A stretch of 42,495 nt of DNA, from assembly GCF_017571465.1 (NCBI RefSeq), contig NZ_JAGETV010000021.1, positions 1-42,495 on the forward strand. Direction: 5' to 3'. The translations under genes were made by a program, and so were the position numbers. This document shows, in pieces, positions 1 through 42,495 of this stretch. The notes under the pieces were generated by a model. That model saw only the letters and a program-made list of their open reading frames with translations, ran no database searches and was not told the DNA's origin. Origin of the DNA: Thiomicrorhabdus marina (lineage in GTDB: Bacteria; Pseudomonadota; Gammaproteobacteria; Thiomicrospirales; Thiomicrospiraceae). Positions within the stretch are counted from its first letter, which is position 1. Each line of letters opens with the position of its first letter.

Positions 1-48
1 AAAGGCAAGGGAATAGTCACGTTGGGTACGCTTAGTGTTTGAAGTCAT
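1..48 (-). CDS. IS3-family transposase OrfA, N-terminal fragment (runs off the window)
   Basis: An ATG at 46-48 on the minus strand is preceded by a good ribosome binding site (AAGGA at a suitable distance) and opens a frame reading MTSNTKRTQRDYSLAF to the window edge. This start resembles the helix-turn-helix N-terminus of IS3-family OrfA proteins, which bind the element ends and are usually translated with OrfB by a -1 frameshift. Only 16 residues are visible, so the assignment is tentative. Confidence 0.45.
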   Translation of the reverse strand, partial: MTSNTKRTQRDYSLAF

Positions 49-101
49 TACTTTTTCCTTTTAAGGGCGGAAAAAGTGTCAACGCTATTTAGGACAGGTC
101 A
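1..101 (-). mobile_element. Left end of an IS3-like insertion sequence (truncated by window edge)
   Basis: Read on the minus strand, a sequence beginning TGACCTGTCCTAAATAGCG at base 101 resembles an IS3-family terminal inverted repeat: it starts with TG and lies about 50 bases before an OrfA-like start codon. The element then runs out of the window to the left. It ends about 10 bp from the terminator of the neighbouring porin gene. The right end, the second inverted repeat and any target duplication are outside the window, so family membership rests on the 16 visible residues of the ORF and the TG-starting end. Confidence 0.5.
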
Positions 102-111
102 AACTCAAACT

Positions 112-137
112 AAAAAGCCGGCATTGTGCCGGCTTTT
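112..137 (-). terminator. Rho-independent terminator of the TorF-like porin gene
   Basis: An 11-bp perfect stem, AAAAGCCGGCA (113-123) with TGCCGGCTTTT (127-137), has a 3-base loop. On the minus strand it is followed by a run of T. It lies 23 bp past the porin stop codon. Confidence 0.85.
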
Positions 138-159
138 GACCTAATAAGTTAAGCCATTA

Positions 160-828
160 TTACATCAAGTCGAAAGACTTAGTGATGCTTAGTACAAGAT
201 AATCAGCTGAATCACCACCGTCTGGATCAGAATAGATGTAATTCACACCACCATCTAGGCCTTCAGCTAATGAGAATGAGTAACCAACATCAACATAAGT
301 CAACTCATCGTCTTTAGTATCCATATCGCCATCAAGTTGGCCTACGGTTGCAGAAAAATCTCCAAGACCAATAGAAGCGTACATATGATCATAATCTAAC
401 TTATTACCGTAGTTATCATACTCCCCACGGTCATAACCAACAGTTACAGGACCATAGCCCACAGAAAGATTTAATTCTTGATAAGTGTCATCAAATGCGT
501 CATCAGTGTAGTAATATCCAGCAAAACCAGCTCCTACAGAAAAACCTTCGATTTCTCCACTCCATCCAGCGTAAATATCATATTCTAGCCCGTCTTCAAC
601 ATCAGCAACCCAAGTACCAACATAGATGCCTGACTCATGTTCATAATCCAAGCCTGCAGATGCCGAAGCTGATTCAGTCTGTTCCACCCCACGGAAAATG
701 TAATTCGAAACCATACCAACATTAGCGGAAACCCCAGCTTGCGTGGTTGCTGGTGCAATCGCTGCCATTGAAGAACCTGCAACAGCTAGTGAAAGTAGTA
801 GAGGTTTAAGTTGTAGTGATTTTTTCAT
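160..828 (-). CDS. TorF family putative outer-membrane porin
   Basis: The 222-residue protein has a cleavable signal peptide (charged MKKS start, hydrophobic LLLSLAVAGSSMA, probable cleavage near residues 31-32 after TTQA). The mature part is rich in Gly, Tyr and Asp, with alternating-residue strands and a C-terminus ending in aromatic and hydrophobic residues, as expected for a small beta-barrel. The opening of the mature protein (SANVGMVSNYIFRGVEQTES) is characteristic of the TorF/TIGR02001-type family of proteobacterial outer-membrane proteins. Its transported solute is unknown. Start: ATG preceded by GGAGAT. It is monocistronic, with its own terminator, and a candidate sigma-54 type promoter lies upstream. 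The high acidic content fits a salt-water organism. Confidence 0.8.
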   Translation of the reverse strand: MKKSLQLKPLLLSLAVAGSSMAAIAPATTQAGVSANVGMVSNYIFRGVEQTESASASAGLDYEHESGIYVGTWVADVEDGLEYDIYAGWSGEIEGFSVGAGFAGYYYTDDAFDDTYQELNLSVGYGPVTVGYDRGEYDNYGNKLDYDHMYASIGLGDFSATVGQLDGDMDTKDDELTYVDVGYSFSLAEGLDGGVNYIYSDPDGGDSADYLVLSITKSFDLM

Positions 829-896
829 TATCTAATCTCCAAGACTAATTGAGTTGTTTGTTAAAAATTTAAAGCATTTAACTTTGCTGAGTTAAT

Positions 897-912
897 AGCC
901 TGCTAAGTGCCA
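897..912 (-). promoter_or_regulatory. Candidate sigma-54 promoter for the porin gene
   Basis: On the minus strand TGGCAC (912-907) is followed, at the sigma-54 spacing GG-N10-GC, by a GGCT block (900-897). The -24 part matches the TGGCAC consensus exactly; the -12 part keeps only the GC. It lies about 70 bp before the porin start codon. An enhancer-like dyad is present upstream. This is a motif match only; an ordinary sigma-70 promoter is not excluded. Confidence 0.35.
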
Positions 913-988
913 AAAACTGATTAAACATTTACTTTCAATAACTTACAAAAACAAACTCATTTTTACCGTTTTTTTACAATTTACTTTA

Positions 989-1025
989 GCACCAATTAAA
1001 TACAAAAAATAAACCAACTTGGTGC
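989..1025. promoter_or_regulatory. Dyad GCACCAA...TTGGTGC upstream of the porin promoter
   Basis: Perfect 7-bp inverted arms at 989-995 and 1019-1025 are joined by an AT-rich spacer, and the right arm overlaps a second small palindrome ACCAA-C-TTGGT (1013-1023). It lies about 80-115 bp upstream of the candidate -24 element, the usual place for an enhancer-binding activator. Binding protein unknown. Confidence 0.3.
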
Positions 1026-1107
1026 AAAGAAAATCGCAAGGTAATTTCATCTAAGGAGTGATCTGAAAAAATAGTGAATGGAGATGAAATAATCTTGAAA
1101 TAATAAA

Positions 1108-1127
1108 CGCCCAATAAAAAATGGGCG
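1108..1127 (-). terminator. Probable terminator of nudE-cysQ
   Basis: CGCCCA (1108-1113) pairs with TGGGCG (1122-1127), followed on the minus strand by TTTATTATTT. The stem is short and the T tract interrupted, but it sits 38 bp past the cysQ stop in the right orientation. Confidence 0.5.
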
Positions 1128-1165
1128 CTTATAGACTATAGAAAAGACAATTGATAAATCGGAAG

Positions 1166-2047
1166 TTACATCACTTCCGGAATCGGCGGCCATGAATAAT
1201 CGGTTTGGCAAACCACCAAAAAGAAAGGATTGAGCAACGTTGGTGTCTGCACATATTCCAACGGATGACCGGCAGCATTAAGCACAGCACCTCCTGCCAT
1301 TTCGACAATAATCTGTGAAGCCGCAGTATCCCACAAGGAAGTCGGCCCAAATCGAGGATAGACATGCGCTGCACCTTCAGCAACAAGGCAGCTTTTCAGA
1401 GCAGAACCCATTTTTACCGTTTCATGAGCGCCCAACTCGGACATAAAGTATTGCGTTCGCCCGCCATGTCGACGACTGACTGCAACCTTAGTGATTTCCT
1501 CTTGAGCAAGATTCGCCGTACGAATTGCGCGCGCCTGCTGTAATAGTGCTTTTATATCTAACGTATCAACATCGTTAGACTGCACGCCTACATCGACCTT
1601 ATAAGAAGTATTCCCTTGAATCGCATAATAAAGGTGATTCACTTCCGGCCCAAAGACCACACCAAGTACCGGTTTATGATGATGAATTAACGCGATATTG
1701 ACGCTGAATTCGCCGGTTCCTTCTATAAACTCTTTGGTGCCGTCCAAAGGATCTACCAACCAATAAGTCGACCAGTGCTGACGTTCATCAAACGAAAACT
1801 TCGCCACGCTCTCCTCGGTTACTAGAGGAATATCCGGCGTCATGGATTGCAATGCTGTAAAGATTAAACCGTCTGCATAACGATCTGCCTCGGTAACCGG
1901 CGTGCCGTCTTTTTTCTTATCGACATCGATAAACTCATTCGCTTGATTTTCACGATACATGCGAGAAATACAACGCCCGGCTTGCAAGGCAATCTTACAA
2001 ACCTGCGGTAGCCATTGCTGCAACTGCTGCTGGTCAATTTGTTCCAT
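1166..2047 (-). CDS. cysQ: 3'(2'),5'-bisphosphate nucleotidase CysQ
   Basis: The 293-residue enzyme belongs to the Mg2+-dependent inositol-phosphatase fold and hydrolyses 3'-phosphoadenosine 5'-phosphate, a by-product of assimilatory sulfate reduction. Visible motifs are DGTPVTEAD (47-55), the EE pair at 78-79, DPLDGTKEFI (99-108), which holds the metal-binding D-x-L-D-G-T signature, and WDTAA (239-243). It is longer than E. coli CysQ because of an insertion near residues 150-180. Its ATG overlaps the nudE stop codon by one base (TAATG), so the two genes are probably translationally coupled. The cysQ-nudE order beside a divergent yrfG also occurs in pseudomonads (from memory). Confidence 0.93.
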   Translation of the reverse strand: MEQIDQQQLQQWLPQVCKIALQAGRCISRMYRENQANEFIDVDKKKDGTPVTEADRYADGLIFTALQSMTPDIPLVTEESVAKFSFDERQHWSTYWLVDPLDGTKEFIEGTGEFSVNIALIHHHKPVLGVVFGPEVNHLYYAIQGNTSYKVDVGVQSNDVDTLDIKALLQQARAIRTANLAQEEITKVAVSRRHGGRTQYFMSELGAHETVKMGSALKSCLVAEGAAHVYPRFGPTSLWDTAASQIIVEMAGGAVLNAAGHPLEYVQTPTLLNPFFLVVCQTDYSWPPIPEVM

Positions 2048-2595
2048 TAAATTTTTCCTAGATGTTTTAAAACCAATAACAAAGCAGCATAGGCGCGTCC
2101 TTCGCTAAAATCCTGATGATGCAGTAGCTTTTGCCAGTCGTCGATATGCCACGGCACGATTTCCAACGGCTCAGGTTCATCACCCAACGCTGTAGCCGGT
2201 TCCAAACCGGTCGCCAAGACAATATGGGTTTGATGAGTCATATACCCTGCCGCCAAAGAGACACTATCCAATAGTTCAACGGTTTGCGGCAAATGCTCAA
2301 TCTCTTCCTTGCTCTCTCGCAAGGTCGCCTCCAACCAAGTTTCTCCAGGGTCAATTTTACCTTTCGGAAACCCTAACTCGTAACGGCCAACGCCGGCGCC
2401 GAACTCGCGAATTAACAACATGGTGCCATCTTCCAGCATTGGAATAATCAACACTGCACCACCTTGGCTCCCTAAAAGACGCTCGTAGTGTACTTCCACG
2501 CCATTGGTAAACTGCAAGTGTTGCGACTGTACGGTAAAAATCCGCGACTTAGCGGCGATATTTTCCGCTAAAATGGTGGGCAGTTTTTGACTCAT
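2047..2595 (-). CDS. nudE: ADP compounds hydrolase NudE (Nudix family)
   Basis: The 182-residue Nudix hydrolase is expected to cleave ADP-ribose, NADH and Ap-n-A dinucleotides. The start chosen is the ATG reading MSQKLPTIL, because it matches the start of known NudE proteins; an upstream in-frame ATG at 2637 would add 14 unlikely residues. The Nudix box spans residues 79-100 (G79, E85, R93-E94, E97-E98), but the conserved last Gly is Glu at position 100. The 'GDEPEP' loop and the C-terminal 'F-x-E-x-R' helix typical of NudE are present. It is the first gene of a two-gene unit with cysQ. Confidence 0.88.
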   Translation of the reverse strand: MSQKLPTILAENIAAKSRIFTVQSQHLQFTNGVEVHYERLLGSQGGAVLIIPMLEDGTMLLIREFGAGVGRYELGFPKGKIDPGETWLEATLRESKEEIEHLPQTVELLDSVSLAAGYMTHQTHIVLATGLEPATALGDEPEPLEIVPWHIDDWQKLLHHQDFSEGRAYAALLLVLKHLGKI

Positions 2596-2911
2596 AAAAA
2601 TCTCATTTGGCAAACGATAATGACTGCCAAACATCATACGCTAAGGGAAAACACTTGCCAATGTGAGGGGCTGTTTAGGGTTCATTTGTCTATTCTGCTT
2701 TTGCAGTTTTTCTTTCATCAAGGCAGAATGAACGCGATATAGTTACTCTATATATAAGTGAGTTCTAACGTAGAAGAAAGGTAAACTGCTATAAGCCCTT
2801 TAGGGTTGTGGCTAAAACCCCATCAACTTTTGTTGCCCTTCGCTTATTTAGAATGACCGCGCTCAATGCGCCTCAGTTGATAAAATTTTAGACACAACAG
2901 AAAACACACAA
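2596..2911. other. Divergent nudE/yrfG intergenic region with duplicated translation-start sequence
   Basis: The region is bounded by an 18-bp perfect inverted repeat (2672-2689 and 2908-2925). Inside are an imperfect pair GCAGTTTTTCTTTC / GAAAGGTAAACTGC (2703-2716, 2776-2789), a small hairpin ATATAG-TTACT-CTATAT (2747-2763), and a direct third copy of TTTAGGGTT at 2800-2808. On the minus strand the left arm opens a 14-codon mini-ORF (2641-2685) starting MNPKQ, the same first five residues as YrfG. No clear sigma-70 promoter could be fixed. Confidence 0.6.
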
Positions 2912-2925
2912 ATGAACCCTAAACA
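2672..2925. repeat. 18-bp perfect inverted repeat enclosing the yrfG leader and start codon
   Basis: TGTTTAGGGTTCATTTGT at 2672-2689 is the exact reverse complement of 2908-2925, which contains the yrfG ATG and its first four codons. Similarity extends imperfectly outward (CAGAA and a C-rich end). It could be a mobile-element remnant or a duplicated leader. Confidence 0.75.
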
Positions 2926-3580
2926 ACTCCTAGACTGGAATCAAATCGACACCGTATTATTAGACATGGACGGAACGCTACTGGATCTGCATTTCGACCA
3001 CCATTTCTGGATGCATACGGTACCGGAAGCCTACGCTTATAAAAAGCATATTTCGATTCGCTCGGCGATGGCAAAGATTCATAAAGAAATTAATTCCCAT
3101 GCCGGCACCTTAAATTGGTACTGTTTGGATTTCTGGAGTGAAAAACTCGGATTGAATATTGCCGAGCTAAAACGCGGTTTCAAGGATGACATTGCGGTAC
3201 ATCCGGAAGTTTTGGAGTTTTTGGCAGCACTGCGTGCGCACGACAAAAAAGTGGTGATGGTGACTAACGCGCATCGCGACAGCCTTGCCCTAAAGTTAGA
3301 AATGACGGAAATCGGCCGCTATTTCCATACGATGATCTCTGCGCATGACTTAGGCATCCCAAAAGAGGACATCCGTATTTGGTCGGAAATCCAGCATATC
3401 GAGCCTTATGACCCAAGCCGAACTATGTTGATTGATGACAATCTAAAAGCTTTAACAACTGCGCAGCAATATGGCATTGCTATTCCAATGTGTGCAACCT
3501 ACGTTAGCCCAAAGTTAAGCAAAATTGACCCGCAAGGCTTTCCATTTTTTGAAAATTATTTGGAAATCATGCCTCGCTAA
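2912..3580 (+). CDS. yrfG: GMP/IMP nucleotidase YrfG (HAD superfamily)
   Basis: The 222-residue HAD-type phosphatase matches the YrfG group, which dephosphorylates purine 5'-nucleotides in the cytosol. HAD motif I is LLDMDGT with nucleophile D18 and D20; motif II is Thr in VMVTNAH (T118); motif III is K151 in GIPKED; motif IV is IDD (D175-D176). Residues between 25 and 90 form the helical cap. The start codon lies inside one arm of a perfect inverted repeat, so a transcript starting upstream of 2672 could hide it in a duplex. It diverges from nudE-cysQ, a neighbourhood seen in other gammaproteobacteria. Confidence 0.9.
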   Translation: MNPKQLLDWNQIDTVLLDMDGTLLDLHFDHHFWMHTVPEAYAYKKHISIRSAMAKIHKEINSHAGTLNWYCLDFWSEKLGLNIAELKRGFKDDIAVHPEVLEFLAALRAHDKKVVMVTNAHRDSLALKLEMTEIGRYFHTMISAHDLGIPKEDIRIWSEIQHIEPYDPSRTMLIDDNLKALTTAQQYGIAIPMCATYVSPKLSKIDPQGFPFFENYLEIMPR

Positions 3581-3594
3581 ATTCTGCCGATTAT

Positions 3595-4224
3595 CTACGG
3601 GCGTAATAGTAATACCTTCTCTGTCACTGCATTACCTTTGCGCTCAAATCGCTCTTCATCGACCACTTCAATCGACGCAAATTCCGCAAACAGCTCACGC
3701 ACTTCCGACTCCAGAACCGAGAACGGCGGGCCATTCATAGTACTTTGATCGTACTCCATAATCACCATTAAAAACGGTGTCCCCTTTGGTAAAACCTTCT
3801 GCAAGTGTCGCGCGTAGTCGTGACGCATTTTCGGTGGCAAAGCGACAATCGATGCACGGTCATATACCGCTTGTACTTGCATGCAATCTTCAGCCGTCAA
3901 CTGAAAAAAATCACCGCACAATAATGTCATCTGCTCCAGTTCATAGCCACAATAATTATCATGCTGAACCGGTTCGGCGTTTAATTGATTCTCAGATAAA
4001 AACTCATCCAACGCTTTTTGCGATAGCTCAATCCCAAGCACTTCATGCCCAAGTTTACGCAACCACAGCATATCCAGAGACTTGCCGCATAGAGGTACTA
4101 AAACCCGTCCTTGCCCCTCCAGTTCCAGCTTAGGCCAGAAATCCCGTAAAAAACGATTAATCTCCTGCTGGTGAAAACCAACCACACCGCTGGCCCACAT
4201 GTCATGCCAAAAGTCTGCCTGCAT
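3595..4224 (-). CDS. tpm: Thiopurine S-methyltransferase family protein
   Basis: The 209-residue protein is an S-adenosylmethionine-dependent methyltransferase of the bacterial TPMT family, which methylates thiopurines and, in some bacteria, selenium or tellurium oxyanions. The N-terminus (FWHDMWASG...GFHQ) and the SAM-binding segment VLVPLCGKSLDMLWL (about 41-55), then GHEVLGIELSQKAL, are diagnostic. A second family block is YDRASIVALPP. It is convergent with yrfG (14 bp apart) and divergent from the thioredoxin-like gene. The physiological substrate in this organism is not shown by the sequence. Confidence 0.92.
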   Translation of the reverse strand: MQADFWHDMWASGVVGFHQQEINRFLRDFWPKLELEGQGRVLVPLCGKSLDMLWLRKLGHEVLGIELSQKALDEFLSENQLNAEPVQHDNYCGYELEQMTLLCGDFFQLTAEDCMQVQAVYDRASIVALPPKMRHDYARHLQKVLPKGTPFLMVIMEYDQSTMNGPPFSVLESEVRELFAEFASIEVVDEERFERKGNAVTEKVLLLRP

Positions 4225-4274
4225 AAATATTTATCCTTTCAAATTGCTGTGAATCTTTGCCCAGTCAAATGGTT

Positions 4275-4286
4275 TATAATCTGCGC
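4275..4286 (+). promoter_or_regulatory. Promoter -10 with GC-rich discriminator before the thioredoxin-like gene
   Basis: A perfect TATAAT (4275-4280) is followed by CTGCGC. No good -35 is visible at 16-18 bp. The start codon is about 50 bp downstream. The same TATAAT-NN-GCGC layout recurs before uup and the oxoprolinase gene. Confidence 0.5.
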
Positions 4287-4332
4287 AAAATTTCTGCTTA
4301 TTGTAGAGCATTCAAAAGAGAAACCGTGCGCC

Positions 4333-4896
4333 ATGAAAGATGACCAAACCATGAAAAAGCCAGAACAGCCACCGTCAATTTGGCAAAAAAGTTGGATGAA
4401 AAACCTACTGACCGTTTTGCTTTTTGTCGCCATCTTTATGGCGCTACGCCCATTGATGCAAGGCGATGTCATTGAAGGTCAAGCCCCCAAATTACAACTG
4501 CAAAGCTTGAATGGGGAAACCTTGGATTTGCAAGCGATGAATGCACAAGGAGAGCCAGTGTTGATCCATATCTGGGCGACGTGGTGCCCAGTTTGCACCT
4601 TTAGCCGGGACGGCATCGAAAATATCGCTGCCGATCACAAGGTCATCAGTATTGCCACGCAATCCGGCGATGATCAACAGCTTCTCGATTACGCCGCAGA
4701 ACACAAGATGAATACGTCATTGATCGTCAATGACTTAGACGGCGCTATCGCCAAACAGTTTGGCGCCAAAGGCGTACCAGCCGATTTTGTGATTGCCCCG
4801 AACGGCAATATCGAATTTGTCGAAGTCGGCGTCACTAGCTCGATTGGCTTGCGTCTGCGCCTGTGGTGGGCCGGTTTACAAGGAGAGGATAAATAG
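4333..4896 (+). CDS. Membrane-anchored thioredoxin-like protein disulfide oxidoreductase
   Basis: The 187-residue protein has one N-terminal membrane segment (about 22-40) followed by a thioredoxin domain facing the periplasm, with active site WCPVC (84-88) in the sequence HIWATWCPVCTF and a cis-Pro loop KGVPADF near residue 150. This is the ScsD/DsbE-like pattern, so the role is probably thiol-disulfide exchange on exported proteins; cytochrome c maturation or copper-stress repair are possible but not shown. The start was set at the ATG reading MKDDQTM, since the frame upstream overlaps the divergent tpm gene. The next gene begins immediately after its TAG. Confidence 0.82.
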   Translation: MKDDQTMKKPEQPPSIWQKSWMKNLLTVLLFVAIFMALRPLMQGDVIEGQAPKLQLQSLNGETLDLQAMNAQGEPVLIHIWATWCPVCTFSRDGIENIAADHKVISIATQSGDDQQLLDYAAEHKMNTSLIVNDLDGAIAKQFGAKGVPADFVIAPNGNIEFVEVGVTSSIGLRLRLWWAGLQGEDK

Positions 4897-5616
4897 ATGA
4901 AGTTCGGTGGCACAGTTATTCATAAAGCCCGCGACGAATACGGCATTATCGAAGTCATCGAAAACCGTACCGTGCGTAAACTGCATTTCGATTCTCCGGT
5001 CGAACAGAGTTGCATCTTCCGCAATGCGCCGATGACGCTGAATTTTGAATATCAGCAGAAAATGGTTGCCCAAGTCAATGAACACTTTCAACAAGTTAAT
5101 CAACCAAAAGATTACCGTATTTTAATGCTCGGCATGGGCGGTGGCACTATGGCACACCACCTTTATCACAGTCTGCCGGACGTGCAACTCACCATTGTTG
5201 AACTGCGCCAGATCGTGATTGATGTCGCCTATCGATTTTTCCAACTGCCGGATGTACCGGAAGTAGAGAGCGTTCAAGCGGATGCCATCGCTTATATTGA
5301 AGAACTGGCAAGTTTCTGTCAAAAAGACCCGCGGCATAAATTCGACTGCATCATCGTCGATATCTTCGATGCCCATGGCATTCCAAGCGAACTGTGCGAT
5401 TACGGATTCCATCAACAAATTCAGAACTGCATTAATCCACGCGGCCGCTTGATTTACAACCTCTGGAATCGCATGGCGCAAAATCGCCAAAAAGAGCCGA
5501 CTGAAGAGACCGGGATTATCCTCAATATTCTAGAAGATATTAGTGAACCTGTGAAACATCGCCAAGATGCATTGATGCGTTCTACCAGCAACCTAATCGT
5601 AAGTCTGGATTTTTAG
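4897..5616 (+). CDS. Spermidine synthase-like (SpeE-fold) protein
   Basis: The 239-residue protein has the class I methyltransferase fold of the spermidine/spermine synthase family: the nucleotide-binding loop ILMLGMGGGTMAHHL (about 75-89), the acidic strand end VELRQIVIDVA and a second acidic patch DIFDAHG. It lacks much of the N-terminal domain of typical SpeE and no speD or speA is nearby, so polyamine synthesis is not assured. Start ATG follows the previous stop with no gap, behind AGGAGAG (4881-4887), so the pair is one operon. Its 3' end overlaps the convergent histidine kinase gene by 35 bp. Confidence 0.72.
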   Translation: MKFGGTVIHKARDEYGIIEVIENRTVRKLHFDSPVEQSCIFRNAPMTLNFEYQQKMVAQVNEHFQQVNQPKDYRILMLGMGGGTMAHHLYHSLPDVQLTIVELRQIVIDVAYRFFQLPDVPEVESVQADAIAYIEELASFCQKDPRHKFDCIIVDIFDAHGIPSELCDYGFHQQIQNCINPRGRLIYNLWNRMAQNRQKEPTEETGIILNILEDISEPVKHRQDALMRSTSNLIVSLDF

Positions 5617-6883
5617 GCTCGCATACCACTTGCGCACAAAATTCCTCTTGCAAACGCTGATAGCTGAAATGCCAACCTAACATCTGGCAAATACGCTCGA
5701 CAATCTCCAACCCATAGCCATAGCTGCGGTTTGCCTGTAACAGATTCTCACTGTTTGGCTGATAAGGATTGTAGATACAAAGCCCCGATTCCGTAATGGT
5801 AATGCGCACCGTACCGCTACTATAACCGCACGCGTTCCTAAGCAAATTGCGAATCAACACCAGAACAAATGCCGGCGGCGCTTGCACTAATAGCTGTGCT
5901 TCTTCATGTAGACTATAAGGTTTATTCTCACTTGGGAACAGTTCTCTAACCACATTCAGCTGCGAATTGACCACCACATTGACATTCACTTCCTCAAAAC
6001 GCTCTACTTCAATTTCCTGCTTGCCAAGCAATAAGAAAGTATCCGTCAACAAGGCAATTTCATCGCAACTCTGCTCAATTCTATCGAGCGCCTTCTGAGC
6101 ACGAAAATCCGGATTTTTAAAACGCTGCAAAATCTGCGACGAACCTTGCAGTACCATTAACGGCGTGCGGATTTCATGGGCGCTAAACCGACTAAATTCC
6201 TGTTCGCGGCGAATAAAATCGGCCATTTTCTGTTTACTATCCAAGAGTGCTTGCTCAATGACTCGCAGCTCTTGGTATTCAGCATCGACGTTAAAATCCG
6301 GGAAATCCGGCGGCATCTGATTAATTTTCTCGACTACATGCTGCAACGGTTTTGCCACTTTATTGAGCGCATATTTCATATACACAAACAATATCGCCAA
6401 GCCCAACAAACCAAGCAGTGAAGCAAAAAGATGTAGATTATTTTCAAAGCTATCCAGATAATCATCCGCGGTATCTTTAAAGACAATATAGAACAGACCT
6501 TGTCCGGACGGGTTCTCACGCACCAGCAGATGCTTATCTTCATTGCCAATATGGTGTTCGTAAAATCCGACCTGTTGGTAAGCGGTTAACCACTGCGGAT
6601 TTTGCCCGTCACTGGAATCACTCCAATAAATGTCGAATTGATTGCTATTCGGCAAAGAAGCCAAACGCCCTTGCTTAGCAAAGTCCTGCTCATACTGCTC
6701 TGCTTCAGCAGTTAACCAATGTTGTAAACTGGCTCTTTCCGACTGGCTTTCGGTAAACTCAACCATCGCTAAAAACAACACCATAAATAAGGCAATCAAA
6801 CCAAGATTGATCCAGAAAAAATGGCGCACGATTTGCGGTGCATCGCTCGTTAATAGCGGCGTTTTAGACTTATTCATGCTCAA
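5582..6883 (-). CDS. Two-component sensor histidine kinase with atypical ATPase domain
   Basis: The 433-residue membrane kinase has two transmembrane segments (about 23-40 and 152-169) around a periplasmic sensor loop of about 110 residues, a linker, a HisKA domain with H236 in FSAHEIRTPL, and a HATPase domain with N-box NLLRNACGYS (N347, N351) and G2-like box YGYGLEIVERI (389-399). The usual DxGxG box is not recognisable; its place is taken by CIYNPYQP (370-377). The start overlaps the response regulator stop by 14 bp (8 bp if the second ATG at 6877 is used), indicating coupled translation. Signal unknown. Confidence 0.88.
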   Translation of the reverse strand: MSMNKSKTPLLTSDAPQIVRHFFWINLGLIALFMVLFLAMVEFTESQSERASLQHWLTAEAEQYEQDFAKQGRLASLPNSNQFDIYWSDSSDGQNPQWLTAYQQVGFYEHHIGNEDKHLLVRENPSGQGLFYIVFKDTADDYLDSFENNLHLFASLLGLLGLAILFVYMKYALNKVAKPLQHVVEKINQMPPDFPDFNVDAEYQELRVIEQALLDSKQKMADFIRREQEFSRFSAHEIRTPLMVLQGSSQILQRFKNPDFRAQKALDRIEQSCDEIALLTDTFLLLGKQEIEVERFEEVNVNVVVNSQLNVVRELFPSENKPYSLHEEAQLLVQAPPAFVLVLIRNLLRNACGYSSGTVRITITESGLCIYNPYQPNSENLLQANRSYGYGLEIVERICQMLGWHFSYQRLQEEFCAQVVCEPKNPDLRLGCW

Positions 6884-7568
6884 CCGTAATATCGTCTAAC
6901 AAACGATAACCTTGCCCATGAATGGTTTTCAGCATCGACTGCTGACCGTTATTTAAAGCTTGCCGCAGCGCATAAATATGACTCCGTAGTGCATCACTTT
7001 GCGGTTCATCCTCACCCCAAACTTGGCGAACCAGAGTTTTCCTCGAAACCAGCTGCGGATGTTTCTGCATCAAACATTTCAGAATCGCTTGCTGTTTAGG
7101 TGCCAACTTAATGGTTTTCGCGCCCCAAACAATCTGATTGTTGGAGAGATCAAAGCGTAAAGCTCCGACCGTCAATAACGACATATCTTTACGCCCGCCG
7201 CGTTTACTTAAAGCAGTCAAACGCAGCTCCAACTCTTCCATCGAAAAGGGCTTGATCAGATAATCATCTCCACCGGCATTAAACGCCATTTTCTTATCTT
7301 CCAAAGAATCCTTAGCGGTCAAGAACAGAATCGGCGTCGACAAATGCATCTCTTGACGAAGAACTTGCACTGTCTGCAAACCGTCTAATTTCGGCATCAT
7401 AATATCCATTACTATCACATCATAAGTCGACTTTTGGCATAACTCCAAAGCCGCCTGACCATCGTAAGCGCAATCCACTTCAAACCCTCCAAGCTCAAGG
7501 TAATCGAGCATGGTTTCCATGACCTGATGATTATCTTCAACGATTAAAATCTGTATCGCACCGGACAT
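6870..7568 (-). CDS. OmpR/PhoB-family response regulator
   Basis: The 232-residue regulator consists of a receiver domain (1-120) with acidic pocket E11-D12, phosphoacceptor D55 in VMDIMMPKLDG, T84 and K106, and a C-terminal winged-helix domain (about 135-227) with the family-typical YALRQAL and IHGQGYRL segments. The start was taken at the ATG reading MSGAIQILIVEDN, preceded by a GGAAAAGA ribosome binding site; the frame upstream to 7649 would add 27 atypical residues. It is cotranscribed with the overlapping kinase. Three TTCAC repeats with 11-bp period lie upstream, the type of site bound by this family. Confidence 0.92.
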   Translation of the reverse strand: MSGAIQILIVEDNHQVMETMLDYLELGGFEVDCAYDGQAALELCQKSTYDVIVMDIMMPKLDGLQTVQVLRQEMHLSTPILFLTAKDSLEDKKMAFNAGGDDYLIKPFSMEELELRLTALSKRGGRKDMSLLTVGALRFDLSNNQIVWGAKTIKLAPKQQAILKCLMQKHPQLVSRKTLVRQVWGEDEPQSDALRSHIYALRQALNNGQQSMLKTIHGQGYRLLDDITVEHE

Positions 7569-7655
7569 ATTCTTTTCCAAGTAAAAATGATTAGAGAAAT
7601 GATAATGCTTGTGCGCCATGATTGCTGCTAAAGAAGTTGAAGTAATCATGGCGTT

Positions 7656-7727
7656 TTAGGAAGCGCAGAACAAGTCCAAATGACTTCAGGCAAAGTAAAA
7701 TTTAGGCTAAGTAAAGCGTCTGTTTGC
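7656..7727 (+). repeat. Hairpin element family, truncated copy 1
   Basis: About 70 bp match the left half of the family (TTAG flank, CGCAGAACAAGTCC end, then the CAAAGTAAAATTTAGGC block and GCGTCTGTTTGC). Similarity stops at 7727, a few bases before the first TTCAC repeat; the other half is missing. Confidence 0.75.
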
Positions 7728-7733
7728 GGTAAT

Positions 7734-7766
7734 TTCACATTTTCTTCACGCCTACTTCACTATGAT
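7734..7766 (+). promoter_or_regulatory. Three phased TTCAC repeats joined to a -10 element
   Basis: TTCAC occurs at 7734-7738, 7745-7749 and 7756-7760, exactly 11 bp apart, directly followed by TATGAT (7761-7766). Direct repeats with one-turn spacing are the typical binding site of OmpR/PhoB-family regulators, and such a gene is the divergent neighbour. No separate good -35 hexamer is seen, as is usual at activator-dependent promoters. Repression or autoregulation is equally possible. Confidence 0.5.
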
Positions 7767-7772
7767 TGACTC

Positions 7773-7873
7773 ATGAGAGTATTCTCATAGCTCAAGCATC
7801 GTACCTTGAGCGTCCATTGTTCAAAAACCAATGATTGTATTTTGCGCCGCTCATAACCCGCGGCGCTTTTTTT
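7773..7873 (+). ncRNA. Candidate small regulatory RNA with intrinsic terminator
   Basis: Seven bases after a TATGAT -10, a structured segment of about 100 nt begins: hairpin ATGAGA-GTAT-TCTCAT (7773-7788), hairpin GCTCAAG/CTTGAGC (7790-7796, 7805-7811), small hairpin CATTG/CAATG (7815-7819, 7829-7833), then GCGCCGC/GCGGCGC (7844-7850, 7860-7866) followed by a run of seven or more T. No coding gene precedes the terminator on this strand. The sequence was not recognised as a known RNA family. It might instead be a leader or attenuator for the hybrid kinase. Confidence 0.55.
7844..7873 (+). terminator. Strong intrinsic terminator of the candidate sRNA
   Basis: A 7-bp all-GC stem with a 9-base loop is followed by a T run. 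It is plus-oriented and 115 bp ahead of the hybrid kinase gene. Confidence 0.85.
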
Positions 7874-7988
7874 ATCGATCACGACATCTTCGTAAACCTA
7901 TCCTAAAGTTGCGATAACACAAAAAGCTTTACAAGAATATCCGCTATGCTAAGCAGAGTTATTTCTTCTTGAAGCTCAGGCCGCTACT

Positions 7989-10253
7989 ATGTCGCTCCCA
8001 AATCTTGAAATTTTCCCGGAACCTTGTCTGATTACCGACTTAGACCACGCCATTGTCGGTATCAACAATAAGGCTGCTCGACTTATAGACGATAAAGCGA
8101 CGCCAAATGAAATACTTGGGCGAAGCTGGCAAGCACTGACCAACACCGACCTTGAGCAAATTGTCTTACGACTAAACGACGAATGTTCTAATTCAGAACC
8201 GAAACTGCAATGTAGCCTAAATGAACATCGGCAATTGGAAGTCGAACTTATCGCCAAAAAAATAGACATCGATGGCCAACCTTATCTTATTTACTCAATT
8301 CGCGATTTAAGTGCGCAGATTAAATTTGAAAACGCTTTAAAGGCACAGCAAACTTTACTCAGAACGGTAATCGACGAAAGTCCTGACGTCATTATTATGA
8401 AAGATTGGGATGGCAATTTTATCCTCTGCAACCGCACCGTTGCTCATCTCTATAATTCAACACCAAATGAAATGATCGGTCATGACGACGCTCACTTTAC
8501 CGGCAATGAAGAACAAAACCGCTTTTTCCGTGAAAACGTCCAGCAAATCATGCGCAATATGCAAACCGAAGTCGTTTACGAAGATTCCATGAATGCCGAA
8601 ACCGGTGAAATTCGACACTTTCAATCGATTAAAAAACCGTTAATGAACGAGTATGGCGAAAAGCAAATTTTAGTAATTGCGCATGACATTACCGACGTGG
8701 TTCGCGCTCGACAAAACATTGAAGAGAGTGAAAAGCGTCTCTCCTATGTTATGGATGCCACTTTAGAAGGGATTTGGGATTGGGATATTCGCACCGGCGA
8801 ACTGCGCCACAATGACCGTTGGTACAGTATTCTCGGCTTAAATGAAGGCGACAAAATCGCCACCGTCGATAATTTTATTGCGCATATTCATCCCGAATAC
8901 CGTGAAACAGTCATGCAGCTTGTTCAAGATTGTTTGCAAGGCAAACGGGAATACTATTATTCGGAACACCGTATGCTTAAAAACGATGGTGTTGCTACGT
9001 GGGTGCAAGATCGCGGTAAGGTCGTCGAGCGCGACGAAAACGGCGAACCTTTAAGAATGGTCGGTTCATTTACTGAAATTAATCGTCGTAAACGAGATGA
9101 ACAACATTTACAGGAGGCTAAGCGCCAAGCGGAAACCGCCAACCGTGCCAAGAGTGAATTTCTTGCCAATATGTCGCACGAAATTCGCACGCCCTTAAAT
9201 GGTATTCTCGGTTTAGTGGAACAGCTTCTCGACGACAAGCTAACAGACGAAAAGCGTCAGAAATTAAGCATGGTGCATAACAGCGGAGAATTGCTGCTAA
9301 ACATCCTCAATGATATTCTCGATTTTTCCAAGATCGAAGCCGGCAAGGTCGATTTGGAGCAGCACAACTTTTCAATCAACAAAATCATCGCCGATGCTAT
9401 CGGACTGATGCAAGCCCCCGCTCAAGCGAAAGGTCTAAATCTGTATGCTGAACTGGATTCGCAGATTAACTGGCTGCAAGGTGACTCACATAAAATCAAA
9501 CAGATTCTTATCAACCTAGTCGGCAATGCAATTAAATTCACCGAACAGGGCGAAATCAAAATTGAGCTGCAAAAACTCGGCGACCGTTACCGAATCTGGG
9601 TGAAAGATAGCGGTTGCGGCATCGCTCCGGATGAAATAGGCAAACTCTTCAATGCTTTCCAGCAACTCGATGCCTCGACCACAAGACGTTTTGGCGGAAC
9701 CGGCCTTGGACTCTCTATCAGCAAAAATTTATCCGAACTGATGCACGGCAATATGGGCGTTGAATCCACACTCAATCAAGGCTCTTCTTTCTGGTTGGAA
9801 TTGCCTTTAATTGCCGGACAAGCCGAAGTTGAACAAGACAAACCGAATAGCCAACCTAACCAATCTGTCTCGGAATTAGAAGGCATGAAAGTCCTTGTGG
9901 TAGAAGACAACCTAGTCAACCAAAAAGTCGCGGAGGCTTTCCTCAAAAAATTGGCAATGAAAGTTTCTCTGGCGGAAAACGGCGCCGAAGCGCTGCAAAA
10001 AATGAAGATTCAGAAGTTTGATTTAGTCTTTATGGACTGCCAAATGCCGGTCATGGACGGCTTTGTTGCCAGTGAAGCGATTCGTCAAGGCAAGGCCGGC
10101 GAGAACAATCGTCAAGTGCCGATAATCGCCCTCACGGCCAATGTGATGCAAGAAGACAAAAAACGTTGTCTTGCCGCAGGCATGAACGGATTTATCGGCA
10201 AGCCGATAAAATTGCAACAACTGACCGACGAAATTCATAAAGCCTTGAATTGA
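7989..10253 (+). CDS. Cytosolic hybrid sensor histidine kinase (PAS-PAS-PAS-HisKA-HATPase-REC)
   Basis: The 754-residue protein has no membrane segment. It carries a divergent PAS domain (about 8-110), a second PAS (120-238), a third of the PAS_3 type (250-368), HisKA with H397 in [13 protein letters not shown], HATPase with N509/N513 and DSGCG (540-544) and the [10 protein letters not shown] box (569-578), and a receiver domain (632-754) with D683. It should sense an internal signal, possibly redox or a small ligand, and phosphorylate its own receiver; an HPt partner would be needed for relay and none is nearby. The gene is monocistronic. A 5-bp stem at 10269-10282 is too weak to call a terminator. 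Confidence 0.9.
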
Positions 10254-10281
10254 GAGAAGCCCTAGAGAGCATACAGATGCT

Positions 10282-10318
10282 TTGCCCAAAAAATCGTACA
10301 GGGTTTATAATCAGCGCC
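10282..10318 (+). promoter_or_regulatory. uup promoter with GC-rich discriminator
   Basis: TTGCCC (10282-10287) and a perfect TATAAT (10306-10311) are 18 bp apart, followed by CAGCGCC. The start codon of uup is 33 bp past the -10. Confidence 0.6.
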
Positions 10319-10343
10319 AATATTACATTTTCAAGGATTTCTC

Positions 10344-12266
10344 ATGGCTCTGCTGTTTCTGCGCGACATTCAACTAAGCTTCGGCTCAGCGCCGCTACTC
10401 AATAAAATAAACCTGCAAATCGAAGCAAATGACCGCTTGTGTATCGTCGGTCGCAACGGTGAAGGCAAATCCACTTTATTGAAAGTAATCGAAGGCTTGA
10501 TCACAGCGGACGACGGCAGTCGAATCGTACAAGACGGCGTGCAAATCGCCAAACTGCAACAGGAAGTCCCGCACGACACTCATGGTTCGGTATTTCATAT
10601 CATCGCACAAGGCTTAGGCAATATTGCCCCGCTACTGGATCAATTCCATAAGCTGAGTGTCAAAATGCAAAATGACTATTCAGACGAAGTACTTGAACAT
10701 TTCACCCAAGTTCAGCAGGAAATTGAAGCCAAAAACGGCTGGGAATTAAATCAGCGCGTCGACACGGTTATTTCCAAACTTGGGCTACCCGCTGACATCG
10801 AATTCTCAACCCTTTCCGGCGGGATGAAACGTCGCGTATTATTAGCTAAAGCTCTGGTTCAAGAGCCGGACATTCTGCTTCTTGACGAGCCGACTAACCA
10901 CTTGGATATTCCGTCAATTCAGTGGATGGAAAACTTTATTGCAGGGATGCGTTGCGCACTGGTATTTATCACCCACGACCGTTCATTTCTTCAAGCCATC
11001 GCCAACCGTATCGTCGATTTAGATCGTGGTCGCCTGAGTAACTGGGAATGCGACTACCACACTTACTTACAACGGAAAGCAAATTGGCTAGAAGCCGAAG
11101 CCAAACAAAACGCCGAGTTCGATAAGAAGCTAGCACAAGAAGAAACCTGGATTCGTCAAGGCATTAAAGCGCGTCGTACCCGTAATGAAGGCCGTGTTCG
11201 TGCCTTGGAAAAACTGCGTTCCGAGCATAAGGCGCGCCGCAGCCAGCAAGGTAAAGCGAACCTCCAAACCAATAGTGCCGGCTATTCCGGTAAGCAGGTT
11301 ATCGAAATCAAAGATCTAACCTTTAACTTCGACAACAAGCCCATTGTCAACGGCCTAAACAGCGTGGTCATTCGCGGCGATAAAATCGGCATTATCGGCG
11401 AAAACGGCTGTGGTAAATCGACGCTACTCAACCTATTGCTCGGCAAGCTTGAACCGCAATCAGGTTCAATTAAACTGGGCACCAATCTAAAAATCGCTTA
11501 TTTTGACCAGCACCGTGCCCAGCTAAACGAGGAGCTTCCGGTAGTAGAAAGCGTTTTAGAAGAGAGTGATCACGTCGAAATCAACGGCCAGCGTAAACAC
11601 GTTATGGGTTATTTAGGCGACTTCCTATTCACCCCGGATCGTGCTCGCCAACCGGTTAAAGCGCTATCTGGCGGGGAACGCAACCGCCTACTGCTAGCGC
11701 GTGTTTTCGCTAAACCGTCTAACCTATTGATTCTTGATGAACCGACTAACGATCTTGATGTCGAAACTCTCGAACTGCTTGAAGAACTGCTAATGAATTA
11801 CGAAGGCACCGTACTGATTGTCAGCCACGACCGTGCTTTCTTGAATAATGTCTGTACCAGTTCATTAGTTTTCGACGCGCCGGGTGATGTTAATGAATAT
11901 GTCGGTGGCTATGACGATTGGTTGCGCCAACGTCCAGCACATTATCTAGAAGAAGCCAAAGCCGAGAAAAAATCTTCCGTTAAAGAAGAAACAAAAACTG
12001 AGACCGCGCCGGAAAAACAGGTCAATAAGCCGGTACAGAAGAAAAAGCTGACCTATAAAGACCAACGCGAATACGATTTGCTGCCGGAAAAACTGGAAAC
12101 ATTGGAAGCGGAAATCGAAGCCATTAGCGCAGTCATGGCCGAACCGGATTTCTATTCACAAGACCAAGCAACCGTGCAAGCGAAACTCGCCGAACTGCAA
12201 ACCAAAGAAGGCGAACTCGAAGCCGCTTTTGAACGTTGGGAAGAGTTAGAAGGAATGATTTCTTAA
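10344..12266 (+). CDS. uup: ABC-F family ATPase Uup
   Basis: The 640-residue soluble protein has two ABC cassettes and no membrane part. Cassette 1: Walker A GRNGEGKST (36-44), signature LSGGMKRRVLLAKAL, Walker B LLLDEPTNHLD. Cassette 2: GENGCGKST, LSGGERNRLLLARV, LILDEPTNDLD. A charged linker and a C-terminal coiled coil (about 565-640) are specific for Uup, which acts on ribosomes or branched DNA and affects precise transposon excision. The start ATG follows AAGGA. It is a single gene with its own promoter; the stem at 12350-12371 can end it. Confidence 0.93.
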   Translation: MALLFLRDIQLSFGSAPLLNKINLQIEANDRLCIVGRNGEGKSTLLKVIEGLITADDGSRIVQDGVQIAKLQQEVPHDTHGSVFHIIAQGLGNIAPLLDQFHKLSVKMQNDYSDEVLEHFTQVQQEIEAKNGWELNQRVDTVISKLGLPADIEFSTLSGGMKRRVLLAKALVQEPDILLLDEPTNHLDIPSIQWMENFIAGMRCALVFITHDRSFLQAIANRIVDLDRGRLSNWECDYHTYLQRKANWLEAEAKQNAEFDKKLAQEETWIRQGIKARRTRNEGRVRALEKLRSEHKARRSQQGKANLQTNSAGYSGKQVIEIKDLTFNFDNKPIVNGLNSVVIRGDKIGIIGENGCGKSTLLNLLLGKLEPQSGSIKLGTNLKIAYFDQHRAQLNEELPVVESVLEESDHVEINGQRKHVMGYLGDFLFTPDRARQPVKALSGGERNRLLLARVFAKPSNLLILDEPTNDLDVETLELLEELLMNYEGTVLIVSHDRAFLNNVCTSSLVFDAPGDVNEYVGGYDDWLRQRPAHYLEEAKAEKKSSVKEETKTETAPEKQVNKPVQKKKLTYKDQREYDLLPEKLETLEAEIEAISAVMAEPDFYSQDQATVQAKLAELQTKEGELEAAFERWEELEGMIS

Positions 12267-12340
12267 TTCAAAATCATACGAACTCTATTCGTTAAAATTT
12301 TACGCCTACCTCTATTGCGTAAATTTTCAACGACCCGATT

Positions 12341-12371
12341 AAAAACAAAAAAGCGGAGTCTCCTCCGCTTT
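12341..12371 (-). terminator. Terminator between convergent uup and the phosphate-carrier operon
   Basis: The 9-bp stem AAAGCGGAG/CTCCGCTTT (12350-12358, 12363-12371) has loop TCTC. The minus strand side has a long T-rich tail, the plus side only TTT, so it best serves the minus-strand operon and may also end uup. Confidence 0.75.
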
Positions 12372-12398
12372 CCAATACAACAAAACTTTTAAACTAAG

Positions 12399-12594
12399 GA
12401 TACACAGAATAAATCTCCATTGACTTCAAACGAAGAACTCGACGCCCGAAGGGGTAAGTCGAGACAGGGGCTTGGTAAAATTTGTCTAAGCGGTGCTGTC
12501 TGTTTTTGTCAGGTCTAGACATGACAGCAAACAGACGCCTTGCTTAGCCTAAATTTTACTTTGCCTGAAGTCATTTGGACTTGTTCTGTGTTTG
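12399..12594 (-). mobile_element. Complete hairpin (MITE-like) element, copy 2
   Basis: A 196-bp non-coding element is flanked by direct repeats CTAAG (12394-12398 and 12595-12599), a likely target duplication. The ends are inverted: CACAGAATAAATC at the left and, reversed, CACAGAACAAGTCC at the right, each followed by a TGACTTCA block. Internal arms also pair (GTAAAATTT/AAATTTTAC, GTCTGTTT/AAACAGAC), so the whole unit can fold into one long hairpin around TCTAGA. It has no ORF, so a transposase would have to be supplied in trans. The right flank coincides with the stop codon of the next gene. Confidence 0.75.
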
Positions 12595-12816
12595 CTAAGA
12601 TTTCTTTTGAGCTATTTCGTCTCGGCAGGTCTTAGTAAAGAGAATAATATTATTTAATAAAGAATCAAAATCACTCAGGTGAACATCCAGCTCATCAATT
12701 GCTTGGTGCTGTTCAACTTTCTCAACTTCGTTAAGTTTATTTTTGAGCACTGAAAGCTGTGCTTCTAACTCGCCAATCTGCGTCTGCAAGTTTTCTTTTT
12801 TTTGACTAATATCCAT
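12595..12816 (-). CDS. Small coiled-coil protein downstream of the Na+/phosphate carrier
   Basis: The 73-residue hydrophilic protein starts at the ATG reading MDISQKKENL, behind a good AAGGAAT site. It is nearly all predicted helix: heptad-like Leu/Ile spacing in residues 8-35 (QTQIGELEAQLSVLKNKL), then an acidic helix and a second helix with one Cys (C63). No family was recognised. It begins 11 bp after the carrier stop codon, so it is in the same transcript and may act with the carrier, as PhoU-like domains do in longer members of that family; this is inference. Its TAG stop is part of the CTAAG repeat flanking a hairpin element. Confidence 0.75.
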   Translation of the reverse strand: MDISQKKENLQTQIGELEAQLSVLKNKLNEVEKVEQHQAIDELDVHLSDFDSLLNNIILFTKTCRDEIAQKKS

Positions 12817-12827
12817 AAAGAGATTCC

Positions 12828-13997
12828 TTAAAAGACCCACTCACTAAACCCGATTAAGATCAGCGGGATGATGATAAACAATAATAACATATACGCAGCA
12901 ACATACAGCTTGTTGCGCTCAGCTAAACTAGCCAAGGTTACCGCAAGATTTAATGGAATTTCGCGCAGGAACGGCACACCATAAATGACGATTACACCAA
13001 TCAAATTATAGAAGAAATGCACTAACGCAATTTGCAGTGCGAAGATTGCATTATCACCGGAAACCGCCGTTGCAGCTAATAATGCGGTAATCGTCGTACC
13101 AATATTCGCGCCCAAGGTGAAAGGATACACCTGACGTAGGCTAAATACTCCGCTCCCTGCCAGCGGCACAATCAAACTCGTGGTCGTTGACGATGACTGC
13201 ACAAGAACGGTGATTCCTGTTCCCGAGGCAATACCTGAAACAGGACCGCGTCCGACCGCAGAATGCAGAATACGTTTAGCGCGCCCTACCATCACAAGTT
13301 TCAAAATCTTACCAATCGCAGTAATGACTACGAAAATCAACGTAATTCCAAGCAAAATCAACACGGAGCCAGATAAAACATCCGAGAATCCCCAAGAGTC
13401 GAACGTGTTTTGCAGAAATTTAACGGGAGGTTTGACGATCGGTTTTAAGAAATTAAACTCTTTTACCGACAAGGACTGTCCACCGAGCATCATATTGGCA
13501 AAGAAAGCGCCAATTTTTTCAAGAATACCGAACATGATTTCGAGCGGAAGGAAAATGACCACACTTAAAACGTTAAAAAAGTCGTGAACCGTCGCGGCCT
13601 GAAAAGCTCGCTTAAAATCTTCGCCTTTTTTAACGAAGCCCATCGAGACAATAGTATTGGTGATTGTCGTACCGATATTCGCGCCCATTACCATAGGAAT
13701 TGCAACTTCGACGGGCATACCGCCGGCAACAAGACCCACAATAATAGAGGTAACCGTACTGGAGGATTGAATCAGTGCAGTAGCGATAATACCGATAACT
13801 AGTGCCGTAATCGGATTACTTGCAAATTCAAATAATTCTTTGGCTTGTCCCCCTGCTGCTTCTTTGAAGCCACTGCCAATCATTCCAACGGCAATAAGCA
13901 ATAAATAAACGAGCAAAGCGATTGTCAGCCACTGTCGCCAATTCGCAGCGCTATTTAGCTCCTGCTCTTTTGGTGTTTCTAAAACGTTCTCGGTCAT
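12828..13997 (-). CDS. Na+/phosphate cotransporter, NptA/PNaS family
   Basis: The 389-residue inner-membrane protein has about eight to ten hydrophobic segments and the internal duplication typical of the family. Each half carries QSSST (77-81 and 267-271) and GANIGTT (105-111 and 296-302), which form the Na+ and phosphate sites in type II cotransporters. The C-terminal PhoU-like domain found in many bacterial members is absent; a separate small coiled-coil gene follows instead. The start ATG lies 25 bp from a 60-bp hairpin element, so the leader or promoter contains this insertion. Its role is phosphate uptake driven by sodium, or leak control. Confidence 0.9.
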   Translation of the reverse strand: MTENVLETPKEQELNSAANWRQWLTIALLVYLLLIAVGMIGSGFKEAAGGQAKELFEFASNPITALVIGIIATALIQSSSTVTSIIVGLVAGGMPVEVAIPMVMGANIGTTITNTIVSMGFVKKGEDFKRAFQAATVHDFFNVLSVVIFLPLEIMFGILEKIGAFFANMMLGGQSLSVKEFNFLKPIVKPPVKFLQNTFDSWGFSDVLSGSVLILLGITLIFVVITAIGKILKLVMVGRAKRILHSAVGRGPVSGIASGTGITVLVQSSSTTTSLIVPLAGSGVFSLRQVYPFTLGANIGTTITALLAATAVSGDNAIFALQIALVHFFYNLIGVIVIYGVPFLREIPLNLAVTLASLAERNKLYVAAYMLLLFIIIPLILIGFSEWVF

Positions 13998-14022
13998 CTT
14001 TAATGTCTCTGTATTTATTTAG

Positions 14023-14082
14023 GGAAACACAGAATAAGTCCCCATTGACCTCAGCGAGGAGTTTGGACTTGTTCTGAGTTTC
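14023..14082. mobile_element. Minimal 60-bp hairpin element, copy 3
   Basis: GGAAACACAGAATAAGTCC (14023-14041) is the near-perfect inverted partner of GGACTTGTTCTGAGTTTCC (14064-14082). Only the terminal repeats and a short centre are left, flanked by TTTAG and CTAGA. It looks like an internally deleted copy of the element at 12399-12594. Confidence 0.75.
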
Positions 14083-14254
14083 CTAGAGGTACTCTTTTTC
14101 AAAAGAAATCTAGCTATTTATCTGCATTAACGTGAAGACGAGCAAGATTTTAAAAAAGAGTCTAAAGATTAGCCGCACCCGCAAGGTGACAGTTTTTTTA
14201 AGAAGTATTGTAAAAAGATGAAAGAAATTTTAGGGGTTGTTAATAAGTAAAATT

Positions 14255-14310
14255 CGACAATCAAAGCGTTTTCTCGATATCCGCTTCATGCATTGAGCTC
14301 TTCGTTTGAG
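14255..14310 (+). repeat. Hairpin-module repeat, copy A
   Basis: CGACAATCAA (14255-14264), TCTCGA (14272-14277) and CTCTTCGTTTGAG (14298-14310) have the same spacing (7 and 20 bases) as in the copy at 39101-39156, while the intervening bases differ. The stem CTCGAT/ATTGAG can form between the blocks. Function unknown. Confidence 0.6.
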
Positions 14311-14368
14311 TTCAGTTTACAATACACATCCCGAAGAGCCTTAGTCATTGTTACTATTCGCACTGCAA

Positions 14369-14833
14369 TTATGACACCGGATTGAAACTAACGACAAAAT
14401 TCACTGACAGCTGTTCGTTGGCAACATCCACAATGACAGGCTCAATTGAGACGACCAATAACTGACCTCCTGCAACCTTTGCCGCCAATAGTTCTAAATT
14501 GACCACTTTGCTACTGCCCGACATTTGTAGAGTGGCCGGCACTTTAAGGCGTTGCATCGTTGGCATTTGCCATAGCTTAGCTAGATCAATCTTAGTTTTC
14601 AAAAGCGCTTGACTGGCGTCATAATCTTGTAAGCCAACAATGACATTCACATCACCCTGTTTAGAAATAGCACCGCTGATATTTTTTAAGGTTTCAGCCT
14701 TTACCGCCGATGTTTGAACGGCATTATAGCTAATCGCAGAATGTGCACTATCAATGATAAATCCCGAAGCGTTCGCCAAACCAGCCATACTGAACATCAA
14801 GGCACTCAATAAAATTTTAGCTAACATTGTCAT
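14369..14833 (-). CDS. YceI-like secreted protein, short form
   Basis: The 154-residue protein has a signal peptide (MTMLAKILLSALMFSMAGL, probable cleavage after ANA at about 22). The mature start FIIDSAHSAISY matches the opening of YceI-family lipocalin-like proteins, which bind long polyisoprenoids in the periplasm. Alternating hydrophobic strands continue to the end. It is shorter than the usual YceI of about 190 residues, so only a partial barrel may be present, and the match is weak after residue 40. The start was set at the ATG behind AGGAGAGG; an in-frame ATG two codons later is also possible. Appears monocistronic. Confidence 0.6.
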   Translation of the reverse strand: MTMLAKILLSALMFSMAGLANASGFIIDSAHSAISYNAVQTSAVKAETLKNISGAISKQGDVNVIVGLQDYDASQALLKTKIDLAKLWQMPTMQRLKVPATLQMSGSSKVVNLELLAAKVAGGQLLVVSIEPVIVDVANEQLSVNFVVSFNPVS

Positions 14834-15030
14834 TTTCCTCTCCTTCATCCAAACGGTAAAAATGCTTACCCAAAATACCATTTTTACGGATTACACAATC
14901 AATAACTTCGATTGATTTTTCAGCCTCTAAGAAAAAAATAATTAATGAAATAAAACGTGTTTAATTTTCAAATAACCATTTACTCATTCCTATAGATCTC
15001 CAAGTTAACATTACCCTTTTCTATAGACCC

Positions 15031-15058
15031 TTGAAAATATCCCTCGATTTGTTATGGT
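15031..15058 (+). promoter_or_regulatory. Candidate distal ectABC promoter
   Basis: TTGAAA and TATGGT are separated by 16 bp. It is the best sigma-70-like pair found upstream of ectA, but it lies about 300 bp away, so a nearer, less canonical promoter may be the one used under salt stress. Confidence 0.3.
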
Positions 15059-15210
15059 AAGCAGCAATTTTAAGCAACCCAAGACTTAAATTATCTTTTT
15101 TACTACTGCAATTACATTGCTGTCTTCTGCGTTTAGGCGCTGTTTTCTAGGCCGTGAAAACCGGTCAAGTCTAATCCCTAGGGCAAAACCCTCAGGATCA
15201 ATCGTAAGGC

Positions 15211-15238
15211 ATATGCATGCAGCTATTTCTGTGCATAT
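15211..15238. promoter_or_regulatory. Inverted repeat ATATGCA/TGCATAT upstream of ectA
   Basis: Perfect 7-bp arms lie 14 bp apart, about 120 bp before ectA. It could be an operator for an ectoine regulator, as MarR-type EctR binds dyads near ect promoters in other bacteria; no such regulator is encoded in the window. Confidence 0.25.
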
Positions 15239-15354
15239 TCATTTAGCACTTAGCCATGTCCAAAATGTGTCCTTAACGTCTTTTGTGTTTCTCAAATTCA
15301 TTTTTGTTTCAACGCGATTGGTCAAAGATTCATCTTTAACCGAAGTACCTCATT

Positions 15355-15897
15355 ATGGAGCCTGCTACCAATAATTCATCGATAATTTACCGACGTCCAA
15401 ATTTAGAAGATGGACTCAACATTCACCAATTAATAGCCGATTCTCCTCCGTTGGATGTGAACTCAAGCTATCTATATTTTCTGCAAAGTTCGCACTTCAC
15501 ACAGACCTGTGTGTTGGCCGAACAAAACGGCGAGCTGCTTGGCTTTGTCTCCGGCTATTTGCGCCCAGACAAACCGACTGAACTGTTTGTCTGGCAAATG
15601 GTGGTCGCCGAAGCCGGTCGCGGCAAAGGTATCGCCAAACAACTGGTACGCCAGCAACTAAAACAAGCGTTGCAGTTGCAACCCAATCTGCAAAGTTTGA
15701 GTTGTACCATCAGCCCAAGCAATCAAGCATCGCAAGGCGTGTTTATAAGCCTAGCCAACCACTTTGGCTTACAACTCAGTAAAGAGACGTTCTTGACCGA
15801 GGCGCATTTCGCCGGCCAAGAGCATGAAGCCGAAGATTACTACTGCCTACAGCCCCCTGCCGGTCAGAGCATTCAATCGCGCCTTGAACAGCGATAA
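15355..15897 (+). CDS. ectA: L-2,4-diaminobutyrate N-gamma-acetyltransferase EctA
   Basis: The 180-residue GNAT-fold enzyme transfers acetyl from acetyl-CoA to 2,4-diaminobutyrate, the second step of ectoine synthesis. The family start YRRPNLEDGLNIHQLI, the ectA-typical DVNSSYLYFL (34-43), the acetyl-CoA loop GRGKGIAKQL (88-97) and SCTISPSNQAS are all present. The ribosome binding site is poor (GAAG about 10 bases before the ATG). ectB follows after 54 bp. The acidic composition fits a salt-tolerant cytosol. Confidence 0.95.
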   Translation: MEPATNNSSIIYRRPNLEDGLNIHQLIADSPPLDVNSSYLYFLQSSHFTQTCVLAEQNGELLGFVSGYLRPDKPTELFVWQMVVAEAGRGKGIAKQLVRQQLKQALQLQPNLQSLSCTISPSNQASQGVFISLANHFGLQLSKETFLTEAHFAGQEHEAEDYYCLQPPAGQSIQSRLEQR

Positions 15898-15951
15898 CAG
15901 GCACTGAAGTAAATAAACAATTTTCAAAATTTAAATAAGAGAGACCAATTG

Positions 15952-17214
15952 ATGTCAGCTTTAGAAATTTTTAATACTTATGAATCCGAAGTTCGCGGAT
16001 ACATTCGTTCTTTCCCAACCATTTTCGATACCTCTAAAGGCGCGGAAATTTGGGATACCGAAGGCAAACGTTATATCGACTTCTTCGCCGGTGCCGGTGC
16101 TTTGAACTACGGTCACAACAATCCGAAAGTGAATGCCGCGATTATTGATTACTTGCAACGCAACGGTATCGGCCACGCATTGGATATGGGGACCGTTGCA
16201 AAGAAAGAGTTTATCGAAGCTTTTGTGACCAAAATCCTGCAACCGCGTCACCTTAACTACAAGTTACAATTTGTCGGCCCGACAGGGACTAACGCCATTG
16301 AAACCGCGCTGAAAATTGCGCGTAAAGTGAAAGGCCGTAAACAGGTGATGAGTTTCACCAACGGCTTCCACGGCATGTCGATGGGGTCATTGAGTATCAC
16401 CGGTAACCAGTATTACCACGACGACAGTTACGGCGTTCCGGGTTATACCTACCAAGTGCCTTTCCATAACTATCTTGGCGATAAGGTCGATACCATCGCC
16501 TATTTACGTAAGATTCTGGAAGACGCCTCTTCAGGTACCGAACTGCCGGCGGCAATCGTTTTGGAAACCATTCAGGCTGAAGGCGGCATTAACGTTGCCG
16601 GCCCGCAATGGCTAAAAGACCTGCGTAAGATCTGTGATGACTTCGATATCCTGATGATTGTTGATGACATTCAGGTCGGTAATGGCCGTACCGGCGACTT
16701 CTTCAGTTTTGAACGCGCCAATATCCAACCGGATATCGTTACCCTGTCGAAATCCATCGGTACCGGTCAACCAATGTCTTTAGTATTAATGAAGCCGGAA
16801 CTGGATAAATGGTCTCCTGGCGAACACTCAGGGACTTTCCGAGGTAACAACCTGGCATTTATTGCGGCCGCTACCGCCATCAACGAATACTGGGCGGACG
16901 ATACCTTCGCCAACGAGAATAAAGAAAAAGCCAAACTGATTGAAGAGCGCATGCAAGATTTAGCGCTTTCTTTCCCACACCTGACCAAAGATGTTCGCGG
17001 CCACGGCTTTATCTGGGGCATCGAATTCCGTGATGCCGATTTATGCGGCAAAGTCTGTAGTGAATGTTTCGACAAAGGTCTCGTCATTGAAACCGCCGGC
17101 TCGGAAAGTAATGTCATCAAATTTTTAGGGCCATTAGTTATCACAGAAGCGCTGATTAACGAAGGTTTCGACATTTTGAAAGACGCGATCAAAACCTGTT
17201 CAGCCGACTACTAA
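15952..17214 (+). CDS. ectB: Diaminobutyrate--2-oxoglutarate transaminase EctB
   Basis: The 420-residue class III PLP aminotransferase converts aspartate 4-semialdehyde to 2,4-diaminobutyrate, the first dedicated step of ectoine synthesis. It shows the phosphate-binding GPTGTNAIETALKIAR (109-124), the PLP-ring aspartate in MIVDDIQVGNGRTG (D238/D239) and the Schiff-base lysine K267 in TLSKSIGTG. ATG 15952 was chosen over the TTG one codon earlier; a GAGAG ribosome binding site precedes it. It lies between ectA and ectC in one operon. Confidence 0.96.
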   Translation: MSALEIFNTYESEVRGYIRSFPTIFDTSKGAEIWDTEGKRYIDFFAGAGALNYGHNNPKVNAAIIDYLQRNGIGHALDMGTVAKKEFIEAFVTKILQPRHLNYKLQFVGPTGTNAIETALKIARKVKGRKQVMSFTNGFHGMSMGSLSITGNQYYHDDSYGVPGYTYQVPFHNYLGDKVDTIAYLRKILEDASSGTELPAAIVLETIQAEGGINVAGPQWLKDLRKICDDFDILMIVDDIQVGNGRTGDFFSFERANIQPDIVTLSKSIGTGQPMSLVLMKPELDKWSPGEHSGTFRGNNLAFIAAATAINEYWADDTFANENKEKAKLIEERMQDLALSFPHLTKDVRGHGFIWGIEFRDADLCGKVCSECFDKGLVIETAGSESNVIKFLGPLVITEALINEGFDILKDAIKTCSADY

Positions 17215-17229
17215 CCAATAAACTAATAA

Positions 17230-17248
17230 GGCTCACGAGTGGTGAGCC
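17230..17248 (+). other. Intercistronic stem-loop between ectB and ectC
   Basis: GGCTCAC (17230-17236) pairs with GTGAGCC (17242-17248) across a 5-base loop, 15 bases after the ectB stop and just before the ectC ribosome binding site AAGGAT. There is no T tract, so it is more likely an mRNA-stability or translation element than a terminator. Confidence 0.5.
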
Positions 17249-17265
17249 AAAAACAAGGATTTTCC

Positions 17266-17658
17266 ATGATTGTAAAAAACCTCTATGACGATGTGATCGG
17301 CACAGACGCCGATGTAGACTCTAAACAATGGACTAGTCGCCGTTTACTGCTAGCCAAAGACGGCATGGGCTTTTCGCTACACGACACTCTAATCAAAGAA
17401 GGCGAAGACCTGCATCTTTGGTATAAAAATCACTTAGAAGCAGTGTATTGCATCGAGGGCGAAGGCGAAATCTACGACAAGGCGACCGGCATTACCTATC
17501 CGATTCGCGAAGGCACCGTCTATGCACTGGATCAGCATGACCAACATATTCTTAGCGCCAATAAAGGCTCGCAGATGCGCATGGTTTGTGTATTCAATCC
17601 GCCGGTAACCGGTCGCGAAACTCACGATAAAGACGGTTCTTACAATCTGCCGGAATAA
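17266..17658 (+). CDS. ectC: L-ectoine synthase EctC
   Basis: The 130-residue cupin closes N-gamma-acetyl-diaminobutyrate to ectoine. The expected metal-ligand positions are present as E58, Y86 and H94, one residue later than the numbering I recall for characterised EctC (Glu57, Tyr85, His93). HLWYKNHLEAVYCIEGEGEI (50-69) is the family signature. The start was placed at the ATG reading MIVKNLYDDV, nine codons into the open frame, because it matches the family start and follows AAGGAT. It is the last gene of ectABC; no ectD hydroxylase is nearby. Confidence 0.96.
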   Translation: MIVKNLYDDVIGTDADVDSKQWTSRRLLLAKDGMGFSLHDTLIKEGEDLHLWYKNHLEAVYCIEGEGEIYDKATGITYPIREGTVYALDQHDQHILSANKGSQMRMVCVFNPPVTGRETHDKDGSYNLPE

Positions 17659-17746
17659 TCGGTATCGGGCTGCAATAAAGGATTCATCCACACTTGTAGC
17701 GTAAAAGGTAAAATCGGGCGTAAGTAAAAATAAATAGGTATGTCCG

Positions 17747-18955
17747 ATGTTTTCATCGCCCGCTTCCAACCTTAGTAAAAGCTTACAAGTGCTATGGCAT
17801 TTTTTCTGGCTTGGCTGTGTCAGTTTTGGCGGGCCGGCTGCGCATCTCGGTTATTTCCGGCAGCATTTTGTCGAGCGCATGAAATGGCTGAATGACAATG
17901 ACTACGGCCAATTAATTGCACTTAGCCAGTTCTTACCGGGCCCCGGTTCCAGTCAGGTCGGATTTGCCATCGGCTATCGATATGCCGGATTACTCGGCGC
18001 TTGGGCGGCCTTTATCGGTTTTACCCTGCCATCGTTTTTATTATTGCTATGGGTCGCACTCTATCAGCCGCCAAGCGACCAGCCGATTTATGCACTAGTC
18101 ATTAGCGGTTTAAAACTACTGGCAGTAGTGGTAGTCGCCGATGCGGTACTGAAAATGTTTCGGCAGTTCTGCCAACGGATCGAGACACGTGTCGTCGCAG
18201 TCGTTAGTGCGTTATTACTTTTAGGCTTTGCTGGCAATTTAATGCAAATCGCGGTTTTGGTATTGGCCTTCGCAATTGGCTGGCGCTTTTTTGCTTGCAA
18301 GCAAATCGTAAATTCGACGACACCGCCAAACATAAATAAACCTTTGTTAAGCTGGCTGTTTCTTGGTTTTATCGGTGCGCTGATTGCCGTTTACCTGTTA
18401 TTGCCAAATCAGTTCATATCGCAATACCTTTGGCTAAACCTGTTTGCGCCGTTTGCACAAGCCGGCAGTTTGGTCTTCGGCGGCGGACATGTCGTATTAC
18501 CGCTACTGCAAAATTCGATTGGCGAGCAGGTTAGTAGCGAACAATTTTTGACCGGCTATGCATTAGCGCAAGCAGTGCCGGGTCCTATGTTTACCATTGC
18601 CGCGTATTTAGGAGCCATTCTAATGCCACAGACTCCGATTATCGGAGCGGTTATCGCCACGCTTGGCGTCTTTTTACCAGGGCTATTACTGATTTTAGCA
18701 CTGCTGAATTCATGGCAAAAATGGGCGCACCACCCTCAATTACAAGGCGGCATTAAATTGCTCAATGCGGCAGTAGTCGGATTGTTATTGGCGAGCTTAA
18801 TCAATCCAATCGCAAGCAGTGCAATTGTTGATCTGGCAAGTGCCCTAGCCGCTTTATTCGGCTTTATTTTGCTACGACGTTACCAGCTGAAAATCGGCTG
18901 GCTTTTGCTGATTTACGCGCTGATCTGGCCGTGCATTCTTTGGATTTGGGGATAA
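17747..18955 (+). CDS. chrA: Chromate transporter, ChrA/CHR family
   Basis: The 402-residue membrane protein has two homologous CHR halves. The first half carries FGGPAAHLGYF (about 27-37) and LPGPGSSQVGFAIGY; the second half carries FGGGHVVLPLL and QAVPGPMFTIAAYLGA, the paired motifs of long-chain chromate transporters. The usual role is chromate efflux; in an organism rich in sulfur chemistry, another oxyanion is conceivable. It sits 88 bp after ectC and separates the ectoine genes from their aspartate kinase. The downstream kinase has its own promoter, so coupling to ectABC transcription is uncertain. Confidence 0.9.
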   Translation: MFSSPASNLSKSLQVLWHFFWLGCVSFGGPAAHLGYFRQHFVERMKWLNDNDYGQLIALSQFLPGPGSSQVGFAIGYRYAGLLGAWAAFIGFTLPSFLLLLWVALYQPPSDQPIYALVISGLKLLAVVVVADAVLKMFRQFCQRIETRVVAVVSALLLLGFAGNLMQIAVLVLAFAIGWRFFACKQIVNSTTPPNINKPLLSWLFLGFIGALIAVYLLLPNQFISQYLWLNLFAPFAQAGSLVFGGGHVVLPLLQNSIGEQVSSEQFLTGYALAQAVPGPMFTIAAYLGAILMPQTPIIGAVIATLGVFLPGLLLILALLNSWQKWAHHPQLQGGIKLLNAAVVGLLLASLINPIASSAIVDLASALAALFGFILLRRYQLKIGWLLLIYALIWPCILWIWG

Positions 18956-18979
18956 GGCGATTTAGCTCGCAATTTTCCA

Positions 18980-19015
18980 TTCACAAAACGGCAATACGAC
19001 TGTAAAATAGCGCGC
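18980..19015 (+). promoter_or_regulatory. Candidate promoter of the ectoine aspartate kinase
   Basis: TTCACA (18980-18985) and TAAAAT (19003-19008) are exactly 17 bp apart, followed by AGCGCGC. About 98 bp separate the -10 from the start codon. A TTGACA at 19056-19061 lacks a matching -10. Confidence 0.45.
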
Positions 19016-19106
19016 ATTTTTTCGGGAACTGTAAAACCCAGAACCCTAGGGGTTGTTGACAATTCATAATCCTTATTAAACAACGACTTAAGAGACGTAA
19101 AATTCC

Positions 19107-20564
19107 ATGTCTAACTCAGAAAACTTGTCTGCATCACGTTCGTTAAGTGTAGAAAAAATTGGCGGTACTTCAATGAGCGCCTACGAAGCGGTACGCGACA
19201 ATATCATTCTGTACCCAGAAAACCGTTATAACCGTGTTTTTGTCGTCTCCGCATATGGCGGCATCACCAACTATCTGCTTGAGCACAAAAAAACCGGCGA
19301 ACCTGGTGTTTACGGCCTGTTTGCGCGCGGCGATGATATGCACGCTTGGCAGGAATCTTTAGAAACGCTACGTGCCGAATTGCTGAAAATCAACGCCGAA
19401 TTATTCTCCGACGGCGAACAGCTAAAACACGCGAATGCCTTTATCGACGAACGTATTACCGACACTCGAGAAGTTTTGATCAATCTGCACGAAATCTGTA
19501 GCCACGGTCACTTTGAACTGCGTGAACACCTACTGACCGTTCGTGAACTTTTGGCTTCCATCGGTGAAGCCCACTCGGCTTACAATCTGGCCGAGTTGCT
19601 GAAAAACCATGGTGTAAACAGTGTCTTGGTTGACCTATCCGGTTGGGACGTCAAAGAAAAAATGCCGCTGGACGAGCACATCACCACAGCGTTTGCTGAC
19701 ATTGATTTCACCACCACTTTACCGATTGTCACCGGGTACGCGCACTGCTCGGAAAACCTGATCAGCACTTTCGACCGTGGTTACTCTGAAATGACTTTCA
19801 GTCGTATCGCGGTAATGTTAAAAGCAACTGAAGCCGTTATTCATAAAGAATTCCACTTATCTTCTGCTGACCCGCGTCTGGTCGGAGAAGACAATGCCGT
19901 GCCAATCGGGAAAACCAGTTACGACATCGCTGACCAGTTGGCAAACCTAGGCATGGAAGCAATTCATCCGCGAGCAGGAAAAGGTCTACGTCAGGCAGAA
20001 ATCCCATTGCGAATTATGAATACGTTCGAGCCGGATCATCACGGCACCTTGATTACCGCCGATTACAAAGCGGCAGAACCACGCGTTGAAATCATCGCCG
20101 GTATGGAAAGCCTATTAGCGGTAGAAATCTTTGACCAAGAAATGATGAATCAGCAAGCGGACTACGAAACGCAAATTCTGAAAATCACTAAGCGCCTAAA
20201 TTGCCAAGTGGTCAGTAAAGATTTCAATGCCAACACCATCACCCTATATATCGACGGTTCTTTAAAGAAAATCTCTAGAGCGACTGTGCAGTTTGAAGAG
20301 TTGTTCCCGTCGGCGCAAATCACCACCAGCAAACTTTGCATGGTCTCGGCGATGGGTTCCAATATGCGTGTTAAAGGCCTATTGGCAAAAGCAATTCAAA
20401 GTCTTGCTGACCAAGACATCAATATCGAAGCGATGCACCAAAACACTCGTCAGGTTGAGATGCAGATTTTCGTTGATGCCGAGCACTACCCAACGGCGGT
20501 AAAAGCCCTGCACCAAAAACTGATTGAAGTGCATAACCACGGCAATGCGATTGCCAAGCACTAA
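19107..20564 (+). CDS. ask: Aspartate kinase specialised for ectoine synthesis (Ask_Ect)
   Basis: The 485-residue kinase phosphorylates aspartate to feed aspartate semialdehyde into ectoine. The N-terminal KIGGTSM (17-23; usual form KFGGTSM) and VVSAYGG are the ATP and substrate sites, and two C-terminal ACT regions follow (the first around residues 335-395, the second, VSAMGSNMRVKGLLAKA, after it). The long helical insertion around residues 60-150 and the start SVEKIGGTSMSAYEAV are features of the Ask_Ect branch, which is usually relieved of lysine/threonine feedback. Normally this gene is directly after ectC; here chrA lies between. A strong terminator follows. Confidence 0.9.
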   Translation: MSNSENLSASRSLSVEKIGGTSMSAYEAVRDNIILYPENRYNRVFVVSAYGGITNYLLEHKKTGEPGVYGLFARGDDMHAWQESLETLRAELLKINAELFSDGEQLKHANAFIDERITDTREVLINLHEICSHGHFELREHLLTVRELLASIGEAHSAYNLAELLKNHGVNSVLVDLSGWDVKEKMPLDEHITTAFADIDFTTTLPIVTGYAHCSENLISTFDRGYSEMTFSRIAVMLKATEAVIHKEFHLSSADPRLVGEDNAVPIGKTSYDIADQLANLGMEAIHPRAGKGLRQAEIPLRIMNTFEPDHHGTLITADYKAAEPRVEIIAGMESLLAVEIFDQEMMNQQADYETQILKITKRLNCQVVSKDFNANTITLYIDGSLKKISRATVQFEELFPSAQITTSKLCMVSAMGSNMRVKGLLAKAIQSLADQDINIEAMHQNTRQVEMQIFVDAEHYPTAVKALHQKLIEVHNHGNAIAKH

Positions 20565-20574
20565 CGGTCTAGGG

Positions 20575-20609
20575 AAGCGATGCTGGAATTTTCCTGCATC
20601 GCTTTTTTT
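20575..20609 (+). terminator. Intrinsic terminator after the ectoine aspartate kinase
   Basis: AAGCGATGC (20575-20583) pairs with GCATCGCTT (20596-20604), followed by a T run, 11 bp after the stop codon. Confidence 0.9.
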
Positions 20610-20694
20610 GTATCAAAATTTTCACTTCTCCTCCTAATCTCGTGTGCTTTACAGCGAAAATTTAGTCTATGGCAATCGCCAAGTGGCTCTGTTC

Positions 20695-20703
20695 TGGCAT
20701 AAT
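20695..20703 (+). promoter_or_regulatory. Extended -10 promoter before the SulP gene
   Basis: TGGCATAAT contains the extended -10 TG and a five-of-six match to TATAAT, 36 bp before the start codon. No convincing -35 was found. Confidence 0.35.
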
Positions 20704-20738
20704 GCAAAGAAACCTTTACGCTTTCTCGATACCTTTAT

Positions 20739-22499
20739 ATGCCCTATTCCAACAACTTAAAAAGCCTAAAAATCAGCTACGGCCTAATTGATTACATCAA
20801 AAAAGAGGGCTATAACCGCCAAGCGTTCGGCAAAGATTTATTAGCCGGTTTTACCGTCGGTATTCTTGCTATTCCAATTTCAATGGTATTGGCGACCGGT
20901 ATCGGGATTTCGCCCATCTACGGGCTTTATACTGCGATTGTCGCCGGATTTTTTACTGCCCTATTCGGCGGTTCACGCTTTAGTATCGCCGGGCCAACCG
21001 CTTCTTTCGTTATCCTGCTGATTCCGGTAGCAGAAAGTTATGGTCTATTGGGCGTAGTGCTCGTCTCTTTAATGGCCGGTTTATTATTACTGGTAATGGC
21101 TTACTTAAGGCTCGGACGCTGGATTGAATATATTCCCGAATCGATCACCCTCGGTTTTACCACCGGCATCGCGACGCTGATAATCTTATTGCAGATGAAA
21201 GATGTCTTCGGATTGCCATTACAAGAACTGCCGAGCGACTTTATCGAACGACTGTGGTTAATGACCCAAAATCTACCGCAAATTCATTGGCAATCAGCAG
21301 TCGTCGGTATCAGCACCATGCTGTTTATGATTCTCTGGGCGCGTTTCAAATTCCGCCTGCCCGGTCACCTGCCAGGAATCATTATCGCCAGTTTCGTCAC
21401 TTATTATTGGAATCTGCAAGGCGCGGAAATCAAAACCGTCGGCGAACTGTTTGCTGAAATCCCACATTTCTTGCCCACTTTTCAAGGTGACTGGATGCTG
21501 GAAATGCTGTCGTTAATGAACAGCACGGAAATCTGGGAAATGCTGAAATTCCTACTTCCGATCGCCTTTACTCTAGCAGTACTTGGTGCAATGGAATCCA
21601 TGTTCTGTGCGGTGGTGCTCGACAACACTGCCGGCACCCGCCATTCACCGAATAGCGAGTTACTCGGACAAGGCTTAGGCAATGTTTTATCATCGCTATT
21701 TGGCGGCTTTGCTTCCAGTGGCGGTATGGCACGTTCAATGACTAACTTGCGGGCGGGCGCACTGTCACCGGTAGCCGGAATGGTACACGCAGTGGTGGTT
21801 CTATTTGCCATTTTCTTTTTAGCCAAACTATTGGTGCACCTACCAATACCAGCTATGTCGGCACTGCTGATTCTAGTCGCTTGGCGGATGAGTAATTTCC
21901 CGCGCGCGCTGGAACTCGTCAAACGTAACCCAGATAGCGATACTTGGGTTTATCTCAGCTGTTTTGTGATGATTCTATTGTTTGATGTTTCCGTCGCAGT
22001 AACCGCGGGGATGTTCCTCGCGTCGATATTGTTTGTTAAAGAGATTGCCGAAATGACACGCTTGCAGGATATCCGCAATGTGGAGCGTTATCACACCGAA
22101 AACCTGCCTGAAGAATGGAATATCTACCGTATTCAAGGGCCGCTGTTCTTCGCCGCAGCCGATCGGATTTTCGCGGAAATCGCCGAAACACTGCCGGAAA
22201 AAGACGGGATTGTGTTACAGATGGATGCGGTCACCATTCTCGACTCCGGTGGGCTGGCCGCGCTACGTCGTTTTGTCACCTTAGCGGAAAATCAACATGT
22301 TGAAGTCTATCTCAGCGAGCTGCAATTCCAACCATTAAAGGCCTTAGCACGTTACGGTTTGGCAAAATTTGGCGAGCATTTTCAATTGTTCTCAAATCTG
22401 GATGAAGCACAGTTGGCAATTCATGAAAAACTGAGCGAAAAACCAGAAAGCTCAGCCGTCACAAACAGTAGCCTCTCCATTAAGGATAACGCAGAATAA
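20739..22499 (+). CDS. SulP-family inorganic anion transporter with STAS domain
   Basis: The 586-residue protein has an N-terminal cytosolic helix, a membrane domain of about 14 segments in the UraA-like 7+7 fold (about 30-440), with GFTVGILAIPISMVLATGIGI and the GPTASFV site, and a C-terminal STAS domain (about 455-560) with ILDSGGLAALRR. The family carries sulfate or bicarbonate; in autotrophic sulfur oxidisers bicarbonate is a serious option, but no DAB-type partner gene is adjacent. The last four codons and the TAA stop (DNAE-stop) come from the end of a hairpin element inserted at 22485, so the original tail has been replaced. The ribosome binding site is weak. Confidence 0.92.
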   Translation: MPYSNNLKSLKISYGLIDYIKKEGYNRQAFGKDLLAGFTVGILAIPISMVLATGIGISPIYGLYTAIVAGFFTALFGGSRFSIAGPTASFVILLIPVAESYGLLGVVLVSLMAGLLLLVMAYLRLGRWIEYIPESITLGFTTGIATLIILLQMKDVFGLPLQELPSDFIERLWLMTQNLPQIHWQSAVVGISTMLFMILWARFKFRLPGHLPGIIIASFVTYYWNLQGAEIKTVGELFAEIPHFLPTFQGDWMLEMLSLMNSTEIWEMLKFLLPIAFTLAVLGAMESMFCAVVLDNTAGTRHSPNSELLGQGLGNVLSSLFGGFASSGGMARSMTNLRAGALSPVAGMVHAVVVLFAIFFLAKLLVHLPIPAMSALLILVAWRMSNFPRALELVKRNPDSDTWVYLSCFVMILLFDVSVAVTAGMFLASILFVKEIAEMTRLQDIRNVERYHTENLPEEWNIYRIQGPLFFAAADRIFAEIAETLPEKDGIVLQMDAVTILDSGGLAALRRFVTLAENQHVEVYLSELQFQPLKALARYGLAKFGEHFQLFSNLDEAQLAIHEKLSEKPESSAVTNSSLSIKDNAE

Positions 22500-22529
22500 G
22501 TTTAAATGGCCTCAGGCAGAGCAAGAATT
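22485..22529 (+). repeat. Degenerate hairpin element end, copy 4 (forms the end of the SulP gene)
   Basis: CGCAGAATAAG and then AAATGGC, TCAGGCA match the element end (CGCAGAACAAGTCCAAATGGC in the copy at the window end). It follows TTAAG, a flank like that of the other copies. Similarity fades after about 22529. Confidence 0.65.
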
Positions 22530-22672
22530 GAGCTTCGATCCTACCCTGCATTGAAATAGCAACTTTGTTAAATAACATTCGTTCGCATTTAGAATTTAGA
22601 GTAGAATAACTGACCAATTTCCTACGACAGCCAATACACGAGGAAATCCATAGATATAAAGGACGAACGGAT

Positions 22673-23806
22673 ATGAGTTGCCAAGAAAAAAATACTTACT
22701 CAACTTTTTGCCAAGGTGCAAACAACGCGATGAACGAGCCGATGTTTTTCGGTCAAAACGTCAATGTTGCACGTTATGATCAGCAAAAATATCCGTTCTT
22801 CGAAAAACTGATCGAGAAGCAACTTTCTTTCTTCTGGCGTCCCGAAGAAGTCGATATCTCGACCGACCGCGGTCAGTACCAAACGCTTCCTGAAAACGAA
22901 CAACACGTTTTTGTTTCTAACCTGAAATACCAAACGCTATTGGATTCGGTACAAGGTCGTTCACCAAACGTTGCCTTACTGCCGCTGGTTTCAATTCCAG
23001 AACTGGAAACGTGGATTGAAACGTGGGCTTTCTCGGAAACCATCCACAGTCGTTCTTATACGCATATTATCCGTAATATCTTCACTAACCCGTCGGAAGT
23101 GTTTGACGATATCGTCGATAACAAAGAAATCACCAAACGTGCTTTGGCGGTTACTTCGCACTACGACGAGTTGATTGCGCTGACCAATAAGATGTATGCA
23201 GAAGAAATCGACATTGAAAAAGACGATGAGTTCCGTAAGAAAATCAAAACTCAGCTGTATCTAACTTTGGTTTCGGTTAACGTTCTAGAAGCGATTCGTT
23301 TCTATGTTTCTTTCGCTTGTTCATTCAGCTTTGCCGAACGTTCATTAATGGAGGGTAACGCTAAAGTAATCAAGCTGATTGCCCGCGACGAAGCACTGCA
23401 CCTATCCGGCACGCAAAATATGTTGAGCCTAATGGCGAGCGGTAAAGACGACCCTGAAATGGCGGTTATTGCTAAAGAGCAGAAAGAAGCGGCAATTGAA
23501 ATTTTTGCCTCTGCAGCGCAACAGGAAAAAGAATGGGCTGACTATCTATTTAAAGACGGTTCGATGATCGGTCTAAACGCCAGCATCCTTAAAGAGTATG
23601 TTGAGTACATCACTAATGTCCGTCTTAAAGCGCTCGGCTTTGACCCAATCTTCGAAAACCGTAGCAACCCGCTACCGTGGATGAATAACTGGTTGGTTTC
23701 TGACAACGTTCAAGTTGCTCCGCAAGAATCAGAAATCAGTTCCTACCTAGTCGGTCAGGTTGACTCGAAAGTCGATACCTCCGACTTTAGCGGTTTCGAT
23801 CTTTAA
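22673..23806 (+). CDS. nrdB: Class Ia ribonucleotide reductase small subunit NrdB
   Basis: The 377-residue di-iron protein generates the tyrosyl radical for reduction of ribonucleoside diphosphates. All ligands can be placed: D91, E122, H125, E206, E240 and H243, with radical tyrosine Y129 in SRSYTHII. Spacing agrees with E. coli NrdB, where these are D84, E115, H118, E204, E238, H241 and Y122. The C-terminal tail SDFSGFDL is the part that docks to NrdA. nrdA is not adjacent in this window, which is unusual for class Ia genes. NrdR boxes were not recognised in the 173 bp upstream. Confidence 0.96.
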
Positions 23807-23824
23807 CCCTTGCAAATTTCAAGA

Positions 23825-23854
23825 GGACTTTGTGCCTATAAAGGCACAAAGTCC
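23825..23854 (+). terminator. 12-bp perfect stem-loop after nrdB
   Basis: GGACTTTGTGCC (23825-23836) pairs perfectly with GGCACAAAGTCC (23843-23854) around TATAAA, 18 bp past the stop. No T run follows, so it may be a 3' stability element or a terminator of weaker type. Confidence 0.55.
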
Positions 23855-23917
23855 CTTGTCACAAATCTTTCAAGGAGCTGTTATCTAAGCGTCATTCTGC
23901 ATTTCTAAACTGACGCC

Positions 23918-24625
23918 ATGAAACGATGTTATTTAGCCTTTTTGCGCCATGCTCACTATCACCAAGCTGAGCAAGTACCGAGCGCACACCAACCATACGG
24001 CCTGACCGATCAAGGAATTGAAGAATGTCAGACAGCCGCCGATACCCTTCAAAAACTGCTTGAGCACCAAAACTGGGAACTGCACCCCAATTTGTACAGT
24101 GCCAATCTATTGCGCTCTTGGCAAACCGCTAATGAAATCAAACGGCACCTACCTTGGCCAAGCCAAATTAGTAGCACTGCGGCATTAAACGAACGCTCAG
24201 TCGGTTCCTTAGCGAATCTAACGCTTGAACAAATCGAAGCCGTCATTGAACAAGACCCGCGTTTTTCTGAACTGCCTCCACACTGGAAGAGCAATTCCGA
24301 TTTCTGCCTACCGGTAGATGGTGCCGAATCATTAATGCAAGCCGGCACCCGCGTAAGTCAGTTTATTCAACAAACGCTTAATCAAGTCTTAGCTCAAGGT
24401 TCGCACAGCGGCAAGCCACAACTGGTCGTTATGGTTGGGCATGGTGCATCTTTCCGCCACGCAGCCTATAAATTGGGCATTTTGGATAAAGCCGAAATCG
24501 GCCGTCATTCCATGCATTACGCACAACCGATGGTATTTGAATGTCGTCAAGAACAACACGCGATGGCAATTGACCATCTGGCGGGCAAATGGAAAGTCCG
24601 TCAAGAAGTTGAACGACCGGATTAG
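23918..24625 (+). CDS. Histidine phosphatase family protein, first gene of the GAK-type operon
   Basis: The 235-residue protein has the phosphoglycerate-mutase-like fold: catalytic histidine H11 in FLRHAHY (family form RHG), the ER of LNERSVGSL near residue 90, and the second histidine in MVGHGASFRHAA. It should hydrolyse a phosphoester, possibly a phosphohistidine or a sugar phosphate. It is followed after 10 bp by a metallophosphoesterase gene and then the kinase and ATP-grasp genes, all on one strand. It may thus reverse the phosphorylation done by its operon partners; this is inferred from position only. Confidence 0.82.
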   Translation: MKRCYLAFLRHAHYHQAEQVPSAHQPYGLTDQGIEECQTAADTLQKLLEHQNWELHPNLYSANLLRSWQTANEIKRHLPWPSQISSTAALNERSVGSLANLTLEQIEAVIEQDPRFSELPPHWKSNSDFCLPVDGAESLMQAGTRVSQFIQQTLNQVLAQGSHSGKPQLVVMVGHGASFRHAAYKLGILDKAEIGRHSMHYAQPMVFECRQEQHAMAIDHLAGKWKVRQEVERPD

Positions 24626-24635
24626 AGGAAAAGCC

Positions 24636-25868
24636 ATGTCGACATTACTATTCAATGCATCTGCTTCATCGAATAATCTTCCGCCGCACAACTGGATAGC
24701 GCCGCAGAAAACCGTCCACTTTATTTGCGATTTGCATGCCGACGCAGATGCCTTGTTGGCTTCTCTGAAACTTGGTGGTTTATTGGCAGCTGAATCCACA
24801 TTAGAAAATCCGCTATTGACCGAAAAAGCCTCGGATGCCAGCGTAATTATCGGCGGCGACTGCTTTGACAAAGGCCCAAGTAATCTAGCACTTTTCCGTC
24901 TGCTAAAACGCCTAGTCGAATCCAATTTGGATTTACAAATCCTTGCCGGCAATCATGACTTACGCGTCTATGCCGGTCTATTGGCGACCGACTTTCAGGA
25001 CGATCTCCGCCAAGCACATTTTTTTGTACGTATGGGACGCAAAGCAGCTTCGCTGTTTGCCGAGGTCTATCAGCAATATTGTGCCGAGATGCCGTTACCG
25101 AAAACCCCGTCGAGCTGGATTGAAAATTCGCTAATGCCGGATGAAGAGTGGTTTGAACTCTTTCCAAAGTACGCTTGCAACTTCATGACAGCGAAACAGA
25201 TTAAAAAAGAGCTCAAACAGATTCGCAAGAAACGCATCGACTTTATCAAGGCATGGCGCGAATACGGCTACGATTGGCAACATCTGGCGCTGGCGGTAGA
25301 AAAAGCCAAACAGCTCTTTATCGAGCCGGACGGCGAGTTTTACTGGTTCTTCCAAAATTTGGAACTGATGCAACGCCATGGTAGCTACCTGTTCTGCCAC
25401 GCCGGTGTTGATGACCGTATCGTACATCGCATTTTGGATGAAGGCTTCGAGCAGATTAATCTAGAATTCAACGACAAGCTGCGACAAGGTAAGATTTTCG
25501 AAATCTACTACAGCGAACTGGGCAATGTCGTGCGTACCAAATATCGTGACAAAGACAATCCACTCAGTGAACTCGGCGTGCAATCTCTTAAGAACCAGGG
25601 AATTTTCGCTCTGGTTAACGGCCACCGTTCTCATGTCAATGGTCAACAATTGGTGTTGCGTAACAAACTATTGCACATTGAATGTGACGCCGAACTTAAC
25701 GCCAACTGTCGCGCCAAGAGCCATCTAGCGCCTGGAGCGGCTGCCGTGACAATATTCAACACTTATGGTACGGTCAACGCTTTGAGCACTAACCGTTTTT
25801 CACTCGGTGTTTTACAACGTAACTTTGAGCCAGGTCATCAAACTTGGCAAGAAAGTTTGCTAGTCTAA
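24636..25868 (+). CDS. Calcineurin-like metallophosphoesterase
   Basis: The 410-residue protein has metal-binding motifs CDLHAD (31-36, D32 and H34), GGDCFDKG (73-80), GNHD (105-108), CHAG and NGHRSH, the order of the PPP/calcineurin-like superfamily. A helical insertion rich in Lys and Trp (about 165-245) separates the metal motifs and may set the substrate. The start was set at the ATG behind GAGG at 24625, just after the stop of the previous gene; the open frame begins upstream inside that gene. Substrate unknown. It is the second phosphohydrolase of the operon. Confidence 0.82.
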   Translation: MSTLLFNASASSNNLPPHNWIAPQKTVHFICDLHADADALLASLKLGGLLAAESTLENPLLTEKASDASVIIGGDCFDKGPSNLALFRLLKRLVESNLDLQILAGNHDLRVYAGLLATDFQDDLRQAHFFVRMGRKAASLFAEVYQQYCAEMPLPKTPSSWIENSLMPDEEWFELFPKYACNFMTAKQIKKELKQIRKKRIDFIKAWREYGYDWQHLALAVEKAKQLFIEPDGEFYWFFQNLELMQRHGSYLFCHAGVDDRIVHRILDEGFEQINLEFNDKLRQGKIFEIYYSELGNVVRTKYRDKDNPLSELGVQSLKNQGIFALVNGHRSHVNGQQLVLRNKLLHIECDAELNANCRAKSHLAPGAAAVTIFNTYGTVNALSTNRFSLGVLQRNFEPGHQTWQESLLV

Positions 25869-25902
25869 CTGACTGCATTCTAGGGTCTAAAAGGAGAGAG
25901 AC

Positions 25903-26196
25903 ATGGCCAAGAAAACAGACTACTTTGAACATGAATCTCTGCAGGATCGCGATGCAGTGGTCGACTATTTACAAGCCTTGGCAAAAGCGATTCAAAAAGG
26001 TGAAATTCTGCTTTCCGACGGTGATGAAAAACTGCTCTTACAGCCAAACGATCTAACATTGATGAGCCTTAAAGCCAGTACTACCAAAAAGAGCCAAAGC
26101 TTACGTATCAAGCTCACCTGGAATCAGAAAAATGATGATGAGCCGGACAAAGAGCCGTTATTCATTAAGGCTAAAAAGCCTAAAAAATCCTCTTAA
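25903..26196 (+). CDS. Amphi-Trp domain protein (GAK system component)
   Basis: This 97-residue protein opens with FEHESLQDRDAVVDYLQALAKAIQKGEI, followed by amphipathic strands, a conserved Trp in IKLTWNQK and a Lys-rich tail. This is the amphi-Trp domain, known mostly as a small partner in GAK (Grasp, Amphi-Trp, Kinase) clusters and without an assigned function. Gaps of 34 bp upstream and 18 bp downstream put it in the operon. It may be the modified substrate or a carrier. It has two Ser in its last positions (KKSS), which is worth noting beside an HprK-type kinase, whose relatives phosphorylate serine in a small protein. Confidence 0.85.
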   Translation: MAKKTDYFEHESLQDRDAVVDYLQALAKAIQKGEILLSDGDEKLLLQPNDLTLMSLKASTTKKSQSLRIKLTWNQKNDDEPDKEPLFIKAKKPKKSS

Positions 26197-26214
26197 TATA
26201 AGCACGCTAGCAGA

Positions 26215-27843
26215 ATGAACAAATTGTTTCCAGAAATCTATGAGAGCCTGCGCTTTCTCCTTATCGATTTGCAAAAACAGCTACTGGCACTTATCGAGGG
26301 GATTCGCGATGCCGATCCGGACAGCTTTAAGAAAAGCCTGAGTCGCACCGCTTATATCGAAAACGCACACCTTAGCCTACTGAATCGCGCTTACCGGACC
26401 ATTCAAAACAGCAGCGGGGATTATCGTGCGGAAATTCAAGGTTACGAGCATGTCTCTTACAGCTTAATCAGTCTGTCACGCCAATTAGAAACGGTAAGCT
26501 ATCAATTACAGCGTAACGACCCTTTAAAAAACTTGCAAAAGCGCCGTGTTTTAGCGGCTCTTCAAGATCTCTATAATGGTTTGGAATTGATTGAACCTGC
26601 CATCGAAAGCGACGATCTGACTCTATCGATTGACATTTGCCAATTACAAGCACGTATCGAAAAAGCCTGTAGCCAACAGCTGAAACGTTATCAGCAAAAG
26701 CTACAGGAAAAATACGAAGACGATCTGATACAAAGCAGCTTTGTCGTCAAAGATATTCAGTACATGGCCAAGACGCTGCTAAAAGTCGGCGAAGGCGTGA
26801 TTTCCGGTAAACTGGGTCAATTCATCGAAATCGACAGTTATCAAAAACTGGAAGCCACTTTATCGGAAATGGATTTCGATCTTGCCGAACAGCAGATTCA
26901 TATTCACCCGATGGGCGAAACCAAATCCGGTTGCACTATTTCTGGTGTGGCCTCTGCCAGCGAAGCACAAGACGAAGTATTGGCAATTTTCAAAGAAGGC
27001 CAGAAAAAGAAACTGCTGGAAGAGAAAATCGGCATCGAAACTTGGCATGAAAAATTCCCTGGTATCGCTCCGGAAGTGTATTCCTACCAAAAACAAGGTG
27101 ATAAAGCCGCCCTATTGTTTGAGTATCTAACAGGCCAGACTTTCGACAAATTACTCCTAGATAATCGCAAAGTCTTACAAGACGGGCTGAACTGTCTGTT
27201 CTCGACCTTAACCGAGATTTGGCAGGCGACCGAACAAGAAAAACGTATGCCGACTAGCTTTATGTCGCAATTACAGAAACGTCTCAGTAGCATCTATGCG
27301 GTACACCCGGAATTCAATTTAAAAGGTCTACAGATTGGTGATGCCAAACAGCCCTCGCTGGAAAAACTGATTAAACAAGCCGCCAAGCTAGAAGAAAAGC
27401 TACAACCGGCCAAAGCGGTTTATATTCACGGCGATTTCAATGTCGATAATATTCTCTTCGATGTTATTAAGTGCGAGATTAATTTCATCGATCTGCATCG
27501 CTCCGAATATCAGGATTACAGTCAGGATTTATCGGTATTAATGGTCTCTTTCTACCGATTAAAACAATATGACCCAAAAATCCGCCAACGCATTCGCTTG
27601 AGTATGCAAGCAATTTACGACTTCGGTGCGGATTACGCCGAACAAAATAACGATAATGACTATGCTTTGCGCATGGCTTTAGGTTTAGCGCGTTCTTTTA
27701 TCAGCTCAACCCGTTTTGTTCTCGATAAAGAACACGCTCGATCTATGCTCTATAAAGGGCGCTTCTTACTGGAACATCTTAGCCAAATCGATAAACAAGA
27801 ATATAAAAACTACCAGTTACCTAAGGAGCTATTCCGTGATTAA
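26215..27843 (+). CDS. PhoU-like helical domain fused to an APH-type kinase
   Basis: The 542-residue protein has an all-helical N-terminal half (1-200) resembling PhoU-type bundles and a C-terminal aminoglycoside/choline-kinase-like domain: ATP lysine probably K260 in AIFKEG, catalytic D407 in IHGDFNVDN (404-412), metal-binding D426 in FIDLHR. Kinases of this fold phosphorylate small molecules or proteins; the substrate is unknown. The stop overlaps the ATP-grasp GTG start by 8 bp (GTGATTAA). I do not recall it as a core gene of the GAK clusters, so it may be an added module. Confidence 0.78.
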   Translation: MNKLFPEIYESLRFLLIDLQKQLLALIEGIRDADPDSFKKSLSRTAYIENAHLSLLNRAYRTIQNSSGDYRAEIQGYEHVSYSLISLSRQLETVSYQLQRNDPLKNLQKRRVLAALQDLYNGLELIEPAIESDDLTLSIDICQLQARIEKACSQQLKRYQQKLQEKYEDDLIQSSFVVKDIQYMAKTLLKVGEGVISGKLGQFIEIDSYQKLEATLSEMDFDLAEQQIHIHPMGETKSGCTISGVASASEAQDEVLAIFKEGQKKKLLEEKIGIETWHEKFPGIAPEVYSYQKQGDKAALLFEYLTGQTFDKLLLDNRKVLQDGLNCLFSTLTEIWQATEQEKRMPTSFMSQLQKRLSSIYAVHPEFNLKGLQIGDAKQPSLEKLIKQAAKLEEKLQPAKAVYIHGDFNVDNILFDVIKCEINFIDLHRSEYQDYSQDLSVLMVSFYRLKQYDPKIRQRIRLSMQAIYDFGADYAEQNNDNDYALRMALGLARSFISSTRFVLDKEHARSMLYKGRFLLEHLSQIDKQEYKNYQLPKELFRD

Positions 27844-28771
27844 AGCTGTTGAGCAACTCAAAATCGGCGTGGTCGGCATTCCCGGCAAATGGTCGACCGA
27901 AGTGCTTGCTGATGAGATAGAAGCCAAAACCGGCTTCCGTTGCGTCATCGATATCGAGAAAGTCGTAGCGGATTTATCCATGCCGACCGTCACCTACAAC
28001 GGAACTTGTCTCTGTGAACTTGATGCAATAATCATCAAAAAAATCTCGCAGACCTATAGCCCGATGGTACTTGACCGCTTGGAAATTCTCCGCTTTGTTG
28101 AATCGTGCGGCGTCAAGGTGTATTCAAAGCCGTGTGAAATCATTCGTCTGGTTGATCGCATGAGCTGTACAGTATCACTGGCAAGAGCGAAAATTCCAAT
28201 GCCGAAAACCGTGATTACCGAAGATATCAATGCGGCATTAAATGCCGTCAAAGATTTTGGCGAAGTGGTTCTAAAGCCCTTGTTTTCAACCAAAGCACGC
28301 GGCATGCAGGTCATCAGTTCAGAGCAAAGCGATAAGAAAATCCTTAATGAATTACAAGAATTTTACGATGTACACAAATTCTTCTATATTCAACAAAAAC
28401 TCAATTTGCCCGGTCATGATATGGGGTTGATTTTTTTAGGTGGCGAATACCAAGGCGCTTATGCCCGTGTCGGTAATGGCGAGAGTTGGAACACCACGAT
28501 TCATTCCGGCGGAAAATATGCAGAAGTCTGTCCGAATCAAGAAATTATCGACATGGCTCGTAAGGCTCAAGCGCAATTTGATTTAGCCTACACAACGGTC
28601 GATATTGCCGAAACCGATAATGGTCCGGTCTGCTTCGAAGTTTCTGCATTCGGTGGTTTTAAAGGCGCACAAGAAGGCTTGGGATTGAATATGGCCGGCG
28701 CTTATGTAGACTATGTGATTGCCGACTTGCGAGCCGAACAGCAATCCAACGCGATCAATCCTGCCGACTAA
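27836..28771 (+). CDS. GAK system ATP-grasp enzyme
   Basis: The 311-residue enzyme is of the RimK-like ATP-grasp type: VKVYSKPCEIIRLVDRMSCT (linker and ATP site), VVLKPLFSTKARGM (ATP-binding lysine and glycine loop), and metal-binding VDIAETDNGPVCFEVSAFGGF near the C-terminus. Such enzymes join a carboxylate to an amine, for example adding amino acids to a protein or small molecule. The start is GTG, chosen because an ideal AAGGAG lies 7 bases before it, it overlaps the preceding stop, and the 40 codons upstream only shadow the kinase gene. The next gene starts 21 bp downstream. Confidence 0.85.
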   Translation: MIKAVEQLKIGVVGIPGKWSTEVLADEIEAKTGFRCVIDIEKVVADLSMPTVTYNGTCLCELDAIIIKKISQTYSPMVLDRLEILRFVESCGVKVYSKPCEIIRLVDRMSCTVSLARAKIPMPKTVITEDINAALNAVKDFGEVVLKPLFSTKARGMQVISSEQSDKKILNELQEFYDVHKFFYIQQKLNLPGHDMGLIFLGGEYQGAYARVGNGESWNTTIHSGGKYAEVCPNQEIIDMARKAQAQFDLAYTTVDIAETDNGPVCFEVSAFGGFKGAQEGLGLNMAGAYVDYVIADLRAEQQSNAINPAD

Positions 28772-28792
28772 ACCGGAAACGATTCTGAATTT

Positions 28793-29974
28793 ATGAGTAA
28801 CCCGACAGCCTTGTACCAACAATTAATCAGTCATAAACCGCAAGCACTTGCCCAGAACCTTTGGCTGATTCTGCCGCAAGCGAGCTATCGTCTTTTCAGT
28901 AATTCGCAGAATCTACTGAATGAATTGCACGACTACTTTGTTGGACAGGCTACTTGGCAAGCGCCAAACGATAACCACCCCCTCGTCACAGAGATTTACC
29001 TTTGGCAAAGCACTGATGCAGCGACTCTGATTGCCGCCACGCCTTGGGAAGATTGGTTGCGAGAAGCCGGTAAAAGTGGCCGCAAAGACGCAGTATACGA
29101 TCTGCATTTTACCCATGGCGATATTCGTCTGTTACATAAAGTTAAAACCGGCATGCTGTTTGTGCAACCGAGCACCAATAATTCACACGATGCGCTAATG
29201 GCTTTCGGGCCGGCAGAACAGCACCCAAATCAAATGATTAATTTCATTCTGACCCAATACCTTAATCAACACTTGCGAGAAGATTGGCTACTTGGACATG
29301 CGGCAGGCCTGCAAATTAAAGGAAAAGGCTTGGCGATTGCCGGTCTATCCGGCGGTGGAAAATCAACCTTGATGTTGCAGTTATTGGAAGATGGCGAACA
29401 CTTTATCAGCAACGATCGTCTGCTGTTTGATCACCTTACCGATACAGGGTTAAGCATGCGCGGCATTCCAAAACAACCGCGAATCAATCCCGGCACGATC
29501 GTGCATAATTCTCGCCTGCATCCACTTATGAACGAGCAACAGCGCGCCGATTTTTTGGCAATGCCACAAGAAGAACTACGCGCCTTAGAGCTCAAATATG
29601 ACGCACCGGTTGATAAGATTTTCTGGCCGAATTGTTATCAAGGCGAAGCTAAACTGGATTATCTAGTCATCCTGAATTGGCAGGTTAATAGCGACCAAAC
29701 CACTTCGATTAAACAGACAACCTTAGAAGCATCGCCAGAATTGATTCCGGCCTTAATGAAAAGTCCGGGTCCATTCTATTGCTCAGCTGAGGGCGAATTT
29801 TTAAAAAACGGGATTACGCCTGATGCCGAAACTTATCGGCAACGCCTTGGCGAAGTACCGGTTTTAGAATTGAATGGTAAAGTCGATTTTACAGTCGCCA
29901 AACAACTGATTTTAGATACCTTAAGCCCTACTGAGAGCTTTGCACGAGATAGTTTCACAAATAAAAATGGTTAA
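28793..29974 (+). CDS. HprK-related kinase B (GAK system)
   Basis: The 393-residue protein resembles HPr kinase/phosphorylase in its middle: Walker A GLSGGGKST (184-192) and the downstream FISNDRLLF, which has the place of the HprK catalytic acidic segment. HprK itself phosphorylates a serine on HPr; this relative has a different, long N-terminal region and no HPr gene is near. It is the 'kinase' of the GAK cluster. Its stop overlaps the stop of the convergent hmuV by 4 bp, so the operon ends here. Confidence 0.85.
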   Translation: MSNPTALYQQLISHKPQALAQNLWLILPQASYRLFSNSQNLLNELHDYFVGQATWQAPNDNHPLVTEIYLWQSTDAATLIAATPWEDWLREAGKSGRKDAVYDLHFTHGDIRLLHKVKTGMLFVQPSTNNSHDALMAFGPAEQHPNQMINFILTQYLNQHLREDWLLGHAAGLQIKGKGLAIAGLSGGGKSTLMLQLLEDGEHFISNDRLLFDHLTDTGLSMRGIPKQPRINPGTIVHNSRLHPLMNEQQRADFLAMPQEELRALELKYDAPVDKIFWPNCYQGEAKLDYLVILNWQVNSDQTTSIKQTTLEASPELIPALMKSPGPFYCSAEGEFLKNGITPDAETYRQRLGEVPVLELNGKVDFTVAKQLILDTLSPTESFARDSFTNKNG

Positions 29975-30795
29975 AATTTCGGCAAAAGCATTGTCTTACC
30001 GTCCGACTGCTCGACGATTTGCAACTGCATCTGCAAACCGTTTTCTAAGGTCGTTTTCTGTAAAACCGTCTGCGAATCGCCTTCGGCAAAGACTTGGCCG
30101 TCTTTTAACAATAACACTCGATCGGCCAATTGTTGCGCCAACGGTAGATCATGCACCACCATAATCACTCCCAAGCCTTGCGCGCACCAAGTTTTCAGCA
30201 AACTCGCGAAACACTGTTGATGGCGCATATCCAAAGCGGCATTCCATTCGTCCAACAAGAGCCATTTACCGGAAAAATCAGGTTGCTCTTGCGCTGTTTG
30301 TTGAAGCGGCCAGATTTGCGCCAAAGCCCGCGCCAGATGAGCACGTTTGAATTCACCGCCAGATAAATTAAGAACCGAGCGTTCAGCCAAATCGCCTAAA
30401 TCGCAAATTTGCAAAATCCGGTTTAACACTACATCAAAATCAGCAACATGCTGATAGGCTTTCACCAATTCACTGCCAAGCTGAATCTCCAACCCCAGAC
30501 TAACCAACTGACGGACACTAAAATCAAATTGCATGGTTTGCTGCTGCTCGACTACCGCTCTTTGCAAAGCCAGTTCTGGTAATGGCAGTGTCTGCAAATC
30601 TTGCTCACGCCAATCGATAACCCCAGAGGACGGTTGCTGACTTTTTGCCAAAAGTTTTAACAGCGTTGATTTACCGGCTCCGTTTTGGCCGAGAATCAAA
30701 TTCACCTTTCCGGCAATAAAACTCGCATTAACTCGGCTTAACAAGCATTTCTCGCCCTGCTGAAAACTGAGGTTATGGCATTTAATCGCGTCCAT
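29971..30795 (-). CDS. hmuV: Heme/iron ABC transporter ATP-binding protein, HmuV-like
   Basis: The 274-residue ATPase shows Walker A GQNGAGKST (36-44), Q-loop VVEQQQTM, signature LSGGEFKRAHLARAL and switch histidine VVHDLPLA. The Walker B region reads WLLLDEWNAALD where relatives have DEPTAALD: the two residues after the catalytic Glu are Trp-Asn. The start was set at the ATG that overlaps the permease stop (TAATG), since AAGGA lies 8 bases before it; an ATG three codons upstream is possible. No periplasmic binding protein, TonB receptor or HmuS is nearby, so heme as substrate is inferred from similarity only. Confidence 0.85.
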   Translation of the reverse strand: MDAIKCHNLSFQQGEKCLLSRVNASFIAGKVNLILGQNGAGKSTLLKLLAKSQQPSSGVIDWREQDLQTLPLPELALQRAVVEQQQTMQFDFSVRQLVSLGLEIQLGSELVKAYQHVADFDVVLNRILQICDLGDLAERSVLNLSGGEFKRAHLARALAQIWPLQQTAQEQPDFSGKWLLLDEWNAALDMRHQQCFASLLKTWCAQGLGVIMVVHDLPLAQQLADRVLLLKDGQVFAEGDSQTVLQKTTLENGLQMQLQIVEQSDGKTMLLPKF

Positions 30796-31793
30796 TACTG
30801 CCATCCTTGGCGGCGCTTAAGCAGCATCATTAAAAAGAACGGCGCGCCCAATAACGCCATCAATAAACCAATCGGCAGTTCCAGAGGATACAATAAAATT
30901 CGAGCTAACCAATCCGCCAAGACCAGTAACAAAGCGCCGCCTAAAGCACTGAGCGGCAACACTAATCGATGGTCTGCACCAACCCAAAGACGAATCATAT
31001 GCGGTACCACCAAACCGACAAAACCGATTACGCCCACCAGTGCCACTGCGGTACTGACCATCAAGGCGCTAAAGAAAATCACCTGCCATTTAAAACGGTC
31101 ATTATCAAAACCGAGATAGGTCGCGCTATGCTCACCGAGCACAAACGCATTCATCGAACGCACCAAGCGCCATAACATCATGGTCGATAACAGCACGATG
31201 ACACTCACCAACAACACCGATGACCACGGCAGATTAACCAAAGATCCCATTAACCAGAAAGTCACTGAACGCAGTTCAACAAGGTCGGCAATACTCAGCA
31301 GCATCTGCGTACCTGCGCCCATTAAGGCATTAACCGCAACACCAGCTAACAACATCAAAGCGACATCGGTTTGTCCTTTATTGGTTGCTAGACGATAGAT
31401 AAGCCAAGTCGCCAATAAGCCGACAACAAAAGCCGATACACCGACCTGCCACAAAGCGACCTGCTGCCAAATAACCCCGCCGAGTACCATAATAAATACC
31501 GCGCCAAAAGCCGAACTGCTGGCGACACCAATCAAGCCGGGCTCTGCCAAAGGATTACGAAACAGCGCTTGTAGGGCAACGCCTGCCACCGCCAAACCAG
31601 CACCAACCACCATTGCCATGACCACTCGCGGCAAACGCAATTCCTGCAAAATAAACCATTGTTGCGGATTTAATCCGCCGCTGAGGCTCTGCCAATTCAA
31701 GCCGTTATAACCGACAAAAAGATGCGCAAAAACTGCCGGCAACAACAAGGCCAGCAATAGTAGGCTTTTAGAAATAGGAAACGTTTTAGCCAT
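30795..31793 (-). CDS. hmuU: FecCD-family heme/iron permease, HmuU-like
   Basis: The 332-residue inner-membrane permease has about ten segments. FecCD-family blocks are visible: LRLPRVVMAMVVGAGLAVAGVALQALFRNPLAEPGLIGV (two segments of it, about 53-91), GQTDVALMLLAGVAVNAL, and VGLVVPHMIRLWVGADHR, which contains the ATPase-coupling helix. The gene overlaps hmuV by one base and is the first of the pair. It starts 19 bp after the end of the YihY gene on the same strand, so all three may be cotranscribed. Confidence 0.9.
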   Translation of the reverse strand: MAKTFPISKSLLLLALLLPAVFAHLFVGYNGLNWQSLSGGLNPQQWFILQELRLPRVVMAMVVGAGLAVAGVALQALFRNPLAEPGLIGVASSSAFGAVFIMVLGGVIWQQVALWQVGVSAFVVGLLATWLIYRLATNKGQTDVALMLLAGVAVNALMGAGTQMLLSIADLVELRSVTFWLMGSLVNLPWSSVLLVSVIVLLSTMMLWRLVRSMNAFVLGEHSATYLGFDNDRFKWQVIFFSALMVSTAVALVGVIGFVGLVVPHMIRLWVGADHRLVLPLSALGGALLLVLADWLARILLYPLELPIGLLMALLGAPFFLMMLLKRRQGWQ

Positions 31794-31812
31794 GCTCGGA
31801 ATACGTCAGCAA

Positions 31813-32703
31813 TTATCTGTTTACAGCGTTTTGAACGCTATTTTCATCACGCCAACCACGATACTGTTCGCTTAAAGTAGCGACAACGGCACCATTCCAA
31901 ATGACAATAAACCACGTCAAATATAGCCACAATAGAAACAGCGGCACTGCGGCAAAGGCTCCGTAAATCAAATCATAGGTTGGAAACAGCTTCACATAAG
32001 CGGCAAAACCGACCTTTAATAGCTCCATCTGCGCCATAGCCAAGAAGCCGCCAATCGCTGCCGCACGCATCGAAACATAGCAGGCAGGAACAAACTTAAA
32101 CAACAGAGTAAAGCCTAGCCAAGACAGCATCACCGGAATGATTTTCAAACCAAACAAGAGCTTCTCAATAAACGGCGTGGTATCACTTATCAGAGGCAAG
32201 GTCAGAATCGTTGTACTAATAACCAAGCTTAAACCCAACAAAATCGGGCCGAACAGGCTGATACCGAGATAATGCAATAAACTGACCCACCAGCGGCGCT
32301 TACGCACTTCCGGCCAAAGCTCGTTGAGTTTTTGGTCAACTTTCCATAGCAACATTAAAGTGGTAATCAACATCACCACTAGCCCCGGCCATTTCAAACT
32401 GGTGGCTTTTTCCGAAAAGATAAATAGATAATCTTGAATCACCGGTTGCGAACTCGGCATTAAGTTAGCGATCACCTGTTCCATCACCAACTGCTCAAAC
32501 TCTTCAAAGTAGCTAGAAACTGAAAACAACGCCAACATAAAACCAAGCATCGGCACAATACCGACCAGCGAAGTATAGGCCAAAATCGCCACCGCATCAG
32601 TGCCTTTCTGCTGTTGAAAGCGCACTGCTGAACGTAACCAAAAGCGCCAATGGCTAATGGTTTTTAACATCGAAAATTTCGTTTGCGTTAAAGACTTCGG
32701 CAT
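31813..32703 (-). CDS. YihY/BrkB family inner-membrane protein
   Basis: The 296-residue protein has six hydrophobic segments and the family blocks TDAVAILAYTSLVGIVPML (N-terminal), GFLAMAQMELLKVGFAAYV, and YGAFAAVPLFLLWLYLTWF near the C-terminus. The family was once called ribonuclease BN by mistake; no enzymatic role is established. The start could also be the second ATG (MLKTISHW) 11 codons inside, as the first codons (MPKSLTQTKFS) are less conserved in this family. It diverges from the oxoprolinase gene. Confidence 0.88.
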   Translation of the reverse strand: MPKSLTQTKFSMLKTISHWRFWLRSAVRFQQQKGTDAVAILAYTSLVGIVPMLGFMLALFSVSSYFEEFEQLVMEQVIANLMPSSQPVIQDYLFIFSEKATSLKWPGLVVMLITTLMLLWKVDQKLNELWPEVRKRRWWVSLLHYLGISLFGPILLGLSLVISTTILTLPLISDTTPFIEKLLFGLKIIPVMLSWLGFTLLFKFVPACYVSMRAAAIGGFLAMAQMELLKVGFAAYVKLFPTYDLIYGAFAAVPLFLLWLYLTWFIVIWNGAVVATLSEQYRGWRDENSVQNAVNR

Positions 32704-32809
32704 GGAATCTCATTCTTTAGAAAATATGCCTATGATACCTGCCTGCTGCAAATTTTTCCTGTCCTTGGCAGTCAAACCCCTTCAGCTTTTGCTCACTTGA
32801 CTCAATCCG

Positions 32810-32822
32810 TATAATAAGCGCC
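32810..32822 (+). promoter_or_regulatory. Oxoprolinase promoter -10 with GC-rich discriminator
   Basis: A perfect TATAAT (32810-32815) followed by AAGCGCC lies 35 bp before the ATG. At 17 bp upstream only TTTTGC is found as -35. Confidence 0.5.
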
Positions 32823-32849
32823 AATTTTGATGGCAAGTCGGGCAAATGG

Positions 32850-35800
32850 ATGAACAGTAAACAGTGGCAATTTTGGATAGACCGTGGCGGCACTTTCACC
32901 GACATTGTTGCAATGCAACCGGATGGAAATCTACAAACCCATAAATTATTGTCGGAAAATCCAGAACAGTATTCCGATGCCGCAATTGCCGGCATCCGCC
33001 ATTTTCTGCAAACACCGGCCGAACAAGCGATTGACGTGTCGCAAATCAGCTGTGTCAAAATGGGCACCACGGTCGCCACCAATGCTCTTTTGGAGCGAAA
33101 AGGCGAAGCCGTTGCGTTAATTACCAATCAGGGTTTTGCCGATGCCTTGAAAATCGGTTACCAAAACCGCCCGGATATTTTTGCCCTCGAAGTGCGCACG
33201 CCAAAACCACTTTATCAAACGGCTATCGAAGTCAGCGGACGTCTAGATGCACAAGGTACTGAAATCGAAGCCTTGGATGAAGCGACCACCAAACAGGCGC
33301 TCGCCGAACTAAAAGCACAAGGTTTCCAAGCCTTGGCAATCGTCATGCTACACAGCTATTTAAATCCGGCGCATGAATTGCAAATCGCTGCATGGGCAAA
33401 GGAGCTGGACTTTGCACAAATATCTACCTCAGCTCAGACCTCAGCCCTGATTAAATATGTTTCCCGCGGTCGCACCACCGTGGTTGATGCTTATCTCAGC
33501 CCAATTCTGCATCGCTATGTACAACAAGTAGCGAGCCAGTTGCCGGGAGTCGATTTACAGTTTATGCAATCACATGGCGGCTTATGTCAGGCACAACATT
33601 TTCAAGGTAAGGATGCGATTCTTTCCGGCCCGGCCGGTGGAATTGTCGGCGCAGTCAAAACCGCTGAACTGGCCGGTGAACAACAAATCATCGGTTTCGA
33701 TATGGGCGGAACCTCAACCGATGTTTCGCATTACGCCGGTGAACTGCAACGCAATTTCGAAACCAACGTCGCTGGCGTGCAAATGCGCGTACCGATGCTG
33801 GATATTCATACTGTGGCAGCCGGTGGCGGTTCCATTATTCATAGCCATCATGGCGAAGTCCGCGTCGGACCTGAATCAGCCGGAGCCAATCCCGGCCCTT
33901 GCGCGTATCGTCGTGGCGGCCCGCTGACAGTGACCGATGCGAATGTTCTTCTAGGCAGAATCCAGAGCCAGCATTTTCCGGCGGTGTTCGGCGAAAATGC
34001 TGACCAGCCATTGGATAGCACGGCGGTACGAACAAAATTCTCGGCGATGGCTGCTGAGCTCAATATGCAGGCCGAACAACTTGCTGAGGGTGCACTAAAT
34101 ATCGCCGTGGAAACCATGGCCGATGCAGTGCAGAAAATTTCTACCCAGCGCGGTTATGATTTGCAAAATTACACTTTGGTCAGTTTTGGCGGCGCCGGCG
34201 GTCAACATGCTTGTGCGGTTGCTGAGAAACTCGGCATGCAAAAGGTATTGCTACACCCTTATTCCGGCGTGCTGTCCGCTTATGGAATGGGCTTGGCGCA
34301 AAGTTCGGTATTAAACACCCGCTCCTATCAAAACCCGCTTAGTGATTTGGCAAACCTTAGCGCAGACATTGCCTCGCAAAAAAAAGCCGCCATTGACGAA
34401 CTTGAAGCTCAGAACGCACCGTTCTCAGAAGCGAAAATCACGCTACACTTGCACTACAAAGGCAGCGATACCACACTAGATATCGCTATGCAGAACGATG
34501 CCGATTTCAACCAATACCAACGGCAGTTTACCGACAGCCATCAACGCCAGTTCGGATTTAGCCTAGATGCCGACATTTTGATTCACAGCATCACGGTAGA
34601 AGCCATGAGCGAAGTACATCAGGCGCAACCGCAAAGCCATTTTTCCGATAATCCTGCTGAACCGATTGAACAGGTACAAACTTTCAGTAATGGCGCTTGG
34701 CACAAGACTAATGTCTATCAACGTCACGAACTAGCACAGGCACAAGAAATTTGCGGACCGGCATTAATTTTAGAATCAACCGGCACCATTTATTTACCCG
34801 CGAACTGGCACGGACAACTGCTTGCCGACGGCCAATTCAGCTTGCAGATAAATAAATCGGCAAGCACCACTGAGGACAAACAAGTGGATAGCGACAGAGT
34901 TGATCCGATTAAACTCGGGCTGTTTAACCACCGTTTTATGGCAATCGCCGAGCAGATGGGCGCAGTCTTGGCCAAAACCGCGCACTCGGTCAATATCAAA
35001 GAACGCCTTGATTTCAGCTGTGCACTGTTTGATGCGCAAGGCCAGTTAATCGCCAATGCGCCGCATGTTCCGGTACATCTTGGTTCAATGGGCGAATCGG
35101 TGAAAACCTTAATTGAACGACATGGTAATACACTAAAGGCAGGCGATGCCTATGCACTGAACAACCCTTACGCTGGCGGCACCCATCTGCCGGACATTAC
35201 CTTGATTTCGCCGGTTTTCGTCGATGGAAGGTGCCAATACTATGTGGCATCACGCGGTCATCATGCTGATGTTGGCGGTTTGACACCGGGCTCAATGCCG
35301 GCCGACAGCGAACATATTGAACAGGAAGGCGTATTATTGGACTGTGTGCCGGTTTTGCTTGGTGGTACTTTGCAGCAGCAGAGTTTACAAGATGCCTTTA
35401 CCGGAGCTAAATATCCGGTGCGAAACCTAACGCAGAACATGCATGATTTACAGGCGCAGATAGCCGCCAATCAAGCTGGGATTAGCGGCTTGCAACAGCT
35501 TTGCCAACAGGTCGGCAATACCGAAGTGAATCGCTATATGCGCTTTGTCTTGGCGCATTCCGAAAACGCAGTAAAAGCCCTGTTACCGACTTTAGACGAC
35601 GGTGAATTCTGCTATCAAACCGACCAAGGTGCGCAAATCTGCGTTAGTATCCGCATTGATCAACAACAAGGTCGTGCCTGCATCGATTTCAGCGGCAGTA
35701 GCCCACAACAGAACAATAATTTCAATGCGCCTTATGCGATTACGCGTGCGGCAACCTTGTATGTCCTGCGCACCCTGATCGACCAGCCGATTGCTTTGAA

Positions 35801-36431
35801 TGACGGTTTTTTACGTCCGATTGATTTAATTGTGCCGAAACGCTCAATCCTCAATCCACAATATCCGGCAGCCGTTGTAGCCGGCAATGTCGAGACCTCG
35901 CAGGTAGTCACTGACACTCTGTATGCCGCACTGCAAATCCAAGCCGCCTCACAAGGTACTATGAACAACCTGACTTTCGGCGATAACACTTGGCAGTACT
36001 ACGAAACGCTATGCGGCGGAACCGGAGCTGGTAAAAACTATCATGGTGAAGACGCGGTACATAGCCATATGACTAACTCACGCCTGACCGATCCGGAAAT
36101 ATTCGAGCTACGGTACCCGGTTCGTTTACGCCGCTTTGCGGTTCGTAAAAATAGCGGCGGTCGCGGCGCATTCAATGGCGGCCATGGTTGTGAACGACAT
36201 ATTGAATTCTTGAAACCGATGACCGTTTCAGTCTTGAGCAATCACCGCCAAATAGCGCCATATGGCATGGCTGGCGGCGAGAATGGACAAACTGGGCAAC
36301 ACGGTCTGCAAAAAGCGGGAATGCAGCAGGTAACGTGGCTAAATAGCACCTTCAGCGAAGTTTTTGCCTCCGGCGATATGTTATTAATGCATACGCCGGG
36401 CGGCGGTGCTTATGGAAAGAAAGCGGAATAA
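32850..36431 (+). CDS. Fused hydantoinase A/B family protein, 5-oxoprolinase type
   Basis: The 1193-residue protein joins the HyuA-like part (N-terminal ATP site DRGGTFTD at 11-18, second phosphate motif DMGGTSTD at 284-291) and the HyuB-like part (from about 685: NHRFMAIAEQMGAVLAKTA, then GSMGESV, NNPYAGGTHLPDI, SRGHHADVGG). This size and order match ATP-dependent 5-oxoprolinase, which opens 5-oxoproline to glutamate in glutathione turnover; fused N-methylhydantoinase-like enzymes cannot be excluded. Single gene, near-typical family length of 1200-1290. No glutathione-pathway gene was seen nearby. Confidence 0.88.
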   Translation: MNSKQWQFWIDRGGTFTDIVAMQPDGNLQTHKLLSENPEQYSDAAIAGIRHFLQTPAEQAIDVSQISCVKMGTTVATNALLERKGEAVALITNQGFADALKIGYQNRPDIFALEVRTPKPLYQTAIEVSGRLDAQGTEIEALDEATTKQALAELKAQGFQALAIVMLHSYLNPAHELQIAAWAKELDFAQISTSAQTSALIKYVSRGRTTVVDAYLSPILHRYVQQVASQLPGVDLQFMQSHGGLCQAQHFQGKDAILSGPAGGIVGAVKTAELAGEQQIIGFDMGGTSTDVSHYAGELQRNFETNVAGVQMRVPMLDIHTVAAGGGSIIHSHHGEVRVGPESAGANPGPCAYRRGGPLTVTDANVLLGRIQSQHFPAVFGENADQPLDSTAVRTKFSAMAAELNMQAEQLAEGALNIAVETMADAVQKISTQRGYDLQNYTLVSFGGAGGQHACAVAEKLGMQKVLLHPYSGVLSAYGMGLAQSSVLNTRSYQNPLSDLANLSADIASQKKAAIDELEAQNAPFSEAKITLHLHYKGSDTTLDIAMQNDADFNQYQRQFTDSHQRQFGFSLDADILIHSITVEAMSEVHQAQPQSHFSDNPAEPIEQVQTFSNGAWHKTNVYQRHELAQAQEICGPALILESTGTIYLPANWHGQLLADGQFSLQINKSASTTEDKQVDSDRVDPIKLGLFNHRFMAIAEQMGAVLAKTAHSVNIKERLDFSCALFDAQGQLIANAPHVPVHLGSMGESVKTLIERHGNTLKAGDAYALNNPYAGGTHLPDITLISPVFVDGRCQYYVASRGHHADVGGLTPGSMPADSEHIEQEGVLLDCVPVLLGGTLQQQSLQDAFTGAKYPVRNLTQNMHDLQAQIAANQAGISGLQQLCQQVGNTEVNRYMRFVLAHSENAVKALLPTLDDGEFCYQTDQGAQICVSIRIDQQQGRACIDFSGSSPQQNNNFNAPYAITRAATLYVLRTLIDQPIALNDGFLRPIDLIVPKRSILNPQYPAAVVAGNVETSQVVTDTLYAALQIQAASQGTMNNLTFGDNTWQYYETLCGGTGAGKNYHGEDAVHSHMTNSRLTDPEIFELRYPVRLRRFAVRKNSGGRGAFNGGHGCERHIEFLKPMTVSVLSNHRQIAPYGMAGGENGQTGQHGLQKAGMQQVTWLNSTFSEVFASGDMLLMHTPGGGAYGKKAE

Positions 36432-36434
36432 AAT

Positions 36435-36989
36435 TTAAGGACGCACCAGAGCCGCTTCAACTTGGGCTCTGATTTCTTGACCTTGTAATATTTCGACCAA
36501 GTGCAAAGCAAAATCCATCGCCGTTCCCGGACCACGCGAAGTGATGATCTGCCCGTCTTGAACCACTGGCGTCTCAAGATATTGCATATCTGCTGCCGGA
36601 GCTTTATTGATTACACCCGGGTAGCTTGTGGCTTGTTTACCATCCAATAAACCGGCACTGACCAAGACCTGCGGTGCCGCACAAATCGCAGCCGCAAGAC
36701 CGCCTTGTTTGACCGTATCTTGCAATAGCTGGCGCAGTCGCAAATCGGCTTGCAGATAGTCCGCGCCCGGTAAACCGCCCGGGAGTGCGATTAAATCAAA
36801 CTTCTCAACTAGCACTTCATCTAAGGTTTTCTGCGCCACTAGCTGCATACCGCGACTGGCAGTAATAATGCGGTTGTCATCTAAACTTGCAGTAACCACT
36901 TCAACACCACCTCGCACGAGAATATCGGTGATGGTGACCGCTTCCAACTCTTCGCAATCCTGTGCCAGAGGCACTAACACTCGGCTCAT
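36435..36989 (-). CDS. yajL: DJ-1/PfpI family protein, YajL-like
   Basis: The 184-residue protein shows the catalytic elbow AAICAAPQVLVSAGLL with the reactive cysteine, the upstream acidic partner in CEELEAVTITD, and the strand TSYPGVI. YajL/DJ-1 proteins act as oxidative-stress chaperones or deglycases; which of these is true is disputed. The start was placed at the ATG reading MSRVLVPLAQ behind GGGAG; the open frame extends 24 codons further, without family similarity. It is convergent with the oxoprolinase gene (3 bp apart). Confidence 0.85.
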   Translation of the reverse strand: MSRVLVPLAQDCEELEAVTITDILVRGGVEVVTASLDDNRIITASRGMQLVAQKTLDEVLVEKFDLIALPGGLPGADYLQADLRLRQLLQDTVKQGGLAAAICAAPQVLVSAGLLDGKQATSYPGVINKAPAADMQYLETPVVQDGQIITSRGPGTAMDFALHLVEILQGQEIRAQVEAALVRP

Positions 36990-37036
36990 AACGTTCTCCC
37001 GTTCCAAGTTGATAAACATTGTTCTTAGCGACATAC

Positions 37037-37073
37037 AAAAAAGCCACCGTATCAAACTCAATACGGTGGCTTT
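37037..37073 (-). terminator. Intrinsic terminator of the carboxy-terminal protease gene
   Basis: The 13-bp perfect stem AAAGCCACCGTAT/ATACGGTGGCTTT (37040-37052, 37061-37073) is followed on the minus strand by a T run, 23 bp past the stop. Confidence 0.88.
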
Positions 37074-37095
37074 CTAGAGATTCAATAATCGAATC

Positions 37096-38442
37096 TTATT
37101 TAAGCTGTTGCGCCAAAATCATCGTTTTAACCAAACGCATCGCTTCACTTAATTCAAAGTCTTTCTCAAGAATTTCAGCCGTTTCTTCGGTAATGCCGTC
37201 TTCATTTTCTGAAGGCTTTTCACCGTTCGCGACTTTCTTCTCTTCGTCACCTTCTAGGTGACCGGAAAGATCTTTTTCTTTAACACGTTCAATTTTTGCT
37301 TCGACTTTCTCGACTTTCAGACGGTCGATTTCAACATCTGGAACAATCCCTTCTGCCTGAATCGAACGACCCGAAGGAGTAAAGTATCGCGCAGTAGTCA
37401 TTTTCATTGCTGCGCCGTTATTCAACTGCATTAGCGTTTGCACCGAGCCTTTACCGAAGGTATCGCGACCGGCAATAATCGCTCGTTTCTGATCTTGCAA
37501 CGCACCGGAAACGATTTCCGAAGCTGAAGCAGAGCCCTCATTAACCAATACCACTACCGGCTTGCCGTTCATAATATCGCCATCTTCAGCAGAGAAACGC
37601 ATTTGCGAGTTACGAATACGCCCCTCGGTATAAACAATCAAACCTTCATTCAAGAATGCATCGGAAACTTCTACCGCCGCAGTTAAAACGCCACCTGGAT
37701 TATTTCGTAAATCTAAAACCAGACCGGCAAGCGGTTTGCCATTTTCTTGCTCCAACTTATCTACCGCTTTCAGCAAATCTTGGCCAGTGCGAACTTGGAA
37801 CTGACTGATTCGAACATAGCCTATCTCGTCCTTAAGCATACGCTGCTTAATACTTTTTACTTTAATAACGGCACGCGTCAATTCAACTTTTAACGGAGCA
37901 TCTTCGCCCTTGCGCACCACCGTAAGCTCAAGCTTCGTACCTGGCTTACCGCGCATGATCTTAACCGCTTCGCTCAGCGTTTTTCCCTTGACCGGTTCAG
38001 AACCCAATTTAATAATCAAATCGCCAGCTTGCATTCCCGCTTCTTGAGCCGGGGTATCATCAATTGGCGAAATCACTTTAACGAAGCCATCTTCCATACC
38101 GACTTCCATACCAAGACCACCGAATTCACCACGAGTATGCTCTTCCATCTCTTTGGCATCAACTGGCGGAAGGTAAGCAGAATGCGGATCAAGGCTGGAC
38201 AACATGCCGCTAATTGCCCCTTCTAGAAGTTGTTTATCATCAACCTGATCAACATAGTCGGTAGAAATTCTTTCGTAGACTTCGACAAAAGCGCGTAACT
38301 CCTGAAGCGGAATTGAGTTACTGGCTTGTTGTACCGATTCGGTTTCTTTATCTGCCCAAACATTGGTTCCGACTGCTATTAAAGCGCCAAGAACCACACC
38401 GGAACTGACCCACATGACTTGTTTTAGTTTTGAAATCGCCAC
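37096..38442 (-). CDS. S41 family carboxy-terminal processing protease (CtpA/Prc-like)
   Basis: The 448-residue periplasmic serine protease starts, in my reading, at a GTG behind GGAGA, giving KLKQVMWVSSGVVLGALIAVGTNVWA as signal or anchor; the frame extends 82 codons further with no family character. A PDZ domain (about 100-180, GLGMEV...DTPAQEAGMQAGD) precedes the S41 catalytic core with Ser in NEGSASASEIVSGAL and Lys in DTFGKGSVQT. The tail (about 380-448) is highly acidic. The role is processing or quality control of exported proteins. It diverges from the ArsR gene. Confidence 0.9.
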   Translation of the reverse strand: MAISKLKQVMWVSSGVVLGALIAVGTNVWADKETESVQQASNSIPLQELRAFVEVYERISTDYVDQVDDKQLLEGAISGMLSSLDPHSAYLPPVDAKEMEEHTRGEFGGLGMEVGMEDGFVKVISPIDDTPAQEAGMQAGDLIIKLGSEPVKGKTLSEAVKIMRGKPGTKLELTVVRKGEDAPLKVELTRAVIKVKSIKQRMLKDEIGYVRISQFQVRTGQDLLKAVDKLEQENGKPLAGLVLDLRNNPGGVLTAAVEVSDAFLNEGLIVYTEGRIRNSQMRFSAEDGDIMNGKPVVVLVNEGSASASEIVSGALQDQKRAIIAGRDTFGKGSVQTLMQLNNGAAMKMTTARYFTPSGRSIQAEGIVPDVEIDRLKVEKVEAKIERVKEKDLSGHLEGDEEKKVANGEKPSENEDGITEETAEILEKDFELSEAMRLVKTMILAQQLK

Positions 38443-38598
38443 AGGTTCTCCATTTAGTAAATTACTGCGTAATCTTGCCTTTATAATGTTTTCGCAGAGA
38501 GTATTCAAGTTAGATTCAGTTTTTTGCCCAAAAATTTTTAGCGTTGCATAAAAATTCCTAGAGGTGACACTAAGTCCACTTTTCATTAGAATTATCTG

Positions 38599-38618
38599 CG
38601 ATAAATTACAGAATATCG
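38599..38618. promoter_or_regulatory. Candidate operator before the ArsR-family gene
   Basis: CGATA (38599-38603) and TATCG (38614-38618) form a dyad with a 10-bp centre, just upstream of the -10-like TATAAA (38620-38625). The position would allow autorepression, as is common for ArsR-family regulators. Short arms make this tentative. Confidence 0.3.
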
Positions 38619-38646
38619 TTATAAAGTTAAAAAGTGGTGAGTAAAT

Positions 38647-38958
38647 ATGGATGAAATCCCATTTGCAATGAAAGAAGAAAACATACAAAAAGCTTCAAAA
38701 GCGCTAAAAGCCATGGGCCATCCATTACGACTGAAAATTCTTTGCGTGATCGGCGAAGAAGAACTACCAGTCATGGAAATCGTCAAACAAGTAGGTACCA
38801 CGCAAAGTAATATCTCTCAGCATATTGATATTCTTCGTGAAAAAGAAATCATAACTTCACGCCGCGAAGGCAGCAAAATTCTATGCAAGGTTCGCGATCG
38901 CGATATCTTAACCTTAATGGAAACCATGCAAAATACCTTCTGCCCAGCCAAACACTAA
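38647..38958 (+). CDS. ArsR-family regulator of the SqrR/BigR (persulfide-sensing) type
   Basis: The 103-residue winged-helix repressor contains HPLRLKILC and a recognition helix TTQSNISQHIDILREKEII. The metal-binding ELCVC motif is missing (it reads ELPVM). Instead it has cysteines C33 in the first helix and C99 near the C-terminus, exactly 66 residues apart, the spacing of the redox pair in SqrR (C41/C107) and BigR (C42/C108), which form a polysulfide bridge with sulfide-derived species. A third cysteine is C80. It lies alone, divergent from ctpA; regulated genes are not visible. Confidence 0.82.
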   Translation: MDEIPFAMKEENIQKASKALKAMGHPLRLKILCVIGEEELPVMEIVKQVGTTQSNISQHIDILREKEIITSRREGSKILCKVRDRDILTLMETMQNTFCPAKH

Positions 38959-39007
38959 TGTAAAGTGTTTTAAATACCGGAATCTTGTGAAGAAAGCATT
39001 CCGGTAT
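38950..39007 (+). terminator. Hairpins after the ArsR-family gene
   Basis: AAACACT/AGTGTTT (38950-38956, 38964-38970) overlaps the stop codon and is followed by TTAAA. A second stem ATACCGGAAT/ATTCCGGTAT (38974-38983, 38998-39007) has a 14-base loop and no T run. Either could act in termination. Confidence 0.45.
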
Positions 39008-39304
39008 ATCATCCCGAAAAAGCTTCTTTACATAAGCTTTGAAGTCTAGAATCTTTTGAAAATTCATATTTGATTTTGATTCTCTTGTTACTTAACAACT
39101 CGACAATCAAGTTACTATCTCGAACGCCCCTCTGGGTGTCGAACTCTTCGTTTGAGCTAAATTTATAAAGCATATCCTCGAGAGCATGATTTGAGGCTTG
39201 CGTTCAAAAACGTTCAAGACATTTTTGTGGTATTCCAAATGGATGAAGAGTCGCGCCAAGTGTCGGGTTGTTAAACACAACCTTAAGCGCAATTAAATGG
39301 CTTT
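38959..39304. other. Gene-free region between convergent ArsR and metalloprotease genes
   Basis: It contains the hairpins above and a 183-bp element-like unit (39092-39274) with 14-bp near-perfect inverted ends. A 61-codon minus-strand frame inside it is not convincing. Confidence 0.6.
39092..39274. repeat. 183-bp unit with inverted ends, holding hairpin-module copy B
   Basis: TTAACAACTCGACA (39092-39105) and TGTCGGGTTGTTAA (39261-39274) are inverted copies with one mismatch. Inside, CGACAATCAA (39101-39110), TCTCGA (39118-39123) and CTCTTCGTTTGAG (39144-39156) match copy A at 14255-14310 in sequence and spacing. No target duplication was clear. Confidence 0.6.
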
Positions 39305-40123
39305 TTAAGCGAAGACGTTGCTAAGAGTTAAGCGCGTTTCAAACTGGCTTCTTTCCATTGCAAGCTGCTGTAAGCCGGGATTTTGCTTTATCAAATCCGA
39401 TTGCAAGGGCTCAATTTGATTGGCTGGTGATTCAACTTGATTATCTATTTGGTTAGCTGCGACCGTTGAACCACTATTTTCTTGTGTTTCCGATTCCTCA
39501 AGCGACGAAGTGGAATCCATCTCAACCTGCTGTTGTTCAAGAATTTCGGCACGAGCTTCGTTCATCATTTGCGAGGCAGCACTGGCAACACGCAAATCTT
39601 GTGTGGAAGGTTGTGCCGGAGCTAGTGCCGCTTGCTGCACAATCATTGCTTTTTGTAGGGTCGCTTCTGGATCGTTTGCAATCGGTGAAGTATCAATCCC
39701 GACTTCACCACCTATTGCATAGCGCTTGCCGTCCGGGCCCGTTTGATAACTGTAACTGGCTCCACTGGTCGCATAACTTCCGGCAGCAGATAAATGAGCC
39801 TGTTCATGCGCACGTACTTCACGATCACGTGCTTTTAATTGACTGATTACGCTATCGATTTGTTGTTGTGCAGAGCGCTCTTCTTGGGTCTGCTGAGCTG
39901 GGTCCGTGCTTGAAGAAGTATTCTCTTGGGAAACCGAACTAGTAGACGGGATTCTGCGGCTTGGAATGGAATTTAAGGCTTCGCTATTTTGCTCGGCGAT
40001 TCGGTTATCGGTGGCACTTTTTGGCGAATTTTCGGCAATACGATTAGCATCAGTTACCTGTGCCTGCGGAATCATCGCCGCAGGTTGTGAAGCCATAATG
40101 GAAGCATTGATAGACATCGCCAT
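39305..40123 (-). CDS. Putative metalloprotease, SprA-related family
   Basis: The 272-residue protein has a central conserved domain (about 95-165): RDREVRAHEQAHLSAAGSY holds the zinc-type HExxH motif (HEQAH, 106-110) followed by SYSYQTGPDGKRYAIGGEV and VGIDTSP. This is the SprA-related or CJM1_0395-type family of putative metalloproteases. Both flanks are low-complexity, rich in Ser, Gln and Glu, and probably disordered. No signal peptide is visible. An ATG two codons in is also possible as start. Substrate and location unknown. Confidence 0.8.
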   Translation of the reverse strand: MAMSINASIMASQPAAMIPQAQVTDANRIAENSPKSATDNRIAEQNSEALNSIPSRRIPSTSSVSQENTSSSTDPAQQTQEERSAQQQIDSVISQLKARDREVRAHEQAHLSAAGSYATSGASYSYQTGPDGKRYAIGGEVGIDTSPIANDPEATLQKAMIVQQAALAPAQPSTQDLRVASAASQMMNEARAEILEQQQVEMDSTSSLEESETQENSGSTVAANQIDNQVESPANQIEPLQSDLIKQNPGLQQLAMERSQFETRLTLSNVFA

Positions 40124-40383
40124 AGCGCACCAATAACCTTGCTTTACAGTTCAAAAAACGAAAAGTCCAGCTGACCTTATTTCACAGTCGCCTCATATTC
40201 ATTATATTGACAATCACAATGGCAAACAAAACTTTTTAAAATCAAATGGTTAACAGTTTATAGAATTTGATAATTGACCACTACTGATAACGAGGTGGGG
40301 AATGCTTGCACTGGAATACCAAGGTTTCAAACGGCACATAGCAAAACAATGCGCCGAAAAACAACAGGAGAAGATCTTAAAGA

Positions 40384-42231
40384 TTATTCTACAGTCACCG
40401 ATTTGGCGAGATTTCGAGGTTGATCAACATCGGTGCCTTTTATCAAGGCGACGTGATAACTTAATAATTGAAGAGGGATATTGAAAGTAATTGGTGCGGT
40501 GATACGACCCACATTGGTAGTCGCCTTAATAACATTCAGATCATCTCCATCGGTATTGACATTAGAATCCTCGTCTTCAAAGACAATCATCTGCCCACCG
40601 CGAGCTTTAACTTCTTGCAAATTTGATTTTAGTTTTTCCAATAGCTCATCTTTTGGCGCAATCGCAATCACCGGAATAGTGTCATCGATCAAAGCTAGAG
40701 GACCATGTTTCAGCTCCCCTGCCGGATAGGCTTCAGCATGAATATAACTAATTTCTTTTAGCTTAAGCGCACCTTCCATCGCTATCGGATACATGGTGCC
40801 ACGCCCCAAGAATAGCGCACTGCCTTTATCGGCAAATTGCTGTGCAATGTCTTTAATCACTGCTTCATGTTGTAAAGCGCTTTGAATCAAGCTCGGCAAC
40901 TTCTGTAACCCGGCAACAATCGCTTTTTCTCGCCCCGTACTTAAACGGTTTTGCACTCTACCCATTGCGGTCAGGAATAGAGCAAGTGCGACTAGCTGAG
41001 TAGTAAATGCTTTGGTCGAGGCAACACCGATTTCTGGGCCTGCGTGGGTCAAAAAGACCAAATCCGATTCACGCGTCAGGCTCGATTCCGGTACATTGCA
41101 AATAGTGAGTGATGCCAAATCTGCCTGAGTCGCTTTAGCAGAACGTAATGCCGCCAAGGTATCAGCAGTTTCTCCAGACTGGCTAATGGTTAGCAATAAA
41201 GTATTCGGACGAATCACAGGGTTACGATAACGGTATTCACTAGCCACTTCCACCAAACACGGCATACCGATAATATCCTCAAACCAATATTTCGCCACCA
41301 AACCTGCGTGGTAACTGGTTCCGCAGGCAATAATCTGCACTTGCTCAATCTTAGAAAAAATCTCTTCAGCCTGATGACCAAAAGCCGAAACCAAAACAGA
41401 ATCGCCACTGATTCTACCTTGTAGCGTATCGATGACCGATTGCGGCTGCTCGAAAATCTCTTTGTGCATATAGTGACGATGTTCGCCTAACTCGACCGAC
41501 TGGCTACTCAAATTTGATATCGTTTCCTCGCGTTCCACAACATTGCCATTAGCGTCCAGAATAGTTAGCTGATCACGTTTAATTTCGGCAATATCACCTT
41601 CTTCTAAAAAGATAAATTTTTGCGTCACCGGCAAAAGAGCCGCTACATCAGAAGCGATAAAATATTCGCCGATACCGACACCGATCACCAAAGGACTGCC
41701 GCAACGAGTGGCAATCAGCAAATCATGATCTTTAGCAATCACCCCCAAAGCATAAGCACCGTCAAGCTGTTTAACCGTTTCTTGTACCGCCTTCAACAGA
41801 CTATCGTTATCCTTGCCAAGATGCTGGTCAATCGCATGAGCAATTACTTCGGTATCGGTTTGCGAAGTAAAACGATAACCAGCAGCTAATTGTTCGGTTT
41901 TTAGCTGAACATGATTTTCGATAATACCGTTATGAACCACTGCAACACGATTGTTGCAAATATGCGGATGCGCATTTTCTTCGGCAGGAATACCATGCGT
42001 TGCCCATCTTGTGTGCGCAATTCCAATAGAACCGATAAATGCTTCACTTTGCGCTTCAATTTTTTCTTGTAGCTGAGCAATTTTACCGATTGAACGGACG
42101 CGTTTTAATTCATTATTTGCTAGTAACGCGACTCCAGAAGAGTCATAACCTCGATACTCAAGACGACGCAAACCTTCCACTAAAATCGGGGTTAAATTTC
42201 GCTCGGCAATCCCGCCAACAATTCCGCACAT
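40384..42231 (-). CDS. glmS: Glutamine--fructose-6-phosphate aminotransferase (isomerising) GlmS
   Basis: The 615-residue enzyme makes glucosamine 6-phosphate from fructose 6-phosphate and glutamine, the entry step of UDP-GlcNAc and cell-wall synthesis. The glutaminase domain starts with nucleophile Cys2 (MCGIVGGIAERN) and EYRGYDSSG; two SIS sugar-isomerase domains carry SQSGETADT and the MEGALKLKE/HAEAYPAGELKHGPLAL blocks; the C-terminus NLAKSVTVE is the canonical active-site tail. No glmS ribozyme is expected or seen. The upstream gene (often glmU) would be beyond the window. Confidence 0.97.
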   Translation of the reverse strand: MCGIVGGIAERNLTPILVEGLRRLEYRGYDSSGVALLANNELKRVRSIGKIAQLQEKIEAQSEAFIGSIGIAHTRWATHGIPAEENAHPHICNNRVAVVHNGIIENHVQLKTEQLAAGYRFTSQTDTEVIAHAIDQHLGKDNDSLLKAVQETVKQLDGAYALGVIAKDHDLLIATRCGSPLVIGVGIGEYFIASDVAALLPVTQKFIFLEEGDIAEIKRDQLTILDANGNVVEREETISNLSSQSVELGEHRHYMHKEIFEQPQSVIDTLQGRISGDSVLVSAFGHQAEEIFSKIEQVQIIACGTSYHAGLVAKYWFEDIIGMPCLVEVASEYRYRNPVIRPNTLLLTISQSGETADTLAALRSAKATQADLASLTICNVPESSLTRESDLVFLTHAGPEIGVASTKAFTTQLVALALFLTAMGRVQNRLSTGREKAIVAGLQKLPSLIQSALQHEAVIKDIAQQFADKGSALFLGRGTMYPIAMEGALKLKEISYIHAEAYPAGELKHGPLALIDDTIPVIAIAPKDELLEKLKSNLQEVKARGGQMIVFEDEDSNVNTDGDDLNVIKATTNVGRITAPITFNIPLQLLSYHVALIKGTDVDQPRNLAKSVTVE

Positions 42232-42361
42232 AACTAACTCTTTCAGCCCAAATTAAGAAATTTTAAAATCCGCTTATAGTACCAGTTTAAGAGAACATTC
42301 CCCAAGAAAATTCCCCTCTTCAACACTACTTAATAGCACTATTTTTGCTACATCCAACAAC

Positions 42362-42392
42362 AAAAACGGGCACTTAAAAAATTAAGTGCCCG
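42362..42392 (-). terminator. Intrinsic terminator of a minus-strand gene beyond the window
   Basis: CGGGCACTTAA (42367-42377) pairs with TTAAGTGCCCG (42382-42392), an 11-bp perfect stem, with a TTTTTG tail on the minus strand. It separates glmS from whatever lies to the right, so glmS should have its own promoter in 42232-42361; -10-like TATAAG is seen there (about 42278-42283, minus). Confidence 0.85.
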
Positions 42393-42400
42393 CTAATTAG

Positions 42401-42495
42401 GGAAGCGCAGAACAAGTCCAAATGGCTTCAGGCAAAGTAAAATTTAGGCTAAGCAAGGCGTCTGTTTGCCGTCATGTCTAGACCTGACAAAAAGA
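42401..42495 (+). mobile_element. Hairpin element copy 5, cut by the window end
   Basis: Beginning after AATTAG, 95 bp run almost identically to the reverse complement of copy 2 (12399-12594), through the central TCTAGA. Few differences are seen, so this copy and copy 2 look recent. The second half is outside the window. Confidence 0.8.

Follow-up and report, generated by a model that had tools for sequence, protein, structure and literature searches.

What does an operon of five enzymes and one small protein, half of it belonging to a named system and half of it plainly labelled, do in Thiomicrorhabdus marina, and do its genes belong together? The window analysed here, a stretch of 42,495 nucleotides from this relative of marine sulfur-oxidising bacteria, carries between positions 23918 and 29974 six intact genes whose frames are open and without internal stops (Table 1). 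A frame check returned exactly the six same-strand genes and the intergenic gaps of 10, 34, 18, -8 and 21 bp that the initial annotation had listed. ATG opens five of the genes and GTG (27836), preceded by AAGGAG, opens that of the ATP-grasp enzyme. Neither sigma-70 promoter-like sites (5 against 9.9 expected) nor terminator-like sites (10 against 8.1 expected) exceeded chance, and an Rfam scan of the window gave no match above the gathering score. The six-gene observation itself goes beyond chance because the catalytic residues are kept in alignments that hold 58 to 81 sequences for each enzyme family, and because the six genes are found together in distant genomes with varying gene order.

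Table 1. Genes of the operon, with positions counted from the first letter of the window.
Gene	Product	Positions	Strand	Length	Profile score and remarks
HPP	Histidine (RHG) phosphatase, branch 1	23918..24625	+	235 aa	PF00300 (His_Phos_1), 59.9 bits
MPE	Calcineurin-like metallophosphoesterase, distantly ApaH/PPP-like	24636..25868	+	410 aa	PF00149 (Metallophos), 24.5 bits
AMT	Amphi-Trp protein	25903..26196	+	97 aa	TIGR04354, 62.8 bits (cut-off 31)
APH	PhoU-like N-terminal domain and APH-type small-molecule kinase domain	26215..27843	+	542 aa	PF01636, 39.9 bits (cut-off 23.2)
GRASP	GAK system ATP-grasp enzyme	27836..28771	+	311 aa	TIGR04356, 454.7 bits (cut-off 300); GTG start, 8-base overlap with APH
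HPRK	HprK-related kinase B	28793..29974	+	393 aa	TIGR04355, 284.2 bits (cut-off 200)

The GAK system is known from NCBIfam without an explained function, and a literature search found no paper on the GAK system, amphi-Trp, HprK-related kinase or the TIGR numbers. Profile searches placed AMT, HPRK and GRASP above the curated cut-offs of TIGR04354, TIGR04355 and TIGR04356, as the initial annotation had proposed, and three of the four NCBIfam GAK families (TIGR04354-TIGR04357) thus sit in one operon. The fourth, the CofD-like TIGR04357, had no match at E 0.001 in any of 58 relatives, the window's own genome included; searched with its own profile the CofD-like protein occurs in 28 of the best 80 loci and is therefore taken as accessory and not defining. 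The Pfam cut-offs were passed by His_Phos_1, Metallophos, Amphi-Trp, APH and RimK and failed by Hpr_kinase_C. The PhoU-APH kinase, HPP and MPE match no GAK-named NCBIfam model, and the RefSeq record examined labels them plainly as "phosphotransferase", "histidine phosphatase family protein" and "metallophosphoesterase".

These three proteins had nevertheless been proposed as members of the module, and the gene neighbourhoods support this. A neighbourhood survey, set beforehand as the test of the proposal, found the phosphohydrolases and the PhoU-kinase recurring beside GAK genes beyond this genome. The loci surveyed are the best 80 of a larger scan seeded with GAK ATP-grasps and thus favour the window's relatives; they include near-duplicates such as three Onishia taeanensis strains and overlap in part with the genomes of the class and family samples. 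All six genes are present in 39 of the 49 untruncated loci, with the PhoU-kinase in 49, amphi-Trp in 48 and HPP and MPE in 41 each. HPP is missing from 8 of the 49, MPE from 8, both from 7 and one or the other from 9, so that the phosphohydrolases are separable and not always needed beside the core. In the class sample of 274 genomes GRASP scored above its cut-off in 8, and a ninth genome carries it split in two frames; HPP and MPE (E 1e-30) were each found in 8 genomes, all within these nine (Fisher 1.3e-14 for MPE and GRASP, kinship ignored). In the class-wide profile searches, those for HPP and MPE included, scoring covered the 5 to 10 top first-look candidates of each genome. Among the 58 relatives HPRK is above its cut-off in 17, and MPE exceeds 500 bits in 14, all within those 17. 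Pairwise identities among the six families also correlate (Spearman 0.52-0.84, 49 sequences each), which we set aside as evidence since plain vertical descent would produce the same. Taken together the six genes form a single conserved module, the Thiomicrorhabdus-type version of a GAK system with added members, and this enlarged composition is a variant of the system known from NCBIfam. In the sampled genomes the module is distributed over Gammaproteobacteria, Alphaproteobacteria and Planctomycetes. In the plasmid collection five records, three of them from Tritonibacter mobilis, rank highest for GRASP and are also the only ones to match MPE. Such plasmid copies and a patchy presence within the genus could speak for an anti-phage or mobile-element function, a reading that we consider barely credible: no nuclease- or toxin-type family scored above cut-off among the six proteins, and none of the six matched PADLOC at E 0.001, on which count a defence function was rejected.

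Active-site residues are intact in the enzymes of the module. The label "PhoU/APH-type" given to the kinase in the initial annotation proved correct: Pfam PhoU matches 29 of 33 family N-termini at E 0.01 (the window's own is not among them), a PDB search with the family profile finds solved PhoU structures (4q25, E 8.4e-11) and Pfam APH is above its cut-off. APH-type kinases carry the signature HGDxxxxN and a metal-binding Asp, and H405, D407, N412 and D426 are conserved in 77/77 aligned PhoU-APH kinases. The predicted model (pLDDT 91) has APH(3') and choline kinases as its nearest folds. The fusion protein shares its helices with PhoU and its complete kinase residues with the APH and choline kinases; we know of no characterised PhoU-APH fusion. 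In HPP, R10, H11, R66, E92 and H175 are each present in 64/64 aligned sequences, and the profile gave a single weak match in the PDB, a phosphoglycerate mutase. MPE is barely above the Metallophos cut-off of 21.5, and its D32, H34, D75, N106, H107 and H255 are kept in 58/58 aligned sequences. It shows the GDxxDxGP and GNHD motifs of ApaH/PPP-type phosphatases, the class to which the yeast endopolyphosphatase Ppn2 belongs. ApaH is its best solved relative by profile, at a weak E of 0.0014, and the ApaH model is failed with 18.2 bits against a cut-off of 176.

The HprK-related kinase resembles HprK and yet stands apart from it. It fails the true HprK models (HprK, 31.6 bits with a cut-off of 240; Pfam Hpr_kinase_C, 21.5 with a cut-off of 33.3) and its profile had no match to PDB sequences at E 0.001. 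H169, S186-GGGKS-191, N207 and D208 are however present in 72/72 aligned sequences. The reference residues of HprK are His140, Lys161 and Asp178-Asp179, and HPRK has the same Walker A loop and spacing, with His169 21 residues ahead of the Walker lysine and Asn207-Asp208 17-18 past it; the difference is ND in HPRK in place of the DD of HprK.

GRASP belongs by profile to the superfamily of the RimK, MptN and LysX ligases, its solved relatives being LysX, ArgX and RimK. The non-GAK models MptN (165 bits), RimK family (115; 114.6 for TIGR00768 against 143.4) and LysX (107) all remain below their cut-offs, and the Pfam RimK domain passes. An inositol-kinase reading of GRASP found no sequence support, as the PDB profile search returns ligases and not inositol kinases. 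LysX works on a carrier protein, LysW, and one may imagine a comparable cycle here, in line with the carrier proposed in the initial annotation. Amphi-Trp would be the covalent carrier to which the ATP-grasp enzyme adds an amino acid; this attached group would be phosphorylated by the kinases and released by the phosphatases or hydrolases. Outside its own family GRASP does score highest with amino-acid ligases acting on carriers or peptide tails, and the small amphi-Trp protein is present in all but one of the untruncated loci. We nonetheless find this cycle doubtful. The Asn of the E-x-N motif of ATP-grasp ligases binds metal; it is kept in 21/21 non-GAK relatives and is Ser (E-x-S) in 81/81 GAK enzymes. 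Those GAK enzymes that were aligned with the 21 relatives also carry STKA[RK]G in place of the FGSQG-type loop. Moreover amphi-Trp lacks a conserved C-terminus or attachment residue outside its N-terminal motif, and 16 of the 274 class genomes have amphi-Trp (15 above the family cut-off) without the GAK ATP-grasp.

The amphi-Trp protein is predicted (pLDDT 86) to consist of an N-terminal F8-x-H10-E-S12-L-Q14 motif, a helix at 16-32 and four strands, with a tryptophan at position 73. Its fold yields no functional clue, since the model matched no PDB fold (best E 1.6) and its profile gave weak matches alone against PDB sequences, the best of which (E 0.0033) is a designed protein. The initial annotation had seen in amphi-Trp the best candidate target of the module and pointed to its KKSS tail. 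The tail was rejected, as no column past Trp73 is conserved at 90%; amphi-Trp as a target is still plausible through its N-terminal motif. Indeed F-x-H-x-S-L (residues 8-13) is common to GAK-linked amphi-Trp proteins and absent in 15/15 stand-alone relatives, H10 together with S12 being found in 9/9 of the former and 0/15 of the latter. By this comparison Ser12 or His10 would be a better candidate modification site than the tail. The two groups diverge over the entire chain, so that H10 and S12 may mark a subfamily and not a target.

What could such a module respond to? The PhoU domain together with CHAD and Na/Pi symporter genes in the neighbourhood indicates a link to phosphate, and from these sequence contexts the operon appears tied to cellular phosphate storage. 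CHAD is presented as a polyphosphate-binding module in PMC6537752. Within the best 80 loci a CHAD gene lies 106-4506 bp from the six-gene core in 9, in various arrangements, and a Na/Pi symporter is present in 6; no CHAD was found in the available stretch of the other 71, including all seven titled Thiomicrorhabdus. CHAD genes occur at 96 places in the 274 class genomes (E 1e-10), about one per three genomes, and are present in 8/9 GAK genomes versus 79/265 others. In the family they occur in 14/17 GAK genomes versus 5/20 others, an association that is weaker among genomes at least 90% complete (14/17 versus 5/12, p 0.046, kinship ignored). The polyphosphate kinase PPK1 was uninformative as a co-occurring partner, being found in 17/17 GAK-bearing and 19/20 other family genomes. 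ABC-transporter genes also recur among the neighbour clusters, chiefly in the window's own lineage.

We tentatively favour a kinase/phosphohydrolase cycle controlled by phosphate status, in which amphi-Trp would be a small regulator that is itself phosphorylated. The module would be a reversible phosphorylation cycle coupled to the phosphate store of the cell. The PhoU domain may sense phosphate status and the APH domain phosphorylate a small molecule. Within this pathway the altered ATP-grasp enzyme could attach a further group, which may be phosphate or an amino acid. The HprK-like kinase would phosphorylate amphi-Trp within F-x-H-E-S-L-Q, with Ser12 as first candidate and His10 as second, and phosphorylated amphi-Trp would then switch or anchor the pathway. 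HPP and MPE, elsewhere also Nudix hydrolases, would remove the phosphate. We infer every reaction, substrate and control direction of this cycle from what was directly observed: the identity and co-occurrence of the module, its intact active sites, the PhoU domain, the amphi-Trp motif difference and the phosphate-related neighbours. The proposal is weakened by the scores of the GAK kinase below the true HprK cut-offs and by the untruncated loci lacking HPP or MPE. It is weakened further because most loci are without CHAD, the family association with CHAD declines in genomes at least 90% complete and PPK1 does not discriminate.

The phosphate could also be carried by a dedicated small molecule, a phosphorylated or pyrophosphorylated reserve or signal that the module makes and recycles, with no covalent protein target and with amphi-Trp binding or scaffolding. 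APH(3') and choline kinases, which the kinase domain resembles, are indeed enzymes of small molecules, and the wider module includes hydrolases of phosphoanhydride type (Nudix in 37 and SixA-Nudix fusion-type proteins in 46 of the best 80 loci, a few of the latter being other SixA-like neighbours). HprK relatives however act on proteins, and no obvious scaffold-making enzyme was seen by eye among the 25 commonest neighbour clusters, leading us to regard this reading as rather unlikely. Eukaryotic inositol-pyrophosphate metabolism employs a kinase, an ATP-grasp kinase with a histidine phosphatase, and the Nudix DIPP. Its inventory of fold classes (protein-kinase-like kinase, ATP-grasp, histidine phosphatase, Nudix) overlaps with that of the module, with no sequence link between them. 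The polyphosphate phosphatases tabulated in PMC6973038 include DIPP Nudix and PPN2. It would be a long shot that the enlarged GAK module both synthesises and degrades a pyrophosphorylated molecule which bacteria use as a store or signal. The module would then be a prokaryotic counterpart of inositol-pyrophosphate metabolism, which CHAD and amphi-Trp proteins would keep at polyphosphate-type granules. Granules of Desulfovibrio gigas contain glucose pentakis(diphosphate), and if this speculation were true it could account for such orphan compounds.

Returning to the phosphate-controlled cycle that we favour, if the link to phosphate storage were true the module would add an unrecognised regulatory or storage pathway. 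The constant PhoU-kinase, the near-constant phosphohydrolases, the serine of the ATP-grasp enzyme and the His/Ser motif of amphi-Trp make an anonymous cluster directly testable at the bench.

The window is the complete contig C13 (42,495 bases) of a 2.83 Mb draft genome, and the nearest titled relatives of its GAK ATP-grasp gene (GRASP) belong to Thiomicrorhabdus, Hydrogenovibrio and Thiomicrospira. The six same-strand genes of the operon, encoding a histidine phosphatase (HPP), a metallophosphoesterase (MPE), an amphi-Trp protein (AMT), a PhoU-kinase (APH), GRASP and an HprK-related kinase B (HPRK), are separated by 10, 34, 18, -8 and 21 bp, as the initial annotation had claimed. Judged by its matches to the three tested families the cluster is a member of the NCBIfam GAK system, to which CofD is an accessory. 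A ribonucleotide-reductase-like gene lies 111 bp upstream, and an ABC-transporter-type gene in the opposite direction overlaps the operon end by 4 bases (both named by eye). An ectoine-like cluster is also present in the window.

Features located in the window and in related loci
Feature	Sequence	Coordinates	Strand	Remark
Operon HPP-MPE-AMT-APH-GRASP-HPRK	window	23918-29974	+	all genes intact
Ectoine-like cluster (EctA, EctB, EctC) and aspartokinase	window	15355-17700, 19107-20564		translations judged by eye
Na/Pi symporter-like gene	window	12828-13997	-	204 bits to the GAK-neighbour symporter profile
Toxin-antitoxin-like pair (RelBE-like by eye)	L070, relative G297	10346-10937	-	between GRASP and HPRK
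Another histidine phosphatase	L125	14919-15644		after AMT; by eye
Another Nudix and an endonuclease/phosphatase-type protein	L139	13206-13826, 11952-13106		by eye

Mapping the genes by profile in the best 80 loci, many of them cut by contig ends, recovered GRASP in 80, APH in 78, HPRK in 73, HPP in 64, AMT in 63 and MPE in 61. In the 49 loci whose sequence extends over 6 kb beyond GRASP in both directions the module was complete in 39, with APH in 49, AMT in 48, HPRK in 47 and HPP and MPE in 41 each. Gene order varies among the best 80: that of the window is shared with its near kin, most other loci (further Gammaproteobacteria, Alphaproteobacteria and Planctomycetes) read [Nudix]-APH-GRASP-HPRK-[SixA-Nudix]-HPP-MPE-AMT, and L062, L092 and L139 are shuffled in other ways. 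MPE was the next mapped gene after HPP in 40 of the 49 well-flanked loci; one or the other was missing in nine and both in seven of these nine, HPP and MPE being present or absent together. Genome G298 has a cluster lacking both, with the pair together about 190 kb away. Genome-wide profile searches found only MPE matches below 27 bits in G293, G277 and G053, and no HPP in G053. Some loci are damaged by sequencing errors or decay: in L073 (G303) APH and GRASP are split in overlapping frames and MPE contains a stop, and in L160 (G098) MPE is fragmented. L146, on a contig titled as a halobacterial MAG, carries a cluster resembling those of Gammaproteobacteria and is probably mis-binned.

The same association was seen at the level of whole genomes. 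GRASP passed the cut-off in 8 of 274 class genomes, and in a ninth, G265, it is split in two frames. HPP and MPE were each found in 8 of the 274 (E 1e-30), all within these nine GAK genomes, of which only G053 lacks both. APH occurred in ten, the nine plus G196, whose short contig C7 (L158, 4581 bases) holds a decayed cluster with CofD-like, Nudix and SixA-Nudix type genes, APH and MPE as fragments only, and neither GRASP nor HPRK. Among 58 relatives HPRK passed the cut-off in 17, and MPE exceeded 500 bits in 14, all inside those 17, the remaining MPE matches being below 27 bits. Fisher values were 1.3e-14 (MPE, class genomes) and 6.7e-11, both ignoring shared ancestry. Across 72,556 plasmids MPE matched in five records only, and these also held the five best matches of GRASP; three of the five are from Tritonibacter mobilis, and RefSeq annotates one of them, in this order, with CofD-like, NUDIX, phosphotransferase, GAK ATP-grasp, HprK-B, histidine phosphatase, metallophosphoesterase and amphi-Trp genes. 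The possibility that the PhoU-kinase and both phosphohydrolases adjoin the GAK genes in this genome alone is therefore refuted by loci, genomes and plasmids alike.

Profiles built from one seed each detected further members in the best 80 loci: Nudix (37), a SixA-Nudix type (46), CofD-like (28), CHAD (9), ParA-type (7), Na/Pi symporter (6) and PstS-like (3, after exclusion of a fourth match at 26 bits). Their names rest on one scanned member each, with scores of 59 bits to PF00293 (Nudix), 60 bits to SixA-like (cut-off 74.5) plus 31 bits to NUDIX, 541 bits to CofD_rel_GAK, 196 bits (CHAD), 164 bits (Na/Pi symporter) and 109 bits to AAA_31 (ParA-type); the PstS-like genes were identified by eye alone, and Pfam gave no match for the CYTH part that inspection by eye had suggested in the CHAD protein. 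In well-flanked loci Nudix stood immediately before APH in 23 of 23 and SixA-Nudix right after HPRK in 25 of 30, the remaining SixA-like matches being neighbours elsewhere. The CofD-like profile had no match in the 58 relatives, the window's genome among them, and in the window SixA-Nudix was not found and the sole Nudix match scored 18 bits.

The residues that we take to serve catalysis or metal binding are conserved throughout: H405, D407, N412 and D426 of APH (77/77 aligned), R10, H11, R66, E92 and H175 of HPP (64/64), D32, H34, D75, N106, H107 and H255 of MPE (58/58), H169, Walker A, N207 and D208 of HPRK (72/72), and E268 of GRASP (81/81 GAK enzymes). Since these are retained, all the enzymes look active. 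The ATP-grasp, by the same alignments, is specifically altered: at the next metal-ligand position after E268 all 81 GAK enzymes (frameshifted L010 excluded) have Ser, against Asn in each of the 21 RimK-type enzymes outside GAK that were drawn from the class search, and where RimK-type relatives carry an FGSQG or similar loop the GAK enzymes have STKA[RK]G.

The predicted model of AMT (mean pLDDT 86) consists of one helix (16-32) and four strands, with no fold match in the PDB. Among 63 sequences F8, H10 and W73 are invariant, followed by S12, Q14 and G33 (0.98) and P48 (0.97). The C-terminal KKSS had been proposed as the target of modification; this is not borne out, as no column beyond W73 reaches 90% and most of 26 chains inspected, out of 52 aligned, end short of that position. 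Amphi-Trp matches occurred in 24 of 274 class genomes, including eight of the nine GAK genomes (not G098). In 16 of the 274 (L170-L185 and L187) amphi-Trp stands without GRASP over the cut-off, 15 over the family cut-off; these proteins mostly read RDIEKxY...KLRRLADALE...EIEFQIKW. The motif F-x-H-x-S-L is present in all nine GAK-linked proteins (eight genomes, window included; two, both from G153, near-identical), whereas none of 15 stand-alone proteins compared (of 17 loci; L182 and L185 left out) has H10 or S12, that place mostly being R-D-[IV]-E-K-x-Y. In the model the motif sits immediately before the helix, and the serine of HPr that is phosphorylated by HprK likewise stands where a helix begins, which would make Ser12 the natural first candidate site. 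Because the two groups differ over the whole chain, the motif may be a mere subfamily signature.

Several features point to phosphate. A PhoU match was obtained in 29 of 33 scanned APH N-terminal helical parts (of 53 family-alignment members), the window's own being one of the four without, and the family N-terminal profile also matches PhoU structures. The C-terminal part of the APH AlphaFold2 model (mean pLDDT 91) groups with APH(3') and choline kinases in Foldseek, a likeness of fold that does not imply drug resistance. CHAD domains are polyphosphate-binding and reported at granules (PMC6537752). CHAD genes lie near the module in four arrangements: upstream on the same strand in Rhodopirellula and Stieleria (L101, L108, L116), upstream with ParA (L105, L113), upstream on the opposite strand with ParA (L109, L125, L146) and downstream with ParA (L150). 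In six of these nine loci a ParA-type ATPase gene is immediately next to CHAD, possibly a pair for positioning polyphosphate granules. With about one CHAD gene per three genomes (96 places, 274 genomes), nine in 1.22 Mb of locus sequence is far over a rough expectation of well below 1, related loci not being independent. CHAD was present in 8 of 9 GAK genomes of the class versus 79 of 265 others (7/8 versus 72/228 at 90% or more completeness and 5% or less contamination, p 0.002) and in 14 of 17 of the family versus 5 of 20 (14/17 versus 5/12 at 90% or more completeness, p 0.046). Almost every genome of the family has PPK1, so this gene is uninformative as a discriminating partner. The Na/Pi symporter-like gene of the window, about 10 kb from the operon, is too distant to serve as evidence. 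Taken together the PhoU domain, the CHAD neighbours and CHAD co-occurrence are suggestive, not proof, of a tie between the GAK module and phosphate.

Our tentative preference, held at somewhat below even confidence, is for a kinase/phosphohydrolase cycle controlled by phosphate status. The PhoU-APH kinase would make a phosphorylated small molecule, GRASP would extend it, HprK-B would mark AMT at Ser12 or His10, and HPP, MPE and the Nudix enzymes would undo these steps. We consider it less probable that the module runs an amino-acid carrier cycle, and rate equally low a free pyrophosphorylated metabolite as its product; a function in defence seems very improbable. A search for the GAK family names found no paper, subscription literature lying mostly outside it, so that prior work is possible. 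Four things appear to be new for the GAK system: its larger set of members, the change at the ATP-grasp site, the motif of the amphi-Trp proteins and the setting among phosphate-related features.
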